DNA of 64,000 nt from Thermoplasmata archaeon. Lineage in GTDB: Archaea; Thermoplasmatota; Thermoplasmata; Lutacidiplasmatales; SKW197. Of the stretch, positions 1 to 64,000 are shown in pieces. The stretch lies in contig JAVZCK010000002.1 of NCBI GenBank assembly GCA_038874435.1, forward strand, positions 1 through 64,000, read 5' to 3'. Both the position numbers and the translations under genes were made by a program. Each line of letters begins with the position of its first letter. Positions within the stretch are counted from its first letter, which is position 1. Below the pieces are notes generated by a model. That model searched no databases. It saw nothing but the letters and a program-made list of their open reading frames with translations, and was not told where the DNA came from.

Positions 1-120
1 CTTAGAAAAGAGAGGGTGTCCCATCTTGCTCCAAATGGGACACACCGCGAATGCTTCCTTTCTACCCAAGGAGGTTTTTATATGCCTCTCCCAAATAAAG
101 ATTTGTAATGGCTATTCTTT
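1..120. other. Non-coding leader region with a hairpin
   Basis: I see no gene here. A 9-bp inverted repeat (gtgtcccat at 16-24, atgggacac at 35-43) could form a hairpin. A short T-rich tract with gaggttttt follows near 70-80. It may be the tail of an upstream gene's transcript (in many archaea rpoD precedes rpl18e), but nothing here proves that. The repeat element begins at about 121. Confidence 0.4.
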
Positions 121-418
121 ATGACCCTACCATAACCTGCATCAAGGAGGGATACCTTAGGTATCCCCGAACCGACCCTTTTTCCGTGAACGCTTTTGCG
201 AGCGTTAGCGAACAAAAGGGTTCCATGAAACCTTTTCGGGCGAGGGGGCTACGCCCCCTTACGGTAACCCCCGAGGGTTGACACCCTACGGTACCTGTGC
301 AAAGGAGATGCTCTCAGCATCTCCGAACCTACCCTTTTTTTGGATGAAACCTTTTCGGACGAAGCCTGAAAAGGTTTCCGTGAACGCTTTTCGGGGGCGT
401 AAGCCCCTGAAAAGGGTT
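121..418 (+). repeat. Modular hairpin repeat, copy A (two units)
   Basis: A mosaic of short hairpin cassettes that recurs at 10676-10802, within 12061-12444 and, in part, at 32433-32510. Units share a core with ccctacggtacc, followed by a variable but perfectly paired stem. In unit 1 the stem is 149-157 with 159-167; in unit 2 it is 304-312 with 316-324. Other cassettes are gggggctacgccccc (around 244-258), aaccttttc...gaaaaggtt (348-377) and aacgctttt...gaaaagggtt (385-418). The edge tgaaaagggtt is shared with the other copies. The element ends about 12 nt before the TATA box of the rpl18e operon. Open frames through it are by-products of the repeat, not genes. Confidence 0.85.
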
Positions 419-427
419 CTCCGAAAC

Positions 428-475
428 TGTTATAAACCATCTGAGTTTAGGAGAGTTCACAACATCGGAGGAGTC
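428..475 (+). promoter_or_regulatory. Promoter and Shine-Dalgarno of the L18e operon
   Basis: A TATA-like ttataaa lies at 430-436, about 45 nt before the ATG at 480. A strong Shine-Dalgarno GGAGGAG lies at 467-473, so this transcript has a leader. The hairpin repeat ends at 418, just where the TFB recognition element would be, so insertion of the repeat may have set or altered this promoter. Confidence 0.5.
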
Positions 476-479
476 AGAT

Positions 480-839
480 ATGAAAAACAAAAAAACAAAC
501 CCTGAACTGGTGAATCTGATTCTCGAGCTGAAGAAGAGGGCAAGAGAAACAGATGCACCAATCTGGCGAGATGTTGCACTTCGTCTTGAGGGCTCAAACA
601 GAAATCGAGCTGAAGTGAATGTGAGCAAGATAGACAGATTTGCAGCATCTAACGAAACCATTGTAGTGCCAGGAAAACTGCTCGGTGCTGGAGAAATCAA
701 GAAGCCAGTGACAGTTGCAGCCTATAGTGCGAGTGCCAGTGCAAAGGAAAAAATCACAAAAGCGGGTGGAAGAGTACTCACACTCAGAGAGTTGATGGCC
801 GAAAATCCGAAAGGCACAAATGTGAGGATTCTGGGGTGA
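480..839 (+). CDS. rpl18e: 50S ribosomal protein L18e
   Basis: A 119-aa protein of the archaeal/eukaryal large-subunit family eL18, absent from bacteria. Family hallmarks seen are the start region NPELVNLILELKKRARE, the central VVPGKLLGAGEIKKPVTVAA and the C-terminal GTNVRILG. Length is normal for archaea. It heads the conserved archaeal cluster L18e-L13-S9-RpoN; L13 starts only 4 nt after its stop, so co-transcription is expected. The start is fixed by the SD at 467-473. It helps build the 60S-like large subunit by binding 23S rRNA (family knowledge). Confidence 0.96.
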   Translation: MKNKKTNPELVNLILELKKRARETDAPIWRDVALRLEGSNRNRAEVNVSKIDRFAASNETIVVPGKLLGAGEIKKPVTVAAYSASASAKEKITKAGGRVLTLRELMAENPKGTNVRILG

Positions 840-843
840 AACA

Positions 844-1266
844 ATGATAGTGATAGATGCAACAGGCAAGATTCTGGGGCGACTATGCTCAGAGGTGGCA
901 AAACTGCTTCTTGATGGTGAAGAAGTGGTGGTGCTCAATGCAGAGAAAGCAATTATAACTGGCTCAAGAGAGCAGATAATTGAGGATTACCTGAAGAAGA
1001 GGCATGCTGGCAATGTGAGAAAAAGGAAAGGGCCATTTTACCCGAGAATGCCAGATAGAATTCTGAGACGTACGGTGAGGGGCATGCTCCCCTATGCAAA
1101 GTCAAGACGAGGCACCGAGGCGTATCGACGCCTAAGGGTTTACATTGGAATGCCAGAAGAATTCAAGAATTACAAGATAGTGAGTGTGCCAGAGGCGGAA
1201 GGCAAAGGAAAAGTGAAATTCATATCTCTGGGTGAGTTATCTAGAGAACTTGGAGCTAAATTTTGA
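844..1266 (+). CDS. rpl13: 50S ribosomal protein L13 (uL13)
   Basis: A 140-aa uL13. The N-terminal IDATGKILGRLCSEVAK, the GSREQIIEDYLKKRH segment and RRTVRGMLPYAKSRRGTEAY are the family core that folds around 23S rRNA. The length matches archaeal uL13, shorter at both ends than the eukaryotic protein. It sits 4 nt after L18e and 12 nt before S9, inside the standard archaeal order. Nothing is unusual in the sequence. Confidence 0.96.
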   Translation: MIVIDATGKILGRLCSEVAKLLLDGEEVVVLNAEKAIITGSREQIIEDYLKKRHAGNVRKRKGPFYPRMPDRILRRTVRGMLPYAKSRRGTEAYRRLRVYIGMPEEFKNYKIVSVPEAEGKGKVKFISLGELSRELGAKF

Positions 1267-1278
1267 GGAGGTATTTGA

Positions 1279-1677
1279 ATGAATGTTATCACAACAAGTG
1301 GAAAAAGAAAAACTGCCATTGCAAGGGCATATGTGCGTGAAGGCAAGGGCAGGGTTAGAATCAACAAAGTTCCAATAGAAATTTACCAGCCAGAACTCGC
1401 AAGATTGAAGGTGATGGAACCATTGATTCTTGCGAAGGAAAAGGCGATGAAGGTGGACATAGATGTGGTTGTGGAAGGTGGCGGCATCATGGGACAGGCC
1501 TCAGCAGCTAGAACTGCAATTGCAAAAGGCCTTGTGAAGTTTCTGGGCGATAAGGAACTCGAGGAACTCTTTAGGAAGGTGGACCGCAACCTGCTTGTGA
1601 GTGACCCGAGAAGAAAACTACCGAAGAAGCCAGGTGGTAGAGGCGCTAGGAAGAAACGCCAGAAATCATACAGGTGA
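1279..1677 (+). CDS. rps9: 30S ribosomal protein S9 (uS9)
   Basis: A 132-aa uS9. It has the N-terminal [19 protein letters not shown], the central [19 protein letters not shown] and the basic tail ending KKRQKSYR; in this family the last residues reach the P-site tRNA anticodon arm. An SD (gaggagg, around 1265-1271) precedes the ATG. Its stop is 5 nt before the RpoN ATG. Normal length, no oddities. Confidence 0.96.
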
Positions 1678-1682
1678 GGAAG

Positions 1683-1874
1683 ATGATAATCCCAGTGCGA
1701 TGTTTCACCTGCGGAAAGGTGATTGGCTCCTACTATGAAGTGTTCAAGCGCAGGGTGGAAAGTGGAGAGAAGCCGGGAGAAGTTCTGGACAGCCTTGGCT
1801 TGAAAAGATACTGCTGCAGGAGGATGCTGCTCACCCACGCAGACCTCATAGACGACATCGCAAAATTTGACTGA
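1683..1874 (+). CDS. rpoN: DNA-directed RNA polymerase subunit N (RPB10)
   Basis: A 63-aa subunit of archaeal RNA polymerase, homologue of eukaryotic RPB10. The zinc site is visible: CFTC near the N-terminus and the CCRR pair near residue 44. An upstream in-frame GTG at 1674 overlaps the S9 stop, but family members start MIIPVRCF, so the ATG at 1683 is chosen; gtgagga just before it acts as SD. It is the last gene of the ribosomal cluster, followed by a T-rich tract. Confidence 0.95.
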
Positions 1875-1896
1875 AATTTTTTCCCTTTTTCCTTTT
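1875..1896 (+). terminator. T-rich tract, probable terminator after rpoN
   Basis: The 22 bases between the rpoN stop and the next ATG are almost all pyrimidine with three T runs (aaattttttccctttttcctttt type). Archaeal RNA polymerase terminates on such T runs. It may separate the ribosomal operon from the FAH-family gene, although no clear TATA box for that gene is seen. Confidence 0.5.
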
Positions 1897-2565
1897 ATGA
1901 AGGTCTGGTACAAAGGCAGGAAAATTGAGATTTTACCTTCAAAAATCGTGTGTGTTGCCAGAAATTATGCTGCTCATGCAAACGAGATGCAGGAAAATCT
2001 CCCATCAGAGCCAGTGTTCTTTATCAAACCTCGTTCGGCCCTGGTGCCTCACAAAAGCACCGTGGTTCTGCCTGCCTATTCAAATCATGTGGAGCATGAG
2101 GTAGAGCTTGCTGTGGTCATAAAGCGAAGGTTGAAAAATGCAAAAGAGGTAAACTTAAAGAAGGATGTAATGGGGTTCTCAATAATTCTAGACATGACAG
2201 CAAGGGATGTGCAGAGAGAGGCGAAAAACCAGGGATTGCCATGGACAAAGGCAAAGTGTTTTGACACCTCTGCTCCTTTCGGACCGAAAATCGTGGAGCC
2301 AGATAAGTTGGACTGGAGAAAACTGGAAATTTCGTTGAGAGTGAACGGTGAGTTGAGACAGCAAGGAAATACAAGTCAGATGGTCTTTGGAATTGAAGAG
2401 TTGATTGCAAAGGCATCAGAAATTTTCACACTTGAGCGCTACGACATCATTGCTACAGGCACACCCGCGGGTGTTGGTGTCGTGAAGCCAGGCGACATTG
2501 TGGAAGCTGAAATTTCTGGCATAGGAAAACTTTGTGTGAGAATAGGCCCGCCCAAAAATTCATAA
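1897..2565 (+). CDS. Fumarylacetoacetate hydrolase family protein
   Basis: A 222-aa single-domain member of the FAH superfamily (acylpyruvate hydrolases, 2-keto-4-pentenoate hydratases, oxaloacetate decarboxylases), which act on 2-oxo acids with a divalent metal. Seen: KIVCVARNYAAHANE near the start, the metal-binding acidic motif HVEHEVELAVVI near residue 69-80, GFSIILDMTARDVQ, and the C-terminal TGTPAGVGVVKPGD. An in-frame start at 1867 would overlap rpoN; the ATG at 1897 gives the usual MKVWYKGR-type N-terminus and is preferred. The exact substrate cannot be told. It ends 24 nt before gatD. Confidence 0.85.
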   Translation: MKVWYKGRKIEILPSKIVCVARNYAAHANEMQENLPSEPVFFIKPRSALVPHKSTVVLPAYSNHVEHEVELAVVIKRRLKNAKEVNLKKDVMGFSIILDMTARDVQREAKNQGLPWTKAKCFDTSAPFGPKIVEPDKLDWRKLEISLRVNGELRQQGNTSQMVFGIEELIAKASEIFTLERYDIIATGTPAGVGVVKPGDIVEAEISGIGKLCVRIGPPKNS

Positions 2566-2588
2566 TCCTTTATTCCTTAAGGCATGCC

Positions 2589-3854
2589 ATGAACTATGAG
2601 GAGTTTCTGAAGGCGAAAGGGCTGGAAACAGGAGACACAATTGCAGTTCAGACCACTACAGGCATTTTTCAGGGTATCCTCATGCCCCACCATGAATTTA
2701 GTGATGAAGGAGCAATTGTAGTTAAACTCAAAAATGGTTACAACATTGGAATTGCAATTGAAAAAATAAAGAGTGTTGAGCTTGTCCAGAAGCGAAAAAT
2801 TCAGGAGGAAAAGGAGGTTGCTGTTGAGCAGAATCCAGAGTTGCCTAATGTAGCAATAATTGGAACTGGAGGCACGATTGCAAGTTATGTGGACTACCGC
2901 ACAGGGGCAGTGCATCCGGCCAAATCACCAGGTGAACTCGTGAAAGCGATGCCAGAGCTTTTCAGGATTGCAAGGATTTCTCCTGAGATTCTCTTCAGCG
3001 TTTTGAGTGAGGACATGAATGTGAAAATGTGGCAGCAGATTGCTGAGAGAATTGCAGAAAAGTTCAGTAACGCAAGAGGAGTGGTAATTACCCATGGCAC
3101 GGACACAATGGGCTACACTGCTGCTGCCCTCTCCTTCATGTTTTCTTCGCTCCCAGGGCCAGTGGTTCTTGTTGGCTCTCAGCGTTCCTCGGATAGACCT
3201 TCCAGCGATGCCCATCTTAATTTACTCTCAGCAGTTAGATTTGCAGCCAGTGCAGAGGTTGGAGATGTTTGTGTTGTCATGCACGAAAACAGCTCAGATA
3301 CAAGATGTGCAGTTCATCTAGGCACCAAAGTGAGAAAGATGCACACGAGCAGGAGGGATGCGTTTAAAACCATTAACGCCGAGCCAGTTGGGTTTGTGGA
3401 GGGTGAGAAGGTTGTGGTGCAAGGAGTGCGAAAGCCCGGGTTGCTGAAGTTCGACACAAAGCTGGAAGAAAATGTGAATTTGCTTTATTTCTATCCAGGA
3501 ATGAGCGAGAAGCTTTTCAGAGCATTTTTTGACGGTGCAAGAGGTGTTGTGATTGCTGGTACAGGGCTCGGGCATGTGAATTCCAAATTTGTGCCCATTG
3601 TGAAAGAATACATCGGCCAAGGTTGTGCTGTGGTGATGACCTCGCAATGCATCCATGGTACAGTGAATATGAATGTTTACTCAACTGGTAGAGAATTGGT
3701 AAGGGCAGGGGTGATTGATGGAAAGGACATGCTTCCAGAGACGGCGTATGTGAAGCTGATGTGGGTGCTTCCCCGTGCAAAGAGCCAGGAAGAGGTAAAG
3801 ACATTGATGGTGACAAACATCGCTGGTGAGTTTTCACAGAGAAGGGAGGTGTGA
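2589..3854 (+). CDS. gatD: Glutamyl-tRNA(Gln) amidotransferase subunit D
   Basis: A 421-aa L-asparaginase-like subunit of the archaeal GatDE complex. It releases ammonia from glutamine or asparagine, which GatE uses to convert Glu-tRNA(Gln) to Gln-tRNA(Gln). Residues 1-75 form the small N-terminal barrel specific to GatD; the asparaginase domain follows with TGGTIAS at 93-99 and THGTDTM at 168-174, carrying catalytic Thr and Asp. The start at 2589 is chosen over an upstream in-frame codon at 2532 because MNYEEFLKAKG is the normal N-terminus. The stop overlaps the gatE ATG (TGATG). The window also holds the substrate tRNA-Gln. Confidence 0.96.
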   Translation: MNYEEFLKAKGLETGDTIAVQTTTGIFQGILMPHHEFSDEGAIVVKLKNGYNIGIAIEKIKSVELVQKRKIQEEKEVAVEQNPELPNVAIIGTGGTIASYVDYRTGAVHPAKSPGELVKAMPELFRIARISPEILFSVLSEDMNVKMWQQIAERIAEKFSNARGVVITHGTDTMGYTAAALSFMFSSLPGPVVLVGSQRSSDRPSSDAHLNLLSAVRFAASAEVGDVCVVMHENSSDTRCAVHLGTKVRKMHTSRRDAFKTINAEPVGFVEGEKVVVQGVRKPGLLKFDTKLEENVNLLYFYPGMSEKLFRAFFDGARGVVIAGTGLGHVNSKFVPIVKEYIGQGCAVVMTSQCIHGTVNMNVYSTGRELVRAGVIDGKDMLPETAYVKLMWVLPRAKSQEEVKTLMVTNIAGEFSQRREV

Positions 3855-5722
3855 TGATGGACTGGCTGGCTGTTGGATTGAAGGTGGGGCTTGAAATTCA
3901 TCAGCAACTGGATACAAAAAAACTTTTCTGTGAGTGCGATTCAGAGCTAAGCGAGGAAGTCCTGACAACATTTCTGAGAAAATTGAGGGCTGCAGAGGGG
4001 GAGGAAGGAGAGATAGATGCAGCTGCAAGGGAAACTGCGGAGCGAAACCTAGTGTTTAAGTATGAGGTTGTTAAAGGGAGCACATGCCTTGTTGAGTGTG
4101 ATGAAGAGCCACCGCATGCTCTAAATCCAGAGGCGCTGAAGGTAGTGCTGAGCATCGCAAAGCATCTGAATGCAGAGGTGCTTGACGAAATTCATGTGAT
4201 GCGGAAAATTGTGGTGGATGGGTCAAATACAACCGGATTTCAACGGACTGCGCTTGTTGCTGTAAACGGAAAATTGAAGGTTGATGAAAAGGAAATTGGG
4301 ATTCCGACAATCTGCATTGAAGAGGATGCAGCCAGAAAAATAGAGATGCAGGGGCAGGAAGTGACCTACCGTCTTGACCGCCTGGGCATTCCGCTCATTG
4401 AGATTGCCACAACGCCTGATTTACACAGTCCTGAGGAGGTAAGAGAAGTGGCTGAACGGATCGGTCTGATGTTGAGAGCAACCAAGAAAGTGAAGCGGGG
4501 AATAGGGACAATCAGGGAGGACCTGAACATTTCAGTAGGCGGAGGAGCAAGAGTGGAGATAAAAGGTGTCCAGGAACTTAATTTATTGCCAGAGTATGTG
4601 AAAAATGAGGCGATGCGACAGTTGAAACTGGTGGAAGTATCTAAGAAGCTTCAGGAGAGAGATGCGGTGGTTGTGGATGAGATTTTTGATGTGACAGAAG
4701 TGTTTGAAAAAACTGGGTCGAAGGTAATAAAAAGTGCACTGAGCAGTGGTGGCAAAGTAATGGCTGTGAAACTTCTTGGCTTTGCAGGACTTTTAGGAAA
4801 GAAATGGGAGGAAACCCATCGGTTGGGCTCTGAGCTTGCGCAGCATGCAAGGGTGTTTGGCTTAGGGGGCATTTTCCATTCTGATGAATTGCCGAATTAT
4901 GGAATCACGGCTGAGGAGATTGTAAAACTTCGTGAGAGGCTCTCTCTTGCTGAAAACGATGCCTTCGTGCTGGCTGCAGGTGAGCCAGAAAAACTGGAAA
5001 AGGGATTGAGGGCTGTAATACAGCGAGCGCGAGTTGCAATTGCGGGTGTGCCAGAGGAAACAAGGGACCCATTGCCTGATGGGACAACAAGATACAGCAG
5101 GCCATTGCCAGGTGGTGCGAGAATGTATCCAGAAACAGATGTGCCTCCGATCCCTGTAACTCCTGAACTTCTGGCAGACCTGATTGTTGTTGAGGAATTT
5201 GAGGAGAAGGTTGTGAGATTCACAAGGGAATATGGAATAAGCGATGAGATTGCAAGGCAGATAATAAGGGATTGGAAAGACATTGAGTTTGAGTATCTGG
5301 CTGGAAAGTTTCCTGCGGCTGTGAACGAAATAGCAAGGGTGCTGACAAACACATTGGGAGAGATGAAGGGGCGCGGGCTGGATGTTGAGCGATTGAGCCA
5401 GGATGTGCTTGAGGAAATTTTTTCTGCCTATACTTCTGGAAAATTTGCCAAGGAAGGAATTGAAAAGGTGATTGAGGCGTTCCTGCTGGGTGCCACCACA
5501 ATTGAGAAAGCGATTGAGAAATCTGGCGTTGCCAAGCTTTCGGTAGAAGAAGTTGAGAGAATTGTGGGGGAGTTGTTGGCTGCACATCCAGAGATTCGAG
5601 CGAAACCAAATCCAGAGGGAGCATTGATGGGCCTAGCAATGGCAAAATTGAGGGGAAGGGCAGATGGAAAAACAGTAAATGAGATTGTGAAAAGAAAGCT
5701 TAGCGATAACCCTCCAGCTTGA
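3854..5722 (+). CDS. gatE: Glutamyl-tRNA(Gln) amidotransferase subunit E
   Basis: A 622-aa GatB-family subunit that phosphorylates the glutamate on Glu-tRNA(Gln) and transfers the amide group. The N-terminal GLKVGLEIHQQL (about 9-19) and LDRLGIPLIEIATTPD belong to the kinase/amidase core. A GAD-type insertion domain follows in the middle (around residue 270-390), as in archaeal GatE and bacterial AspRS, and a YqeY-like helical C-terminus binds tRNA. ATG at 3854 overlaps the gatD stop; GTG at 3851 and ATG at 3857 are alternatives. Translationally coupled to gatD. It implies that no direct GlnRS is used, the archaeal norm. Confidence 0.96.
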   Translation: MMDWLAVGLKVGLEIHQQLDTKKLFCECDSELSEEVLTTFLRKLRAAEGEEGEIDAAARETAERNLVFKYEVVKGSTCLVECDEEPPHALNPEALKVVLSIAKHLNAEVLDEIHVMRKIVVDGSNTTGFQRTALVAVNGKLKVDEKEIGIPTICIEEDAARKIEMQGQEVTYRLDRLGIPLIEIATTPDLHSPEEVREVAERIGLMLRATKKVKRGIGTIREDLNISVGGGARVEIKGVQELNLLPEYVKNEAMRQLKLVEVSKKLQERDAVVVDEIFDVTEVFEKTGSKVIKSALSSGGKVMAVKLLGFAGLLGKKWEETHRLGSELAQHARVFGLGGIFHSDELPNYGITAEEIVKLRERLSLAENDAFVLAAGEPEKLEKGLRAVIQRARVAIAGVPEETRDPLPDGTTRYSRPLPGGARMYPETDVPPIPVTPELLADLIVVEEFEEKVVRFTREYGISDEIARQIIRDWKDIEFEYLAGKFPAAVNEIARVLTNTLGEMKGRGLDVERLSQDVLEEIFSAYTSGKFAKEGIEKVIEAFLLGATTIEKAIEKSGVAKLSVEEVERIVGELLAAHPEIRAKPNPEGALMGLAMAKLRGRADGKTVNEIVKRKLSDNPPA

Positions 5723-6258
5723 GCAAAAATCCCTTGCAAAACGCTGTAGCCGTATCCTTGTTGGTCTCATAAGTGAGCAGGAATCCTTTGCAGAGTAATT
5801 CTATCTCGGTCTTCCGTGCTTCGTCTACATTTTGCATACAATTTGTAATTGTTTTGAGGGATATATATAATTTACGGAAGATACACAAATTATCTGGCTA
5901 TTTCTGGCTTGAAATGAAGGTAAGGGAAATTTTTTGTCTTCTCACGCACATAGTGAACGACAAGAATCCAGATATAACAGTTCATGGGGTTTGGTGAGGA
6001 AAAGAAGAAAATCAGTGGAACCTTATGACGCCTGTATGTGATCAACAGACCCATAAGGCACAATGTAGTCAATGGAAAAATAGATGGCTAGAACACAAAT
6101 GCAGTAATGAAATTTTACTGGAAGCTGGTCTAATACAATCAGTCCTAAGATTAGAATAAAATATAGGTTATTTGTGAGATTACATTCTAATGGTTTATGG
6201 TAGATGGATGAATGTTCTTCTGACAATATTACATTAAAAAAATTGTATAAAAAGTTTT
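5723..6258. other. Intergenic region, 536 nt, no intact gene
   Basis: Between the convergent gatE and kbl genes. No intact gene is recognised. The minus strand holds a 62-codon frame (5700-5888) that runs into gatE and contains a doubled phrase CKGFLL; at DNA level this is an imperfect repeat of about 15 nt at 5728-5742 and 5780-5794. Two overlapping minus-strand frames lie further right (see the 5890-6226 entry). Base composition is more AT-rich than the flanking genes. A TATA-like atatatataat sits near 5862-5872. Confidence 0.4.
5890..6226 (-). pseudogene. Possible remnant of a small membrane protein
   Basis: Two minus-strand frames overlap at 6023-6072. The upstream piece (6226 to 6023) has a hydrophobic stretch FILILGLIVLDQL followed by CVLAIYFSIDYIV. 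The downstream piece (6072 to 5890) has LCLMGLLITYRR followed by IWILVVHYVREK. Joining them by one frameshift would give a roughly 110-aa protein with several hydrophobic segments. I do not recognise the family. This could equally be chance in AT-rich DNA. Confidence 0.2.
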
Positions 6259-7446
6259 TTACACTGCTTTCAGCTTCTTTCCAATCTTCTCGTAGGCAGC
6301 AAGCACCTCGTTCAGGTCTTCTTTTGTATGTCCAGCATTCATTATGTTTCTGATTCGTGCCTTGTCTCTTGCTACCATCGGGAACACGATTGGCAATGCA
6401 AACACGCCTTCTTCAAACAGCATCTCGCTGAACTGCTTTGCCAGATCACTCCTGCCAAGAATCACAGGAATTATCGGGGTTTCACTATTACCAGTGTCAT
6501 ATCCCATGCTCTGCAACTCTTTTCGCACATACTTTGTGTTCTCCCATAGCTTCTGGACATGCTGTGGCTCTGTTTCAAGCACGTCGATTGCTGCAATACA
6601 TGAAGCGACAGTTGCTGGTGGTGCACTACCTGAAAGCAACCATGTTCTGGATTTGTTGTAGGCAAAGTTGATCAGATCCTGAGTGCCAGCAATCATTCCT
6701 CCGACAACGCCAAGGGCTTTTGAGAATGTGCCCATTTCCACATGGATTTTGTCTTCTATACCAAAGTGGGAGCCAATCCCTCTGCCTCCTTCACCCAGCA
6801 CGCCTTCGCCATGGGCGTCATCAAAGTAGGTCATTGCTCCATATTCCTCAGCCAACTTGCAGATTTCTTTTGCTTTTGCAATGTCTCCATCCATGCTGAA
6901 AACAGCGTCAGTCACAATCAATATTCGTCTTGCGCCTTCCTTATCGGCCTGTTTGAGTGAATTCTCCAGTCCTGCCATGTCATTGTGCGGATAGATGTAT
7001 CGCTTTGCCTTTGTCAGTCGCACACCATCAATTATGCTGCCATGGTTTAGCTCATCTGTGAGAATTGCATCGCCCTCTCCAACAAGCTGTGGAATCAGTC
7101 CCGCATTTGCTGCAAACCCTGTCTGATAATACAGTGCTGCCTCTCTCTTCTTGAACTTTGCGATTCGCTTCTCAAGCTCTATGTGTAAGTCCATTGTCCC
7201 TGCAATTGCCCTCACACTGCCCGAGCCAGCACCATGGGTATCAAGGGCTTTCTTTGCAGCCTCGATGAGCTTTGGATGGTTGCTCAGATTCAAGTAGTTG
7301 TTGCTGCAGAACATTATCACTTTCTTCCCGTCCACTGTTAACCTGGGCGTTGAAGGTCCCTGCACTACTCTGATTTTCCAGTCAAATGCCTTCGCCACAA
7401 GCTCCTCGTACTCTGTTTTCAAAAATCCTACTGGATCTCGTTTCAT
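6259..7446 (-). CDS. kbl: Glycine C-acetyltransferase (2-amino-3-ketobutyrate CoA ligase)
   Basis: A 395-aa PLP enzyme of the alpha-oxoamine synthase family. It cleaves 2-amino-3-oxobutyrate with CoA to glycine and acetyl-CoA, the second step of threonine breakdown. Seen: the family segment MFCSNNYLNLSNHPKL near residue 45, the PLP-ring region YFDDAHGEGVLGEGGRG, and the PLP lysine in TFSKALGVVGG (about residue 240). Full length for the family. It lies 9 nt after tdh on the same strand, with SD gaggtg before the ATG, so the pair forms an operon with consecutive steps. The family also contains serine palmitoyltransferase and BioF, but the tdh neighbour settles the role. Confidence 0.95.
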   Translation of the reverse strand: MKRDPVGFLKTEYEELVAKAFDWKIRVVQGPSTPRLTVDGKKVIMFCSNNYLNLSNHPKLIEAAKKALDTHGAGSGSVRAIAGTMDLHIELEKRIAKFKKREAALYYQTGFAANAGLIPQLVGEGDAILTDELNHGSIIDGVRLTKAKRYIYPHNDMAGLENSLKQADKEGARRILIVTDAVFSMDGDIAKAKEICKLAEEYGAMTYFDDAHGEGVLGEGGRGIGSHFGIEDKIHVEMGTFSKALGVVGGMIAGTQDLINFAYNKSRTWLLSGSAPPATVASCIAAIDVLETEPQHVQKLWENTKYVRKELQSMGYDTGNSETPIIPVILGRSDLAKQFSEMLFEEGVFALPIVFPMVARDKARIRNIMNAGHTKEDLNEVLAAYEKIGKKLKAV

Positions 7447-7455
7447 TTTTTCACC

Positions 7456-8505
7456 TCACATGAACATTACCACTTTTCCACTTTCGCCTGAGCGCATTTT
7501 CTCCATTGCCTCAAAAAACTGCTCAAATTTATACCTATGGGTTATAATTTTCGCAATCCGCTCTCTGAATTCTGGAATTCTGTAAAGTCCAGCCATTCTG
7601 TACCATGTATCATACATCAGCCTTCCGTTTATTCCCTGAATTGTAGCGTACTTGAAGACAACGCTCTTTGAAAGGTCAAGTGTGAGGGGTTTTGCATAAA
7701 CTCCAAGCAGGGAAATTTTCCCGCCAGGGCGCAGAATGTCGAGCCCGAGTTGCACTGCATCAGGCGTCCCTGCGGTTTCAAGGACCACATCCACTCCCTT
7801 GCCTCCTGTCTCCTTTTTCACAATGCTGAGCACATCGTCATCGGTAGAGCTGAGGGCATAGTCAGCACCCACTTCTTTTGCAAGCTTTATTCTGTAGGCA
7901 TTTCTTCTCCCAATTGCAAAAATTCTGCTTGCACCACAGGTTTTTAGAATTGCTACACACATTGCACCGATTGGTCCAAGCCCCAGCACGGCAACATCCC
8001 TTCCCACAAAATCAGTAGAGAAGGCAGTATGCACAGCATTTCCAAGGGGGTCTTGCACAGAGCAAAGCTCTGGTGGGAGAGAAGGGTCGTTGTGCCACAC
8101 ATTTGATTCTGGAATTGAAATGTAGTCAGCAAAAGCCCCATCTCTGTCCACACCGAAAATTTTCGTGTTGAGGCAGATATGGGCAAGTCCATTTCTGCAG
8201 TTAAAACAATGTCCACAGGCGATGTGGCACTCACCAGACACAAATTCACCAACTTTCACAAACCTCACATTTTTTCCAATCTCCACAACTTCACCAGCAA
8301 ATTCATGACCATACACAAGCGGAAGCTTGAGCCGATTTTTTGCCCAGTCATCCCAATTGAAGATGTGCACATCAGTGCCACAAATTGATGCCACTTTTAC
8401 TTTAATCAACACATCGTTTGGACCCACATCAGGCACCGGAACCTCTTTGAATTCAGTTCCGTTTGCCTCACCTTTAACCTTTACTACAGCTCGCATTTTT
8501 TCCAT
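7456..8505 (-). CDS. tdh: L-threonine 3-dehydrogenase
   Basis: A 349-aa zinc-dependent medium-chain dehydrogenase that oxidises L-threonine to 2-amino-3-oxobutyrate with NAD+. The catalytic zinc ligands are in ICGTDVH (Cys42, His47) and YGHEFAGE (His67); the structural zinc uses Cys97, Cys100, Cys103 and Cys111. The nucleotide-binding VLGLGPIGAM follows. A second in-frame ATG nine bases downstream (8496) is also possible. It is followed directly by kbl and preceded by an NAD-kinase-like gene, giving a three-gene minus-strand operon. Confidence 0.95.
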   Translation of the reverse strand: MEKMRAVVKVKGEANGTEFKEVPVPDVGPNDVLIKVKVASICGTDVHIFNWDDWAKNRLKLPLVYGHEFAGEVVEIGKNVRFVKVGEFVSGECHIACGHCFNCRNGLAHICLNTKIFGVDRDGAFADYISIPESNVWHNDPSLPPELCSVQDPLGNAVHTAFSTDFVGRDVAVLGLGPIGAMCVAILKTCGASRIFAIGRRNAYRIKLAKEVGADYALSSTDDDVLSIVKKETGGKGVDVVLETAGTPDAVQLGLDILRPGGKISLLGVYAKPLTLDLSKSVVFKYATIQGINGRLMYDTWYRMAGLYRIPEFRERIAKIITHRYKFEQFFEAMEKMRSGESGKVVMFM

Positions 8506-8523
8506 TTTTTCACCTCTGCCAGT

Positions 8524-9654
8524 TCAAACTTGCACTTTCTTTATCGTGCAAGTGTGATACCCCGTGATAACCGGCAAGTACTTCCTCTCTTTAAACCTAT
8601 CTGTAATCTCCAAGCCGAATATATCGAACTTCAGTGCGGAGATTGAGGCAAGTTTTGCAGGAGTAGCAATTATCATTATATCATCCAATTGAATTTGGGA
8701 AAGCACTGCAGCACTTATCTGCTGGTTTCCCCTGCCAAGCACAAAACCCTGGCCGCCTATCGGACTGAGCACGAGCTTAACTTTTTTGTATTTCGGTATC
8801 AAATCCAGCAACTCCTTCTCACTTACATCTTTTGCTACGAGCGTTTTGTTAGCGACACAATCCACACCTAGAATGGTTTTTTCAAGCCTGATTTTCTCAA
8901 AAACATGGGCAGTTGTGGAACCTGGGCCAAATACAAATAGAGTATCTGGTTCTTTCTCCATTTCTTCAATCACATGTTCTGCAATTCCATCCAGTAGTTC
9001 GGTCTCATCCACCTCAATCACGGTTTTGCTGGTCTGTACAAATTCTGGTTCGGAGGGTGTGAGTGCGAGGGCATAGAGCTTAACTCTCCAGGTGCCTTGT
9101 CTGTAAGCTTCCTCGTCCACATCCATTATTTCGCTCTCCCGAAGCCGCAATTCTCCATTGATAAAGTCAGCCAGCACATGGGCACAAGCTTGTGGTGTGG
9201 TGGCGAAAACACCGGAGTGCATTTTCACACCTGCAGGGATTCCGAGCACTGGGATTTTGGCTCCAACAATTGAAGCAATGTCTCTGGCTGTCCCGTCACC
9301 TCCACAAAATAAAATTAAATCGCATTTTCTCTCAATGAACTCTCTGACTGCATTTAATGTATCCTCTGTGGTGGTTGGCTCCTTTGGAATATAAACTATC
9401 TCTGGTGTTATCCCTGCCTCAATACACAAACTAGCACCCATGGGGTTACCTGCAACAAACCACACTGGTTTGTGTAAGTTCAGAACTTCGCTGTGTTCAG
9501 CAACCAATGTCTGAAAAAACTTTCTTGCTCTTGCTTCTGCAACTGGCTTTGCACCTCTTTTCAATGCTTCCTCCACGACATTATCTGTACCTTTCAGTCC
9601 AACACTCCCACCCATTCCTGCAATTGGGTTCAATACAAAGCCAAGTTTCAGCAT
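8524..9654 (-). CDS. ATP-NAD kinase family protein (AcoX/COG3199 type)
   Basis: A 376-aa protein of the NAD kinase/diacylglycerol kinase superfold. The N-terminal GFVLNPIAGMGGSVGLKGTD and the phosphate-binding FCGGDGTARDIA (about residue 115-126) are characteristic of the COG3199 branch, predicted to use ATP or polyphosphate to phosphorylate NAD or a similar molecule. Members often sit beside catabolic dehydrogenase genes such as acoin utilisation. Start: ATG at 9654 (TTG at 9657 is possible). It is 18 nt upstream of tdh in the same operon, so a role in cofactor supply or a linked small-molecule kinase step is plausible but not shown. Confidence 0.8.
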   Translation of the reverse strand: MLKLGFVLNPIAGMGGSVGLKGTDNVVEEALKRGAKPVAEARARKFFQTLVAEHSEVLNLHKPVWFVAGNPMGASLCIEAGITPEIVYIPKEPTTTEDTLNAVREFIERKCDLILFCGGDGTARDIASIVGAKIPVLGIPAGVKMHSGVFATTPQACAHVLADFINGELRLRESEIMDVDEEAYRQGTWRVKLYALALTPSEPEFVQTSKTVIEVDETELLDGIAEHVIEEMEKEPDTLFVFGPGSTTAHVFEKIRLEKTILGVDCVANKTLVAKDVSEKELLDLIPKYKKVKLVLSPIGGQGFVLGRGNQQISAAVLSQIQLDDIMIIATPAKLASISALKFDIFGLEITDRFKERKYLPVITGYHTCTIKKVQV

Positions 9655-9692
9655 CAAACAGAAGAAGAAATGGAAGATATAGAAGTTTTGCC

Positions 9693-10553
9693 TTATTGCT
9701 CTCCTTTTTCACTCTTGATTTTCTCTCGCAGTGCCACCAGTGCCTCTCTTTCCTTTCTAATCTTCTCAGCCAATGTATTCAGTTTTTCTTCCCTTTCTGC
9801 GAGGAATCGTTCTTTTTCAGCAAGGGCCTCTTCACGTTTCTTTATCTCCTCTTCCTTTGCAGCAAGATCTGGGGTTACTACCTCGCCAGATGCCTTCTCC
9901 TCAAATGCTTCAATTCTGGATTCTCTTTCGAACAGTTCCTTCTCTTTTTCTTCAAGGGTTTTAGCATACTCTTCCTGCTTCTTTTCAAATTCTTCCAAAA
10001 TTTTTTCTCTTTCCTCAAGGTGAGCAAGCTTTGCTTCATACTCTCGCTTTGCTTTCTCCCCTTCAACATACTTCTCCTCAGCTTTCTTAAGGTTCTCTTC
10101 CAAAACTTTAGAGCTTTCTATTATGCTCTTTTCCCTGGCATCGAGTTCTTCAGACTTCCTCTTTAGCTCTTCCATTTTTTCATTGTATTTTGCTTCAAAC
10201 TCCTCATATTCCTTTTTCTTAGCTTCAAACTCACTTCGTAACTTTTTGTATTCATCTATCCTTTCTTGAAGTTTTTCAATACGCTCAGTTGTGTTTCTTT
10301 CTCTCTCTTCGATCATCTCCTCCCTTTTCTTGATTTCCTCTTCTCTCTTTGCAAGATTTTCTTTCTGGAGTGTGATTTCCTTCAAAAGCGTCTCTGCTCT
10401 TGCCTCCTTTTCAGATGCTTGTTTTAAAAGTGCATTTACCCTTCTTGTTTCCTCTTTCAATCTTATGAGCATCTTTGCGATTCTCTCTCTTTCGTCAGGT
10501 TTTTTCTTCGTTCCTTGCTCAGCGGTAATTTTCTCTTCCGGTGGCTCAGCCAT
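9693..10553 (-). CDS. Coiled-coil protein of unknown function
   Basis: A 286-aa protein almost wholly of Glu, Lys, Arg and Ala heptads (for example EEIKKREEMIEERER), predicted to be one long coiled coil from about residue 30 to the end. No enzyme motif, membrane segment or signal peptide is seen. The frame stays open upstream to 10670, but GGAGG 7 nt before the ATG at 10553 fixes the start at MAEPPEEK. It may be a structural or SMC-like partner protein, but nothing identifies a family. Upstream lies hairpin repeat copy B. Confidence 0.75.
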   Translation of the reverse strand: MAEPPEEKITAEQGTKKKPDERERIAKMLIRLKEETRRVNALLKQASEKEARAETLLKEITLQKENLAKREEEIKKREEMIEERERNTTERIEKLQERIDEYKKLRSEFEAKKKEYEEFEAKYNEKMEELKRKSEELDAREKSIIESSKVLEENLKKAEEKYVEGEKAKREYEAKLAHLEEREKILEEFEKKQEEYAKTLEEKEKELFERESRIEAFEEKASGEVVTPDLAAKEEEIKKREEALAEKERFLAEREEKLNTLAEKIRKEREALVALREKIKSEKGEQ

Positions 10554-10675
10554 CAAAACGCCTCCAAAATCAGGATAGCACAGGTGAGAGATAACCTTTT
10601 CTGTTGGGTTTACCTGCCTTAAGGTAATTGTGTCAATCTGCCTCTTACAACACACAGAACTGGCTGTCATTTATT

Positions 10676-10802
10676 GGATGAAATCATTTCGGGCGTGCCT
10701 GAAAAGGTTTCCATAAACGCTTTTTGGACGAGGGGCCTTCGTCCCCCTAATGTACCCCCTTTTCCGTGAACGCTTCGGGGACGGAAGCCCCTGAAAAGGG
10801 TT
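10676..10802 (-). repeat. Modular hairpin repeat, copy B, flush with tRNA-Leu
   Basis: A diverged, shorter copy of the repeat family. Read on the minus strand it starts at the base after the tRNA-Leu 3' end with aacccttttcaggggc, then has the hairpins caggggcttccgtcccc, gggggacgaaggcccc and aaaccttttcaggc. It lacks the ccctacggtacc core seen in copies A and C. The shared edge (tgaaaagggtt on the plus strand, 10792-10802) abuts the tRNA exactly. It may serve as the tRNA's transcription end (AACCCTTTT) or may have integrated next to it. Confidence 0.8.
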
Positions 10803-10887
10803 TGCGGGGAGCCGGATTTGAACCGGCGAATGCCTACGCAACAGGATTCTAAGTCCTGCCCCTTTGACCAGGCTTGGGAATCCCCGC
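10803..10887 (-). tRNA. tRNA-Leu (anticodon UAG)
   Basis: An 85-nt class II tRNA. Acceptor stem GCGGGGA pairs with TCCCCGC; the anticodon loop CTTAGAA gives UAG, read CUA-type leucine codons; a long variable arm (TTGCGTAGGCATTC region) follows as expected for leucine; T arm GCCGGTTCAAATCCGGC; discriminator A, and no encoded CCA. No intron. Its first 39 nt also form the 3' end of the CorA-like frame, whose stop codon is the anticodon TAG. Confidence 0.95.
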
Positions 10888-12003
10888 CCGTTCCGTAATT
10901 CTAATTTCTGCCTCTGCTCTTCTCGATGGAAGCTTCGCAAACTGTTTTACCCATGTGTAAACAAAGAATGTAGCCCATACTGTGGGAATTGTGATGAGAC
11001 ACAGATAGATAAATACATGCCAGGGATTCGTGGAATCTAACCCCCATACTGGGGAGCCAAGAATTGTTGCGATTGTGTTGGGAACGATGGCTGCAGTGCT
11101 TAGGATTGCAAGCCAGGCAGCAATCCATGTAATTCTGTTATTTAACTGCTGGAGTTGGTTGTTGTAGATTGTTTGCACAACCTCAAGCCCGGAGGAAAGC
11201 ACCTCAGACATGTGTTCTGTGATGCCAATCTGTCTGTTTACATCCTCTGCTAAAAGTGTAATTTTTGCCAGTAGCTTGGGATTGTCTGAAATCAAGTCGG
11301 CATCACCATATCTCAGGGAGTGGATTACATCCAGCGATGCCCAGAGCACATTCATATACTGGATTATCATCTTCTTTACCCTGTGAATCCCTCTTGCGAT
11401 TTCTATCCCTGGTGTAGATGCTTCTGCCATAAGGTCATTAAGTGCATCTGCAGATGCTTCTATCTTTGAGAGATACTCAAAGTTCCTGGTGTTGCTTTCA
11501 TCAATCAGCCGTGAAATAATTATTGTGTTTTTGTCTTCAATAGGAATGTTTTTTGGAATTTTTTTGAAAAATATGTCTGCATATCTTCCGAATCTAAAAA
11601 ACCTTATAATTTTTTCTGTGTGAATAGTAAGCACGAGACCTTTTCTTATGAGAATAATAATTGGAAGAATGTGAACTGTGTCTTTTTCTACATGAACCGC
11701 TGGGAGTTTAATTCCTAATTCTGTGTCAATGTCAAAGTAGCCAGATAATCCTTCCTTGATAAGTGTTTGATACAGATTTGAAGAAAAGCCAAATATAGTC
11801 GCAATTTTTAATCCCTCATTCTCAATGTCATCAACCCTGAAGTTTACCCATGAAATTGTGCACTTCTCTATTTCATGCAGGAAATCTGGTGCGTTGGACG
11901 AAGAACATCTGGTGGTTTTTCCCTCCGGATTTACACCTACAAAAAGCCCGTCGTGTTCCATAGTTGTTCCGGATGTTATACAAGATCCGTTGTTTAATGC
12001 CAT
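10849..12003 (-). CDS. CorA-like (MIT superfamily) membrane protein
   Basis: A 384-aa protein with the CorA layout: a soluble mixed N-domain, long helices (around 160-290), and two C-terminal membrane segments (about ITWIAAWLAILSTAAIV and WHVFIYLCLITIPTVW). CorA channels move Mg2+ or related cations as pentamers. The usual GMN loop after the first membrane helix is missing: the site reads IATILGSPVW. So transport and its ion are uncertain. SD gaggtgg precedes the ATG. The last 12 codons and the stop lie inside the tRNA-Leu gene. The tail KPGQRGRT is therefore tRNA sequence, perhaps a replaced C-terminus. Confidence 0.8.
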   Translation of the reverse strand: MALNNGSCITSGTTMEHDGLFVGVNPEGKTTRCSSSNAPDFLHEIEKCTISWVNFRVDDIENEGLKIATIFGFSSNLYQTLIKEGLSGYFDIDTELGIKLPAVHVEKDTVHILPIIILIRKGLVLTIHTEKIIRFFRFGRYADIFFKKIPKNIPIEDKNTIIISRLIDESNTRNFEYLSKIEASADALNDLMAEASTPGIEIARGIHRVKKMIIQYMNVLWASLDVIHSLRYGDADLISDNPKLLAKITLLAEDVNRQIGITEHMSEVLSSGLEVVQTIYNNQLQQLNNRITWIAAWLAILSTAAIVPNTIATILGSPVWGLDSTNPWHVFIYLCLITIPTVWATFFVYTWVKQFAKLPSRRAEAEIRITERAGIPKPGQRGRT

Positions 12004-12025
12004 TTTCCACCTCTATTTTGAGAGG

Positions 12026-12482
12026 TAGCCCCGGCAGGATTCGAACCTGCGTCGCAGGATATCTCTGGCACGAGGGGGCTGCGCCCCCTTACGGTAACCC
12101 CCAAGGGTTGACACCCTACGGTACCCGCATTAAGGGGATGCTTTCAGCATCCCCAAACCGACCCTTTTTTCCGTGAACGCTTTTGCGAGCGTTAGTGAGC
12201 AACAGGGTTCCCCGAACCCGCCCATTTTGGGTCGTACCATCTTTTGGATGAAACCTTTTCGGGCGAGGGGGCTGCGCCCCCTTACGGTAACCCCCGAGGG
12301 TTGACACCCTACGGTACCCGCATTAAGGGGATGCTTTCAGCATCTCCGAACCGACCTTTTTTTTGGATGAAACCTTTTCGGGCGAAGCCTGAAAAGGTTT
12401 CCGTGAACGCTTTTCGGGGGCGTAAGCCCCTGAAAAGGGTTCCTCCAGAGTCCCGCATGATTGACCACTACACTACGGGGCT
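12026..12482 (-). tRNA. tRNA-Gln (anticodon CUG) with a ~384-nt intron
   Basis: Exon 1 is 12445-12482 (acceptor AGCCCCG, D arm, anticodon stem CGGGA, loop CTCTGG up to position 37). Exon 2 is 12026-12060 (A38, stem TCCTG, T arm GCAGGTTCGAATCCTGC, acceptor CGGGGCT, discriminator A). Together they make a 73-nt tRNA with anticodon CUG. The intron, 12061-12444, sits at the canonical 37/38 site. Exon CTCTGG pairs with intron-end CCAGAG, forming the bulge-helix-bulge cut by archaeal splicing endonuclease; borders are good to about 2 nt. Archaeal tRNA introns are usually far shorter. The intron is filled by two hairpin repeat units. Confidence 0.88.
12061..12444 (-). repeat. Modular hairpin repeat, copy C, forming the tRNA-Gln intron
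   Basis: Two tandem repeat units, similar in order and sequence to copy A, fill the intron almost from end to end. Each has gggggctgcgccccc, ccctacggtacc and the paired stem gggatgct-like hairpin (12134-12142 with 12146-12154; 12327-12335 with 12339-12347, the latter keeping pairing through one G-U). Cassettes aaccttttc...gaaaaggtt and aacgctttt...aaaagggtt are also present. Only about 7 nt at one end and 3-4 nt at the other, including the splice-site pairing CCAGAG, are not repeat-like. No homing endonuclease frame is present. Confidence 0.87.
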
Positions 12483-12521
12483 ATCTGAAATTCCCGATTT
12501 CAAAGAGGTATATAACCATTT

Positions 12522-12893
12522 TTAAAGCTCATTCAGAAACTGCTTTTCTTTCATAAGGTTCCATATAAACTTTGTAACCTTCCTCCCATCTTTCGTCAGA
12601 GAATATATCAGCCAGTTTCCGTCATCTCTGGATTCAATCAGCCCTGCATCCTTTAGCACGCTCAGGTGATAAGAGAGCCTGGAATCTCTCGTGTGACAGA
12701 TTTCTTTAATTATACAAACGCAAAGGTCCTGGTGATGAAGCAGGAAGAGAATTTTGATGCGGATGGAATCGCCCAATGCATTAAACACTTTTTCCGCTTT
12801 TCTCAAGTTCTTTTCATTAGGTAAACTCTCGCTTAATCCGTCAATTCCACCTCTGGTTCGTAACCTACACTCAATTTCTTTTGGAATTTTCAT
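12522..12893 (-). CDS. arsR: ArsR-family metalloregulatory repressor
   Basis: A 123-aa winged-helix repressor. The segment FNALGDSIRIKILFLL is the typical ArsR N-helix; QDLCVCIIKEI holds the As(III)-binding pair Cys58 and Cys60 (Cys66 is a possible third thiol); the recognition helix is SRLSYHLSVLKDAGL (71-85). It should leave DNA when arsenite binds. It is divergent from the ArsP-like/ACR3 operon across a 73-nt region with a perfect inverted repeat at 12902-12923, the likely operator, so it probably represses both directions. Confidence 0.92.
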   Translation of the reverse strand: MKIPKEIECRLRTRGGIDGLSESLPNEKNLRKAEKVFNALGDSIRIKILFLLHHQDLCVCIIKEICHTRDSRLSYHLSVLKDAGLIESRDDGNWLIYSLTKDGRKVTKFIWNLMKEKQFLNEL

Positions 12894-12901
12894 GTTCTCA
12901 C

Positions 12902-12937
12902 CATTTCAAATTTTGTTGAAATGCCAAATTATATATA
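12902..12937. promoter_or_regulatory. Divergent ars promoter with candidate ArsR operator
   Basis: A perfect 8-bp inverted repeat with a 6-bp spacer, CATTTCAA at 12902-12909 and TTGAAATG at 12916-12923, lies beside a symmetric TATA box ttatatata (12929-12937). The TATA box lies about 30 nt before the permease ATG at 12967. It can also serve arsR in the other direction, placing the operator between that TATA and the start of arsR transcription. The layout suits repression of both transcripts. Confidence 0.7.
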
Positions 12938-12966
12938 CACATTGTGGTTAACCCATTGATGAAAAC

Positions 12967-14022
12967 ATGGCAGATATAGTTTACGATGCAATTATTTCTG
13001 GGGTCTATGCAGTCCTTGATTACCTATCAGCTCATGTGCTCACATGCCTGATTCCAGCATTTTTTATTGCTGGTGCAATTGCTGCATTTGTGAAGAAAGA
13101 TGCAATTTTGAGGTATTTCGGCAATGATGTGGAAAAATGGAAATCCTATGGCGTTGCCTCAGTTTCTGGTGGTGTGCTCGCTGTCTGCAGTTGCACAATT
13201 CTCCCAATCTTTGCTGGAATATACAAAAAAGGTGCAGGTATAGGGCCAGCCACTACTTTTCTTTTTGCAGGGCCAGCTATCAACATTCTTGCAATTATAT
13301 ATACTGCTCAGATACTTGGGTATGACCTCGGGGCTGCAAGAGCGATAAGTGCTGTGCTGATGTCTGTGGTAATTGGAGTTCTCATGAGTATTCTATTCAA
13401 GAGGGAAAGTGGAGGGGAAAGGCCAAATCTAAAAAGCAATGAGAAGGGCAAACCAATCTGGTTAATCTTAGTTTTCTTTACTTTGCTTATAACTATTCTG
13501 ATTATAGGTGGGGCAAAACTAGAGCTCTGGCTGAAAATAATGGTCATGCTTTTGTTAGCAGTTGTTCTGGGTTTGCTCTGTTATAGGTATTTCACAAAGA
13601 AAGAGATGAAAACATGGGGCACGGAAACCCTGGACCTTGCAAAGAAAATTTTTCCAATTCTGCTGGCTGGAACATTTGTGCTGGGAGTTGTTGCCTACTT
13701 TCTTCCTCCTCAAACCTTTGCTCCGTTTCTTTCTGGTAATTCAATTTCTGCATGCTTCACTGCAAGCATAGTTGGGGCTTTGCTTTACATGCCCACACTG
13801 CTTGAGGTTCCGATTGTTGGTACAACATTGGGTTATAACTCAGGAATAATCGGTGCAGGACCTGCGATTTCGTTGCTTTTAGCGGGGCCAGCAGTAAGTT
13901 TGCCGAATATGGTGGTGCTTTACCGAATCATCGGGACAAAGAAAACAGTTGCGTATCTTGCTCTCGTGATTGTGATTTCTGCATTCTGTGGCTACATCTT
14001 TGGAAACATAGTGAGGTGGTGA
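12967..14022 (+). CDS. Permease of the ArsP/YraQ (DUF318) family
   Basis: A 351-aa membrane protein with about eight hydrophobic helices in two homologous halves; the repeated motif is AGPAINILAI in the first half and AGPAVSLPNM in the second. A conserved CSCT (Cys74, Cys76) lies after the second helix. Relatives named ArsP export trivalent organoarsenicals such as methylarsenite. Its place between arsR and ACR3, with only 1 nt between it and ACR3, supports an arsenic role. The true substrate could be another soft metal(loid) or thiol complex. Confidence 0.85.
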   Translation: MADIVYDAIISGVYAVLDYLSAHVLTCLIPAFFIAGAIAAFVKKDAILRYFGNDVEKWKSYGVASVSGGVLAVCSCTILPIFAGIYKKGAGIGPATTFLFAGPAINILAIIYTAQILGYDLGAARAISAVLMSVVIGVLMSILFKRESGGERPNLKSNEKGKPIWLILVFFTLLITILIIGGAKLELWLKIMVMLLLAVVLGLLCYRYFTKKEMKTWGTETLDLAKKIFPILLAGTFVLGVVAYFLPPQTFAPFLSGNSISACFTASIVGALLYMPTLLEVPIVGTTLGYNSGIIGAGPAISLLLAGPAVSLPNMVVLYRIIGTKKTVAYLALVIVISAFCGYIFGNIVRW

Positions 14023-14023
14023 G

Positions 14024-15097
14024 ATGGAAAAGAAAAGTTTGTCGTTGCTGGATAAATTTCTGACGCTCTGGATTTTTATTGCGATGGGGATAGGAATAGG
14101 GGTTGGATATTTATTTCCGGGCGTGGCTGAAGTCCTGGATTCCTACAGGATAGACACAGTGTCTATTCCAATTGCAATTGGCTTGCTCGTAATGATGTAT
14201 CCTCCGCTTGCAAAAGTAAAGTATGAGGAGTTGAGCAGGTTGGTTAAGGCAAAGGAATCTAAGAAGGTGTTTGGGACTTCTCTCATTCTCAACTGGTTAA
14301 TAGGACCTGCTCTCATGTTTGTTCTTGCGTGGGTCTTTTTGCCAGATTTGCCGGAGTTTCGGATTGGCATAATCATGGTTGGGCTTGCGAGATGCATTGC
14401 AATGGTGCTTGTGTGGAACCAGCTTGCAGAAGGAGACACAGAATATTGTGCAGTTCTTGTGGCCCTTAACTCCATATTCCAGATATTCATGTATTCATTC
14501 CTTGCCTACTTCTATGTCACACTCGTCTCTGGATGGATTTCTGGCAATAGTGAGTATGTGCATGTTTCAATGGTGGACATTGCAAGAAGTGTGTTTATTT
14601 TTCTGGGCATTCCTTTCATTGCGGGTATTGTCACAAGGTTTGTGCTACTCAAGAAGAAGGGGAAGGAGTGGTATGATGGTTATTTTGTGAATAAAATCGG
14701 TCCGATTGCTTTAATTGGCTTGCTATTCACAATTGTCGTGATGTTTGCGTTCAAGGGATTGTACATTGTGCAACGCCCAATGGATGTGGCAAGAGTTGCC
14801 GTGCCACTCGTGGTTTACTTTTTGCTGATGTTCTTTGTTTCCTACTACATTTCCTACAAGCTGAAATTCAATTATAGCATTGCGACCACGCAATCGTTCA
14901 CAGCGGCGAGCAACAATTTTGAGCTGGCTATTGCAGTATGTATTGGTATCTGGGGCATTGGCTCACTCCAGGCATTTGCTGCGGTAATTGGACCATTGAT
15001 GGAGGTGCCTGTGCTGATTTCACTCGTGAATGTAGCCCTATGGATTAAGAAAAGGTATTATAGCGAACATGGGTCACCAAAAGAGGTGAAAAAATGA
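14024..15097 (+). CDS. arsB: ACR3-family arsenite efflux transporter
   Basis: A 357-aa, about ten-helix carrier of the ACR3 (BART superfamily) type that expels arsenite using the proton gradient. Seen: the start LLDKFLTLWIFIAMGIGIG, MMYPPLAKVKYEEL, and the key cysteine in GLARCIAMVLVWNQLA (Cys124), plus TAASNNFELAIAV near the C-terminus, typical of the family. Length is normal. It follows the ArsP-like permease by 1 nt and its stop overlaps the next start by 4 nt, so the three plus-strand genes form one operon. Confidence 0.95.
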   Translation: MEKKSLSLLDKFLTLWIFIAMGIGIGVGYLFPGVAEVLDSYRIDTVSIPIAIGLLVMMYPPLAKVKYEELSRLVKAKESKKVFGTSLILNWLIGPALMFVLAWVFLPDLPEFRIGIIMVGLARCIAMVLVWNQLAEGDTEYCAVLVALNSIFQIFMYSFLAYFYVTLVSGWISGNSEYVHVSMVDIARSVFIFLGIPFIAGIVTRFVLLKKKGKEWYDGYFVNKIGPIALIGLLFTIVVMFAFKGLYIVQRPMDVARVAVPLVVYFLLMFFVSYYISYKLKFNYSIATTQSFTAASNNFELAIAVCIGIWGIGSLQAFAAVIGPLMEVPVLISLVNVALWIKKRYYSEHGSPKEVKK

Positions 15098-15330
15098 AGA
15101 TTGAGGTTTTAGGTGGTGGATGTGCAAAGTGCAGGCGATTGAAGGAGAATGTGAAGAAGGCGTTGGAAGAGTTGAAAATCAGTGCAGAGGTTGTGGAAGT
15201 GAAGGACATTGCGAAGATAAGTGAGTACGGAGTGATGATGACGCCAGCACTTGTGGTAGATGGAGAGGTGGTATCGGAGGGCAAGGTTCTGGAAGTAGCG
15301 GAAGCCAAAGAAGTGTTGAGGAAAAAGTAG
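15094..15330 (+). CDS. Small thioredoxin-like protein (redox-active disulfide type)
   Basis: A 78-aa protein with CAKC (Cys10, Cys13), the cis-proline context MMTPALVVDGEVV and the length of the archaeal MTH895-type thioredoxin-like family. It overlaps the ACR3 stop by 4 nt, so it belongs to the arsenic operon. It may keep Cys residues of the transporters or ArsR reduced, donate electrons to arsenate reduction, or bind As(III) itself. No separate arsenate reductase is seen nearby. Confidence 0.88.
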   Translation: MKIEVLGGGCAKCRRLKENVKKALEELKISAEVVEVKDIAKISEYGVMMTPALVVDGEVVSEGKVLEVAEAKEVLRKK

Positions 15331-15355
15331 AGGCAGGCAGAAGAATCTAAAGTTT

Positions 15356-15790
15356 TCATGTTTTTTCCCAGAATTCTATCTCACCCGGGACTACAAAGAA
15401 AACAGAGTTCACTTCGATCTCTTCTTTTTTAATTCTTTTTATTTTTCCATATTTCTCCGTATCTCTTACAATTAACTTTTTTAAGAGGTGCTCCAATTCA
15501 AATGCAATTTGCCCAGAGGTGACAGGAATTTTCTCATCCATATTCGCAGTTTTTATTTTGTGTTCATCAAAATTGTATTCTCTACGCTTGGCTTCTTTGT
15601 AGATTTCGAGAAGGTAAGCGTTGATTGCAAGAATAGGGTTTTTGTGGTTTTTGAAGCGGATTAACTGAGGATGTTGTCTGTAGCCCCTTGTTTTACCTTC
15701 AAGAACCTTTTTGGCTAATAGACCCTCTCTCCAGACTGCCAGGAGACCAATTCTGTCGAGATATTTTGGATGAATTGACCATAGGCGCAT
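15356..15790 (-). CDS. Pyrimidine dimer DNA glycosylase family protein
   Basis: A 144-aa protein matching the Pyr_excise family (homologues of T4 endonuclease V). The family signature is plain at the N-terminus: MRLWSIHPKYLDRIGL, AVWREGLLAKKVL and TRGYRQHPQLIRF. Such proteins cut UV-induced pyrimidine dimers, but many cellular members are uncharacterised, and the T4 catalytic N-terminal threonine is replaced by Arg2 here, so activity is uncertain. It converges on the arsenic operon and is transcribed alone. Confidence 0.8.
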   Translation of the reverse strand: MRLWSIHPKYLDRIGLLAVWREGLLAKKVLEGKTRGYRQHPQLIRFKNHKNPILAINAYLLEIYKEAKRREYNFDEHKIKTANMDEKIPVTSGQIAFELEHLLKKLIVRDTEKYGKIKRIKKEEIEVNSVFFVVPGEIEFWEKT

Positions 15791-15951
15791 AGTACCCCAG
15801 AGTTTAACTTATCTATGATATTTTTGGTATTATTAAGGATACCTGCAGGGTACGACCTCGTCTGTTTCTATCATTCTAAAAACAATTGAGAAAGTAAACT
15901 AAATGCTCGGCCACGAAATTCTTTTATACCACTCTGACATTGGGGAGAGTG

Positions 15952-16173
15952 ATGAAGACATATCTTACAGTAACATTTAACAGCGAAGGCGAACTTCCAT
16001 CGAAGATTGCGGACATTTTATACCAGATGGGCTTTCGCCCAACCCAGGGAAATTACGACTTTGTCTATGAATGGAAGACAAGCGTGAACCTCCAGGAAAC
16101 GATTGAGCTAGTTAACAGGGTCCAGAACGCTTTGAGAGGCACAAACATTCTTCTCAAATTTGAGACAATCTAA
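15952..16173 (+). CDS. Small conserved-looking protein of unknown function
   Basis: A 73-aa protein (start MKTYLTVTFNSEGELPSKI) with mixed alpha/beta pattern, no membrane segment and no cysteine motif. A TATA box ttttatacc (15922-15930) lies about 25 nt before the ATG at 15952, so the transcript is nearly leaderless, which supports this start over the in-frame TTG at 15940. The pattern resembles a ferredoxin-like fold of about 70 residues, but I do not recognise the family. Confidence 0.65.
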   Translation: MKTYLTVTFNSEGELPSKIADILYQMGFRPTQGNYDFVYEWKTSVNLQETIELVNRVQNALRGTNILLKFETI

Positions 16174-16176
16174 GGG

Positions 16177-16860
16177 CTAAAAGATAAGAGATTTTTCGAG
16201 ATTGTGCTTTTGAACGAAGTTGATGGCATCTCCTATGTTTGCAATCTCCTCAATTTCGGTGTGAACATCGCTGCCGATGCTAAGCTTTAGCATTTGCCCA
16301 TAATTTCTGAAAAAGTCAGATGCAATCCTGTAGTATGGCATGTCGAATCTGCGGTATCTCCTGCTCGTGTCCAGTTCTATGAAAATTCCATGGGTTGAAA
16401 GAAATTCTGCGAGCACATCGTGTTCTATTCCCTCAAAGTTTTTGCCTATGTCGTTGTGAGCGAGTCCAACTGGAACATTGAGCTTATCAAGGAACGGAAG
16501 CACATCCTGAAGTGGAATCCCATCATGTGCTTTATCGTTAACATACTCGAGCAGTACGAAGTCCAGTTGATTGAGAAATTCGTAGTTGTATTTCTCTAAC
16601 TGAAAATCTGATAGTGAACAGTCAATTTCCACGCCTGCATACACACGAATAACATAGCTGTATTTTTTTTTGAGTTGGGCAATTTCCAGGAGATAGGATT
16701 TCTCTGCATATCTTTGGATTGCGGTAGTTTTATTTGTGAGGTAATGGTCGGCAAAACCAACAACATTGATTCCATAGTGTATTGCTGCTTCTATGAGTTC
16801 ACTGGGAGAAAAAATTCCGTCGGAATATTTCGTATGCAAATGTAGATTCATTTTTTCCAT
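16177..16860 (-). CDS. PHP-domain metal-dependent phosphoesterase
   Basis: A 227-aa PHP protein. The first metal motif HLHTKYSDG (His7, His9, Asp14), GFADHY with the second His, YAGVEID with the glutamate, LAHNDIG and the late GSDVHT give the full set of metal ligands, so it should be active as a phosphatase, similar to histidinol-phosphatase or YciV/TrpH-type enzymes. The substrate is not known. Start at 16860 (MEKMNLHL); the frame extends upstream into the neighbouring gene. It follows the AAA/TPR gene by 10 nt and is probably co-transcribed with it. Confidence 0.88.
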   Translation of the reverse strand: MEKMNLHLHTKYSDGIFSPSELIEAAIHYGINVVGFADHYLTNKTTAIQRYAEKSYLLEIAQLKKKYSYVIRVYAGVEIDCSLSDFQLEKYNYEFLNQLDFVLLEYVNDKAHDGIPLQDVLPFLDKLNVPVGLAHNDIGKNFEGIEHDVLAEFLSTHGIFIELDTSRRYRRFDMPYYRIASDFFRNYGQMLKLSIGSDVHTEIEEIANIGDAINFVQKHNLEKSLIF

Positions 16861-16870
16861 TTGGGTCGCC

Positions 16871-19444
16871 TTATCCCTGAACATTTCCTTTTTCGATTCT
16901 CGCATATTCCTTCTCTATCTTCTTAAGCACTCCCTTACCACCCACTTTTGTGTAAAACTGCTTTGCTTCCTCTAGAAGTTTTATTGCTTCTTCGTTTCTC
17001 CCACTATCTATGTAAACCCTTGCCAGGTCCACTTTTGTACTATAAAAACTGTCTATTTTTTCAATTTCTTGGTAAAGTTTCATTGCCTCCATGTATTCTC
17101 GCTCCGCCTCCTCGAACTTCTTTGAAAGGCGGTAGATTTCGCCAAAGCCAGAGATTACTCCCGCAATCAGTTCCTTGCTGCCCGTTTCGTCAGCAATTGC
17201 CTTTGCCTCTTTTATCAATTCCATTGCCTTTTCCAGATTGCCCATCTCCGCATAGGTTGTTGCCATGCTGTTGAGGGTGCTGGCATACATCCTCTTTTCA
17301 CCAAGTTCTCGAGAAATTTTTATCGCTGTCTCATAGTACTCTAGGGCGGTCTTGTAGTCCTCTCTGTCTTGGTAAATGGTTCCGATGTTGCTTGTAGCCA
17401 GCATTTCAGAAGTTCTATCTCCAATTCTTTTCGAGATTTCCAGGTCTTTTTTGTAAAATTCAATTGCCTCTTCATCTTCCCCTTTAAGTGTGTAGATGCC
17501 AGCAACATTGTTGTAAATTGTAGAGACACCTGAGAGGTCTCCAATTTCCTCATACATTCTTTTTGCTTTATCGTAGAATTCGAGGGATTTTTCCACCTCT
17601 CCCATGTCTCCATAAATTATGCCAAGGTTGTTGTAGGAGCCAGCAATTCCTTTCTTCAGATTGTGTTTTTTTCTGATTTCCAGTCCTTTTTCTATGTACT
17701 CTTTTGCCCGCTTTAGGTCGCCAAGGAACCAGAGTCCAGTGCCAAGCCGATGGTAGGCCTCACCAACGAGAATCTCATCACCCGCCTGTTCGCTGAGTTC
17801 CGCAGCTTTTTTGTAGAAATCGACTGCAACCATGTATTCGCCCTTCTTTTCATGCACCCAGCCCCTGTTTCTATAAATTTCACTCTTCAGCTTTGCGTCT
17901 TCACCTGCCAGAGATAGAGCATTCTCCAGGATTTCTATGCATTTTGAGAAGTCCCCTTTTTCCATGTAGGGATAGCTCATTTTTATGAGGAGCCCGATTC
18001 TGGTTTTTACTTCTTCTGTGTTCTGAAGGGCTTTTTCGTATGATGAAATTGCCTTATCAAATTCTGCAAGTGTGGAGTAGCAATCACCAAGCATCCTGTG
18101 GATTTTCACGACAAAGTCCTTTTTTACATTTTCATCTGGAATGTTTTCAAGAACACCAACAGCTTCCAGCAGATTTTGCAGTGTCTCCTCAGTAGCATAG
18201 TTTGCCATCGCAAATTCTGCTGCAAGAATTTTGTACTGAACACCTTTTTGGGGCTCCCCACCTAGAATGAAATGGCGTCCGATTTCGGCATAGTATTTTT
18301 TATCCTTTCCATGGAGTTTTTCAAGCTCAGTTCCTGCCTTCTTGTGCATCAGACGCCTTCTAGGTGCGGAGGTCTCCATGTAAATAACTTCGTAGACAGG
18401 ATTATGCACGAATTTATACACTTCTTCCTTTGCATGTGCCTGCTCTAGATAGCCAGTGGCAATCAATTTATCCAAAATGTCTAGGAGTTTATCTTCATCC
18501 ATCTCCACAGTATTCTTTAGGGCTTCATACTCAAAGATTCTACCGAGAATGGCACAACCTCTCAGCACCTTTTTTGTATCTTCGTCAAATCTGCTTACTC
18601 TTTGCGAGATTATGGTTTTAACTGTACCAGGGAGCTGGATCTCGCTTATATCCACCTTGAGTTTTCTTTTGGTGACATCAAATAAGTCCTGCTCTTGGAT
18701 TGCTCTGCCCACTTCCTCCACGAACAACGGATTTCCCCCAGTCCGCTCATGTACTTCCTCTACAAGTTCCTTAGGCAATTTCCAAGTTCCTAGAATTGCA
18801 CCAAGAATTATGGAGACATCGTTTACACCAAGTGGGGAGAGAACGATGCCCATGCAATTTCGCTCAATGTTGATGTTGTGAATGGTCTCGGTAAATGGTG
18901 TGTTCCCCATCACTTTTAAGTACTCGTCAGGATAGGCCGCAATAGCAAGAATCCGCATGTCCGAGATTGCTCTGGAAAGATAGTGCAAGAACGAGAGCGT
19001 GCCGGAATCTGCCCACTGTACATCGTCAAGTATGAAAAGGATGGGGGCTTTCTGAGAAATTTCAGTGAATTTTCTGAGGTAATTTTCCAATACTCTGGTT
19101 TTTTCCCTTGCAACACTAACGCTTGTTTCCTCCACTATTTCAGCACTAGCACCACCAACCAGTGCAAGGGGAGTGTATGAATCATCTGCCTCTCTCTTAG
19201 AGTATTTTTCAAGGACATCTGTAATCGGCAGGTAAGGCACCGCCTTCTCATCAAGGCAACGACCAAAAAGCACAGTAAAACCTTCTTTCTCCGCATACTT
19301 TGAGATTTCAAGAATAAGACGAGTTTTTCCTATTCCTACAGGGCCAGTAATAAAATACATTTTGCCTCTACCATTCCTTGCGGATTCCAGTCCCTGTTTC
19401 AGTTCCTGGATTTCCTTATCTCTGCCTACAAACGGAATTTCCAT
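16871..19444 (-). CDS. AAA ATPase with C-terminal TPR repeats (STAND-like regulator)
   Basis: An 857-aa protein. Residues 1-300 form an ATPase of the AAA_16/MalT-like type: PFVGRDKEIQEL, Walker A GPVGIGKT (34-41), Walker B ILFILDDVQWAD (about 135). A winged-helix-like part follows, then from about residue 400 to the end roughly ten TPR units (for example YNNLGIIYGDMGEVEKSLEFY). No DNA-binding domain is evident. Such STAND proteins act as signal-gated switches. It is divergent from a PAS/GAF sensor with a 16-bp palindrome between them. A damaged paralogue lies at 49187-52289. Confidence 0.88.
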   Translation of the reverse strand: MEIPFVGRDKEIQELKQGLESARNGRGKMYFITGPVGIGKTRLILEISKYAEKEGFTVLFGRCLDEKAVPYLPITDVLEKYSKREADDSYTPLALVGGASAEIVEETSVSVAREKTRVLENYLRKFTEISQKAPILFILDDVQWADSGTLSFLHYLSRAISDMRILAIAAYPDEYLKVMGNTPFTETIHNINIERNCMGIVLSPLGVNDVSIILGAILGTWKLPKELVEEVHERTGGNPLFVEEVGRAIQEQDLFDVTKRKLKVDISEIQLPGTVKTIISQRVSRFDEDTKKVLRGCAILGRIFEYEALKNTVEMDEDKLLDILDKLIATGYLEQAHAKEEVYKFVHNPVYEVIYMETSAPRRRLMHKKAGTELEKLHGKDKKYYAEIGRHFILGGEPQKGVQYKILAAEFAMANYATEETLQNLLEAVGVLENIPDENVKKDFVVKIHRMLGDCYSTLAEFDKAISSYEKALQNTEEVKTRIGLLIKMSYPYMEKGDFSKCIEILENALSLAGEDAKLKSEIYRNRGWVHEKKGEYMVAVDFYKKAAELSEQAGDEILVGEAYHRLGTGLWFLGDLKRAKEYIEKGLEIRKKHNLKKGIAGSYNNLGIIYGDMGEVEKSLEFYDKAKRMYEEIGDLSGVSTIYNNVAGIYTLKGEDEEAIEFYKKDLEISKRIGDRTSEMLATSNIGTIYQDREDYKTALEYYETAIKISRELGEKRMYASTLNSMATTYAEMGNLEKAMELIKEAKAIADETGSKELIAGVISGFGEIYRLSKKFEEAEREYMEAMKLYQEIEKIDSFYSTKVDLARVYIDSGRNEEAIKLLEEAKQFYTKVGGKGVLKKIEKEYARIEKGNVQG

Positions 19445-19508
19445 GATTGAAAGAATATGATACTGTTAGAAAAAGTTTGTCCTCAGAGGACTTGTAATCT
19501 GGGGATTT

Positions 19509-19537
19509 TGTAAAAATTTTTACAGAAAATTATTTAT
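19509..19537. promoter_or_regulatory. 16-bp perfect palindrome and TATA in a divergent promoter region
   Basis: TGTAAAAATTTTTACA at 19509-19524 is a perfect palindrome, next to an AT box aaattatttatg (19526-19537) that could be TATA for the plus-strand sensor gene and, on the other strand, for the AAA/TPR gene. This looks like an operator in the shared promoter region 19445-19637. The sensor's transcript would have a leader of about 75 nt and an SD (ggggg at 19626-19630). Confidence 0.45.
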
Positions 19538-19637
19538 GTTTCCGCACATATATGATGAATACATAACGAAATTCCTAAACCTGAAATCAATCGGGTAAAC
19601 ATTCAGCTAATGTTGATGGTTCATAGGGGGAATCTTA

Positions 19638-22208
19638 TTGAACGAGATGAGTAGCAGGGAATCAGAATCGGAAAATTGTCTATGTGAGATGATACTAAAG
19701 CACCTTATGAAAAGATTTGAGAGAAAGAATGCCAAGGCAGTGCTGTTGGGGCAACTTCATGGGAGAAAAATATCAGTGCTGATTTGGTCTCATATAACAG
19801 CTGATAAGCATGCCCAGAACATAGGGAATTGCAATGCGAAAATTAATTTGAGTGAGAGAAAAATCAGAAACCTTGAGGAGGGAAAGAAGTTCAGAATTTC
19901 AAGGGAAGAAATAGAAGGACAGTTTGCAGAGGGTACTGAGAATGAACCCATCTTGCAGATTCTGGAAGACATCGATGCCTGGGGTAAAATAATAGAATGC
20001 GGAGATATGAAACTCTGTCTCATCTTCTTTTTGACTGGTGAGGAAAGCAAGATAAAGGAATACTTGAATTTTTATGCAGCCCTTGCGTCACATTTGGCAT
20101 CAAGCATCATTAGGGGTAGTGTAGAGCCAAGATTATATGACATTATAATAAACGGAATACAGGACCTTTTTGCGATCCAGGACCCAGAGCATACAGTACT
20201 TTATACAAATCTTGCCGCTGCGAAGTCGGTGGGTAAGAAGCTGGAAGAACTTATCGGCAGGAAGTGCTATGAAATCTGGCATGGCAGGGAAACCCCCTGT
20301 GAAATCTGTCCTGTTCGCACGGCAAAAATGAGCAAGAAATTTGAGGATGGCATTGTATCTGGAAAAGATGGCAGGGTTTGGTACATTAGAGCATATCCTA
20401 TTCTGGACAGTGCTGGAGAAATTATGGCAGTGATGGAGATAACATCTGAACTTACAGACCTTGTGACGCTCAGAAAGCAGTTTGCAACTGTGGAAAAGGA
20501 CTACAAGGCAATCATTGACAATGCAGTTGCTGGCATCTATAGGTCAAGGTTGAGTGATGGGCTTGTCGTGATGGCCAACGATGCATTTGCAAGAATGGTG
20601 GGCTGTGAGAAAGGGGAAGATGTGGTCGGCAAGTTTGTGGCAAGCGAACACTATGTGGACATATCACAGAGAATTGAAATCATAAACAGGGCAAAAAGCG
20701 GGAAATTACCAGCAAGTGCAGAAATAAAAATGATAGGTGTTGACGGCAAGGTCCGTGTGCTTCTGGTTCATGCACGTGTTGTAAATGTAGGCAACGAGGA
20801 ATTTTTTGAGGGCATGGCTGTGGACATAACGGAGAAAAAGAATCTGGAGGAGACATTGACGCTCTCCAACAGGTTGCTCCGCATCTCGTCTGATGTGAGC
20901 ATGGCAATTGCATCATTTTCAAGCGCGGATAAATTTTTGAATAATGTGTTCGTTTCTTTCATGAAAAATGGTTACGATGCCTGTTTGTTCTTTCTGAAAA
21001 ATGAGAAGAATGAAATTGAAGTTATGAAACCGATTGAAAAGATTGGGTTTCTAGAATCTCTCGCACATAAACTTCTTGATAATGAGTATGCTAGAACTGT
21101 GATATCGCAAGGGAAAAAAATTCACATGATTAGACAGCACCAGGGAGAGGAGATGCGGCGTTTTCTCGCTGAGATGGATTTATCTGAATTCGTTCTTCTT
21201 CCAATAGTTGACAGAGGCAAAATCAAGGGTTCTCTGTTTCTTGGCTATGTCGGTAAAAATGCGTTTACATCGGAGGAAATTGAAGAGCTTGAGGTGATTG
21301 CAGGAAATATTGGTTTCGGGCTTGGGGCAATGAGGGATAGAGAGGAGAAGAGACGATTGGAGGAGGCATTAATTGAAAATGCAGAGCGTCTCAAACAGAT
21401 TTCTGAAAACATTACTGATGTGCTTTGTATAATAAGCGAGAAGGGTGTAATTGAATTTATTACTCCGTCAGTAACTGAGCTTACTGGTTTGCCAGTAGAG
21501 AAACTAGTCGGGAAGGATGTGCGAGAGCTTCTTAAAAGCCAGGATTATGATATAATTCGACAGGAATCCTTAAAGGCAATGGAGTTGATGGTTCCGATAA
21601 ATTTTGAGGTGGGACTTCCTTCTTCGCATAGAGGCCAGGTTGAATGTGAAATTTCAATTGTACCTTTTGCCCATAGAAAGAGGGAGAAAAAACTTATTGT
21701 TTCTGTTAGGGACATTTCTGACAGAAAACAGAGAGAGCGACTTACAGTAGAAATTGAGAAACTCAGAATCCAGAGTTTGATGAGCACAGCGATACCGATG
21801 TATTTCAAAGATGCACCTTTCTCTGTTTACAATGTTGTAATGGAAAAGTTCGGAAAACGGTTCGAAGAAACATATTATGCCGATTTCTGTAAATTCAAAG
21901 ATGAAATGCAGGGTATGAGTGACATTACAGACATAACTGTTTATTTGATGTGGCTCGAGAAACTACTGAAGCAACTGGGGGTGAATGTGAAATCAAGGAG
22001 AGTAGACGGAAATCTTATTTTGGAGTTTCTCACCTGTCCCTGGCTAGAAGAGGCAAAAAATTATCCTGTGATGTGTGGGATGTGCAGGGGATTGGTGTTT
22101 AGAAGTGCATCATGGGTGGGTGATGTGCTGTTTCACGAGCAACATAAGAGTATCGCAGGTGGTGAAAAAACCTGTATGTTTGAGGTTGAAATAAGGACAG
22201 AGAAATAG
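19638..22208 (+). CDS. PAS/GAF sensory protein with Cys-rich C-terminal output domain
   Basis: An 856-aa cytoplasmic sensor without membrane helices. Order seen: N-terminal region (1-150); PAS with CYEIWHGRETPCEICPV, a heme- or ligand-type PAS cysteine cluster (about 170-280); PAS (about 290-400); GAF (about 415-575); PAS (about 585-700, FITPSVTELTGLPVEKL); and a C-terminal domain (about 710-856) with CPWLEE and MCGMCRGL cysteines. That last part resembles the methanogen output domain MetOD1, not a histidine kinase. The start TTG at 19638 is favoured by the SD 7 nt upstream; ATG at 19647 is the alternative. Confidence 0.8.
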   Translation: MNEMSSRESESENCLCEMILKHLMKRFERKNAKAVLLGQLHGRKISVLIWSHITADKHAQNIGNCNAKINLSERKIRNLEEGKKFRISREEIEGQFAEGTENEPILQILEDIDAWGKIIECGDMKLCLIFFLTGEESKIKEYLNFYAALASHLASSIIRGSVEPRLYDIIINGIQDLFAIQDPEHTVLYTNLAAAKSVGKKLEELIGRKCYEIWHGRETPCEICPVRTAKMSKKFEDGIVSGKDGRVWYIRAYPILDSAGEIMAVMEITSELTDLVTLRKQFATVEKDYKAIIDNAVAGIYRSRLSDGLVVMANDAFARMVGCEKGEDVVGKFVASEHYVDISQRIEIINRAKSGKLPASAEIKMIGVDGKVRVLLVHARVVNVGNEEFFEGMAVDITEKKNLEETLTLSNRLLRISSDVSMAIASFSSADKFLNNVFVSFMKNGYDACLFFLKNEKNEIEVMKPIEKIGFLESLAHKLLDNEYARTVISQGKKIHMIRQHQGEEMRRFLAEMDLSEFVLLPIVDRGKIKGSLFLGYVGKNAFTSEEIEELEVIAGNIGFGLGAMRDREEKRRLEEALIENAERLKQISENITDVLCIISEKGVIEFITPSVTELTGLPVEKLVGKDVRELLKSQDYDIIRQESLKAMELMVPINFEVGLPSSHRGQVECEISIVPFAHRKREKKLIVSVRDISDRKQRERLTVEIEKLRIQSLMSTAIPMYFKDAPFSVYNVVMEKFGKRFEETYYADFCKFKDEMQGMSDITDITVYLMWLEKLLKQLGVNVKSRRVDGNLILEFLTCPWLEEAKNYPVMCGMCRGLVFRSASWVGDVLFHEQHKSIAGGEKTCMFEVEIRTEK

Positions 22209-22230
22209 CTAACAGCCAGATAATTTGTGC

Positions 22231-22248
22231 AAAATCCTTAAATACTGG
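22231..22248 (+). promoter_or_regulatory. Promoter of the Alba gene
   Basis: The sequence aaaatccttaaatactgg has a good archaeal BRE/TATA form, centred about 35 nt before the ATG at 22276. Transcription would start near 22266, leaving a leader of about 10 nt. Confidence 0.6.
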
Positions 22249-22275
22249 TTGCTCGTTGTAAGTGTGGTGATATCC

Positions 22276-22560
22276 ATGGTATCAGAGGAAAAAGGAGATA
22301 ACATAATACTCGTGGGCAAAAAACCACCAATGAACTATGTGTTGGCAGTGGTGACTCAGTTCAACAGTGGTGCTACAGAAGTCGCAATAAAAGCGAGAGG
22401 CAAAGCTATCAGCAGGGCAGTGGATGTAGCAGAGATTGTGAAAAACAGGTTCCTGAACACTGTGAAGGTAAAGGAAATCAGGATAGGCACAGAAACAGTC
22501 ACGAACCAGGAGAACAAACAGACAAATGTTTCTTCCATAGAGATTTATCTTTCCAAGTAA
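22276..22560 (+). CDS. albA: Alba chromatin protein
   Basis: A 94-aa DNA/RNA-binding protein of the Alba family, one of the main archaeal nucleoid proteins. [17 protein letters not shown] holds the paired lysines (15-16) used for nucleic acid contact, and [18 protein letters not shown] is the conserved helix. The frame extends upstream to 22225, but family members start as [10 protein letters not shown] here, and the promoter at 22231-22248 excludes the longer form. Transcribed alone, with a T-rich terminator after it. Confidence 0.95.
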
Positions 22561-22566
22561 ACCCGA

Positions 22567-22610
22567 GTTTGTTTTTCTGTGATTTTCTCTATTTTTGTTT
22601 TTTCTGTCAA
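22567..22610 (+). terminator. T-rich terminator after albA
   Basis: A series of T runs (gtttgtttttctg, gattttctc, atttttgttttttctg) follows the albA stop within 50 nt. This is the usual form of an archaeal intrinsic terminator for a highly expressed gene. It lies just before the end of the convergent PrsW gene. Confidence 0.65.
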
Positions 22611-23368
22611 TATCTATTTTCCATGTCGAGTTGTTTTATTCTCCCACGCACATAACCAAACGCAAGGAAGGCAAGCGCAATCGCAAATACAAAACCAATA
22701 AGGCCTGAGTACCAAAGGTCCCCGAGAATTGCTCCCAGAGAAGCGAATAGGTTGAAAAGTGCATGAAGACCCATTGCACCTAGTAGCATTAAGATACCAG
22801 TCCCATAACTTCCCCTAAGATAGATGCAAGCCAGTCCATAGCCAGCGATTCCAGATGCAGAAGCATGCAGAATTGTAGATGAGATACTTCGCACAAAAAC
22901 TAGTATGGCAAAGCTCTCGAAATTTCCGGAGAGAGCAAACTCCCATTCATAAAATATGTTCTCTGTGGCAGCGAACCCAAGCCCGGCAGCGGCCCCATAT
23001 ATGAAACCATCCTCAAATTCGTCGATCTGAAACTTCGCTTTGGTGACAGCAGATAACTTCGCAAGTTCTTCTACGAATGGTGCAATTACACAGGCCATTA
23101 TAATTCCTTCTAATACAGCATGTTCTCTTAAAATTAGATACATTCTTTCAATCTGAATTTTATAAACGAAGTAGAGAATCAACTCAAAGATTATCGCAAT
23201 CACCACTGAAAAAAATGCCCCTCTGGCAAATACACTGAGTACCATGCTCCATGGCTCCCTGTTGAACTTCTCTGTATTTCTGATAAATATCAAGTAGATA
23301 AGGGAGGGCAAGAAGCCAGCTAGCACAAGAAGGAGAAATCTCAACAGGAGATCTGAGAGAGTGCTCAC
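22607..23368 (-). CDS. PrsW-family intramembrane metalloprotease
   Basis: A 253-aa protein with about eight membrane helices. The family's catalytic motifs are present: PFVEELAKL (Glu100-Glu101), EDGFIYGAAAGLGFAATEN (119-137) and HALFN near residue 206. PrsW in Bacillus cuts an anti-sigma factor; archaeal relatives presumably cleave membrane proteins, with unknown targets. GTG start at 23368. Single gene, divergent from a TPR protein. Confidence 0.88.
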   Translation of the reverse strand: MSTLSDLLLRFLLLVLAGFLPSLIYLIFIRNTEKFNREPWSMVLSVFARGAFFSVVIAIIFELILYFVYKIQIERMYLILREHAVLEGIIMACVIAPFVEELAKLSAVTKAKFQIDEFEDGFIYGAAAGLGFAATENIFYEWEFALSGNFESFAILVFVRSISSTILHASASGIAGYGLACIYLRGSYGTGILMLLGAMGLHALFNLFASLGAILGDLWYSGLIGFVFAIALAFLAFGYVRGRIKQLDMENRY

Positions 23369-23462
23369 GAACGAAACAATAGAATCTCAGTATTTTAGAG
23401 TTTCTGCTTACTTCATGGTTTAACCAAAAATATTTATCATTAGAGTGAGATAAGGGTTCAAG

Positions 23463-25604
23463 ATGCGTGTTGAATCCCTTAGAAAGATGCCAAAGCCAGC
23501 ACTCCAGGAAATTGTTGATGGAATAGCTAAGTTCCTTGAACTCAAGGTTGAAACCAGGTTTATAAAAGGAGATTTTATTGAGCTTACAGGGAAGCTGAAG
23601 AAGGAAGGTATTGAAAAGAGTTTTGTTCTTGTCTTTCACACTGGTGCCACACTCTCAGAAGAGTTTTTAAATGCATTCAAGAAAGTGCTTAAAAAAGAGA
23701 ATGCAGAGGCATTGGTTCTTACCACTGGAAAGGTTTCCGGTGAAGTTGTTGATGAAAACCTGCAAATTTATTCGGGTAAGGCACTTGAGGACTTTCTTGA
23801 GAGCAAGGGGTTCGTTGAAATTTCGGAAAAATCAGCTGTTCCCGACTTTGATCAAATTGGTGGGAAAACCATTACATCAGATAAACAGAAAGTGGGAAGT
23901 CAGAGTTCACTGCCTAGTGCTGGAGCGCTGGAGAAGTACATGAAAACAGGCATGAAATTTTTTGAGATGAAGGAGTATGAAAAGGCACTGCAGTGGTTTG
24001 ATGAAGCCCTCCAACTGAAACCAGGATATGATAGAGCAATAAGTATGAAGGCCAGAACTTATATGGCGATGGGAAAAAACGAGGTTGCACTTGAAATTTA
24101 CAAAAATGCACTAGAAATGATGCCTGATAAATACGAGTTATGGTATGAGCTTGGCGACTTATTGCATCAGCTAGAACGGTATGATGAGGAGTTGGAGTGT
24201 TACACTAAGATTCTTGAGAACAACAAGAAACTTGATAATGTCTGGAACAATATGGGTGTCGTGTATTTTATCAAGGAGAAGTATGAAGATGCCTTGTTCT
24301 GTTTCGAACGGGCAAATAAGCTCAAGCCAGGCACTCCCAACTACTTGAACAACCTTGCAACAGCCCAGAAGAAGCTCGGAAAACATGAGGAGGCATTATC
24401 TAGCTACAAAAAAGTGCTTGAAATTGCACCTGACTATGCAGATGTCCTCCTGAACATCGGTTTGCTATACAATGAAATGGAAAAATATGAAGAGGCCTAC
24501 AGAAGTTTTAGAAAGTATCTTTTGAAGGAAAAAAATTCTGCAAAAGGCTGGCATCTGGCAGGAATTGCAGCAATGAATGCTGGAGCATACTCTCAAGCAA
24601 TAAAATGTTTTGAAGAGGCCCTCAAAATTAAACCTGATTTGAAGGAGGCGAAGGAGGGTCTGAAGGAAGCAAAACGTAAGTTTTCCCAGAAAGGTGATAA
24701 GAAAAAGATTTCCGAGGTCGAGGAAACCAGAGTGATTGGAGGAGGGGTGTCGACGCCCGATGAATTACAGCAGGAATTCGGAGCATCAGAGGGAAAGAAT
24801 TCTCTTGAAATTGAGAAACTAGAAGTTATTGAGAAAAGAGAGGAGAAAAAGGAAGAAAAGGAGGAGATAAAAAAGTTCGAGCTTGTGGAGATGGTTGAAA
24901 AGGAAAAAGAGAAAGACGAGAGAAATGTGGAGAAGCCACCAGAGCCCATAGAGGAGAAGAGGGTGGTGGCTGTGGATAATAAAGAAGGGGGTGTGAAAGG
25001 GCTAGCAGCGCTGGTATCCGCTATTGCAAAAGAATCGGCAATACCAGAGGAACAAATACCAAAACCCCAGGAAGAAGTAGGAGAGGTTTGGTCCCTTGTA
25101 AAAGAGGGTGAGTTTGAGAGAGCAGCAAAGATGCTGGAAGGTAAAGGTATGAAAAATCCGGCGATTGCACTTATTGCAGGGTATGCTCATTCTGGCACAG
25201 GTTCCTTCAAACTTGCATCTGAGTTTTTTGAGATAGTACTTGCCCAGCAGAAAATGCACCTGCCAGCCCTCTTCGGTAAGGAATTTACAGCATTTGTTTC
25301 TGGTGACTATGGTGCCTCACTATCTACTCTTGAACTCCTAGAAAAAAAGTTCCCAAGAAATCCAGCAATAATACTTAAAAAATGCCTAGTCCTTTATGCG
25401 AAAAAACAGTTTGATGAATGTGAAATTGAGCTCAAGAAGTTTGCAAGGGAGATGCAGCATAGCGAACTTTACTGGTTTATTATGGGCTCTGTATATCAGC
25501 AGAAGGGACACAAGGAAAATGCGCTCAAGTGTTTTGAGAACGCACTGAAAATCAAACCTGATTTTAAGGCAGCCAGGAAAAAAATTGAGGAAATGGAAAA
25601 ATGA
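23463..25604 (+). CDS. TPR protein with N-terminal endonuclease-like domain and charged linker
   Basis: A 713-aa protein. Residues 1-120 have an alpha/beta pattern with ALVLTTGKVSGEVV and IYSGKALEDFLES, reminiscent of Mrr-type restriction-like folds, but without a clear catalytic D-ExK set. TPRs follow (about 155-400), then a highly charged E/K/R linker (about 400-515), then more TPRs (530-713). No membrane segment. It probably acts as a scaffold. The stop is 1 nt from the end of the convergent zinc-ribbon/TPR gene, and the C-terminal TPR wording (CFENALKIKPDFKAA) is similar to its own first set. Confidence 0.75.
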   Translation: MRVESLRKMPKPALQEIVDGIAKFLELKVETRFIKGDFIELTGKLKKEGIEKSFVLVFHTGATLSEEFLNAFKKVLKKENAEALVLTTGKVSGEVVDENLQIYSGKALEDFLESKGFVEISEKSAVPDFDQIGGKTITSDKQKVGSQSSLPSAGALEKYMKTGMKFFEMKEYEKALQWFDEALQLKPGYDRAISMKARTYMAMGKNEVALEIYKNALEMMPDKYELWYELGDLLHQLERYDEELECYTKILENNKKLDNVWNNMGVVYFIKEKYEDALFCFERANKLKPGTPNYLNNLATAQKKLGKHEEALSSYKKVLEIAPDYADVLLNIGLLYNEMEKYEEAYRSFRKYLLKEKNSAKGWHLAGIAAMNAGAYSQAIKCFEEALKIKPDLKEAKEGLKEAKRKFSQKGDKKKISEVEETRVIGGGVSTPDELQQEFGASEGKNSLEIEKLEVIEKREEKKEEKEEIKKFELVEMVEKEKEKDERNVEKPPEPIEEKRVVAVDNKEGGVKGLAALVSAIAKESAIPEEQIPKPQEEVGEVWSLVKEGEFERAAKMLEGKGMKNPAIALIAGYAHSGTGSFKLASEFFEIVLAQQKMHLPALFGKEFTAFVSGDYGASLSTLELLEKKFPRNPAIILKKCLVLYAKKQFDECEIELKKFAREMQHSELYWFIMGSVYQQKGHKENALKCFENALKIKPDFKAARKKIEEMEK

Positions 25605-25605
25605 C

Positions 25606-26994
25606 TCACATCAGACCTGCATTTCTGTAGCACTGGGCTGCCTCTCCTTGTCTCCCAGTTCTCGCAAGCAGATCGCCTTTGTTTAGGTAAGCAGAACGAT
25701 AGCCAGGCCTTAATTTTATTGCCATATCATAGCATCGCTCTGCCTCCTTGAATGCACCAATCCTCTCATTCGCAACGCCTAGATTGTTCCAGGCAACCTC
25801 ATACCTTGGATTAATGTTCACAGCCTCGTGGTAGCATTTTATTGCTTCTGAAAAATTCCCCATTTTGAAGTAAATATCGCCCTTGTTAGTCCATGCCACT
25901 TCATTTCTCGAATCAAGCTGGATTGCCCGATCGAAGCAGGCAAGTGCTTCACTATACTTTCCAAGTTTTTTGTAGGCAACTCCCTTGTTGGTCCATGCCA
26001 CGGTTAGATTAACACCGAGCTTTATTGCTCTATCATAGTGCTGGATTGCTTCCCAGTATCGTCTCTGCTGCAGCAGTTTATCCCCAGCAATAATTTCATT
26101 GCTCGTTCGGTTCAGAATCACAAATACTACAGCGGAAAGCATAACTCCCACTGATAAAAGCACAGTAAAGCCAATCCAAAATAGGTCTGTGAGTTCCCAG
26201 AGCCGGAACCCAATGAAAATAGCGAGAAGAATGCAAAGCGAAACCACAATGAGAATGTCAACAAAGTGCTTTGCCACGAAAGACACCCTCACTGTCTCCT
26301 CGTAAATTTTAGGTGGGGCTTCGGTTCTTGCTTTCTGTGTCGATGGATAAACATGGGGGGTTCTTGCTGGTGGCTGTGGAGTTTGTGCAGGTCTTGTTTC
26401 TACTGGTTCTGGGGGCGGTGCAGGAGGTATCACTTGCGAGGGGTGTGGTGGTTTTCCAGTTGGTTGTGTGGGTCTCGGTGGTTGCAATTCTGGTTTCGGA
26501 GCTGATGCCGGAGCGGGCATCGGAGGAGGAGAAGGTGCCTGTTCCTCTTCAAACTCAGCATGGCACTTCGGGCACTTAGTGGCTGTGCCAGGTAGGAGAG
26601 TGTTACATATGGGACAGTTAAAGGCATTCGCCTCGTATTTGAAAAGGGTGCCACATTTCGGGCATCCTGTTGCAGCAGCAGGCACTTTAGCATTGCATGT
26701 GGGACATCTGAATGTGCGTTCCTCAACTTCTGGCGTAGGTTTTTCCTTTGGTCCAGGCACTGGGATCTCAAGTTCCCTTTTTCTTGTTGGTGCTGAGATT
26801 GGTTTCTCTTCTTTCTTTTCAATGGGTGGGGCTTCCTTCTTAACCAGGATTGACTTCACAAGGGCATCAATTTCGGTATCTGTTTTACCGCCACTTTCTG
26901 ATGCTAGCACAGAACTGAGTCGTATATTGCATCCACTGCATACATCTGCATCATCTGGATTCTCAGTTCCGCAAACAGGACAGACCTTAACCAT
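25606..26994 (-). CDS. Membrane protein with three zinc ribbons and TPR repeats
   Basis: A 462-aa protein. Zinc ribbons: CPVC..CSGC at 5-22, then two more in 94-150 (CPTC/CPKC and CPICN/CPKC). A Pro-rich linker (about 155-230) leads to two membrane helices (about 240-292), followed by four to five TPRs (305-460, e.g. AWTNKGVAYKKLGKYSEAL). The topology suggests both the ribbons and the TPRs face the cytoplasm. Such ribbon-linker-membrane designs are common in archaeal hypothetical proteins. Function unknown. Confidence 0.75.
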   Translation of the reverse strand: MVKVCPVCGTENPDDADVCSGCNIRLSSVLASESGGKTDTEIDALVKSILVKKEAPPIEKKEEKPISAPTRKRELEIPVPGPKEKPTPEVEERTFRCPTCNAKVPAAATGCPKCGTLFKYEANAFNCPICNTLLPGTATKCPKCHAEFEEEQAPSPPPMPAPASAPKPELQPPRPTQPTGKPPHPSQVIPPAPPPEPVETRPAQTPQPPARTPHVYPSTQKARTEAPPKIYEETVRVSFVAKHFVDILIVVSLCILLAIFIGFRLWELTDLFWIGFTVLLSVGVMLSAVVFVILNRTSNEIIAGDKLLQQRRYWEAIQHYDRAIKLGVNLTVAWTNKGVAYKKLGKYSEALACFDRAIQLDSRNEVAWTNKGDIYFKMGNFSEAIKCYHEAVNINPRYEVAWNNLGVANERIGAFKEAERCYDMAIKLRPGYRSAYLNKGDLLARTGRQGEAAQCYRNAGLM

Positions 26995-27082
26995 TATTTA
27001 CACCCTCGTTGATTTCATGGAGTAATGTCAAAGGGGATATTTAATTATTCTGTGTTTTTGTGTCCGAGGAGTTGAATAACTA

Positions 27083-29629
27083 TCATGTAAATATTAACAG
27101 GCGATGAAGAATTATCACAGCGAATATCTCTGAGATTGTGATCAGGGAAAACAGTACATGTCTGAGGAAAAATTTGGGTGTTTTCTTTATGGGTGTGGTT
27201 TCAGCATGAATTACCCAGTTCCTCTGATTTCCTGCACCCCAGATAGAAAATTTTTTCTTTCCTTTCTCAGATGGATATTCTACAATGCATTCTGTCACTG
27301 GAAACACAAATGCTTTGTGTGCATTAAGCACCACTTTTCCTTTTTTCCTCGCAACCCAATTTTCGTAGTCAGATCTGAGCTTTTTCAGCATTTCTTTAAT
27401 TGTAGGTGGTTTTGCGACTTTGTCTTCGTCTTTAAATTCCAGTGTATCGATTTTCTCAAACTCCTCTTCGTTGATTGTAAGCAGTTCCTTGGCAGAAGGT
27501 GTTGCATAGCATTTTTCAGGTAGCACCTTTCCATAACCAGTTTCATGTTTGTATTCCCAGATTTTTCTTTTCAACACTCGGAGTTTGCCATGACCACCAC
27601 ACTCTTGGCAGGTAACTTTTCCTTTTCCATGACATCTATTGCATGGAGTTGTGGACAGTCCTGAACCCTTGCAGGTTGGACAGGTGTATGACTCAATCTC
27701 AATTTTAGTTGTGTCCATTCGCCCAGCGCTAGAGCCAATTGTCACAGCATGGGGTGATTTGACTTCTCCATACACAGTTCCATCTGCATGTCTTAATTTT
27801 CTAACTTCCGTATAAATCTCTGCCCTAATTGGACCGCCAGATTTGACGCCTTCCCGTGATTTTACAACGCCCCTTTGCTTGTAGCCCCTGCCTCCACAAT
27901 TACTACATTTCTCTTTCCCGCTTCCATTGCATTTTGGGCAGGTTACCTCACCTGTGCCTTTGCAAGTGCTACATTCTTTCTCGTATTGGTCGTATGGATA
28001 AATCTGGGTCTCGTTTCTAAAACTTGTTGGGGGTTTGGGTTTAGGGTCTGGATCAAGTTGATAGGGTTCATTTATCTTCTTTACAATCTTATCCTCACTA
28101 AAATATTCTACTTCCTCCTCCGCCTCATAAAATCCACCGTAAAATTTATTTGAATATAGATACTTAAACGATTTAAGTAAACTCTCAGGCATAAACAATT
28201 CAGCTTCCTTCATCGCAGTCAAATTATTTCGCCACTTTTTGAATATTCTCTCACCTTCCACATGTTTCAAACTTGATGTGTTGGATTCGGGGTCTCCATA
28301 TTTTTTATATAGACCTGATGCCGCCATTGACTGATACCTTTTCTGGGTTTCTACAGTTGCTGCTTTCCATACATTGATTGTGAAAGAGAATGCAATGGCT
28401 GTTGTGGAGATGCTGAGAAGTAAGAATGAGTAATTTCCGAACCAACCTATCTCATAGACAAGAACAGATGCAATGCACATAAACAGGAGCCCAACAAATG
28501 AATTTGTAAAAATATGCTCACCATCTCTTGCCATCCTCAAAATTGCTGAGACCACGAAAATAACCCCGGTTATTGCAGAAATAACTAAAAACAGCAATGC
28601 GTAGTTGTTCTGCGATACCTCACCTCCATTCATGAACATGGAAAGTGAGAGGAAAATTATGCTCCCGAAAAGCGACAGCATACCGAATCCTCTCTTATTC
28701 TGCATTGACCACATTGTGCCCAGGAACGCGAGCACACAGCCAGCACCTGCAAAAATCAACATGAGCCAAGGAGCCATGGGGGACATAATCTCTATGCTCT
28801 CTCTTATGAATATTCCAGCAATGCACAACAGCACAATCCCAGCTGCAATCCCTCCAGCTCCAGTTCTAAGATTTCTAGAACTTTTTTTGGAGAGAATGTA
28901 GCCACTGGAAATCAGTAGAACAATTCCGAAGATAGATGAAAAAATTGTAACGATGGGTTTTAGAGCGTCTCCAACCGTGGGAACTGAGAGCATTACCCAG
29001 ACAGCAAGTGCTATGAAAATTATACCAAGGATTGGAACTGCAAATCTTGCCTTGCTTCCCCTTTCTTTCCCTACATTTGAGAATACGCCATAACCAAGGA
29101 GGGCAATTCCGAGAAAGAGAGCGATAAGTGAGGCAGGAACACAGAGTCCTTCTCCCAGCTCCTCAAAGAAAGTGACTTCTTCGGTCGGAATCTGTGTATA
29201 GCCATATACTCCGTTGTATTCTGCGTTAATGTAGAGCGAGACATCTTCAGAAGCATAATCAATCACCACACCTCTGAATTCTGCAATACCTTCTTGGTTG
29301 GTGGTGCCATTTGCTACAGTTTCCCCCGGTCTTTGCTGATATGAATTGCTGATGTAAAGTAATACAGTTGCGTTTGATACAGGATTCCCATAAGCATCTT
29401 TGACTTTCACGGTTATGTCTGTTGGCCTATCCACTTTGATTTTAGCAATAGAGACCTCAACAGTCAGCTGGGATGTAGCCATAATTGTGCTTTCGGTCTC
29501 ATTGTTGCTGCCGCAGACGGTATTCTGACTTATAAAAATAGTTGGACAAAGCAAAAAACACATAACTAAAACAATAGCCAGTGTTTTTCCCATTAATGTA
29601 TTTTTCCGCATGCCCATACCTCTATTCAT
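27083..29629 (-). CDS. Multi-pass membrane protein with Ig-like and DnaJ zinc-finger domains
   Basis: An 848-aa protein with an unusual architecture. After a signal-like helix (14-34) comes an extracellular Ig-like domain (about 50-150, DAYGNPVSNATVLLY). About nine to ten membrane helices follow (155-440). The cytoplasmic part carries a DnaJ-type cysteine region: CSTCKGTGEVTCPKC, CSNCGGRG, CPTCKGSG, CNRCHGKGKVTCQEC (four CxxCxGxG-like units, 555-690), with a long insertion between units 2 and 3. One last helix ends the protein. No J domain is present. The zinc region may bind unfolded protein. I know no named family with this layout. Confidence 0.75.
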   Translation of the reverse strand: MNRGMGMRKNTLMGKTLAIVLVMCFLLCPTIFISQNTVCGSNNETESTIMATSQLTVEVSIAKIKVDRPTDITVKVKDAYGNPVSNATVLLYISNSYQQRPGETVANGTTNQEGIAEFRGVVIDYASEDVSLYINAEYNGVYGYTQIPTEEVTFFEELGEGLCVPASLIALFLGIALLGYGVFSNVGKERGSKARFAVPILGIIFIALAVWVMLSVPTVGDALKPIVTIFSSIFGIVLLISSGYILSKKSSRNLRTGAGGIAAGIVLLCIAGIFIRESIEIMSPMAPWLMLIFAGAGCVLAFLGTMWSMQNKRGFGMLSLFGSIIFLSLSMFMNGGEVSQNNYALLFLVISAITGVIFVVSAILRMARDGEHIFTNSFVGLLFMCIASVLVYEIGWFGNYSFLLLSISTTAIAFSFTINVWKAATVETQKRYQSMAASGLYKKYGDPESNTSSLKHVEGERIFKKWRNNLTAMKEAELFMPESLLKSFKYLYSNKFYGGFYEAEEEVEYFSEDKIVKKINEPYQLDPDPKPKPPTSFRNETQIYPYDQYEKECSTCKGTGEVTCPKCNGSGKEKCSNCGGRGYKQRGVVKSREGVKSGGPIRAEIYTEVRKLRHADGTVYGEVKSPHAVTIGSSAGRMDTTKIEIESYTCPTCKGSGLSTTPCNRCHGKGKVTCQECGGHGKLRVLKRKIWEYKHETGYGKVLPEKCYATPSAKELLTINEEEFEKIDTLEFKDEDKVAKPPTIKEMLKKLRSDYENWVARKKGKVVLNAHKAFVFPVTECIVEYPSEKGKKKFSIWGAGNQRNWVIHAETTPIKKTPKFFLRHVLFSLITISEIFAVIILHRLLIFT

Positions 29630-29663
29630 GATTTAATGACACAAAATCTAGCGTTTGTGCCAT

Positions 29664-29685
29664 ACCTGAAAAATACATTTCAGGT
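29664..29685. promoter_or_regulatory. Perfect 8-6-8 inverted repeat in an intergenic region
   Basis: ACCTGAAA (29664-29671) and TTTCAGGT (29678-29685) flank a 6-nt spacer, 35 nt upstream of the DnaJ-zinc-finger gene. The geometry is like the ars operator at 12902-12923 but the sequence is different. It may be an operator. The rest of 29630-29870 shows no gene. Confidence 0.35.
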
Positions 29686-29822
29686 GTTTGTTGCCCGCAT
29701 TCTATCATTGATATTAAGATTTTCTATAGGTGCAGATTTGTGGCACCACTACCCATATTGCACTGCTATTAGATGACATAATATCCGAGGAATAGATAGG
29801 AAGATAATACTCTCAAAGACAA

Positions 29823-29866
29823 CTGATATATAGGTCGTTCCAATCTACCTATCGGTAACGGGTGAA
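29823..29866 (+). promoter_or_regulatory. Promoter and SD of the NosD-like surface protein
   Basis: TATA-like gatatatagg (29825-29834) lies about 40 nt before the ATG at 29871, and ggtga (29861-29865) is a fitting SD 5 nt before it. This supports the ATG at 29871 over the GTG at 29862, which would overlap the SD. Confidence 0.5.
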
Positions 29867-29870
29867 AGCC

Positions 29871-32800
29871 ATGAGTTTGGAGAGGATGAATAAGGATTTG
29901 GGGCAGAGACATGGGAAGAAGTTGACCGTTTGTGTCCTTGCTGTGCTTGTCCTCAATGTTGTGGCTTGTCTCACATGGGAGAGCAGAGTTGTAAGTGCAG
30001 AGGAGAAAATTGAGGCGTGCGCCGTAGCGATGAAGGGCACGATTAGAGGAATAATACACATAGAGAGCAACAGCCAGTTTACAGCGGCAAACGGTGTTGT
30101 CGGCGGTTCAGGTACCGAGAATGACCCTTACATTATAGGGGGCTGGGTAATAGACGCCAATGGCAACACTTATTGCATCTGGATTGAGAACACTGATGCT
30201 TACTTTGTAATTAAGAACTGTAATGTATACAATGCAACAGATTTTGGCAGTATGCCTCCTTCTGGTTCAGGGATTGCGCTTAAGAATGTGACACATGGAA
30301 GAATAGAAAATAACACCTGCAATCGCACAAATATAGGAATATATCTGTATGGGTCCTCTAAATACAACCTCATTGCAAACAATAATGTTTATGACAATTT
30401 TCGGAGCATCTATTTGTCGTTCTCAAGCAACAACACTATATTAGGTAACAATCTCACACACAATAATGAGGGCATCGACTTACAGTTTTCCAGCAGCAAC
30501 AGTATATCTTACAACAATGTTTCTGACAACTCAGGTGCAGGTATATCCATAGGTTCCTCAAGCAACGATAACAACATAACGCACAACAATGTTTCCAGTA
30601 ATTCTCAGGGAGGCATTTCTTTGTGGTCATCAAACAACAATAATATTGCAGAAAACTATATTTCTGGAAATGCAAAATATGCTATTTATTTGGAGTCCTC
30701 AACTGATACAAACATAACAAATAACATCATGTATGATAACTGGATTGCGATAGAGGGGAAGGCGCTTGCACACTGGAATACTCATAACATAGACACAACA
30801 AATTTAGTGAACGGTAAACCTGTGTACTACTACAAGAACCGCAATGGCGAAACTGTTCCATCTGATGCTGGGCAGGTAATTCTTGCGAATTCAACCAACA
30901 TTATTATTAATGGGTTAAGTATGTCTAATGCCCCTACAGGGATTCAACTTGGTTTTTCAGATTATAATACCATCACTAGAAACAATATTTCAGGCGTTGA
31001 TAGAACTGGTATTTTCCTGTATTCCTCCAATAATAACAACATAACGCAAAATAATCTTTTCAATTGTTATCCAAGAGGCATTTTTTTGGAACTCTCAAAC
31101 GGCAATCACATCGAAAATAACAATCTCTCAGGTAACATGTCCCAGGGTATGGGTATCTTCATACATCTTTCCAATAACAACAAAATCACAAACAACACCG
31201 TCTCTGGCAATTGTGAGAGTATTTATCTGTTGGAATCAAGTGAGAATATCATCACAAACAACACTGTTTATAATAACACATATGGCATTGCACTATACAA
31301 TTCAGGTAATAACAAAATCACAAACAACAACGTCTCAGGAAACAGTGATGGCATATATTTATATTCTTCAAGCAACAACAACATTACAGGCAATAATGCA
31401 TCCAATAGCTTCTGGTACAGCATATCCTTGGATACTTCAGATAACAACATCATTGCAAACAACAACGCCTCCAGCAACTCCTGGTATGGTGGCATCTTTT
31501 TGATGCTCTCAAGCAGAAATCTCCTCACAAACAACACAATGGAAAACAATGGCATCGTAATAATGGGCTCTGACACTTCACACTGGACTACACAGAGTAT
31601 AGATACAACAAATCTGGTGAATGGGAAACCTGTGTACTATTACAGAAACCACAATGGAGGAACTGTTCCCTCTGATGCCGGGCAGGTGATTCTTGCAAAC
31701 TGCAATGCCATGACGGTAGCAAATCTAAATATTTCCAATACCACCTATGGGATTCAACTCGTTCACTCATCCAATATAACAATTCAGAATAGTAAAATTG
31801 TGAGCCACATGTATGGTATCTGGCTGAAGGCCTCATGTGACAATAGGATTGTGAGCAACGATGTTTCTATTAGCAACTTTGGCAGTGAGTGGTGGTATCG
31901 GTTAGGAATCGTTTTAGAGTTTTCAGATAACAACAACCTCTCATACAACTATATTCATGGTCACGCTAAAAATGGCATCTATTTGACCTCATCTGGATTT
32001 GCAACACTCACAAACAACAGTATGGACAACAATGGAATTGTAATAACGGGTGTTAACCTCACAGATTGGAATACCCACAATATAGATACATCAAATTTAG
32101 TGAATGGAAAACCAGTGTACTATTACAAGAATCAAAATGGTGGAAGGGTTCCAGCTGATGCTGGGCAGGTGATTCTTGCGAATTCAACAAATATGTTTGT
32201 CTATGGCTTAAGTATACACAATACTTCCTATGGGATTCAGCTAGGTTTCTCAGATAACAATAACATCCTGAACAACAATATATCAGATAATACTGGACAC
32301 GGTATTTGTCTGGCATCCTCAAACAACAACACCATTACATATAACTGGCTCTGCAACAACACTAATTATGGAGTGGCTGTTATCTCTCCATCCACAAGCA
32401 ACAAAATCCATCATAACAACTTCATTGGCAACGGGGCTACCGCCCTACGGTACCTGTGTCAAGGGGTATCTAATGATACCCGGAACGGTGCAGAGAAAGG
32501 GGTCTCTGGTAACTCACAGGCATACGATGATGTTGGTGGGAACTACTGGTATGACAACACATCTCAGGAAGGGAATTACTGGAGTAACTGGGATGGGAAT
32601 GATTGGGGTACCGAGAATGCCTATCGCATAGGTTATTGTGGAAGCGTGAGTGACTGGTATCCATTGTCTACACCGGTTTCTTTACAGGCATTGAGGGTTG
32701 AATTGAATCTCAGCAAGATAGAACTCCATGCCGGAGAAAATGCAAACTTTACTGTAAGGGTTTATGACGATGGTAATACACCACTTCCGAATGCGACTGT

Positions 32801-33452
32801 AACCATTGAACTTTCAAACAATTCCATCGGTACTCTTAACACTACAACGAAGCTGACTGATGCTGATGGCAAAGCTGTGTTTGAATTCACTGCTAGCACA
32901 AATGTTACCACCACCACAATAGTGAAAATTACGGCGACAGCAACAAAGACAGGATATGTTTATGTCACAAATAGTGCGAACCTGACAATAAAATCCCCGG
33001 AACCACTTAAAGTTACCATAAGTGTGAGCAAGGATCAGATTGACCCAGGCAACAGTGTAAAATTTTCTGTGATGGTCTATGACTATAAAAATGCACCTGT
33101 TTCAAATGCGACTGTAACCATTGAACTTTCAAACAATTCCATCGGTACTCTCAACACTACAACAAAGCTGACTGATGCTGATGGCAGAGCTGTATTTGAA
33201 TTTACTGCCAGCACAAATATTAGTGCTACCACAATAGTCACAATCACAGCGATGGCAGTGAAGGCAGGGTATGTAAATGCAACAGGCAGTGCAAACCTCA
33301 CTGTGAAGCTCACTGAAACAAAACCGGAAACGCCCAAAACCCCTGGTTTTGATTTCTATATTCCTATTTTGATGATAGTGGTAGTTGCGGGCGTTGTTCT
33401 CTATACACATAATATGGGAACAGGAAGAGGGAGGTCCAAGATAATCGAATGA
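29871..33452 (+). CDS. NosD-like beta-helix surface protein with Ig-like repeats and C-terminal anchor
   Basis: A 1193-aa exported protein. A signal segment (LTVCVLAVLVLNVVAC, about 18-33) precedes a long right-handed beta-helix (about 80-870) of Asn-rich PbH1 repeats (NNNITGNNASN type). It holds three copies of a cassette beginning at 30771, 31581 and 32064 (IDTTNLVNGKPVYYY). A NosD-type end GNYWSNWDGNDWG follows. Two near-identical Ig-like domains come next (32692-32994, 33007-33306), then PGFDFY plus a membrane helix and basic tail. The 78 bp at 32433-32510 are an in-frame hairpin repeat insertion. Probably a cell-surface carbohydrate-binding or adhesive protein. Confidence 0.85.
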   Translation: MSLERMNKDLGQRHGKKLTVCVLAVLVLNVVACLTWESRVVSAEEKIEACAVAMKGTIRGIIHIESNSQFTAANGVVGGSGTENDPYIIGGWVIDANGNTYCIWIENTDAYFVIKNCNVYNATDFGSMPPSGSGIALKNVTHGRIENNTCNRTNIGIYLYGSSKYNLIANNNVYDNFRSIYLSFSSNNTILGNNLTHNNEGIDLQFSSSNSISYNNVSDNSGAGISIGSSSNDNNITHNNVSSNSQGGISLWSSNNNNIAENYISGNAKYAIYLESSTDTNITNNIMYDNWIAIEGKALAHWNTHNIDTTNLVNGKPVYYYKNRNGETVPSDAGQVILANSTNIIINGLSMSNAPTGIQLGFSDYNTITRNNISGVDRTGIFLYSSNNNNITQNNLFNCYPRGIFLELSNGNHIENNNLSGNMSQGMGIFIHLSNNNKITNNTVSGNCESIYLLESSENIITNNTVYNNTYGIALYNSGNNKITNNNVSGNSDGIYLYSSSNNNITGNNASNSFWYSISLDTSDNNIIANNNASSNSWYGGIFLMLSSRNLLTNNTMENNGIVIMGSDTSHWTTQSIDTTNLVNGKPVYYYRNHNGGTVPSDAGQVILANCNAMTVANLNISNTTYGIQLVHSSNITIQNSKIVSHMYGIWLKASCDNRIVSNDVSISNFGSEWWYRLGIVLEFSDNNNLSYNYIHGHAKNGIYLTSSGFATLTNNSMDNNGIVITGVNLTDWNTHNIDTSNLVNGKPVYYYKNQNGGRVPADAGQVILANSTNMFVYGLSIHNTSYGIQLGFSDNNNILNNNISDNTGHGICLASSNNNTITYNWLCNNTNYGVAVISPSTSNKIHHNNFIGNGATALRYLCQGVSNDTRNGAEKGVSGNSQAYDDVGGNYWYDNTSQEGNYWSNWDGNDWGTENAYRIGYCGSVSDWYPLSTPVSLQALRVELNLSKIELHAGENANFTVRVYDDGNTPLPNATVTIELSNNSIGTLNTTTKLTDADGKAVFEFTASTNVTTTTIVKITATATKTGYVYVTNSANLTIKSPEPLKVTISVSKDQIDPGNSVKFSVMVYDYKNAPVSNATVTIELSNNSIGTLNTTTKLTDADGRAVFEFTASTNISATTIVTITAMAVKAGYVNATGSANLTVKLTETKPETPKTPGFDFYIPILMIVVVAGVVLYTHNMGTGRGRSKIIE
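32433..32510 (+). repeat. In-frame palindromic repeat insertion inside the NosD-like gene
   Basis: Exactly 78 bp (26 codons, GATALRYLCQG...KGVSG) interrupts the family motif NNFIGN/NSQAYDD. It contains ccctacggtacctgtg (32443-32458), a 16-nt exact match to repeat copy A at 284-299, then a hairpin GGGTATC-TAAT-GATACCC (32464-32481) at the position of the paired stem in the other copies. It is flanked by ggcaac and ggtaac, a possible short target duplication. No stop codon is introduced. Confidence 0.8.
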
Positions 33453-33480
33453 AAATTCTTGACTTTCCACACAAGCAATC

Positions 33481-34470
33481 TCACAAAACTCTCAAATCCA
33501 CAACACCATGCACCGTTTTTGGAGCATAGGATTTCACAACTCTTGCCAGAATAACCTCAAATCTCGGAACATTGGCTTTGATTCTTTCCAGCATTTCCTC
33601 AGGAAATCGCTCTGATTTTACAACATCGTGGTAATGGATTATCCCCTTTCCCTCTTTCAGGCAACGAAGAGCATGGGGAAGGAATTTATGAGTTTCTTTT
33701 AGATAACCCATGAGCACTCTGTCTGCAACATTTGCTGGAGCCACATCTCTGCAATCACCCAGCAATGGAATCACTTTTTTCTCAACCTTATTCTGCTTTA
33801 TGTTCTCGCACAGAAACTCAAATGCTTCTGGGTTTTTTTCACATGCGTAAATTTTTGCCACACCTGTTTTCATTGCAATGGGAATTGAAAAGTAACCGAT
33901 GCCCGCAAACATGTCCACAATTACTTCTCCCGGCTGCACCACACTAATCAATCTTCCTCGCTCAAAAATGTTACCAGAGGAGTACATCTGCTTAAGAACA
34001 TCAAACTTAAACCGAACACCTGCCTCTTTGTGCAGTGTCACGGTTTCTGTGCCGTAAATTACTTCAAAACCTGGCTTCCGGAATTCTCCATAAATTCCAC
34101 ACCTATCTGCAACCACGGTTTTTGCCCCCAGCACCTCCGCATAAACTTTTCCAATCTCCTCCTTTTTAGCATTGAGACATTCTGGTATTTTAAGCACAAC
34201 CACATTCCCAAATTTCTCCCATTTATGGGGCAGTTTTTCTTTCTCTATGTCAAGTTTCTTTGCGATTTCGTTGAAGGGCACGAATTTTTCCCGTTCCATG
34301 CAATTCATTTCCACAGTTTCCAGCTCTGGTACCGCACAAACTACTGGAAAATAGACAAACCAGGTATCTCTCTCCACCTTCTTTGACTTATCCAGATACC
34401 CGTGTTTAACCAGAAAATCCAGCACATTCTCTGCCTTTTCTTTTGACACTTTCACGCACAATACTTTCAT
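33481..34470 (-). CDS. taw2: tRNA wybutosine-pathway transferase, Taw2/Trm5-like
   Basis: A 329-aa SAM-binding protein of the Trm5/TYW2 family acting on G37 of tRNA-Phe. Seen: SAM motif VDMFAGIGYFSIPIA (about 186-200), ACEKNPEAF, and GIIHYHDVV near the C-terminus. Trm5 methyltransferases have an N-[LP]-P motif after ADR; here the sequence is ADRVLMGYLKETHKF, as in archaeal Taw2, which moves the aminocarboxypropyl group of SAM to the wyosine precursor. So Taw2 is preferred to Trm5. ATGA overlap with the DHH gene upstream indicates an operon. Confidence 0.85.
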   Translation of the reverse strand: MKVLCVKVSKEKAENVLDFLVKHGYLDKSKKVERDTWFVYFPVVCAVPELETVEMNCMEREKFVPFNEIAKKLDIEKEKLPHKWEKFGNVVVLKIPECLNAKKEEIGKVYAEVLGAKTVVADRCGIYGEFRKPGFEVIYGTETVTLHKEAGVRFKFDVLKQMYSSGNIFERGRLISVVQPGEVIVDMFAGIGYFSIPIAMKTGVAKIYACEKNPEAFEFLCENIKQNKVEKKVIPLLGDCRDVAPANVADRVLMGYLKETHKFLPHALRCLKEGKGIIHYHDVVKSERFPEEMLERIKANVPRFEVILARVVKSYAPKTVHGVVDLRVL

Positions 34471-35432
34471 GCCTTTTCCCTTAGCTTTCTAAGCCCTGTG
34501 TTAATGCAGGCATTTACTACAAATTCCACATCACCAGTGCCACTCACACCTGCAGCCCCTGGGTGTCCCCCACTTTCCAGATGCATGTCCGAAGCCACTT
34601 CGCTGAAAATCTCGGTCAAAGAAATCCCAAGTTTTGTCGCATTATTGCTCAATCTCCCGCTTATTCTGAACTCTTTCTCCTTCTGGGAACCAACAAATGC
34701 AATGTCCACGCCTGCATTTACAAGAGCAGTGCAGACCACTGCCTCGTGGGCACTCACAATTGAGCCAGCAACCAAAAACTCTTTGTAGTGCTGGTATTTG
34801 AGACGGGAAAAACCCTTGAGGATGCTTATTCTCTGCGAGAGGTCCTGGTTTTTTTCGCTAAGAATCTCAAAGACATCCTGGATTCGAACACCATGTTCGA
34901 GTAGCTCAGCTGCTGTTCTGAAGGCATGCGGCTTTGCAATGGCAAACTGAGCAGTGTCGGAGGCAATTCCAAATAAAATAGCTTTTGCAATTTCTGGGGT
35001 GATTCGAACTCCAATCTCTCTGAGCATTTCGTACACAACTTCTGCAGTGGAGCTTTTGCTCGGGTCTGCGTAATATGGAAGGTATTCCCAATCGGAGCAA
35101 TAACTATGATGGTCAAGCACCATCGCATTCTCCAGCTTCCCAGCAATTTCACCGAGCATATAGGGGGCAGCAGCATCTAGAACAAGAAAAAAATCAAAAT
35201 CATCAATGCATGGGGCTGTGAGGTAGTTTACACCCATAGCTGAAAATATTTTCTTTGCAGTTCTTGTCGGGTTGTCAGGAATGCCTATCTCAAAAAATGG
35301 GAAGGCAAGTTTGATTGCGATTGCACTTCCAGCAGCATCGCCATCAGCCAGGCAGTGAGTGAGCACAAGGCCTTTTCTTACATTCTGAATTCTTTTCTGG
35401 AATTCTGCGCAAAAATTCTGAAGAGTCATCAT
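34467..35432 (-). CDS. DHH-family phosphoesterase
   Basis: A 321-aa protein with DHH and DHHA1 domains. Metal-binding motifs: HCLADGDAAGSA (Asp30, Asp32), LVLDAAAP (Asp86) and VLDHHS (Asp107, His108, His109), and in DHHA1 the GGHPGAAG substrate motif (about 285-292). Relatives are nanoRNases, pAp phosphatases and RecJ-like nucleases; length fits the nanoRNase/pAp type. Alternate ATG three bases in. It overlaps prefoldin beta and Taw2 by 4 nt each, so the three are co-transcribed. Confidence 0.92.
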   Translation of the reverse strand: MMTLQNFCAEFQKRIQNVRKGLVLTHCLADGDAAGSAIAIKLAFPFFEIGIPDNPTRTAKKIFSAMGVNYLTAPCIDDFDFFLVLDAAAPYMLGEIAGKLENAMVLDHHSYCSDWEYLPYYADPSKSSTAEVVYEMLREIGVRITPEIAKAILFGIASDTAQFAIAKPHAFRTAAELLEHGVRIQDVFEILSEKNQDLSQRISILKGFSRLKYQHYKEFLVAGSIVSAHEAVVCTALVNAGVDIAFVGSQKEKEFRISGRLSNNATKLGISLTEIFSEVASDMHLESGGHPGAAGVSGTGDVEFVVNACINTGLRKLREKA

Positions 35433-35794
35433 GTCTTCTGAAATGCCTGTAAACTCTCTGCAAGTTGCTTCTGCAAGCTCTCATATTTTTCTTTGAGCCG
35501 TTCTTCCTGTTTTTTTATGCTGGTGAGCTTTAGGTTGATACTCTCTTTTGTATTATTGAGCTCGTCCACAATTTCTGTCTTGCTGTTTGCCTTTATGAGC
35601 AAAGAACCGATACTCTTGTATATTGGTGTGTCTTCTTTTGCATCCTTCAGGGTTTCAAGTGCCTGGTCTATCTCTCTCATTTGAAGCTCAAAATTAAACT
35701 TCTGCTGGAGCAGCACCTGTAGTTGCTGTTCAACCTGTCTATACTGGATTATCTGGTTCTGAATTTCAGGTGGCAGTTCTCTTTCACCTATCAT
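35429..35794 (-). CDS. pfdB: Prefoldin subunit beta
   Basis: A 121-aa archaeal prefoldin beta. Two long coiled-coil helices flank the beta-hairpin segment ED-TPIYKSIGSLLIKA (about 54-70), the classic prefoldin pattern. The hexamer (two alpha, four beta) carries unfolded proteins to the thermosome. The alpha subunit is not in this window. It is the first gene of the pfdB-DHH-taw2 operon; 44 nt separate it from the membrane zinc-ribbon gene upstream. Confidence 0.95.
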   Translation of the reverse strand: MIGERELPPEIQNQIIQYRQVEQQLQVLLQQKFNFELQMREIDQALETLKDAKEDTPIYKSIGSLLIKANSKTEIVDELNNTKESINLKLTSIKKQEERLKEKYESLQKQLAESLQAFQKT

Positions 35795-35838
35795 GTTTTC
35801 ACCTTAGGTTTGCATAATTCCAATGGGTATTTAACTCT

Positions 35839-36756
35839 TTATTTCTCGAATTTTTCACCACACTTCCAGCATTTCTCAGCCCCCTCGTCAACAACGGCAC
35901 CGCAGCTGGAACATTTGAGGGTCTTTTTCTTCTCAAGTTCCTCAATTTGTTTACTTTCTGCCTCCTTCTGGGCTTCCATTTCCTTCAGAATCGCCTCTCT
36001 TCTCTGTTTTGCCTTTCCAAACCACCAGTACATGCTTACAAGAAGGTAGTAGCCAACGCCAAGCATCAACATCGTGTTAAGTAAATAGACACCTATGAAT
36101 GAGAAGAGCATTTCATTGTAGTCCATCGTGACGGGCCCTACTCTTATCATTTGCTGTCCTCCCCTTGTCACATTGAGCCAGGCAATAGAACCATTCTGGT
36201 AGTTGCGGTGAATTGAGAAGGTGTAATACCATATCATTGATTTTTCCACACTGGTGTTGTAGTAGTATTTAGCGGTTGTGTTATCTTCATAGTATTTTGT
36301 CATCTCTTCCATCGGGTCATCCAGAATGTAAAGGTCTTTGGAACGAATTAAGTAAACCGTATCGTAGGTATTGTTCTCTTTTTTAATCTCAACAGTGAAA
36401 TTGAATGTTTCCCCACCTTTTCCTTTATAGGGAGAAACAGTGCCATTTGAAAAATGTCCTGCCTCATCGCTGAGCGTGGCATCTTGGCCTGTTTGCACAT
36501 AGTTTGTCTGATAAGCGGCAACAATTATTGCAGTGCCAATTATTACAGGCAGACCAAAACCAAGCAGGAACTTTATGTTTTTCCAGCCAAGAAGCACTGG
36601 AATTCCGAATGTGAAGAGAACGCCAGCGATAGGAACAAGGCAGGTGGCTGTGATGTATGCAGCTACATTGAGTAGAATCACGAGAATAACTGCGAGGATT
36701 CGTGCGAGAATGCTTTTCTCCACCACCTTTTTCAAGTTCCCGAGTTCCAATTTCAT
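35839..36756 (-). CDS. Membrane protein with extracellular domain and C-terminal zinc ribbon
   Basis: A 305-aa protein. Two or three N-terminal membrane helices (about 15-80), an outside domain of about 120 residues with several N-glycosylation sequons (NGT, NFT, NNT, NVT), a further helix (about 215-240), a coiled coil (245-275) and a zinc ribbon CSSC...CWKC (281-297). The ribbon faces the cytoplasm. Same general plan as the zinc-ribbon membrane protein at 25606-26994. Function unknown. Confidence 0.75.
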   Translation of the reverse strand: MKLELGNLKKVVEKSILARILAVILVILLNVAAYITATCLVPIAGVLFTFGIPVLLGWKNIKFLLGFGLPVIIGTAIIVAAYQTNYVQTGQDATLSDEAGHFSNGTVSPYKGKGGETFNFTVEIKKENNTYDTVYLIRSKDLYILDDPMEEMTKYYEDNTTAKYYYNTSVEKSMIWYYTFSIHRNYQNGSIAWLNVTRGGQQMIRVGPVTMDYNEMLFSFIGVYLLNTMLMLGVGYYLLVSMYWWFGKAKQRREAILKEMEAQKEAESKQIEELEKKKTLKCSSCGAVVDEGAEKCWKCGEKFEK

Positions 36757-36813
36757 GCCTAAAGCGAATAAACAGGGGAATAAATAGGTTTGGATGCATT
36801 GTATGTGGTACTA

Positions 36814-38352
36814 ATGTCGTGGGACCCAGACACCATCAAGACAAACGATCAAATCGTAAGCTATATTTCTCTAATTCCGAGGAAAGTTTTATCTATAGCG
36901 AACCGCTACCTGGAATTGATGGAAGAGATTGGTATCGTTGTGGGCAACACTGAACCAACTCAGTTTGACTGTTTGCTTTCAAAAGTCGCTGAGAAAACAG
37001 AATATGTAGAAATCAATCACGAAAAATGCGGTGTTGTTCTTGGTCAAATCGATAATGTAGAAATCAAAACAAAGGGAGAGACAAAAGACCAATATGGGGA
37101 GTTTTTAAATTCAGAGTATAAGGCAATAGCTAAGATTAAGGTCATTGGTTATAGGGACGAACGAAATTTGCTTCAAGTTCCCCATACTCCAATCCTACCT
37201 GGCTCTCCTGTATTCCGTGCCTCTGAGGAAACGATTCGGGAAGTGCTCGGGCTTGGTAGAGAAACCAGAACTGGAGCATATGTGGGTTTGCTTAGGGGAC
37301 ATGATATAGAGGTTTACCTAGACATAAACGACATGGTGCAGAAGCACATTTCAGTGCTGGCAAAAACAGGAGGAGGTAAAAGTTACCTTGTGGGGGTGTT
37401 GCTGGAAGAGTTCATGAAGCATGATGTTACCTGCGTTATTATTGATCCTCATGGAGAGTACCCTTCAATGAGAGAAGCGGGTAAGCTGCCAGAGACGAAG
37501 AGGAATTTCCATGTTTCCCCGAGAGGTTACAGTTCGAAAATCCAAGAATTTTCGCCCGACATCAAAACAAACCCTGCCGCGAAACCCCTCAGATTCACAC
37601 TATCTAGCATGGACGCAAGGGACATCATTGCTCTCACCACAATAAAGAATGTGCGTCAGTATCTCACTCACCTCAGGAAGGCAATAGATACGCTTAGGCA
37701 AACAAAGGGAAGATATACGATAGATGAGATAATCTCAATTTTAGAGACAGAGCAAGAATATGTCGTTGGCACATTGATAAATGAGCTTGAGTATCTTAAG
37801 GATGTGGAAATTTTTGCAGAAGTCGGCACGCATGTGAATGAGATTGTTGTGAAAGGCAAAACCTCTATCATAAATCTTCGTGGCACACCTCCCGATATTC
37901 AGGAGTTAATTGTAACAAGGCTTTGCAATGCTCTTTTTGAGCTTAGGAAGATAAATAAGATCCCACCACTTATGCTTGTAGTTGAAGAGGCACACAACTT
38001 CTGTCCTCAGCAGGGACAGGCAGCGAGTTCTAAGATTCTCAGAACAATTGCCTCAGAAGGCAGAAAATTCGGGCTTGGGCTCTGTATCATAAGTCAGCGT
38101 CCAGCGAAAGTTGATAAAAATGTGCTAAGCCAGTGCAACACCCAGATTATTCTAAAAATTACAAATCCAAATGACTTGAAGGCGGTTTGTGCGTCAGTAG
38201 AAGGCATTACCTCAGGAACAATGGACGAAATCCAGTCCCTCCCTATTGGCACTGCTCTCATAACCTCACCCTCTCTCCCTATGCCCGTATTCGTTGATAT
38301 CAGGCCTCGTGAATCGAAACACGGTGGAGAGGCAGTAAAAATAATTGAGTAA
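36814..38352 (+). CDS. herA: HerA-like DNA translocase ATPase
   Basis: A 512-aa HerA/FtsK-type hexameric ATPase. Residues 1-170 form the HAS-barrel region; Walker A AKTGGGKS (about 183-190), IIDPHGEYPSM, Walker B VVEEAHNFCP (about 389-398), and ISQRPAKVDKNVLSQC with the arginine finger region. HerA normally works with NurA, Mre11 and Rad50 to resect DNA ends, but none is adjacent. The frame opens at 36790 (TTG), but a TATA box aataaatagg (36779-36788) about 28 nt before the ATG at 36814 implies a leaderless transcript from there. Plasmid-type HerA relatives are an alternative. Confidence 0.85.
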   Translation: MSWDPDTIKTNDQIVSYISLIPRKVLSIANRYLELMEEIGIVVGNTEPTQFDCLLSKVAEKTEYVEINHEKCGVVLGQIDNVEIKTKGETKDQYGEFLNSEYKAIAKIKVIGYRDERNLLQVPHTPILPGSPVFRASEETIREVLGLGRETRTGAYVGLLRGHDIEVYLDINDMVQKHISVLAKTGGGKSYLVGVLLEEFMKHDVTCVIIDPHGEYPSMREAGKLPETKRNFHVSPRGYSSKIQEFSPDIKTNPAAKPLRFTLSSMDARDIIALTTIKNVRQYLTHLRKAIDTLRQTKGRYTIDEIISILETEQEYVVGTLINELEYLKDVEIFAEVGTHVNEIVVKGKTSIINLRGTPPDIQELIVTRLCNALFELRKINKIPPLMLVVEEAHNFCPQQGQAASSKILRTIASEGRKFGLGLCIISQRPAKVDKNVLSQCNTQIILKITNPNDLKAVCASVEGITSGTMDEIQSLPIGTALITSPSLPMPVFVDIRPRESKHGGEAVKIIE

Positions 38353-38489
38353 TAGTCGGTAAAAATAATGAAGTGTTCCAAATTGTTCCAAAAACGCTCT
38401 CTTAACGATGTAGTGAGGTTAATGTCCGCAAGGAGGTGCTCTAACTCTATAAAAATGTTAACTCAAGCCCGTAGTTAAAAATTGGTACC

Positions 38490-38521
38490 TACCCGGTAAC
38501 TACCCGGTGAAGTTTATATTT
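38490..38521 (+). promoter_or_regulatory. Tandem 8-bp repeats upstream of TATA at the protease gene
   Basis: TACCCGGT occurs at 38490-38497 and again at 38501-38508, an 11-bp spacing, about one helical turn. It is followed directly by TATA-like gtttatattt (38512-38521). The ATG is at 38555, with an SD-like aggtgat. Two sites on the same DNA face beside BRE/TATA suggest an activator or repressor site. Otherwise the 38353-38554 gap shows no gene. Confidence 0.45.
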
Positions 38522-38554
38522 CTAGAGATGGGTTAGAGCAATAGGTGATATATT

Positions 38555-41500
38555 ATGTATCATCATAGAAGAAAAATTATATTGGGAATAGTGGTGACAG
38601 CAGCGTTAGTGCTAAGTGTGTTCTGGTTTTTATTTTATGAGAAGCCCCAGAGTACCGAGGAAAACCAGCTTGTATATATCACTGCATCAGAAAATCAATT
38701 AAGCATCTTAGAAAAGAGCGGTGTTCGAATAGTAGAAAGATACACAAACTATGCCCTCGTTGAAGTCACACAAAGTGAACGGAGACTGTTAGAAAACGGT
38801 AACTTTGAAGTGGTAGATGTAGACACCACGATTCTTTTACAAAACTATCAGTTTGATCCACTTAAAGGTGAACCCCTTGTTCCTAGAGCAGAATCTGATG
38901 TGAAACTGGTTCAATTTATAGGCCCAGTGAAGGACTCGTGGAAAAGGGCGCTTGTGAATTTGGGTTGCGAGATTTACTGGTATGTCCCCAACAACGCATT
39001 CATTGTAAAGATACCTTCGTCTTCCCTTTCTTTAGTGAAGAAGCTTTCTTTTGTTAGATGGGTAGGTGAATATTTACCATCATATAAGATTGATGCGTCT
39101 CTAAATACTCCTGGTGAATCAAAAGTAGATATTTTGTTATTAACACCAGCATCAACAAGTGAAGTAGTTAATGTGGTAAATGCTTACGGAGGAGAATTGA
39201 TGAGTGTGAGTACCACGAGGATTATAGCTAAGCTCACACAAGCAGGAATAAGAGCGGTTTCTGAGATCCCTGGCGTTGAGTTTATTTCACCCTTCGAAGA
39301 AATGAAAATCCTGAACAACAATGCGCAGTGGATTACTCAGACAGGCAATTCTGAAAACAGAAAAATATGGGATAAAGGCATTCATGGAGAAGGGCAGATT
39401 GTGGGTGAGACAGATACAGGAATTGACTACGACCATGCTGCATTCCGAGACCCGAATGTGCAGATTGTGCTAAACCAGGTAAACCAGAACCACAGAAAGA
39501 TTGTTCTCTATCAGAACTTTGCAGATGGGAAGGACTCAGATAACTCAGGGCATGGAACCCATGTAGCAGGCACAATTGCAGGTGATGATTCCTATGTGGG
39601 AGGAACTGCACCTTACGATGGGATGGCCTATAAAGCTAAGCTAGCGTTCGGAGACATTGGATATGGAGATAGCCTTTCTGGTATTCCCTCCGACTATAAC
39701 AACCTGTTTGGACCCTTATACAATGCAGGTGCAAGAATAATTTCGAATTCATGGGGTTCCTCTAGTGCTTCTTACACAAGCGATGCAAGAATGGTAGATT
39801 TGTTTATGTGGAACCACAAGGACTGCCTTATTCTGTTTGCTAACGGAAATTCTGGTGCGAGTGGAGCACAAACCGTCGGTTCGCCTGCAACAGCTAAAAA
39901 TCTGGTAAGTGTGGGGGCATCCAAAAACAGCCCAAATCAAAATGACATGGCATCCTTTTCGAGCAGAGGAACTACTACCGATGGAAGGTTGAAGCCAACA
40001 ATCTCTGCAGTTGGCTCTAGTTTGTACTCTGCTGATTCTGATGGTAACCTCAACACAAATAATGCAGGATATATAGGTATGGCTGGCACAAGCATGGCAA
40101 CCCCATGTGCTGCTGGAAATGCTGCTCTTGTGAGACAATACTTTATGGAAGGCTGGTATCCAACTGGAACAAAGAATCCTGCAAATGCTTTCACACCATC
40201 TGCGGCCCTGCTGAAAGCGGTACTGATGGTTGGTGGTGTTGAGTTGACTGGTTCGTACAGCGACATGAATAATGAGGGCAAATTCCCGAACAACAGCCAG
40301 GGATGGGGCAGAATTAACCTGGATAACTCATTGTACTTCTCTGGCGACACCTTAGGACTTCAGATAGTTGATGAGACCACTGGAATCAGCACAGGCCAGT
40401 ACAAGGAGTATCAGTACACAATATCCTCCAATGCTCAGCCGTTCAAGGTGATTCTGACATGGACTGATTATCCAGGCACAGTGGGCGCCTCAAAAGCACT
40501 GGTGAATAACTTGGACTTGAAGGTCACAGCTCCAGATGGCAGCGTTTATCTAGGGAATGTATTTTCAGGCAAGAACCCAGGCCACTCAGTTACTGGGGGC
40601 TCACCTGACACCCTGAATGTGGAGGAAGGCGTTATTTTGCCTACGCCAGTTACAGGAACATACACAATCAGGGTGACTGCAACCAATGTGCCTAATGGAC
40701 CTCAACCATTTGCACTTGCAGTAATTGGTGCTTTTGGCTCAGGTGGTGGAGATACCACTCCTCCAACAATCTCAAATGTGCAGGTGAAGAACATCACACA
40801 GGATTCTGCAACGATTACTTGGACTACCGATGAGCCGAGCACGAGCGTGGTGGAATATGGCACCACAACCGCCTATGGGCAGACAGCAATTGGAGCAAAT
40901 GGAGTCACTGCTCACTCTGTTACCTTGCTAGGACTTAGTGCCTCAACCACCTATCACTTTAGAGTTAAATCCGCAGATGCTGCAGGGAACACCGCAGTGA
41001 GTTCTGACCACACCTTTACCACCTTATCCGCAGGAGATACAACACCTCCAGTGATTTCAAATGTGGCAGTTATAAACATTACGTCAAACTCTGCAGTGGT
41101 GCTCTGGACAACAGATGAACCCAGCAGCAGCATTGTGGAATACGGCGCTACAACCTCCTACGGGCAGACGGCATCTGGTGTTGGTGGCGTTACCTCTCAC
41201 TCTGTCTCCCTCTCAGGATTAACCGCATCAACCCTTTATCATTTCAGGGTTAAATCCGCAGATGCTGCAGGCAACCTTGCAACTAGTTCTGACTACACAT
41301 TCACCACCTTATCTGATGGAGGAAATGATACCTCACCTCCCGTAATATCCAATGTAGCGGTTAGCAATATTACCCAGGATTCCGCAACAGTTACCTGGAC
41401 TACCGATGAGCCAAGCACGAGCGTAGTGGAGTATGGTTTGGATACAAATTATGGTGAATCTGCAGATGGCCCAGATGGTGTCACATTCCACACAGTGGTT

Positions 41501-43438
41501 CTAACAGGGCTTACACCTGCAACAACCTACCACTTCAGGGTGAGTTCAAAGGACGCCGTTGGAAACACTGCTGAAAGTGACGACTATACCTTCACAACCA
41601 GTCAGGCAGACACAACACCACCTGTAATCTCCAATGTTGCAGTCTCTGGAATAACAATGACCTCAGCGATAGTTACATGGACCACAGATGAACCAAGCAC
41701 AAGTGTTGTGGAGTACGGCACCACCACATCCTACGGAGAGGTGGCAATAGGTGCTACTGGGGTAACATCTCACCAGGTGACTTTGACAGGATTGACACCA
41801 TCTACGAAATATCACTTCAGAGTAAATTCAAAAGATGCTTACGGCAACACTGCAGTCAGTCAGGATTATAATTTCACGACTGCCTCTAATGATACCACGC
41901 CTCCAAAGATTTCAAATGTTACGGTGGTAAACATCACATCAACTTCTGCAGTGGTTATGTGGACTACGGATGAACCCAGCAGCAGCATTGTAGAATATGG
42001 CACTACTACCTCCTACGGGCAGACGGCAACCGGCGCAAATGGAGTCATTTCTCACTCTGTCCAACTATCTGGCTTAACTGCATCAACCACTTATCATTTC
42101 AGAGTCAAATCAGCAGATGTCAACGGAAACACTGCCACAAGTTCTGACTACACATTCACAACATCTGGTGGCGGTGGAGACACAACACCTCCTGTCATCT
42201 CAAATGTGGCTGTGAAAAACATCACGGCTACCTCTGCAATTATAACCTGGATAACAGATGAGCCCAGCAGTAGTGTAGTAGATTACGGCACGACCACTGC
42301 CTATGGAAAGAGTGCAACGGGCGCTGGGAATACAACATCACACTCTGTCTCTTTATCTGGACTGACACCAGGGACGCTCTACCACTTTATGGTAAAGTCA
42401 ACGGATGCCTATGGCAATGCCGCAAACAGTTCTGACTATACATTCACAACATTAAACGATACCACAGTGATTCCACTTACGGATGGAGTGCCAGAAACAG
42501 GCACACTTAACGGACCAAAGGACACAAGATACTACAGTCTGGTGGTGCCAGCAGGGAAAATAAAATTGAAAGTTGAGTTGAGCGGCCCTGCATACACTGA
42601 CTTTGATGTCTATGTTAAACTCGGAGCACTGCCGACACTGTCCAGCTACGACTACAGAGGCGTAAATTCAAACTCTAATGAGCTTGTGAACATAAACGCA
42701 CCCTCCCCTGGAACATGGTATTTCATGGTCTATTCTTATTCTGGTAAAGGTTCCTTCACAATCAAGGCCACCACGACTGCACCACCGTCAGTCACACCGC
42801 TCACAGACGGAGTGCCGTACACAGACACAATCAATGGAACTGGGTATGGCAAATACTACTCAATCACAGTGGCTGCAGGAAGAGCCCAGCTGAAAATAGA
42901 GCTCGTAGGTTCAAGTTCCTACTACTACAAAGACTTTGACCTCTATGTGAAATACAATGCACTCCCAACCACTCTGAGCTATGACTACAAGAGCACCAGT
43001 TCCTCCTCCAACGAAAAAATTTCCATATTGAACCCAGCCGAGGGTATCTGGTTCATATATGTCTTCTCATACTATGGTGCTGGCAGTTATACTATTAAGG
43101 CAACAACAACAGACACTGTGGACGATGGACAACTTCAGGATGGTGTGGCTAAGACGAGTTCGCTGAGCGGAAGTGGAAGGGGCGAATACTTCTACATCAC
43201 AATTCCAACTGGGAAGTACAGGTTAAGAATTGACCTCACTGGACCATCTAACGCTGACTTTGACCTCTATGTGAAACTGAATTCAAAGCCAACTCCATGC
43301 TACTATGACATCAGAAGTGTGGGACCCTCGTCTTACGAAACGATAATCATTGGCTATCCGCCAGCTGGAACATGGTACATCTTGGTGTACTCCTATTACG
43401 GTTCTGGCAGCTTCACAATCAAAGCCACGACCTACTAA
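38555..43438 (+). CDS. Secreted subtilisin-like (S8) protease with FN3 and PPC repeats
   Basis: A 1627-aa exported protease. A membrane/signal helix (8-27) precedes a prodomain (about 30-260). The catalytic triad is complete: Asp in ETDTGIDYDHA (about 287), His in SGHGTHVAG (about 332), Ser in AGTSMATP (about 512). A jelly-roll-like domain (600-725) follows, then six tandem FN3-like (phosphatase-N type) repeats of about 95 aa starting near 40750, 41035, 41326, 41608, 41890 and 42178, and three PPC domains (42465-43438). PPC and FN3 domains likely bind polysaccharide or cell surface. No C-terminal membrane anchor is seen. Confidence 0.93.
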   Translation: MYHHRRKIILGIVVTAALVLSVFWFLFYEKPQSTEENQLVYITASENQLSILEKSGVRIVERYTNYALVEVTQSERRLLENGNFEVVDVDTTILLQNYQFDPLKGEPLVPRAESDVKLVQFIGPVKDSWKRALVNLGCEIYWYVPNNAFIVKIPSSSLSLVKKLSFVRWVGEYLPSYKIDASLNTPGESKVDILLLTPASTSEVVNVVNAYGGELMSVSTTRIIAKLTQAGIRAVSEIPGVEFISPFEEMKILNNNAQWITQTGNSENRKIWDKGIHGEGQIVGETDTGIDYDHAAFRDPNVQIVLNQVNQNHRKIVLYQNFADGKDSDNSGHGTHVAGTIAGDDSYVGGTAPYDGMAYKAKLAFGDIGYGDSLSGIPSDYNNLFGPLYNAGARIISNSWGSSSASYTSDARMVDLFMWNHKDCLILFANGNSGASGAQTVGSPATAKNLVSVGASKNSPNQNDMASFSSRGTTTDGRLKPTISAVGSSLYSADSDGNLNTNNAGYIGMAGTSMATPCAAGNAALVRQYFMEGWYPTGTKNPANAFTPSAALLKAVLMVGGVELTGSYSDMNNEGKFPNNSQGWGRINLDNSLYFSGDTLGLQIVDETTGISTGQYKEYQYTISSNAQPFKVILTWTDYPGTVGASKALVNNLDLKVTAPDGSVYLGNVFSGKNPGHSVTGGSPDTLNVEEGVILPTPVTGTYTIRVTATNVPNGPQPFALAVIGAFGSGGGDTTPPTISNVQVKNITQDSATITWTTDEPSTSVVEYGTTTAYGQTAIGANGVTAHSVTLLGLSASTTYHFRVKSADAAGNTAVSSDHTFTTLSAGDTTPPVISNVAVINITSNSAVVLWTTDEPSSSIVEYGATTSYGQTASGVGGVTSHSVSLSGLTASTLYHFRVKSADAAGNLATSSDYTFTTLSDGGNDTSPPVISNVAVSNITQDSATVTWTTDEPSTSVVEYGLDTNYGESADGPDGVTFHTVVLTGLTPATTYHFRVSSKDAVGNTAESDDYTFTTSQADTTPPVISNVAVSGITMTSAIVTWTTDEPSTSVVEYGTTTSYGEVAIGATGVTSHQVTLTGLTPSTKYHFRVNSKDAYGNTAVSQDYNFTTASNDTTPPKISNVTVVNITSTSAVVMWTTDEPSSSIVEYGTTTSYGQTATGANGVISHSVQLSGLTASTTYHFRVKSADVNGNTATSSDYTFTTSGGGGDTTPPVISNVAVKNITATSAIITWITDEPSSSVVDYGTTTAYGKSATGAGNTTSHSVSLSGLTPGTLYHFMVKSTDAYGNAANSSDYTFTTLNDTTVIPLTDGVPETGTLNGPKDTRYYSLVVPAGKIKLKVELSGPAYTDFDVYVKLGALPTLSSYDYRGVNSNSNELVNINAPSPGTWYFMVYSYSGKGSFTIKATTTAPPSVTPLTDGVPYTDTINGTGYGKYYSITVAAGRAQLKIELVGSSSYYYKDFDLYVKYNALPTTLSYDYKSTSSSSNEKISILNPAEGIWFIYVFSYYGAGSYTIKATTTDTVDDGQLQDGVAKTSSLSGSGRGEYFYITIPTGKYRLRIDLTGPSNADFDLYVKLNSKPTPCYYDIRSVGPSSYETIIIGYPPAGTWYILVYSYYGSGSFTIKATTY

Positions 43439-43462
43439 ACTCTTTTTCTTTAATTTTTTAAT
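43439..43462 (+). terminator. T-rich terminator after the protease
   Basis: The protease stop is followed at once by actctttttctttaatttttt, two long T runs in 22 nt, typical of archaeal termination. Confidence 0.6.
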
Positions 43463-43474
43463 CTGCAACCACTC

Positions 43475-43490
43475 TTAAATTATATATACC
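43475..43490 (+). promoter_or_regulatory. Promoter of the ABC transporter operon
   Basis: A strong TATA element ttaaattatatatacc ends about 20 nt before the ATG at 43510. Transcription would begin almost at that ATG, giving a leaderless mRNA and excluding the upstream GTG at 43495. Confidence 0.6.
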
Positions 43491-43509
43491 AAATGTGTTT
43501 AGAGAACCG

Positions 43510-45180
43510 ATGGCTGGGCGAAAACTAAGACCGACCCTGAGGCACTGGAAATATCTGTTTTATACTCTTACAATTGTCTTCTTCATAATATTTGTTCTTG
43601 TGCCTGTGCTTTATTCGTTTGTGTATGTAGGGACTAATTGGGACTCAGTAAACCGCAACATTCTCACCGACGAAAAACTCATCTCTTTGTTCAGTAGAAG
43701 CATTCTTGTCTCGCTTGCAGTTGCTATCATCGTGGTAATCATCGACATTGTACTTGGATTACCACTTGCTTGGTTCCTTGCAAAACGAGAATTTCGAGGT
43801 AAAGAGTTTGTCGATACTCTTGTTGACATACCACTTGTGATGCCAACTGCAGCACTGGGTTTTAGCACAACCCTTTTCTTTGCGAAGGACTTAACCACAG
43901 AAATCACGAGGTCAGGAGCCATTGCAATTTTTTCTTCGCCTTTTGTAATTATCATTCTTCTCCACATAGCATTCACCCTTCCCTACATGGTGCGTTCAAT
44001 GAAGGCAGGAATAGAGGAGGTAGACATTACATATGAGTTCGCTGGTGAATGCTTTGGTGCTCAAAAATTCACAGTTGCAAGAACAGTTACTTTGCCTATT
44101 ATGAAAGCTGCAATTGTTACAGGGATTATCCTCTGTCTAGCTAGAAGTTTGAGCGAAACTGGTGCAACCTTTCTTGCAATTTCAATGGTGACCAATGTTG
44201 ACTATGCCACTCTTACTTCCAGTTCAACGCTCACTGGCCCAGCTCTTATCAATTCTCTGAAAAATGCAGGGTATCCATACATCAACGAAGCCCTAGGTTT
44301 TATGAGTATGGTTTTGATTTTAATATCACTGGTTTTATTAGGGATTGTGAAAATTTTTGCAGAAAAAGTTCGTTTTCCATTCAGAAAAGTTTATCAATTA
44401 GAGAATCTGTTCAGCACAAAGAAGATGGGTATGCTTCGCGATGTATCTGGTCTTTTTCTTTTCCTCTTCCTGGTGCTTATCCCCTCTCTATTCATACTTG
44501 CATACATACCTCAGCAATGGGGACATAGCGTCCACATTGACTATGGAAGAATGCTTTATTCTCTTGGGATTTCTTTGATTGTTGCAACTCTTACAACCCT
44601 AATTTGTTTGGCTACGGCAATACCCCTTGCTATTTACATTGCGAGAGCAAGGGAGCGAAAGAGTGCAGAAACATTAGATATGTTAGCAAACATTCCTATA
44701 ATTGTACCTACGGTTGCGTTAGGGATATCATTGGGTTTATTCTGGAAGAACTTCTTTAACATCAATAATAATTTCCTAGTTATTCTTGTTGTTGTTTTGG
44801 CCCATGTTTCATTTACTTATCCTTTCCTTGTGAGAACCTTTGCTGCCGCAATGCGACAAATTCCACCGGATTATGAGGAAGCTGCAAAGACACTGGGCGC
44901 TAGACCCCTTACTGTATTCAGAAAGATTGTATATCCCCTATTCAAGCCCAGCATAATTGCAGGTGTTATAATGATATTTACTAGAAGTTTGGATGAGACA
45001 GGAGCAACTATTGCTGTGCTTCCCTCTGACTCTAAGATTACTACAATCCCAGTTTACATTGTCCAGCTAGTCAAAGCCAAGGACTACTACTCTGCCGCAA
45101 TCGCATCGCTCATTCTCATAGGAATATCTGTAGTTGTGCTGCTTGCTATAAGAATGACGATGAAGGGGAGGAAGAAATGA
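43510..45180 (+). CDS. ABC transporter permease, fused double (iron/thiamine/sulfate type)
   Basis: A 556-aa permease made of two homologous halves (about 1-280 and 290-556), each with about six helices and an ABC-interaction loop: YEFAGECFGAQKFTVARTVTLP in the first, YEEAAKTLGARPLTVFRKIVYP in the second. Each half also has the following segment ARSLSETGATF or TRSLDETGATI. This tandem form is typical of Fe3+ (SfuB/FbpB), thiamine (ThiP) and some phosphonate importers. No substrate-binding protein is encoded nearby. Its stop overlaps the next ATG (ATGA). Confidence 0.9.
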   Translation: MAGRKLRPTLRHWKYLFYTLTIVFFIIFVLVPVLYSFVYVGTNWDSVNRNILTDEKLISLFSRSILVSLAVAIIVVIIDIVLGLPLAWFLAKREFRGKEFVDTLVDIPLVMPTAALGFSTTLFFAKDLTTEITRSGAIAIFSSPFVIIILLHIAFTLPYMVRSMKAGIEEVDITYEFAGECFGAQKFTVARTVTLPIMKAAIVTGIILCLARSLSETGATFLAISMVTNVDYATLTSSSTLTGPALINSLKNAGYPYINEALGFMSMVLILISLVLLGIVKIFAEKVRFPFRKVYQLENLFSTKKMGMLRDVSGLFLFLFLVLIPSLFILAYIPQQWGHSVHIDYGRMLYSLGISLIVATLTTLICLATAIPLAIYIARARERKSAETLDMLANIPIIVPTVALGISLGLFWKNFFNINNNFLVILVVVLAHVSFTYPFLVRTFAAAMRQIPPDYEEAAKTLGARPLTVFRKIVYPLFKPSIIAGVIMIFTRSLDETGATIAVLPSDSKITTIPVYIVQLVKAKDYYSAAIASLILIGISVVVLLAIRMTMKGRKK

Positions 45181-46262
45181 TCGAGATAAAGGGTCTAAGC
45201 AAGAGGTTCGGGAAAAAATTGGTACTGGATAATTTAAATTTCAAGGTGGAAAAAGGAGAGTACATTGTAATTCTGGGACCAACTGGTGCAGGGAAAACTA
45301 CATTATTGCGAATCATTGCAGGACTTGAAAGACCAACATCTGGGGAGGTCTGGAGAGACGGAAGAAGAATAGATAAGTTGGAGCCAGAAGAACGAAAAAT
45401 TGCTTATTTGTCTCAAACTTACGCACTCTTTCCACATATGAACATTCTTGAGAATGTGATGTTTCCAAGGATTGTTAGTGGTACAAACCCAGCCATCGCA
45501 ATGAAAGTTGCTGAAGAGTATCTTACCCTCATGAATTTGCTGTCTAGAAAGACTTCATTTCCGAGGGAGATGAGTGGAGGAATGATGCAAAGGGTAGCAC
45601 TCGCAAGAGCCCTGGCATCCGGGTTTGAAATATTGCTCTTTGATGAACCACTTAGAGCACTTGATGCGAAGCTTAGAATAATGCTGAGAAGTGAGCTGAA
45701 AAAAATCGCAAAGGACTTTGGGATTACAGTTATTCATGTCACTCATGATGAGGAAGAAGCGATGGAAATAGGGGATAGAATAATTGTGCTAAGACGCGGA
45801 AAAATTGTGCAAGAAGGCAAACCTGAAAAAATTTTCAGTGAGCCAGCGACCCCATTTGTGGCAAACTTTGTTGGTGGTGGCAACTTTATGGCATTTTTTG
45901 TCGAGGCATGTAGCAGTAATGAACTGATTTTAAAAGATGTGCACGGAAGGAAACTTAAGGTTGTTGTGAACAAGAAGTTTAAAGTGGGCGAGAAGGTGCT
46001 TGTATGCATGAGATATGAGCAGATGGAGTTAGTAATGACAGAGGAGGAAAATAGTTTTTATGGATGTGTGGATAAAATATATCAAGTGGGCAAATTTTAT
46101 GAAATAGATTTTAGCACAGAATATGAGCGATTGCTGGCAAAGATGCCTATCACTGAGCGGTTGCCTGCAAACGAAGGAGTTCATTGTTGGTTAAAGCCGA
46201 AAAAAGTGCTTTGCTTTAGTGCTGAAAATTTAAACATACAGGAGGAACTGGAGGTGGAGTGA
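45177..46262 (+). CDS. ABC transporter ATP-binding protein, canonical site
   Basis: A 361-aa importer ATPase with Walker A GPTGAGKTT (34-42), Q-loop LSQTYALFPHM, signature MSGGMMQR (about 132-139), Walker B ILLFDEP and switch His in VIHVTHDEEEAM, followed by a C-terminal TOBE-like regulatory domain (from about 240). All catalytic motifs are intact. It overlaps the permease by 4 nt and the second ATPase by 1 nt. The pair probably forms a heterodimer on the two halves of the fused permease. Confidence 0.93.
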   Translation: MIEIKGLSKRFGKKLVLDNLNFKVEKGEYIVILGPTGAGKTTLLRIIAGLERPTSGEVWRDGRRIDKLEPEERKIAYLSQTYALFPHMNILENVMFPRIVSGTNPAIAMKVAEEYLTLMNLLSRKTSFPREMSGGMMQRVALARALASGFEILLFDEPLRALDAKLRIMLRSELKKIAKDFGITVIHVTHDEEEAMEIGDRIIVLRRGKIVQEGKPEKIFSEPATPFVANFVGGGNFMAFFVEACSSNELILKDVHGRKLKVVVNKKFKVGEKVLVCMRYEQMELVMTEEENSFYGCVDKIYQVGKFYEIDFSTEYERLLAKMPITERLPANEGVHCWLKPKKVLCFSAENLNIQEELEVE

Positions 46263-47341
46263 TGCTTAGGATTGAAAATGTATCAAAGAATTATGGGAGT
46301 GTTCAAGCATTGAAGAATGTAAATCTAACTGTGGAAAACGGAGAATACCTCACAATTGTCGGACCCTCTGGTTGTGGAAAGACTACACTGATAAAAATGA
46401 TATCAGGAATAGAAAAGCCTACGTATGGTAGAATTATCATCGATGGAAAGGATGTGACAACCCTTTCTCCCTCCAAGCGAAACTTTGGCTATGTCTTCCA
46501 GAACATTGCACTCTTTCCGCATATGAGGGCTGAGGAGAATATTGCTTATCCTCTAAAAATAAGGTCTATTCATGCAAAAGAAGCTGGTAAAATCGTTAGA
46601 GAGTTTGCGGAAATGCTAGGTCTTAAGCCCTATCTGGAGTGTTACCCAAGAGAACTACCAACAGGGATCCAACAGTCCTGTGGGATTGCCAGGGCCCTTG
46701 CAACCCAAAACAAACTCATGCTTCTTGATGAACCCCTTTCTGCGCTGGATGCACGTGTGAGGAAAAAGTTGCGGGTTGAACTCAGAAAGTTCATGAAGGA
46801 TTTTGGTGTCACTGTAATTCATGTAACACATGACCAGGAGGAAGCGTTGGCGGTTGCTGACAGAATTTGTGTAATGCGTTCCGGAGAAATTATAGAGTAT
46901 GGGAAGCCCAGCGAGGTTTATCATCACCCCAAAACTCTTTTTGGTGCATTCTTTATTGGCGAGATGAATTTTATTTTCTGTAAAATCCATGTGGAAGGAG
47001 AGAAAGTTTTTGCGGTTACTGGCTGCGGAGATAAGATAGAAGTGCTAGAAAACTACGGTGAACTCAAAGGCGAGAGAGTTGTAATTGCCATTCGCCCAGA
47101 GAATCTGGAGCTGGGTGATGGAATAAAGGCAAAATTCCGTAATACGGTGTTCTTCGGTTCTCATTTGGTCCACATTTTTGACTATTGTGGAGAGGAAATC
47201 AAGATGGTTTCCTATGATCTAGATGAAAAATTTAATTATGGGGAAGAAATATCCCTCTCCCTACCAAAGGAAGAGATAAAGGTATATAGGATACCTCCTG
47301 AGGGTTTCACTGCAGCAATTTCGCTTGAGAAACTGAGGTGA
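46262..47341 (+). CDS. ABC transporter ATP-binding protein with degenerate signature motif
   Basis: A 359-aa paralogue of the preceding ATPase, with Walker A GPSGCGKTT (34-42), Walker B LMLLDEPLSALDA and switch His (VIHVTHDQEEAL) intact, plus a C-terminal TOBE-like part. The signature, normally LSGGQ, reads LPTGIQQS (about 132-139), losing the Ser-Gly-Gly that contacts ATP in the partner subunit. In a heterodimer the ATP site using this signature would be impaired while the other stays active, as in asymmetric ABC exporters. ATG at 46262 overlaps the previous stop. Confidence 0.9.
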   Translation: MLRIENVSKNYGSVQALKNVNLTVENGEYLTIVGPSGCGKTTLIKMISGIEKPTYGRIIIDGKDVTTLSPSKRNFGYVFQNIALFPHMRAEENIAYPLKIRSIHAKEAGKIVREFAEMLGLKPYLECYPRELPTGIQQSCGIARALATQNKLMLLDEPLSALDARVRKKLRVELRKFMKDFGVTVIHVTHDQEEALAVADRICVMRSGEIIEYGKPSEVYHHPKTLFGAFFIGEMNFIFCKIHVEGEKVFAVTGCGDKIEVLENYGELKGERVVIAIRPENLELGDGIKAKFRNTVFFGSHLVHIFDYCGEEIKMVSYDLDEKFNYGEEISLSLPKEEIKVYRIPPEGFTAAISLEKLR

Positions 47342-47345
47342 GCAA

Positions 47346-48017
47346 ATGCAGGAAAAGGGTTTAATGGCATGGTTTACAAAAAGACATGAATCAATAGCGG
47401 TGCGGAAAGCTGCTGAACATGCAGATAAGCTTGTGAGCGCGAGTGTTGAACTACATGAAGCACTGAAGTATGCAAGCCATGGAATGGATGCAGAAGTAAA
47501 GAAAGCATTGTATGCACTCAACACATTTGAAAAGGATGCGGATAACATAGAATATCAGATAGCTGATGAAGTAAGTGTCTCAGATATGGAACCAAGAGCG
47601 CGAGAATTCATGATGAGAATGATTAGGCATCAAGATTATGCAGTTGATTGGCTAAAGGAATCTGGAATGAATCTTGAAATTCTCATTGAGTTGAAGATGA
47701 CATGCCCAGATGTAGTCTGGAAGGCCCTTCTTGAAATGAACGAAAAAATCGTAGAGTGCACTAAAGCTTTGAAGAGAGCAATGGAACTCCTGCCGACTAA
47801 TCCAGAGGAAGCTAGAGAGAGTGAGAAACAGGTGGAGATGCTCGAACATAAAATCGACGAAATTTACTTCAATGCAAAGAAAGAAGTTCTGAAACATGTA
47901 AGCGATGCTAGAACAGTGATTGTTTTGAGAGAAATTTTACATGGTATGGAGAACTCTGCAGACAACTGCAAAGATACTGGGGATATGATTAGAATGCTTG
48001 TTGTGGCAGGGTTATGA
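47346..48017 (+). CDS. DUF47 / PhoU-like protein
   Basis: A 223-aa all-helical protein of the PhoU-related DUF47 family. Seen: a first helix bundle with the FEKDADNIEYQIADEV metal-site pattern (ExxxD), and in the second half EHKIDEIYFNAKKEV and REILHGMENSADNCKDTGDMI, the matching pattern. DUF47 proteins usually sit with Pit phosphate transporters and help regulate phosphate uptake. Here it follows an ABC operon by 4 nt, so it may regulate that transporter. It overlaps the convergent aminotransferase by 6 nt. Confidence 0.88.
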   Translation: MQEKGLMAWFTKRHESIAVRKAAEHADKLVSASVELHEALKYASHGMDAEVKKALYALNTFEKDADNIEYQIADEVSVSDMEPRAREFMMRMIRHQDYAVDWLKESGMNLEILIELKMTCPDVVWKALLEMNEKIVECTKALKRAMELLPTNPEEARESEKQVEMLEHKIDEIYFNAKKEVLKHVSDARTVIVLREILHGMENSADNCKDTGDMIRMLVVAGL

Positions 48018-49136
48018 AAGTGTTTCTATTACGTTCGTAACTCTTTCTATCGCCTTCTTTATGTTTTCAAGCGAATTAGCATAGGAAAATCTTATGTGCC
48101 TCTCACCGTTTCTACCGAAGGCTGATCCTGGGGTGCATATCACTCCATGTTGTACAAGAGTTGTAGCAAGTTCCATTGAGGTTTTGGGTAAAGTAAACTC
48201 AGGGAATACATAAAATGCACCTTTTGGAGTAAGACAGTTAAATCCTGGAATGGAATTAAGGGCGTTCACAATGTAATCCCTTCGTTTTCTAAATTCATTT
48301 ACCATTCTTGTAACATCTGCATCGGCTTTTTTAAGGGCTTCTAGAGCTGCATATTGTGTTGGAGTGGGCGGACAGGCAATTAAGTGATAGTGAGATTTGA
48401 AGATATGTGGCATTAGGTGAGGGGGTGCAAGTAAGAAGCCAATTCTCCACCCAGTCATTGCATAGGTTTTTGAAAAGGAATTTATTATTACTGCGTTTCT
48501 GCACCTACCCCAGAAACTCTCGTGTTTCTCTTCGTAGATAATATGGTCGTAGACCTCATCAGAAATCACAACTATATTTTTTTGGTCAGCAATCGCTACG
48601 AGTTCTTCTATGCATTTTACTGGGATTACACCTCCAGTTGGGTTTGAAGGAGAGTTTACAATAATCGCCTTTGTTTTAGGTGAAATCAAACCTAGAAGTT
48701 CGCTTGTATCTGGAACGAAGTCATTCTTTTGGCTAAGTGAGTAGAAAATAGGTTTTCCTCCACAAATCTTTACATGGCTTTCATAGAGCGGGAAACCAGG
48801 GTCTGGAATTAGTACCTCATCTCCTTCGTCGATTATAGCCATAATTGTAGCAAATAGAGCTTCTGTAGCTCCATCAGTGATTATTACATTTTCAGATTTG
48901 GTAGGTGCAAGCCGGTTGTATCTAGATGCAATCTCATTTCTCAACTCTGGGATACCACCAATAGGCCCATACTTGTTGAAACCATTTTTCACGGCATTCT
49001 GGAGGGCATTAAGTACACATTCGGGTGGTTGAAAATCTGGTTCTCCAAGCCCTAAATTGATTGCGTCTGGAGGTGCACCTTCAAACATCTTTCTTATGCC
49101 TGAGATTTCAATATTAGAGAACCTTTTTGCGGGCAT
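48012..49136 (-). CDS. Class I/II aminotransferase (aspartate aminotransferase-like)
   Basis: A 374-aa PLP-dependent fold-type I aminotransferase. Seen: GLGEPDFQPPE, NKYGPIGGIPELR, the substrate loop NSPSNPTGG, SDEVYDHIIYE and the PLP lysine in NSFSKTYAMTGWRIG. The substrate (aspartate, aromatic, alanine or other) cannot be told. The frame opens at 49184, but a TATA ggttaaatacc (49154-49164) about 25 nt before the ATG at 49136 supports the shorter, nearly leaderless start. Last 6 nt overlap the DUF47 gene on the other strand. Confidence 0.92.
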   Translation of the reverse strand: MPAKRFSNIEISGIRKMFEGAPPDAINLGLGEPDFQPPECVLNALQNAVKNGFNKYGPIGGIPELRNEIASRYNRLAPTKSENVIITDGATEALFATIMAIIDEGDEVLIPDPGFPLYESHVKICGGKPIFYSLSQKNDFVPDTSELLGLISPKTKAIIVNSPSNPTGGVIPVKCIEELVAIADQKNIVVISDEVYDHIIYEEKHESFWGRCRNAVIINSFSKTYAMTGWRIGFLLAPPHLMPHIFKSHYHLIACPPTPTQYAALEALKKADADVTRMVNEFRKRRDYIVNALNSIPGFNCLTPKGAFYVFPEFTLPKTSMELATTLVQHGVICTPGSAFGRNGERHIRFSYANSLENIKKAIERVTNVIETLS

Positions 49137-49186
49137 GAAAGGGCATAAAGGCACTGGGTATTTAACCTTTGCATATAGATGCAAAA

Positions 49187-52100
49187 CTAAATGTTCTGGT
49201 TAATTTCAAATATTTGTTCACTCCATTTGGTAATATTTTTCTCTTCAAAGATTTTTAGCGCCCTTTCAAGGTACTTTCTCGCCATTTCTCTGTCGCCGGG
49301 TTTTTGCCTTTTACTCAGCATCAATCCGTAATCATAGCAAGTTTTTGCAATTTCGAGAGCCATGTTCATCTTTTCGTAGAGCGAGAGAGCTTTATTAAAT
49401 GCTTCATCTGAATCATCAAATAAACCTGCTTCCCGTTTAACGATTCCCAATGTTCTATAATATAGTGCCTCTAGGTTATCGGAACCTATTTCTGGGATAA
49501 TTGCTCTTGCTAACCTCATACATTCCATCGCATCCTCGAATTTCTGTTGCTTAGCTAGAACTTCTGCAATAGAGCTAAGTCCGACACACATCAGTTCCTT
49601 AGAACCTGATTTTTTGGCAATTTCCATGGCTTTTTCGTAGTAAGTTATTGCCACATTCAGTTTATCCATTTTCTTGTGAAGGTGTCCAAGAGATATGTAA
49701 GAAAGAGAGAGCCCATAATTGTCGCCAATTTTTTCCTGCAGTTTCACGGTGTTGGTCAGATACTTTTGTGCTGTTTCAAGTTCCCATTTTTCAAGGTAAA
49801 TGCTTCCTAGAGCATTGTATACGAGTGCAACACCGTAGATATCCCCTATCTTCTCCTTTATCTGAAGACCTTTTCCGTAAAATTCAATTGCTTGTTCTAA
49901 GTTTCCTTTATCTTGGTGCACATTCCCTATGTTGAGGTAAGAAAGTCCAATTCCATATGTATCCCCAATTTTCTTTGCAATCTCCATGCTTTTCTCAAAG
50001 TATTTGAGTGCAAGATCCAGTTCTCCAATTCCGTAATAAACAATACCTAAGTTATTTGAGGATTTACCGATGCCCTCTATATCGTTTATTTCTTCAGAGA
50101 TTTGAAGCGACAATTTCAGCAAATTTACGGCTTCTTGGGTATTTCCAAGATACATATGGATGGTGCCCATTCTTCGATAAATTAATCCAATTTCTTTTTT
50201 GTGGTCTTCCTCTTTGCTCATTTTAAGGGCGTTTTCTAACTTCTCTAAAGCTGGACCATACTCTCCTTTTCTCATATAGATCAAACCTTCGAAGGAAATA
50301 ATTTTCCTCAATTCCTTATTGTCTCCACTAACAAATTTCTCTGCTTTCATACAAAAATCAATTGCCTCGTCAAATCTCCCAGTTTTTTCATACACTTCTC
50401 CGATTTTCATGTGGAGTTCCCCTAACTTTTTTATATTCAAGGGTTGAATTCGATAGAGGTCGTTAACAGCATTTGAAAAACACTCAATGGCCTTCTCATA
50501 GTTACCGCTGAGTGCGTGAATTTCCCCAAGCTTTCCTAGGCATTCCACATAAAGGTCCCGCTGCTTTTCTTTATCTATGCAATCCATTGCATGCTGATAA
50601 AATCTCGCAGCTTCCATTGCCGCAAAATTTTCCAATGCTCTGTTCCCTGCAACTAGTAAATGTGGTAATGCCTTCCCTTTCACTCCAGCATAATAATAAT
50701 GGAGTCCGAGAATTGGTGCCACTGCATCTAAGTTACCTCCATTCTGTTCCTCTATATATGCGGCAAGAAGTCCATGATACTCTCTTCGTAATTCAGGACT
50801 CAGAGATTCGTAGATTGTTTCTCGGATTTTCATATGGTCAAACTTGTAATGGTCTCAATACGCATGAATCAGTTTGTAGTCACGCTCAAGTATGTTTAAG
50901 GTCTTAAGAATGGTTATCCTCGGCATTCCAGTAAAATGTTCAATCGTTTTGGAATGAAAGCACTCACCTTCCACTGCAGCTATTTCTAGAATTTCTCTGT
51001 GTGTTTTTTCCAAGCGGTTAATTCTATACTCTATTACACTCTGGACTTTTTCAGGGATCTTGATTTTACTAAGTGGCCTTTCAAGAATGTATTCTTTCTT
51101 GTAAGGGTCATAAAGAATTGCCTTCTCCTCCGAAAGCAACTTGAAAACTTCCAGTATGAAAAGAGGATTTCCTTCCGTCTCCCTAAATATAGTATCCAAA
51201 AAATTCTCATCGAGATTTCTAATTTTTCCAAAGTGGGCTTCCAGCAACAGAAGTGTTTCCTCTTTTGTAAATCTAGCGAGTTCTATCTTTTTCACCAACT
51301 CCTCTCTCTCCATGAGATTTATTGTTTCTGCAAGTGGATGGGATTTTCCATCACTACTTGCGGTAATGTCCTCAGTTCTGTAGGTGCCAATGAGTAATAC
51401 AGGTAGATTTCTCAGGTTTCTCGCCAGGTAGTGTATGAGAGCAAGTGTGGAAGGGTCTGCCCACTGAAGGTCATCAATGAAAAGCAACAACGGGTTTTTT
51501 TTAGCTTCCCGCCTCAACCCAGAAATAATGTTTTCGTATAACCTGTTTAGCTTGAGTTTTGGATCAGAGAGTTCTTTTGAGTAATCAATTCCATCATATC
51601 TTCCAGATCCCACCATAGATTTTAAAATTTCCTCAATTCCCTTGACCTTATCCACATTTCCGTGCCAGTTTTTAATGACAGCCCCATATTCTTCTTCCAC
51701 TTTTCTGTGGATTTCTTCCATTTCTTCTTTCAAAAATTCGTCGGCTTCTCCATGAACTATTACAACAAAATTCAAGTTTTGTCCTTTGTTTATCAAGATA
51801 GTCCAGTCACCATAACCCAATCTGTTAAGTGTCTGCTGTTTTTCGCCCTCTTTTTTGTCTAGCATTGAAAGCGAGTCTCTGACAAAGTTGTTGACTGCAG
51901 TAATCATTCCAGCGAATATATCTGGATCTAGGGAGGAACTCGTCCGTTCATATTTCGATACCAAAATCCCTGCGTCCTTCATGAAATAGGCACATTCTAA
52001 TCTTGGTGGAGTTTTGTCTGCTACAAGATGGTCCAACCCAGCCGTTCGGAATGCCTCTCTAATTGGCATGTAGGGCACAATTGCGTCTTTAACACAGAAC

Positions 52101-52289
52101 CCAGTTAGAATTCTATAATTCTTTGTCTGAGCATATTCTGCTTGCTTTGGTGACAAGTGTGGTTTTTCCAATCCCTGCCTCCCCACCGATAAATACGCAA
52201 TTAGCATTACCACACAACGCCGTGTCTACATACTCTTTCAACAGGAGAAGTTCCTTCTCACGGGCAACAAAAACAGTGCTCATGGGCAT
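49187..52289 (-). pseudogene. AAA ATPase/TPR regulator broken by a frameshift and a stop codon
   Basis: A paralogue of the gene at 16871-19444, split in three. The N-terminal part has FVAREKELLLL and Walker A GEAGIGKTT, then runs out of frame near 52140-52150. The homology resumes in another frame with AEYAQTKNYRILTGF and Walker B LLFIDDLQWAD and ends at a TGA (50855-50857). The next seven codons (DHYKFDH) and the frame from 50833 continue without a shift into a TPR domain (KIRETIYESLSPELR). One extra A in gcaagca would explain the frameshift. Recent decay or sequencing error are both possible; the exact 5' start is uncertain. Confidence 0.75.
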
Positions 52290-52408
52290 AAGTGTATTGT
52301 CCTCATCTATAATAACCTTTATTCTGTATCCCAAAGTTGTGGAATATTGTTTGTGTTCTTTTTACGCTTTATGTTGAATTCTGTGGTGCTATCAAAAAAG
52401 CCCCAGGC

Positions 52409-52918
52409 CTAGAACTCAATTCCTTCTCTGGCCTCAACTCCTTTTTTGTAATAATGCTTGACTTCGCGCATCTCAGTGACAAGGTCAGCGATTTCCAGAA
52501 TCTCCTTCGGTGCATTTCTGCCAGTGAGGACTACTTCTACACGCTCTGGCTTCTGCTTCAGAAATTCCATTACTGCAGGAACTTCAAGGAGTTGGAGGTC
52601 CATCGCAACATTTATTTCATCTAGGATGATTACATCAAAACTGCCAGACACCATCTGTTCTCTTGCATGATCAAGTGCCTGATGGGCTAATTTTTTCTCT
52701 TCTTCAATTGCTGTTTTCACAAACTCACCGCTCCCAAACTGTTGTATTACAATACCAGGTATTCTTTCAAAAAACAAAACCTCTCCTGTTTCCATTCCTT
52801 TCATAAACTGGACAATGCAGACCTTTTTCCCTCTACCAAGGGCTCTCACTGCAAGCCCGAGAGCGGCACTCGTTTTCCCCTTACCATCACCCGTATAAAC
52901 CTGAATGTAACCTTTCAT
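52409..52918 (-). CDS. cobA: Cob(I)alamin adenosyltransferase, CobA/BtuR type
   Basis: A 169-aa ATP:corrinoid adenosyltransferase. The inverted P-loop-like TGDGKGKTSAALG (9-21), IVQFMKGM (Lys/Phe binding corrinoid), DVIILDEINVAMDL and VVLTGRNAP are characteristic. It attaches the 5'-deoxyadenosyl group to cobalt, completing or salvaging adenosyl-B12. No other cobalamin biosynthesis gene is seen in the window. ATG overlaps the stop of the ThiI-like gene (ATGA), so it is its downstream partner. Confidence 0.93.
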   Translation of the reverse strand: MKGYIQVYTGDGKGKTSAALGLAVRALGRGKKVCIVQFMKGMETGEVLFFERIPGIVIQQFGSGEFVKTAIEEEKKLAHQALDHAREQMVSGSFDVIILDEINVAMDLQLLEVPAVMEFLKQKPERVEVVLTGRNAPKEILEIADLVTEMREVKHYYKKGVEAREGIEF

Positions 52919-53775
52919 TCTTTTCCAACTCCAATTTCCACCTTCAACTGGCTTACTACCGTTTCATTCAACCCGGCAAGTGGTAAGAACACAGGAAACT
53001 CTACTGGCTCTGGCAGAACTTCAAGAAGTTTCTCAGGGTTCATCCCACTCACTATTCCCTGTGCGTTTCTTTTTTTTGCAATTGCAATCGCATTTGCCAT
53101 TGTAGACTCTATACCCTCGATTCTCACAGGTGCCCACCGGCGGAGCACTTTGCAATATCCTTCCTTACCCGTGCAAATCATGCTGCAACCCCGCTTCATC
53201 ATCAGCCAAGCAGCAACCACATCCGCCTCATTTTCAATCAAACCCACGACCTTTCCCTGGGTCCCATAGGGTAGACCACCAGGTCCAGGTAGCTTCTCGG
53301 TGTAAATGTAGGCACCTTTCTGCCGCACTTCAACATGAATCTCAAGTTCTGGTTCATTTAAGTTGACAACAAAATGTGGGAATTTCGCAAGTACCACACT
53401 CCCAAGATGTTTCGCCAGTTCCATGCTGGTGAACCCGAATTCGCCCACTCTCCTAGCCCTTATCGCAAATGTTTTTTTATCTTCAGCATGGCACGCAACT
53501 AATTCAGCTACGTTCTGCTCAATTTCCGCTATGCCTGTGCCAGATTTCACGCAATGACTGAAGGAGACAACACCGAATGTCTTTGCAACGAGCGAAGCAA
53601 CTTCCTGCTCCCTATCACTTGTGAGATAAATATGGCCTCGGTCCCGTTCAATTTTTGCCTGGATTCTATGCTCCAGCAACTTGCTTTCCAGGTTCCTTAT
53701 AAGCGCTTTTTCCATCGCATTTCTCACATAGTTGGACTTGAGGGCAATCTCCGCATATCTTACGAGTATTACCAT
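52915..53775 (-). CDS. ThiI-like THUMP protein lacking the PP-loop
   Basis: A 286-aa protein with the N-terminal ferredoxin-like and THUMP domains of tRNA 4-thiouridine synthetase ThiI (MVILVRYAEIALKSNYVR, VEVRQKGAYIYTEKLPGPGGLPYGTQGKVVG). ThiI continues with the ATP-binding PP-loop SGGIDS, but here that place reads IENEADVVAAWLMMKRG, so sulfur transfer activity is unlikely. The rest is a reduced PP-like domain. Start at 53775 chosen; the frame continues upstream into the neighbour. It touches cobA (ATGA) and follows the thiamine-binding-type gene. Confidence 0.8.
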   Translation of the reverse strand: MVILVRYAEIALKSNYVRNAMEKALIRNLESKLLEHRIQAKIERDRGHIYLTSDREQEVASLVAKTFGVVSFSHCVKSGTGIAEIEQNVAELVACHAEDKKTFAIRARRVGEFGFTSMELAKHLGSVVLAKFPHFVVNLNEPELEIHVEVRQKGAYIYTEKLPGPGGLPYGTQGKVVGLIENEADVVAAWLMMKRGCSMICTGKEGYCKVLRRWAPVRIEGIESTMANAIAIAKKRNAQGIVSGMNPEKLLEVLPEPVEFPVFLPLAGLNETVVSQLKVEIGVGKE

Positions 53776-53776
53776 C

Positions 53777-54073
53777 TTATTCCTCTTTTGTTGCAGAGGC
53801 AATTTTCTTTTCCATGCTATGTACTGTGTCCAGTCGTTCATCAATTTTAAGCGTGGTCACAATGCGTTTTGGACCTGCTTCTGCAACTGCTCTATGGGCT
53901 CTTCCTGCAATTTCCATTGCTTTCTCCAGTGTCTCTACTTCGAAGCATGTGCCCATTGGCGAGACATGATATTTCACACCGCTTTCTTTTATTGCTTTCA
54001 CAGCCAGACGCACATATTTTCCCACACTCGTGCCTTCTCCTATTGGCACCACACTTATCTCAGCTACGATCAT
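53777..54073 (-). CDS. MTH1187/YkoF-type thiamine-binding protein
   Basis: A 98-aa ferredoxin-like protein of the MTH1187 family. Signature segments are MIVAEISVVPIGEGTSVGKYV, SPMGTCFEV and RIVTTLKIDER. Bacterial and archaeal members bind thiamine or its pyrimidine part and often sit with thiamine genes. The start at 54073 gives the standard N-terminus. One nt separates it from the ThiI-like gene and both lie in one operon with cobA. Whether it really binds thiamine here is inference. Confidence 0.88.
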   Translation of the reverse strand: MIVAEISVVPIGEGTSVGKYVRLAVKAIKESGVKYHVSPMGTCFEVETLEKAMEIAGRAHRAVAEAGPKRIVTTLKIDERLDTVHSMEKKIASATKEE

Positions 54074-54197
54074 GGTTAGTAAGATACAGTTGGAAGATAT
54101 AGAATTTTGGTTTTTGACATCAATAAATGCGGTCTTATTGGGGTTCACATTGTAAACTTTTATATATTAAACACATTTCCAGCTGAGGTAGATTTCC

Positions 54198-54740
54198 ATG
54201 GCTATAAAGATCCATCCAACTGCAGAGGTTTCCGAGCGAGCCAAAATTGGTGATGGCACAAAAATCTGGCATCAGGCACAGGTAAGGGAAGATACAGAGA
54301 TAGGTGAAAACTGTAACATTGGAAAGGGAGTTTACATAGATTTTGGAGTAAAAATCGGAAACAATGTAAAAATCCAAAATTATGTGAGTGTATATCATGG
54401 TGTCGTAATTGAGGATGATGTGTTTGTCGGTCCCTCTGCAACATTCACTAATGACCTATATCCGAGAGCGAAATACTGGGGGGAAGAAAGGTTAGTAAAA
54501 ACCCTTGTGAAAAAAGGTGCATCTATTGGTGCGAATGCTACAATTGTATGTGGGATTATCGTTGGAGAGTACGCGATGATTGGTGCAGGTTCTGTGGTGA
54601 CAAAAGATGTTCCTCCTCATGCCCTTGTTCTTGGTGTTCCTGCCAGAATCCGGGGCTATGTATGTGAATGCGGTTTCCCTGCAAAGAAAGTTGACAATCA
54701 CTACACTTGCACAAAATGTGGCAAAAATTTTGAGATTTAA
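54198..54740 (+). CDS. Sugar N-acetyltransferase (left-handed beta-helix, WbpD type) with zinc ribbon
   Basis: A 180-aa acyltransferase with hexapeptide repeats ([42 protein letters not shown]), the catalytic-site segment [24 protein letters not shown] and GVPARI before the C-terminus. This matches WbpD/WlbB enzymes that N-acetylate the 3-amino group of UDP-aminosugars for surface glycans or glycoproteins. A C-terminal zinc ribbon (CECG...CTKCG, about 155-175) is a common addition in archaea. A TATA ttttatatatt (54159-54169) about 30 nt upstream serves it. Confidence 0.9.
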
Positions 54741-54769
54741 AATAAAAGGTAGAAAATTATTAAATTTTT

Positions 54770-56971
54770 TTACATTCCAGCATAGTAAGCTTCATCATAT
54801 GGCTCTGGTTTCAATCCTTTTCTAGTTCTTATCTGAGCAACGACATTCATCATCATTTCTCTCGGAACTGGCTGGAATCCCATATTCTCAGTTCCCCAAA
54901 GCACTTTACCTGCAGTCGCACTTCTTATGTCACTGGCAAACCCGAACATTTCTGAAACTGGAACTTTAGCAATTATTGTAGTGTAATCTCCCACTTGCGT
55001 CATATCCATTATTTCTCCGCGTCTTTTTTGTAATTCTCTTGTCGCATTACTCATGATTTCTTGAGGCACATTCACTGTGACTTTCTGAATTGGTTCAAGG
55101 AGAATTCTTCCTGCTTGACACATCGCACCGTAGATTGCAGACCGCACAGCAGGAATTACTTGGGCAGGACCTCTGTGAATGCTATCTTCATGAAGCTTTG
55201 CATCCACGAGTCGCACTTTCACGCCAGTAACTTTCTCTGCCGCAAGAGGGCCCCTATCCATTGCTTCTTTGAAGGCCTGAATGCAGAGTTCCATTGTTTC
55301 ATTCAGATACTGGATACCCCATGTAGCATCAACGAAGATATTCTTCCCCTCAATCCAGACAACCTTCTTTGCTTCTTCTTTGTCCATCCCTGCATCCTGG
55401 AGCTTCTTTGCCAATGCCTTTATGTCCTTTATTCTCTCTCCAGTTGGAATCTCTCCGTTTTCAATTGCCTTTATGACTCCCTCTTCCAACGGGCACACTT
55501 CTAGGTAGAACCGGTTATGCTTGTTTGGAGATTTACCCTCAAAAGGACCTCCTTTCCCTTGAACACTCTCACGATATACCACTATCGGCTTTGAAATGTT
55601 TATCTCTACCCTATGGTCATTGATTATTCTGTATGTCGTAATTTCTAGGTGTAATTCGCCCATTCCTGAGAGAAGATGCTCTCCAGTTTCTTGATTTATC
55701 TCAACCTTTAGCGACGCATCTTCCTTAGCCACTTTTCGCATCACCTCAATCAGCTTTGGAAGGTCGGCCATCTTCTTTGGTTCAATTGCCACTGTGACTA
55801 CTGGCTCAGATACATGGACAATTTCCTCGAATGGTGTAATGTCTGGAAGATTACTTGCAGTCACACCAACAACTGCATGCGATAAGCCAGTAACTGCCGC
55901 AATGTTGCCAGCTACAACTTCGTCAACGACAAGCCGCTCTGGGCCCATGAAGAGAGAGACATGCTGAACCTTATCTTTGAATTTTGTGCCTGCAATATAA
56001 AGTTCCATGCCTTTCGTCAATCTCCCGCTGAAAAGTCGTCCCGTTGCAATCTCACCAGCATTCGGGTCGATTGTAATATCAGTTATCATAAATGAAACAG
56101 GGCCATCAGGATCTACGCTAAGCATCGCCTTACCAACAGGGCTTTCAAGCTCTCCTTTCCAAATGTGGGGTATTCTGTATTTCTGGGCCTCTATTGGATT
56201 TGGTAAATGTCTCACGACCATATCGAAGACCACATCGTTTATCCTTGCCTTTCCAGCCAGCTCTTTATGTCTTCCTTCAGAACAGAGTTCGATGATGTCT
56301 TTAAATGTGACACCAGTTTTCTTCATATAGGGTACAGAAAGCGCCCAGTTATGGTATGCACTTCCGAAGGCAACGCTTCCATCCATCACACTTACTTTCC
56401 ATTTTGACTTGAACTCCTCTGGTGCCATCTTTTCGATCAGGGCATTGACATCGTATATGATTTTTGTAAACCTATCCTGAAGCATTTGTGGTGTGAGTTT
56501 AAGCTCATTTATAGCTCGATCTACCTTACTTATGAATAGTACTGGCTTTACTTTTTCACGAAGTGCCTGTCTCAAGACAGTTTCTGTTTGTGCCATCACG
56601 CCCTCTACAGCACACACAAGCACCACTGCACCATCTACTGCTCTCATCGCTCTTGTCACATCGCCACCAAAGTCCACATGCCCTGGTGTGTCAATCAAGT
56701 TGATGAGGTATTCCTGTCCTTCGTAAGGGTGCACAATGCTTACATCTGCGTTGTTTATTGTGAGTTGTCTCGCCTGTTCCTGTTCATCAAAGTTAAGCAC
56801 AAGTTGTTTGCCCGCAAGCTCGCTTGAAATCATCCCTGCTGCTGCTAGAAGATTATCTGACAGCGTGGTTTTTCCGTGGTGAATGTGAGCAACAATACCA
56901 ATGTTTCTTATGTTCTCCTTTTTATACATCATCTTTGGAATTTTCTTGATTAACTCTTCACGCAAATACAT
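54770..56971 (-). CDS. fusA: Translation elongation factor EF-2 with altered G motifs
   Basis: A 733-aa archaeal EF-2, which moves tRNA and mRNA through the ribosome using GTP. Domain order is complete, and the diphthamide loop is present with its histidine ([15 protein letters not shown]). Third gene of the S12-S7-EF2 operon. Unusual: the P-loop reads AHIHHGKTT rather than AHIDHGKTT; switch I reads EQARQLTI rather than EQARGITI; and the base-specificity motif reads SKVD rather than NKVD. All are confirmed at nucleotide level. The rest (DTPGHVDF) is normal, so it is likely functional but divergent. Confidence 0.93.
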
Positions 56972-56978
56972 AACTTAC

Positions 56979-57701
56979 TCACCTGCCTGAGAGTGCAATT
57001 CTTTCGGTATCCTCTTTCTTTGCGACCGCGAAACTTCCCATGTCGCCTTTCGCTGCAAGAATTATTTCGTTTGCAAGACATTCTTCCATTGGTTTCGTGG
57101 ATTTATGAGTGGCTGTGATTGCACCAAGAGCAAGATTCCTTATTGCCACATTTACCCTTCTGTATGGTGCAGAGTCCACGGATTTCACCACAGATATTCC
57201 TCCATATTGGAGCCTTGTAATTTCCTCACGGGGTGCAGAATTCACAATTGCATCTACGAGCACTTGCAACGGATTGGTTTTTGTCCGCTGGTAGATTATA
57301 TCGAACGCTTTTTTGACCACATTGTAGGCCTTTGATTTTTTGCCTGAATAGTTGTTGTATTGCCTTGTCTTTTTACCAATCTTGCCCGTCTTCATTAGAG
57401 CATTTATCAATCTCTCAACTACATTCATTCTGGCTTTTATGAAGGGAGCATTTGATAGCTTTCCTTCGCTGTGTGGTAAAACTACTGGATCCAGATTTAT
57501 GTATTTTGCCATACCCATATCCTTTATAACAATGTTTTCCCAAGAGTATTTACCAAAAAGCAGAAGGCCGTGCTCTGCAAGTGGTGACTTCTTTTCCATA
57601 GCATCAGTTTTTTCTTCTTTTGGAGTTTCTCCTCCCGACTTCCCTTTCTGATTCTCATTGGTTTCGCTAGTAACTGGAGTTTCCTGTTTTTCTTCGCTCA
57701 T
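56979..57701 (-). CDS. rps7: 30S ribosomal protein S7 (uS7), N-terminally extended
   Basis: A 240-aa uS7, a primary 16S rRNA binder at the head of the small subunit. The core (about 45-240) has LINALMKTGKIGKKTR, NPLQVLVDAIVNSAPREE and the family C-terminus FAVAKKEDTERIALSGR. An extra N-terminal stretch of about 40 residues is rich in Glu, Lys, Thr and Ser and makes it longer than typical archaeal uS7 (about 190-215). ATG at 57701 is favoured by SD ggtga 6 nt upstream; a GTG lies at 57710. Between rps12 and EF-2. Confidence 0.94.
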   Translation of the reverse strand: MSEEKQETPVTSETNENQKGKSGGETPKEEKTDAMEKKSPLAEHGLLLFGKYSWENIVIKDMGMAKYINLDPVVLPHSEGKLSNAPFIKARMNVVERLINALMKTGKIGKKTRQYNNYSGKKSKAYNVVKKAFDIIYQRTKTNPLQVLVDAIVNSAPREEITRLQYGGISVVKSVDSAPYRRVNVAIRNLALGAITATHKSTKPMEECLANEIILAAKGDMGSFAVAKKEDTERIALSGR

Positions 57702-57706
57702 TTTCT

Positions 57707-58138
57707 TCACCTCACTGGTTTCTGTTTCCTGCCTTTCACAAGCTCTTTGAGTGAAATATTGTTAACCTTTATCACTTTATATCTTACACCTGGAATATCT
57801 CCATATGACCTTCCCATTCTTCCGCCAATTCCTTCTACCAGAACCTCGTCGTGCTCATCTATGAAGTTGATAGCACCAACACCCACTGCAAAGGCAGTGA
57901 TCTGACGCCCGTTTTTGATTAACTGAATTTTGACACATTTTCTAATGGCAGAGTTTGGCTGTTTTGCCTCGATTCCCACTTTTTCAATCACAATTCCCTT
58001 TGCTTGGGCCGAACCCTCCAATGGGTCTGACTTTTCCTTCAGTTTCAGCACCTTTCGCTTATAGTATCTACTACTCCATCTAAACTTTTGTCTGTTTCTC
58101 GAAAGTTTTCTACCAGCATACAGTCCGTTAGGCGGCAT
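57707..58138 (-). CDS. rps12: 30S ribosomal protein S12 (uS12)
   Basis: A 143-aa uS12, the decoding-centre protein. Seen: [18 protein letters not shown] at the N-terminus (archaeal type), [19 protein letters not shown] (the streptomycin/decoding loop) and [17 protein letters not shown]. Start at 58138 (MPPNGLY) is the family norm; the frame stays open to 58165. First gene of the S12-S7-EF2 (str-like) operon, with its promoter just upstream. Confidence 0.96.
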
Positions 58139-58164
58139 AATTTGACACCCACAATACCAAAACA

Positions 58165-58185
58165 CAAGTGATATATAAAACCCAT
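58165..58185 (-). promoter_or_regulatory. Promoter of the S12-S7-EF2 operon
   Basis: On the minus strand gggttttatatatcac contains a good TATA box (58171-58180). Transcription would start about 25 nt further, near 58147, leaving a leader of roughly 10 nt before the rps12 ATG at 58138. Confidence 0.6.
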
Positions 58186-58264
58186 GGATAGGTAGAAAAC
58201 GAGGCTTTACCTTTACATAGGGCTTTATTTTCGTAATCTGGGTGTCTGTTTACATCATCCTAAA

Positions 58265-59011
58265 TCAAATAGCGATCAATTCAAGATGAGATTTCCTCTG
58301 ATGGTAAGCTGCATATCCAATGATTAGTAACCCTACATACCATATCAAGTCATAGGGATGGCCGTCGTAGTATCCTAGATTCTGATTTGCAAAGATGTAG
58401 AATATGTCTCCAATCATCACTGCAATGAGTCCCGAGGAGAGCAACACCCAGCCGTTAGATGTGACATCCATCTGAATAATGAACATCACAGCGAATAGGA
58501 GAAAGATGTCAAGAAGAGAAAAAACCATGTATGCGTCGTCAAAATAATCGAAGCCATTTGCAAGTGCAGGTTTCACTGAGATGAAGAAAACAGCGATGCA
58601 CCAGCCCACTACTGAAATCATCGTAGTGGCACTGTTTCTAGCAGTCAGAACGAAGCCAGCAAGTGCAATTTTTTTTGCAAATCCAAAAATATAGAGTGGA
58701 ATCGCCACAATTCTGAAAAGAATCATTCCTCCTTTCAGACCTGCGATTACTGCAATCTGGCCAAGAGCTAGACACACAAGTGCAATAGAAAACACCAACC
58801 AAACCTGTCCTTCTCCACTTTTAAGTCCGTACAACTGATAAGTTCGGAAGCAAAAGAAGACTGCTAAAATCAGAGAAATTGCACCTGCAAACTGGTTGAA
58901 AACAATCTGGGCTTCGCCACTGAGCCAGACACCTAACACGAGCATTATCACAAAGAAGAGTAAAAAACCGATAGTTATTTTATCCTTCAAGAGTGAATTT
59001 GTAGATTTCAA
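58265..59011 (-). CDS. Multi-pass membrane protein of unknown function
   Basis: A 248-aa protein with about eight membrane helices and short loops, ending in a basic tail (YHQRKSHLELIAI). No recognised motif; conserved polar residues within helices are few. The late segment YDGHPYDLIWYVGLLIIGYAAY resembles membrane sensory modules (7TMR/MHYT-like) but I cannot assign it. TTG start at 59011 with a strong SD (gggggt) a few bases upstream. It is 1 nt after an 80-aa gene, so the two form an operon. Confidence 0.65.
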   Translation of the reverse strand: MKSTNSLLKDKITIGFLLFFVIMLVLGVWLSGEAQIVFNQFAGAISLILAVFFCFRTYQLYGLKSGEGQVWLVFSIALVCLALGQIAVIAGLKGGMILFRIVAIPLYIFGFAKKIALAGFVLTARNSATTMISVVGWCIAVFFISVKPALANGFDYFDDAYMVFSLLDIFLLFAVMFIIQMDVTSNGWVLLSSGLIAVMIGDIFYIFANQNLGYYDGHPYDLIWYVGLLIIGYAAYHQRKSHLELIAI

Positions 59012-59012
59012 G

Positions 59013-59255
59013 CTATTTACCCCCTTCCAGTTTTTTCAGGATTGTGTGTTTTACCGCGTTTGCCTTTTCAGGGCTTACAAAACTTCTGATTGATGGAATT
59101 ATATGCTGGTCTAATGCCAGAATCATTTGGTCTTTAGTCACAGAGTCAGGTGTTGCACCTATCATGAGCAAACCTTTTTTCACTACCCCGACTGACAGAA
59201 TATCTCCCAGAAAAGAGAGTTCTTCTACAGTAACCTCGAATATTCTGTTCCCCAT
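59013..59255 (-). CDS. Small soluble protein of unknown function
   Basis: An 80-aa protein (MGNRIFEVTVEELSFLGDI) with a beta-like N-terminus and an alpha-helical C-terminal half, ending KKLEGGK. No cysteine motif or membrane segment. It lies directly upstream of the membrane protein, with overlapping regulatory signals, and could be its soluble partner. I do not recognise the family. Confidence 0.6.
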   Translation of the reverse strand: MGNRIFEVTVEELSFLGDILSVGVVKKGLLMIGATPDSVTKDQMILALDQHIIPSIRSFVSPEKANAVKHTILKKLEGGK

Positions 59256-59306
59256 GCAAATCCCCGCAAGAGAATGGAATGTGTTTCAAATATAAATACA
59301 TACCTA

Positions 59307-59320
59307 CAAATTATTTATAT
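59307..59320 (+). promoter_or_regulatory. Promoter of the flavin disulfide reductase gene
   Basis: TATA-like aattatttatatta is centred near 59313, about 30 nt before the ATG at 59344 and only about 13 nt before the ATG at 59326. Archaeal spacing therefore favours 59344 and a nearly leaderless transcript. Confidence 0.5.
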
Positions 59321-59343
59321 TATAAATGCGCTTTACTCTAACT

Positions 59344-60768
59344 ATGAAAGAGTATGATTTGATTCTAGTAGGCACAGGTTCTGGGATGTATATTGTAGAC
59401 GCACTACTCAAAAAAAATCCAGAGTTGCGCGTTGCAATAATTGAAAAGGACGAACCAGGAGGTATCTGCCTCACGAGAGGTTGTATACCTACCAAGCTTT
59501 TGCTCTACCCAGCAGAACTGGTCACTCTAGTCCGTGATGCTAGTAAATTTGGCATTGAGATTAAAACGATGAGGATAGATTTCGAAAAAGTGATGAGAAG
59601 AATGCGGGAAAAAATAGACCATGAAATTGAACAGATCCACCATGGTTTGAGCCATCATAAAAACATAGATTTCTATCCCACTGTAGGAGAGTTTATTAAA
59701 CCCTACGTTTTGAAAGTTGGAAATGAGCTTATTACTTCCAAAACAATCTTATTATGCACTGGCTCAAGACCTGCAATCCCACCTATAAAAGGGATTGAGA
59801 AAGTAAGATACCACACCAGCGATACGATTCTCCATATCACTAAACTCCCGAAAACTCTGGCAATAATCGGTGGAGGTTACATAGCTGCAGAATTCGGGCA
59901 TTTCTTTTCTACAATGGGTTCTAAAGTGACAATCATTGGTAGAAATCCACAATTCCTCCCAGATGAAGAGCCAGAGATAGCCACAGCTGCCAGAAAAATT
60001 CTCTCTGCTGCGATGAATATTTATACGAACTATGAAGTGATTGAATTGCAGCAAACTCTTACAAACAAAAAGAGAATTGTTGCGATAGAAAGGAAATCGA
60101 AAAAAGTAGAAGTATTTGAAGCAGAGGAAGTATTGATAGCTACTGGGCGTGCCTCAAACTCGGATTTACTTCATCCAGAGAAAGCGGGTATAAAAACGAA
60201 CAAGAACGGCTGGATTGTTGTAGATGAGTTTTTGCAGACCTCACAGCCAGGAGTATGGGCGTTTGGTGACTGTATAGGAAAATACCAGTTTAAACATGTT
60301 GCCAACTATGAAGCGATGATTGTTTACTACAACTTGCTTTCCAAACAACCAGTAGCAAAAGTGGACTACCATGCTGTGCCCAGAGCAGTTTTTACCTACC
60401 CTGAAATTGCGAGTGTGGGTCTGAGAGAGAGTGAGTGCATTGAGAAGTATGGAAAGGACGACCTTTTGATAGGTTTTTATAAGTACGAGGACACTGCAAA
60501 AGGGGATGCGATGGCCATAAAGGATTGTTTCGTGAAAGTGATTGTGAGAAAAGAAAGTTTGGAAATTTTAGGTGCACACATTGTAGGTCCATACGCATCC
60601 ATTCTAATCCAGGAAATAGTGAATCTTATGTACACTCCAGACAGAAGTGCGGTGCCCCTCATACAGAGCATGCACATACACCCAGCGCTGTCAGAAGTTG
60701 TGGAAAGAGCCCTTAATTCTCTGATGCCAATTGAACACTACCATCACATTCTTGCCCATCACATGTAA
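59344..60768 (+). CDS. lpd: Dihydrolipoamide dehydrogenase-like flavin disulfide reductase
   Basis: A 474-aa FAD/NAD(P) enzyme of the pyridine nucleotide-disulfide reductase family. FAD motif LVGTGSGMYI (8-17), redox cysteines in GGICLTRGCIPTK (Cys42, Cys47), NAD motif IIGGGYIAAEFG and the C-terminal catalytic HIHPALSEVVERAL. It regenerates oxidised lipoyl groups, or reduces another disulfide such as mycothiol or Hg2+; no 2-oxoacid dehydrogenase genes are adjacent, so the partner is open. Start chosen from the promoter position. Confidence 0.9.
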   Translation: MKEYDLILVGTGSGMYIVDALLKKNPELRVAIIEKDEPGGICLTRGCIPTKLLLYPAELVTLVRDASKFGIEIKTMRIDFEKVMRRMREKIDHEIEQIHHGLSHHKNIDFYPTVGEFIKPYVLKVGNELITSKTILLCTGSRPAIPPIKGIEKVRYHTSDTILHITKLPKTLAIIGGGYIAAEFGHFFSTMGSKVTIIGRNPQFLPDEEPEIATAARKILSAAMNIYTNYEVIELQQTLTNKKRIVAIERKSKKVEVFEAEEVLIATGRASNSDLLHPEKAGIKTNKNGWIVVDEFLQTSQPGVWAFGDCIGKYQFKHVANYEAMIVYYNLLSKQPVAKVDYHAVPRAVFTYPEIASVGLRESECIEKYGKDDLLIGFYKYEDTAKGDAMAIKDCFVKVIVRKESLEILGAHIVGPYASILIQEIVNLMYTPDRSAVPLIQSMHIHPALSEVVERALNSLMPIEHYHHILAHHM

Positions 60769-60792
60769 AATGCTATAGTGATAGCCATAATT

Positions 60793-61200
60793 TCAAACAT
60801 CAAAAATAACTGTGCCATAGCCAGTTAATTCGTTGATTTCCAGCATGTGATATGTTACACCCTTAACAAGCAATTTTAACTTGTGATTTTTTATTTTCTC
60901 ACCCTTTGCCAATGCTTTAAGCACAAAAAGGCCATTCTCCTTCTCAACTTCTACATCAAATTCTGAGAACACAAGCCGCGATGCATCATGGAGAAAAAGA
61001 AGTTCTGAGAGATAGGCGAAAGCCAGTTCTTCGTAAGTTTCTCCTTTCACCTCAATTTTTTCCTCTCGCTCATGTCTTACTGTATCTAAATCCACAATCA
61101 ATGAAAACATTCCTTTACTCATCTCCCTTAAAATTTCTGCTGGCGTTTTTCCATATGCCTTTATTCCCACATCTGCAGTATGCTCAATTATCTCATACAT
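60793..61200 (-). CDS. Archease
   Basis: A 135-aa archease. IEHTADVGIKAYG (metal-binding Asp10), FAYLSELLFLHDA, KALAKGEKI, VKGVTYHMLEI and the C-terminal IFDV with a metal-binding Asp are family hallmarks. It activates the RtcB RNA ligase, which joins tRNA exons after intron removal, so it is functionally tied to the intron-bearing tRNA-Gln in this window. Downstream of the CCA enzyme on the same strand with a 30-nt gap. Confidence 0.95.
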   Translation of the reverse strand: MYEIIEHTADVGIKAYGKTPAEILREMSKGMFSLIVDLDTVRHEREEKIEVKGETYEELAFAYLSELLFLHDASRLVFSEFDVEVEKENGLFVLKALAKGEKIKNHKLKLLVKGVTYHMLEINELTGYGTVIFDV

Positions 61201-61230
61201 TGCACTGCCTTAAACTCCGAGGGAATAAAT

Positions 61231-62574
61231 TTATTTCCATGGAAATTCTGGTTTCAGGAAGCGCACAAGCATGTTGAGCACTGCCTTCGTTTTCAACTTA
61301 GATGCCTCTTCCACCCTGATTTTCCTACCCGCTAGATCTTTGCCCAGGTTCCATTCTCCAGCATGGGCTTTAAGAAATTCCAGTGCATCGTTCTCTTCAT
61401 TGAGCAAGCCCACAACCCATCTGCCCCCAGAAACAAATGGTTTGAGAAACACATCCTTTCTCTTGCTGTATTTTCCCAAGAACTCGTCAGAATTTTTAAG
61501 CCACACATAAGGTCCTGCATGTAGATAGAGCTTTGGTATCTTCTGGTTTTCCAATTCAATAAAGACCCAGATTTCTTTCTCAGTAAAAAAGGAAAAGGAA
61601 CGGAGGACTTTAAAGCCAGCCATGCCCAGATTCTGAACAATCACCCGTTCCATCTTCTTTACCTGCGATGCAATGATGTCGTCCACTTTCTCAGGGCGTT
61701 CCGTAGAAATTGAAAGAATTGCGGTACCTGCCCTCTTAATATAGCCCAGCACCTCTTTTCTGGCTTTCTCAGCTGACAATTCTCTCTTTATAGGATAGAA
61801 AAATTTGATGTCTGGTTTTTCCAGATAATGCTGGGCCGCAACAATGAAAAGAGAGAGGGATTCCAGCGAGACCGCAGATGCCACATTCCTGCCAGGGTCA
61901 ACTGGGTCAATAAAAACCAATGGTTCGATAAATTTCTTTACTGGCTCTTTTTCAATCCACATATGAACATTTGCCCTCCAGTTTTTAGCACTTTCAAGCA
62001 CTCCTCTGAAAGTTCCATACTTGATTATGAGAAGCTCACAAAGATAGCCAGAGAAACCCTGGACTGCTGCCTCCGCTCCATAAATCCCCAGACCTTTGAG
62101 GAAGCGCTTGAGCAGTCGCACTTCGTCCTTCTGTTCTTCTTTCAGATGCTCGTTCACATACTTGTTATGGAATGGAGTTCTATCCACCGCACTCAGTTTC
62201 TTTGATGGATCCTTCACCTTGTAGCAAGGAACAATGTCCACCTCAAAACCCCTGTAAATCCCATGCACATAGGGATGTTCAGCATACTTCAATTCTCCTC
62301 GCAGCACTGCCATCCCTATCTCTATTCCCAATTTTTCAAGTTTCTCCCTCAGAAGGTCTTCAGGGAAAAGGAGGAATATGTCAATGTCCCTGCTTTCCTT
62401 CAGATATGTGTCTCTTGCGCAAGAACCCACAACAAGCACTTCTGCATTTGCTTTTTTGTTGGCAATGCACTCTTTCAGTTTTTCAGTCAACTCACTAATT
62501 GTGTGTTCAATCAGCAATCTTGTCTTTGTATCTGGACGAATTTTCTCAAGCACTTTTTTTTCAACATCGTACAT
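61231..62574 (-). CDS. cca: Archaeal CCA-adding enzyme (class I)
   Basis: A 447-aa nucleotidyltransferase that builds the 3' CCA of tRNAs. The catalytic pattern VVGSCARDTYL followed by SRDIDIFLLF (Asp63, Asp65) is the class I signature, with the third acid in FEVDIVP. The archaeal-type central domains follow (VRLLKRFLKGLG, YLCELLIIKYG, DPVDPGRNVASAVS). The two tRNAs in this window lack encoded CCA, so the enzyme is needed. It is next to the anchored CBM9-like gene (1 nt) and upstream of archease. Confidence 0.96.
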   Translation of the reverse strand: MYDVEKKVLEKIRPDTKTRLLIEHTISELTEKLKECIANKKANAEVLVVGSCARDTYLKESRDIDIFLLFPEDLLREKLEKLGIEIGMAVLRGELKYAEHPYVHGIYRGFEVDIVPCYKVKDPSKKLSAVDRTPFHNKYVNEHLKEEQKDEVRLLKRFLKGLGIYGAEAAVQGFSGYLCELLIIKYGTFRGVLESAKNWRANVHMWIEKEPVKKFIEPLVFIDPVDPGRNVASAVSLESLSLFIVAAQHYLEKPDIKFFYPIKRELSAEKARKEVLGYIKRAGTAILSISTERPEKVDDIIASQVKKMERVIVQNLGMAGFKVLRSFSFFTEKEIWVFIELENQKIPKLYLHAGPYVWLKNSDEFLGKYSKRKDVFLKPFVSGGRWVVGLLNEENDALEFLKAHAGEWNLGKDLAGRKIRVEEASKLKTKAVLNMLVRFLKPEFPWK

Positions 62575-63471
62575 TTACATCTGCACCCTGCGAAGAAGAA
62601 ATGGTAGGGCTGCGACAAGCATCGGAATAAGTAGCCCTGTGTTTTCTGGCACAATGTTTGATGGATTGTTAGGTGCTACATTGTTATTGAGGGCAGAGTA
62701 GTTCCAGTATCCAATAAGGGTTTGGGGGCTCGCACCACCAGGGTTTTGTGAGGGCGTGGCACCGAAAAGCCAGTTATTGGCACCATTCGTGAGGAAAAGC
62801 ACGACTTTAACTGCGGATGGATTTCCGATGTCAGCATAGGGTAAAGCAATTTCTGCAGTTCCGTTGTCCCAGTGCCATGCTGGAAATCCTCCATTTCCAG
62901 TATATGGCATGTCAATCTGCCATTCTGTTCCATTCCAGTGCCGCAAATTCCAGTAATAGTCAGTGTCTCCATAAGGTCTGGGTTTGAAAACAAAGCACCA
63001 GTCAGCAGAGAACGGAAGTGTGTGCTGTCCATTCCAGTCAACAGAGGTCGTTGTGCCTCCTGTTTCTGTATCCAGATAGACCCAGAGCACATCGTAGTCG
63101 TCATTGCTTCCATGGAAGGTTTCACCCCTTGAGAGTCCAACAAAGAGAGAGGTTTCATTCCATGTGAAATACCAGTTTGCATTGTCCTTGCCAGTGAGAT
63201 TTTCGTCGTTGTGCCAGTCGCTCAGATTAGCATCAACTGTTATGTTGTGGTATGTGGTAAGGGGCTGGAAATTCTGGTTACTGGAAAATGATTGGCTTGT
63301 TCTCAGTGCAGGAGCAAAAATGCTAAGAAGGAGCATAATTCCGAAGAGACACAAACTCACTGGTATCCATTTTCTCCAGGCACGCCTTGTCCTGGCATTG
63401 CCTTCATTCCCAGCTTGCGAACAGAGCCCGCAAACAAATCCTCTTCTTTTTGTTAAGCTTTTCATCTCCAT
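62575..63471 (-). CDS. Secreted CBM9-like protein with C-terminal membrane anchor
   Basis: A 298-aa protein. The basic N-terminus is followed by a signal/membrane helix (VSLCLFGIMLLLSIFAPAL, about 38-56), then a domain beginning ITVDANLSDWHNDE, the opening of CBM9/DOMON-type beta-sandwiches that bind carbohydrate or heme, and finally VPENTGLLIPMLVAALPFLLRRVQM split as VPENTG + helix + RR, an anchor or sorting signal. A TATA ggttatatatcc (minus strand, 63495-63506) lies about 25-30 nt before the ATG at 63471, so the transcript is leaderless. It leads the operon with cca and archease. Confidence 0.75.
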   Translation of the reverse strand: MEMKSLTKRRGFVCGLCSQAGNEGNARTRRAWRKWIPVSLCLFGIMLLLSIFAPALRTSQSFSSNQNFQPLTTYHNITVDANLSDWHNDENLTGKDNANWYFTWNETSLFVGLSRGETFHGSNDDYDVLWVYLDTETGGTTTSVDWNGQHTLPFSADWCFVFKPRPYGDTDYYWNLRHWNGTEWQIDMPYTGNGGFPAWHWDNGTAEIALPYADIGNPSAVKVVLFLTNGANNWLFGATPSQNPGGASPQTLIGYWNYSALNNNVAPNNPSNIVPENTGLLIPMLVAALPFLLRRVQM

Positions 63472-63516
63472 CACTGGTTCTTAGAATAGATTTGGGATAT
63501 ATAACCATTGCTTATC

Positions 63517-64000
63517 TCAACTGATTTCTTTTATCGGCTTAAACAAACTCACATACAATTCCTCAAAGAAAAACCTTCTGGATTTTAGGATTTGCCAGGA
63601 ATACATTGTTTTGAACTGGTTTATTGCTTCTGTGTTGTGAGAGGAGTAGAGCAGATAGATAACTCCCTCTTTCTTAAGAAATTGCCAGGCATCTGCTAAA
63701 AACTTCCTGATCACATCAGAACCATCTGGACCACCATCTAGCGCAAGATTGAAATTCCCAACAACCTTGTCTTGCTCAGCAGTTGGGAGGTAAGGCGGAT
63801 TAAAAATTATCACATCAAATTTTCCATTGATTTTTTCAAAAAGGTCAGAAACAATGAAATTTATTTTCACATTGTTTGCTTCAGCATTTCTCATCGCATT
63901 CCTTATCGCAGTCTCAGAAACATCACAGGCAGTCACATCAGCACCATGCAATGCACAGTGAATGGCTATGTATGCTGAGCCAGTGCCCACTTCCAGAACC
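63517..64000 (-). CDS. HemK/Mtq2-type methyltransferase, partial at window edge
   Basis: The C-terminal 161 codons of a SAM methyltransferase whose start lies beyond 64000. Motif I VLEVGTGSAYIAI begins in the last bases, followed by ACDVSETAI and the catalytic FNPPYLP. This matches archaeal HemK/PrmC/Mtq2 proteins that methylate the glutamine of the GGQ motif in release factor aRF1; related N6-adenine methylases share NPPY. Ends with YVSLFKPIKEIS. It is the upstream neighbour of the CBM9-like gene on the same strand. Confidence 0.85.
   Translation of the reverse strand, partial: VLEVGTGSAYIAIHCALHGADVTACDVSETAIRNAMRNAEANNVKINFIVSDLFEKINGKFDVIIFNPPYLPTAEQDKVVGNFNLALDGGPDGSDVIRKFLADAWQFLKKEGVIYLLYSSHNTEAINQFKTMYSWQILKSRRFFFEELYVSLFKPIKEIS

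Follow-up and report, generated by a model that had tools for sequence, protein, structure and literature searches.

We found that the window (the whole 64,000-nucleotide stretch analysed here, from the genome of a Thermoplasmata archaeon) carries members of a hairpin repeat family that is dispersed through the host genome. This lineage-specific family probably exists in two states, as predicted BHB introns in structural RNA genes and as plain repeats elsewhere. The reading that best accounts for the observations is an "archaeal introner", a hairpin family that is mobile but non-autonomous and forms introns, with predicted splicing. The mechanism by which tRNA and rRNA genes of archaea acquire introns, and by which these spread, has been described as unknown (PMC4090602), and the hairpin family may show how such introns arise and spread: one short sequence is present here both in dispersed repeats and in predicted introns that are young and polymorphic. 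Because a close relative has clean empty sites, the step of insertion is open to direct reading and to testing. BHB introns as a class are already known; new here is that a single hairpin family appears to provide predicted 16S, 23S and tRNA introns as well as dispersed repeats.

A dispersed family of hairpin modules

The initial annotation had described the same set of hairpin cassettes at 121-418, 10676-10802, 12061-12444 and 32433-32510. Indeed, we found hairpin modules at all four places, and the stems that had been named do pair; the copies are, however, unequal. That at 10676-10802 lacks M3 and has CCCTAATGTACC in place of the exact CCCTACGGTACC core, and that at 32433-32510 consists of M4 and M3 only. 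The composite element is polar and reads, on the minus strand of the window, M1 or M2, then M3, then one or more M4 units (Table 1). M1 is formed by GAACCCTTTTC, an inner hairpin and GAAAAGCGTTCACGG; M2, a variant of M1, runs from AAACCTTTTC to GAAAAGGTTTCATCC; M3 is the hairpin that had been noted as variable between copies; and the M4 unit is GGTTACCGTAAGGGGGCGCAGCCCCCTCG.

Table 1. Hairpin elements and associated genes in the window
Feature	Position	Strand	Remarks
Composite element	121..424	-	upstream of ribosomal protein L18e/L13 genes
Modules of the 121..424 element	M1 378-418, M2 342-377, M3 ~304-324, M4 repeats ~241-300	-	
Further modules of the 121..424 element	second M1 184-222, second M3 ~148-168	-	
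Element copy (M1 10764-10802, M2 10676-10710)	10676..10802	-	starts exactly at the tRNA-Leu(UAG) 3' end, same sense
tRNA-Leu(UAG)	10803..10887	-	
3' exon of tRNA-Gln(CUG)	12026..12060	-	
Predicted BHB intron of tRNA-Gln(CUG), built of hairpin modules	12061..12444	-	canonical site 37/38
5' exon of tRNA-Gln(CUG)	12445..12483	-	
NosD/beta-helix surface protein gene	29862..33452	+	frame kept through the insertion
M4+M3 copy in the NosD-like gene	32435..32488	-	54 nt = 18 codons, in frame; 5-bp AACGG repeat on its flanks; borders free of BHB

The core CCCTACGGTACC has four exact matches in the window and 21 in the 2.16-Mb genome, in which a reversed control pattern has none. A BLASTn search with 12061-12444 gave 36 matches at about 20 places, and BLASTn and exact-core matches combined mark ~22 clusters of hairpin repeats in the genome. 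A covariance model of M1, a search that had been proposed as a check, returned 53 rows for the host and 20 for a congener, many of them one palindrome read on both strands, and no matches in four other members of the order. The proposal had been made to depend on further copies and on covariation, and both were found: the core matches extend throughout the genome, and the stems covary (see below).

The congener has fewer copies of the elements than the host. No BLASTn match was obtained in 149 other relatives, leaving the family present in only 2 of 151 genomes (host and congener). The genomes are draft MAGs, ~93-95% complete. In a scan of public genomes the elements matched the congener MAG SKW197 (JAOAJK01), annotated as Thermoplasmata; four isolated bacterial matches were discarded, their number being about that expected by chance. 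Searches of plasmids, phages and IMG/VR revealed no relatives, the two IMG/VR matches being one coding sequence with chance identity to an 18-mer, and no curated covariance model of Rfam matched. Three intergenic loci (L069, L071 and L072, in C26, C15 and C10 of the host genome, G000) have a common flanking sequence, TCGTGCGGTCTATGTGTTGCCC..., which indicates that the element was duplicated there along with its neighbourhood; these three loci are not independent.

Predicted introns in rRNA genes

The M1 model led us to three inserts in the rRNA genes of the host: at 16S ~793 (72 nt), 23S ~1927 (68 nt) and 23S ~2477 (47 nt), in E. coli numbering counted by hand. Each has a BHB at its exact borders: UUAG:CUAA with bulges AT^A and AA^A at 16S-793, CUCU:GGAG with bulges TA^A and AT^A at 23S-1927, and GUUC:GAAC with bulges AC^A and AT^A at 23S-2477. 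The probability that random exact placement would satisfy the same BHB definition is 0.0009. The 4-nt complement at the 3' end of each intron fits that intron's own target. In the predicted fold of 23S-2477 the 5' bulge is displaced.

The congener has neither 23S insert, and once the inserts are removed at the predicted BHB cuts, the host reads exactly as the congener does. In the 23S gene as retrieved (the extreme 5' end excepted), host and congener show no large difference other than these two inserts. In other relatives the 23S-1927 insert is absent, and matches cross the 2477 site at empty-site length. Both 23S introns are thus predicted to have been gained recently. They have in common the M1 variant GTTGACGG, and at 23S-2477 the M1 hairpin makes up nearly the entire intron.

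That the rRNA inserts are stable expansion hairpins, retained in the mature ribosome, is very unlikely. rRNA helices can be extended by RNA hairpins, and one insert is at the tip of helix 89 (by the hand-counted E. coli numbering), but the inserts break the 16S 790 loop and a conserved 23S stretch near 1927, and BHB cuts give back the exact uninterrupted sequence.

The 16S gene also has a 48-nt insert in the 530-loop, at ~520 (GTGCCA^...^GCCGCCGCGG; ~878-925 of L324 in G000:C26), with BHB geometry GUGC:GCAC. It is probably a further 16S intron, outside the hairpin family, and contains no M1.

Predicted introns in tRNA genes

The copy at 12061-12444 is a 384-nt predicted intron of tRNA-Gln(CUG), for which the coordinates given initially were correct to the base. 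Its identity as an intron had been missed, as had the start of the 10676-10802 copy at a tRNA-Leu 3' end and the in-frame insertion of the 32433-32510 copy into a NosD-like gene. The tRNA-Gln(CUG) BHB has bulges GG^A and AT^A around a central helix CUCU:AGAG, which is lengthened to 6 bp in the minimum-free-energy fold of the pre-tRNA. Predicted BHB introns of 175-457 nt are found in five tRNA genes, Gln(CUG), Gln(UUG), Glu(UUC), Glu(CUC) and Arg(UCG), of both the host and the congener. Each of the ten opens with M1 or M2 (the variant of M1) adjoining the 5' splice site, and in each the bulges are 3 nt long and enclose a 4-bp central helix that is perfect or, in several introns, has a single mismatch. 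M1 lies at the 5' splice site in all these tRNA and rRNA introns and is nearly the whole of the 23S-2477 intron, and hence appears to be more than a passenger in older introns.

The next family (G003) has mini-introns of ~13-22 nt at the same site in tRNA-Gln(CUG), Glu(CUC) and Arg(UCG). In several genomes of a third family the anticodon loop of tRNA-Gln(CUG), read directly, is uninterrupted, and Gln, Glu and Arg matches of that family cross the intron position without a break. Taken together, these comparisons suggest that the tRNA intron site is partly older than the hairpin elements. The tRNA copies are common to both species and are therefore not independent recent events; each locus would reflect a single ancestral event. 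Seven other tRNAs of these families (L121 and L123 of G003; L091, L096, L105, L117 and L118 of third-family genomes) have T-loop interruptions, after TTCGAA or TTCAAA, which may be non-canonical introns, apparently common in this order.

These data bear on the alternative that classical archaeal BHB introns were gained at known rRNA and tRNA sites by homing or transposition, in the manner of Thermoproteales, and that unrelated local repeats were later taken up into their loops. This would suit the 23S-1927 position, which we take to be a recurrent archaeal intron site, as well as the large-scale tRNA intron transposition reported in Thermoproteales and the 16S-520 intron, in which BHB geometry occurs without M1. 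However, where M1 is nearly the whole of a 47-nt intron, as at 23S-2477, little is left as a separate carrier; the same M1 variant is common to both 23S introns; and M1 or M2 is at the 5' end in all eight loci rather than randomly placed. The predicted introns (47-457 nt) also appear too short to hold a typical homing endonuclease and leave little room for one of the LAGLIDADG type; in the 12061-12444 intron the overlapping ORFs are short and due to chance. We therefore give the capture of local repeats a low probability.

Copies outside introns

Elements also adjoin tRNA 3' ends, in each case in the sense of the tRNA: those of tRNA-Leu(UAG) and tRNA-Cys, as well as that of tRNA-Leu(UAA) in the congener. 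In one tRNA-Leu trailer of the host (L315, G000:C12), the tRNA is followed directly by a degenerate M1 (GGAAACTCTTTTGCTCGCTAGCACTC...); at this place the copy of the congener is complete. The sense orientation holds without exception in the 11 structural-RNA loci. Of the ~24 clusters, at least 7 fall within 0.2% of the genome (P ~2e-14).

Two copies lie in frame within protein genes. In addition to that in the NosD-like gene (Table 1), an HD-domain gene (L075) has a 66-nt in-frame insert that includes a 25-bp duplication and is absent from the congener ortholog. This 25-bp direct repeat of target sequence around the insert (1416-1506 of L075) is unusual in comparison with other copies. The large NosD/beta-helix gene has many partial matches in the congener, which suggests that it belongs to a repeated family. 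Palindromic inserts that keep the reading frame of ORFs are known as Rickettsia palindromic elements; the copies of 54 nt and 66 nt resemble these in insertion behaviour and, unlike them, belong to an archaeal family whose main niche would be spliced RNA.

Empty sites, which the initial annotation had suggested seeking in relatives, were found for L062, L064, L066 and L075 (clean or near-clean for the three intergenic copies), in addition to 23S-1927 and 23S-2477. The set of copies thus varies from one congener to the other, and empty sites are clean; this upholds in part the earlier suggestion of a non-autonomous mobile element. None of the five non-RNA insertions tested (NosD, L075, L062, L064 and L066) has a BHB at its borders, and we rejected mRNA splicing of these copies for that reason.

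Ordinary REP- or MITE-like palindromes that move as DNA and insert anywhere could leave such copies, the intron placement being a residue of selection on elements with no intron biology of their own. The BHB-free copies that are intergenic or lie in frame within two ORFs agree with this, as does the single insertion with a 25-bp duplication; furthermore, tRNA mini-introns were already there in the related family, so that insertion into a spliced spacer would be tolerated. Yet the distance from M1 to the 5' splice site is nearly constant in all tRNA and rRNA introns, the new rRNA introns stand with complete BHB geometry at sites that had no earlier intron, the 11 RNA loci are all in sense orientation, no Y1/RAYT transposase was found in the two genomes, and target duplication is not consistent. 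We thus consider REP- or MITE-like palindromes an unlikely explanation.

Covariation of the stems

Compensatory changes in the stems, as proposed initially, were evident in both hairpins that we scored. In M3, 96% of cells are paired versus 75.5% in column shuffles, and six of nine pairs have changed on both sides; in the M1 inner hairpin the values are 100% and 70%. For either hairpin, 0 of 2000 shuffles reached the observed pairing, the shuffle control not being phylogeny-aware and the stems being scored via hand-placed pairs, because MAFFT alignment of M3 displaced the stems. One copy (12327-12347) had been thought to keep its pairing by G-U. That G-U pair is on the plus strand and is an A·C mismatch on the transcribed (tRNA sense) strand; the elements in all 11 structural-RNA loci are oriented opposite to the plus-strand G-U reading.

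The covarying stems bear out in part the idea of a structured RNA. The further claim, that structure is selected in RNA or single-stranded DNA, goes beyond them, as pairing covariation by itself does not separate RNA selection from template-switch correction of DNA palindromes. If such correction of imperfect palindromes produced the covariation, the hairpins would be mutational products without RNA selection. The intergenic copies covary too, the sense strand has both G-U and A-C departures, and a hairpin is duplicated in a tRNA-Tyr intron of the congener, all in keeping with template switching. It leaves unexplained, however, the exact BHB borders, the target-matched 4-mers and the sense-strand bias, and we regard it as rather unlikely, while granting it some chance. 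A protein-binding site, also suggested initially, finds no support here.

Splicing, movement and relation to known introns

A splicing endonuclease gene is present in both genomes (in the host at G000:C10:1173-1970). Its single ORF holds two tRNA_int_endo domains, the arrangement of alpha2 enzymes, for which a strict hBHBh' is reported to be needed (PMC7714728). The central-helix mismatch of several tRNA introns, and the lengthened helix and displaced bulge in the two folds noted above, count against splicing. The predicted introns combine the features of BHB introns: hBHBh' with 3-nt bulges around a 4-bp helix (up to one mismatch in the tRNA copies), restoration of the empty site (in 23S) and a host tRNA-splicing endonuclease.

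Judged from these features, M1 inserted in sense orientation a few bases from the 5' splice site would form the body of a BHB intron in structural RNA genes, and the host endonuclease would cut such introns out. In tRNAs with older mini-introns, added modules would have given introns of 175-457 nt, and copies behind tRNA 3' ends would be discarded by trailer processing. The remaining copies, between genes or in frame in ORFs, would behave as plain palindromic repeats. The element would thus have been inserted repeatedly, moving as a unit and non-autonomously, with selection acting as a filter: copies in essential RNA genes would survive only where RNA processing removes them. Either the hairpin brings its own splice sites, or selection kept rare spliceable insertions. 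A bona fide archaeal introner, in which a mobile hairpin would make its own BHB sites in RNA genes and would have generated recent 16S and 23S introns, enlarged tRNA introns and seeded the genome, is a serious but tentative proposition that stops short of being probable.

It counts against movement that no Y1 transposase or reverse transcriptase was found. There were no matches to Y1 (TnpA_REP) transposases in the two genomes and none to RVT_1 in either. No constant target-site duplication was seen at the empty sites, the only repeats being one of 25 bp (L075) and one of 5 bp (NosD). REP/REPIN repeats, which go with a RAYT transposase, are likewise dispersed hairpins, sometimes paired; that identity was rejected since this genome, like the congener, gave no Y1 match. 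A MITE identity is disfavoured by the lack of a constant target duplication at empty sites, and a retroelement or group II intron was rejected on the zero RVT_1 matches.

Short hairpin-forming 16S BHB introns have been described in Thermoproteales (PMC4496867). The introns predicted here resemble them in border BHB, hairpin body, absence of an ORF and occurrence in both rRNA and tRNA. They differ in that a single family of hairpins is present in 16S, 23S and five tRNAs and is also scattered outside RNA genes, in that the host is a member of Thermoplasmata, and in that the 16S sites ~520 and ~793 are absent from the 13 loci of that study. At 175-457 nt, the tRNA introns are longer than the usual <100 nt (PMC4033280) and than the 31-103 nt of H. 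volcanii (PMC7714728). Large-scale tRNA intron transposition in Thermoproteales (Fujishima 2010, as described in PMC4090602 and PMC4033280) similarly placed like introns in different tRNA genes; unlike in those descriptions, the present sequence is also found within rRNA introns, in tRNA trailers, between genes and inside ORFs, and a congener has empty sites. Introners, the intron-generating transposons of eukaryotes (PMC9860276, as cited in PMC11782384), are comparable as mobile elements that supply their own removable intron; those, as presented there, are spliceosomal introns in mRNA, whereas here they would be protein-spliced BHB introns in structural RNA genes.

A short tRNA-Tyr intron (GGAACCTTTCTT...AAGAAAGGTTC) is similar to M1 and, compared with the host (L156 in G000), forms a tandem duplication in the congener (L170 in G001). 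This M1-like intron is a possible source sequence of the hairpin family.
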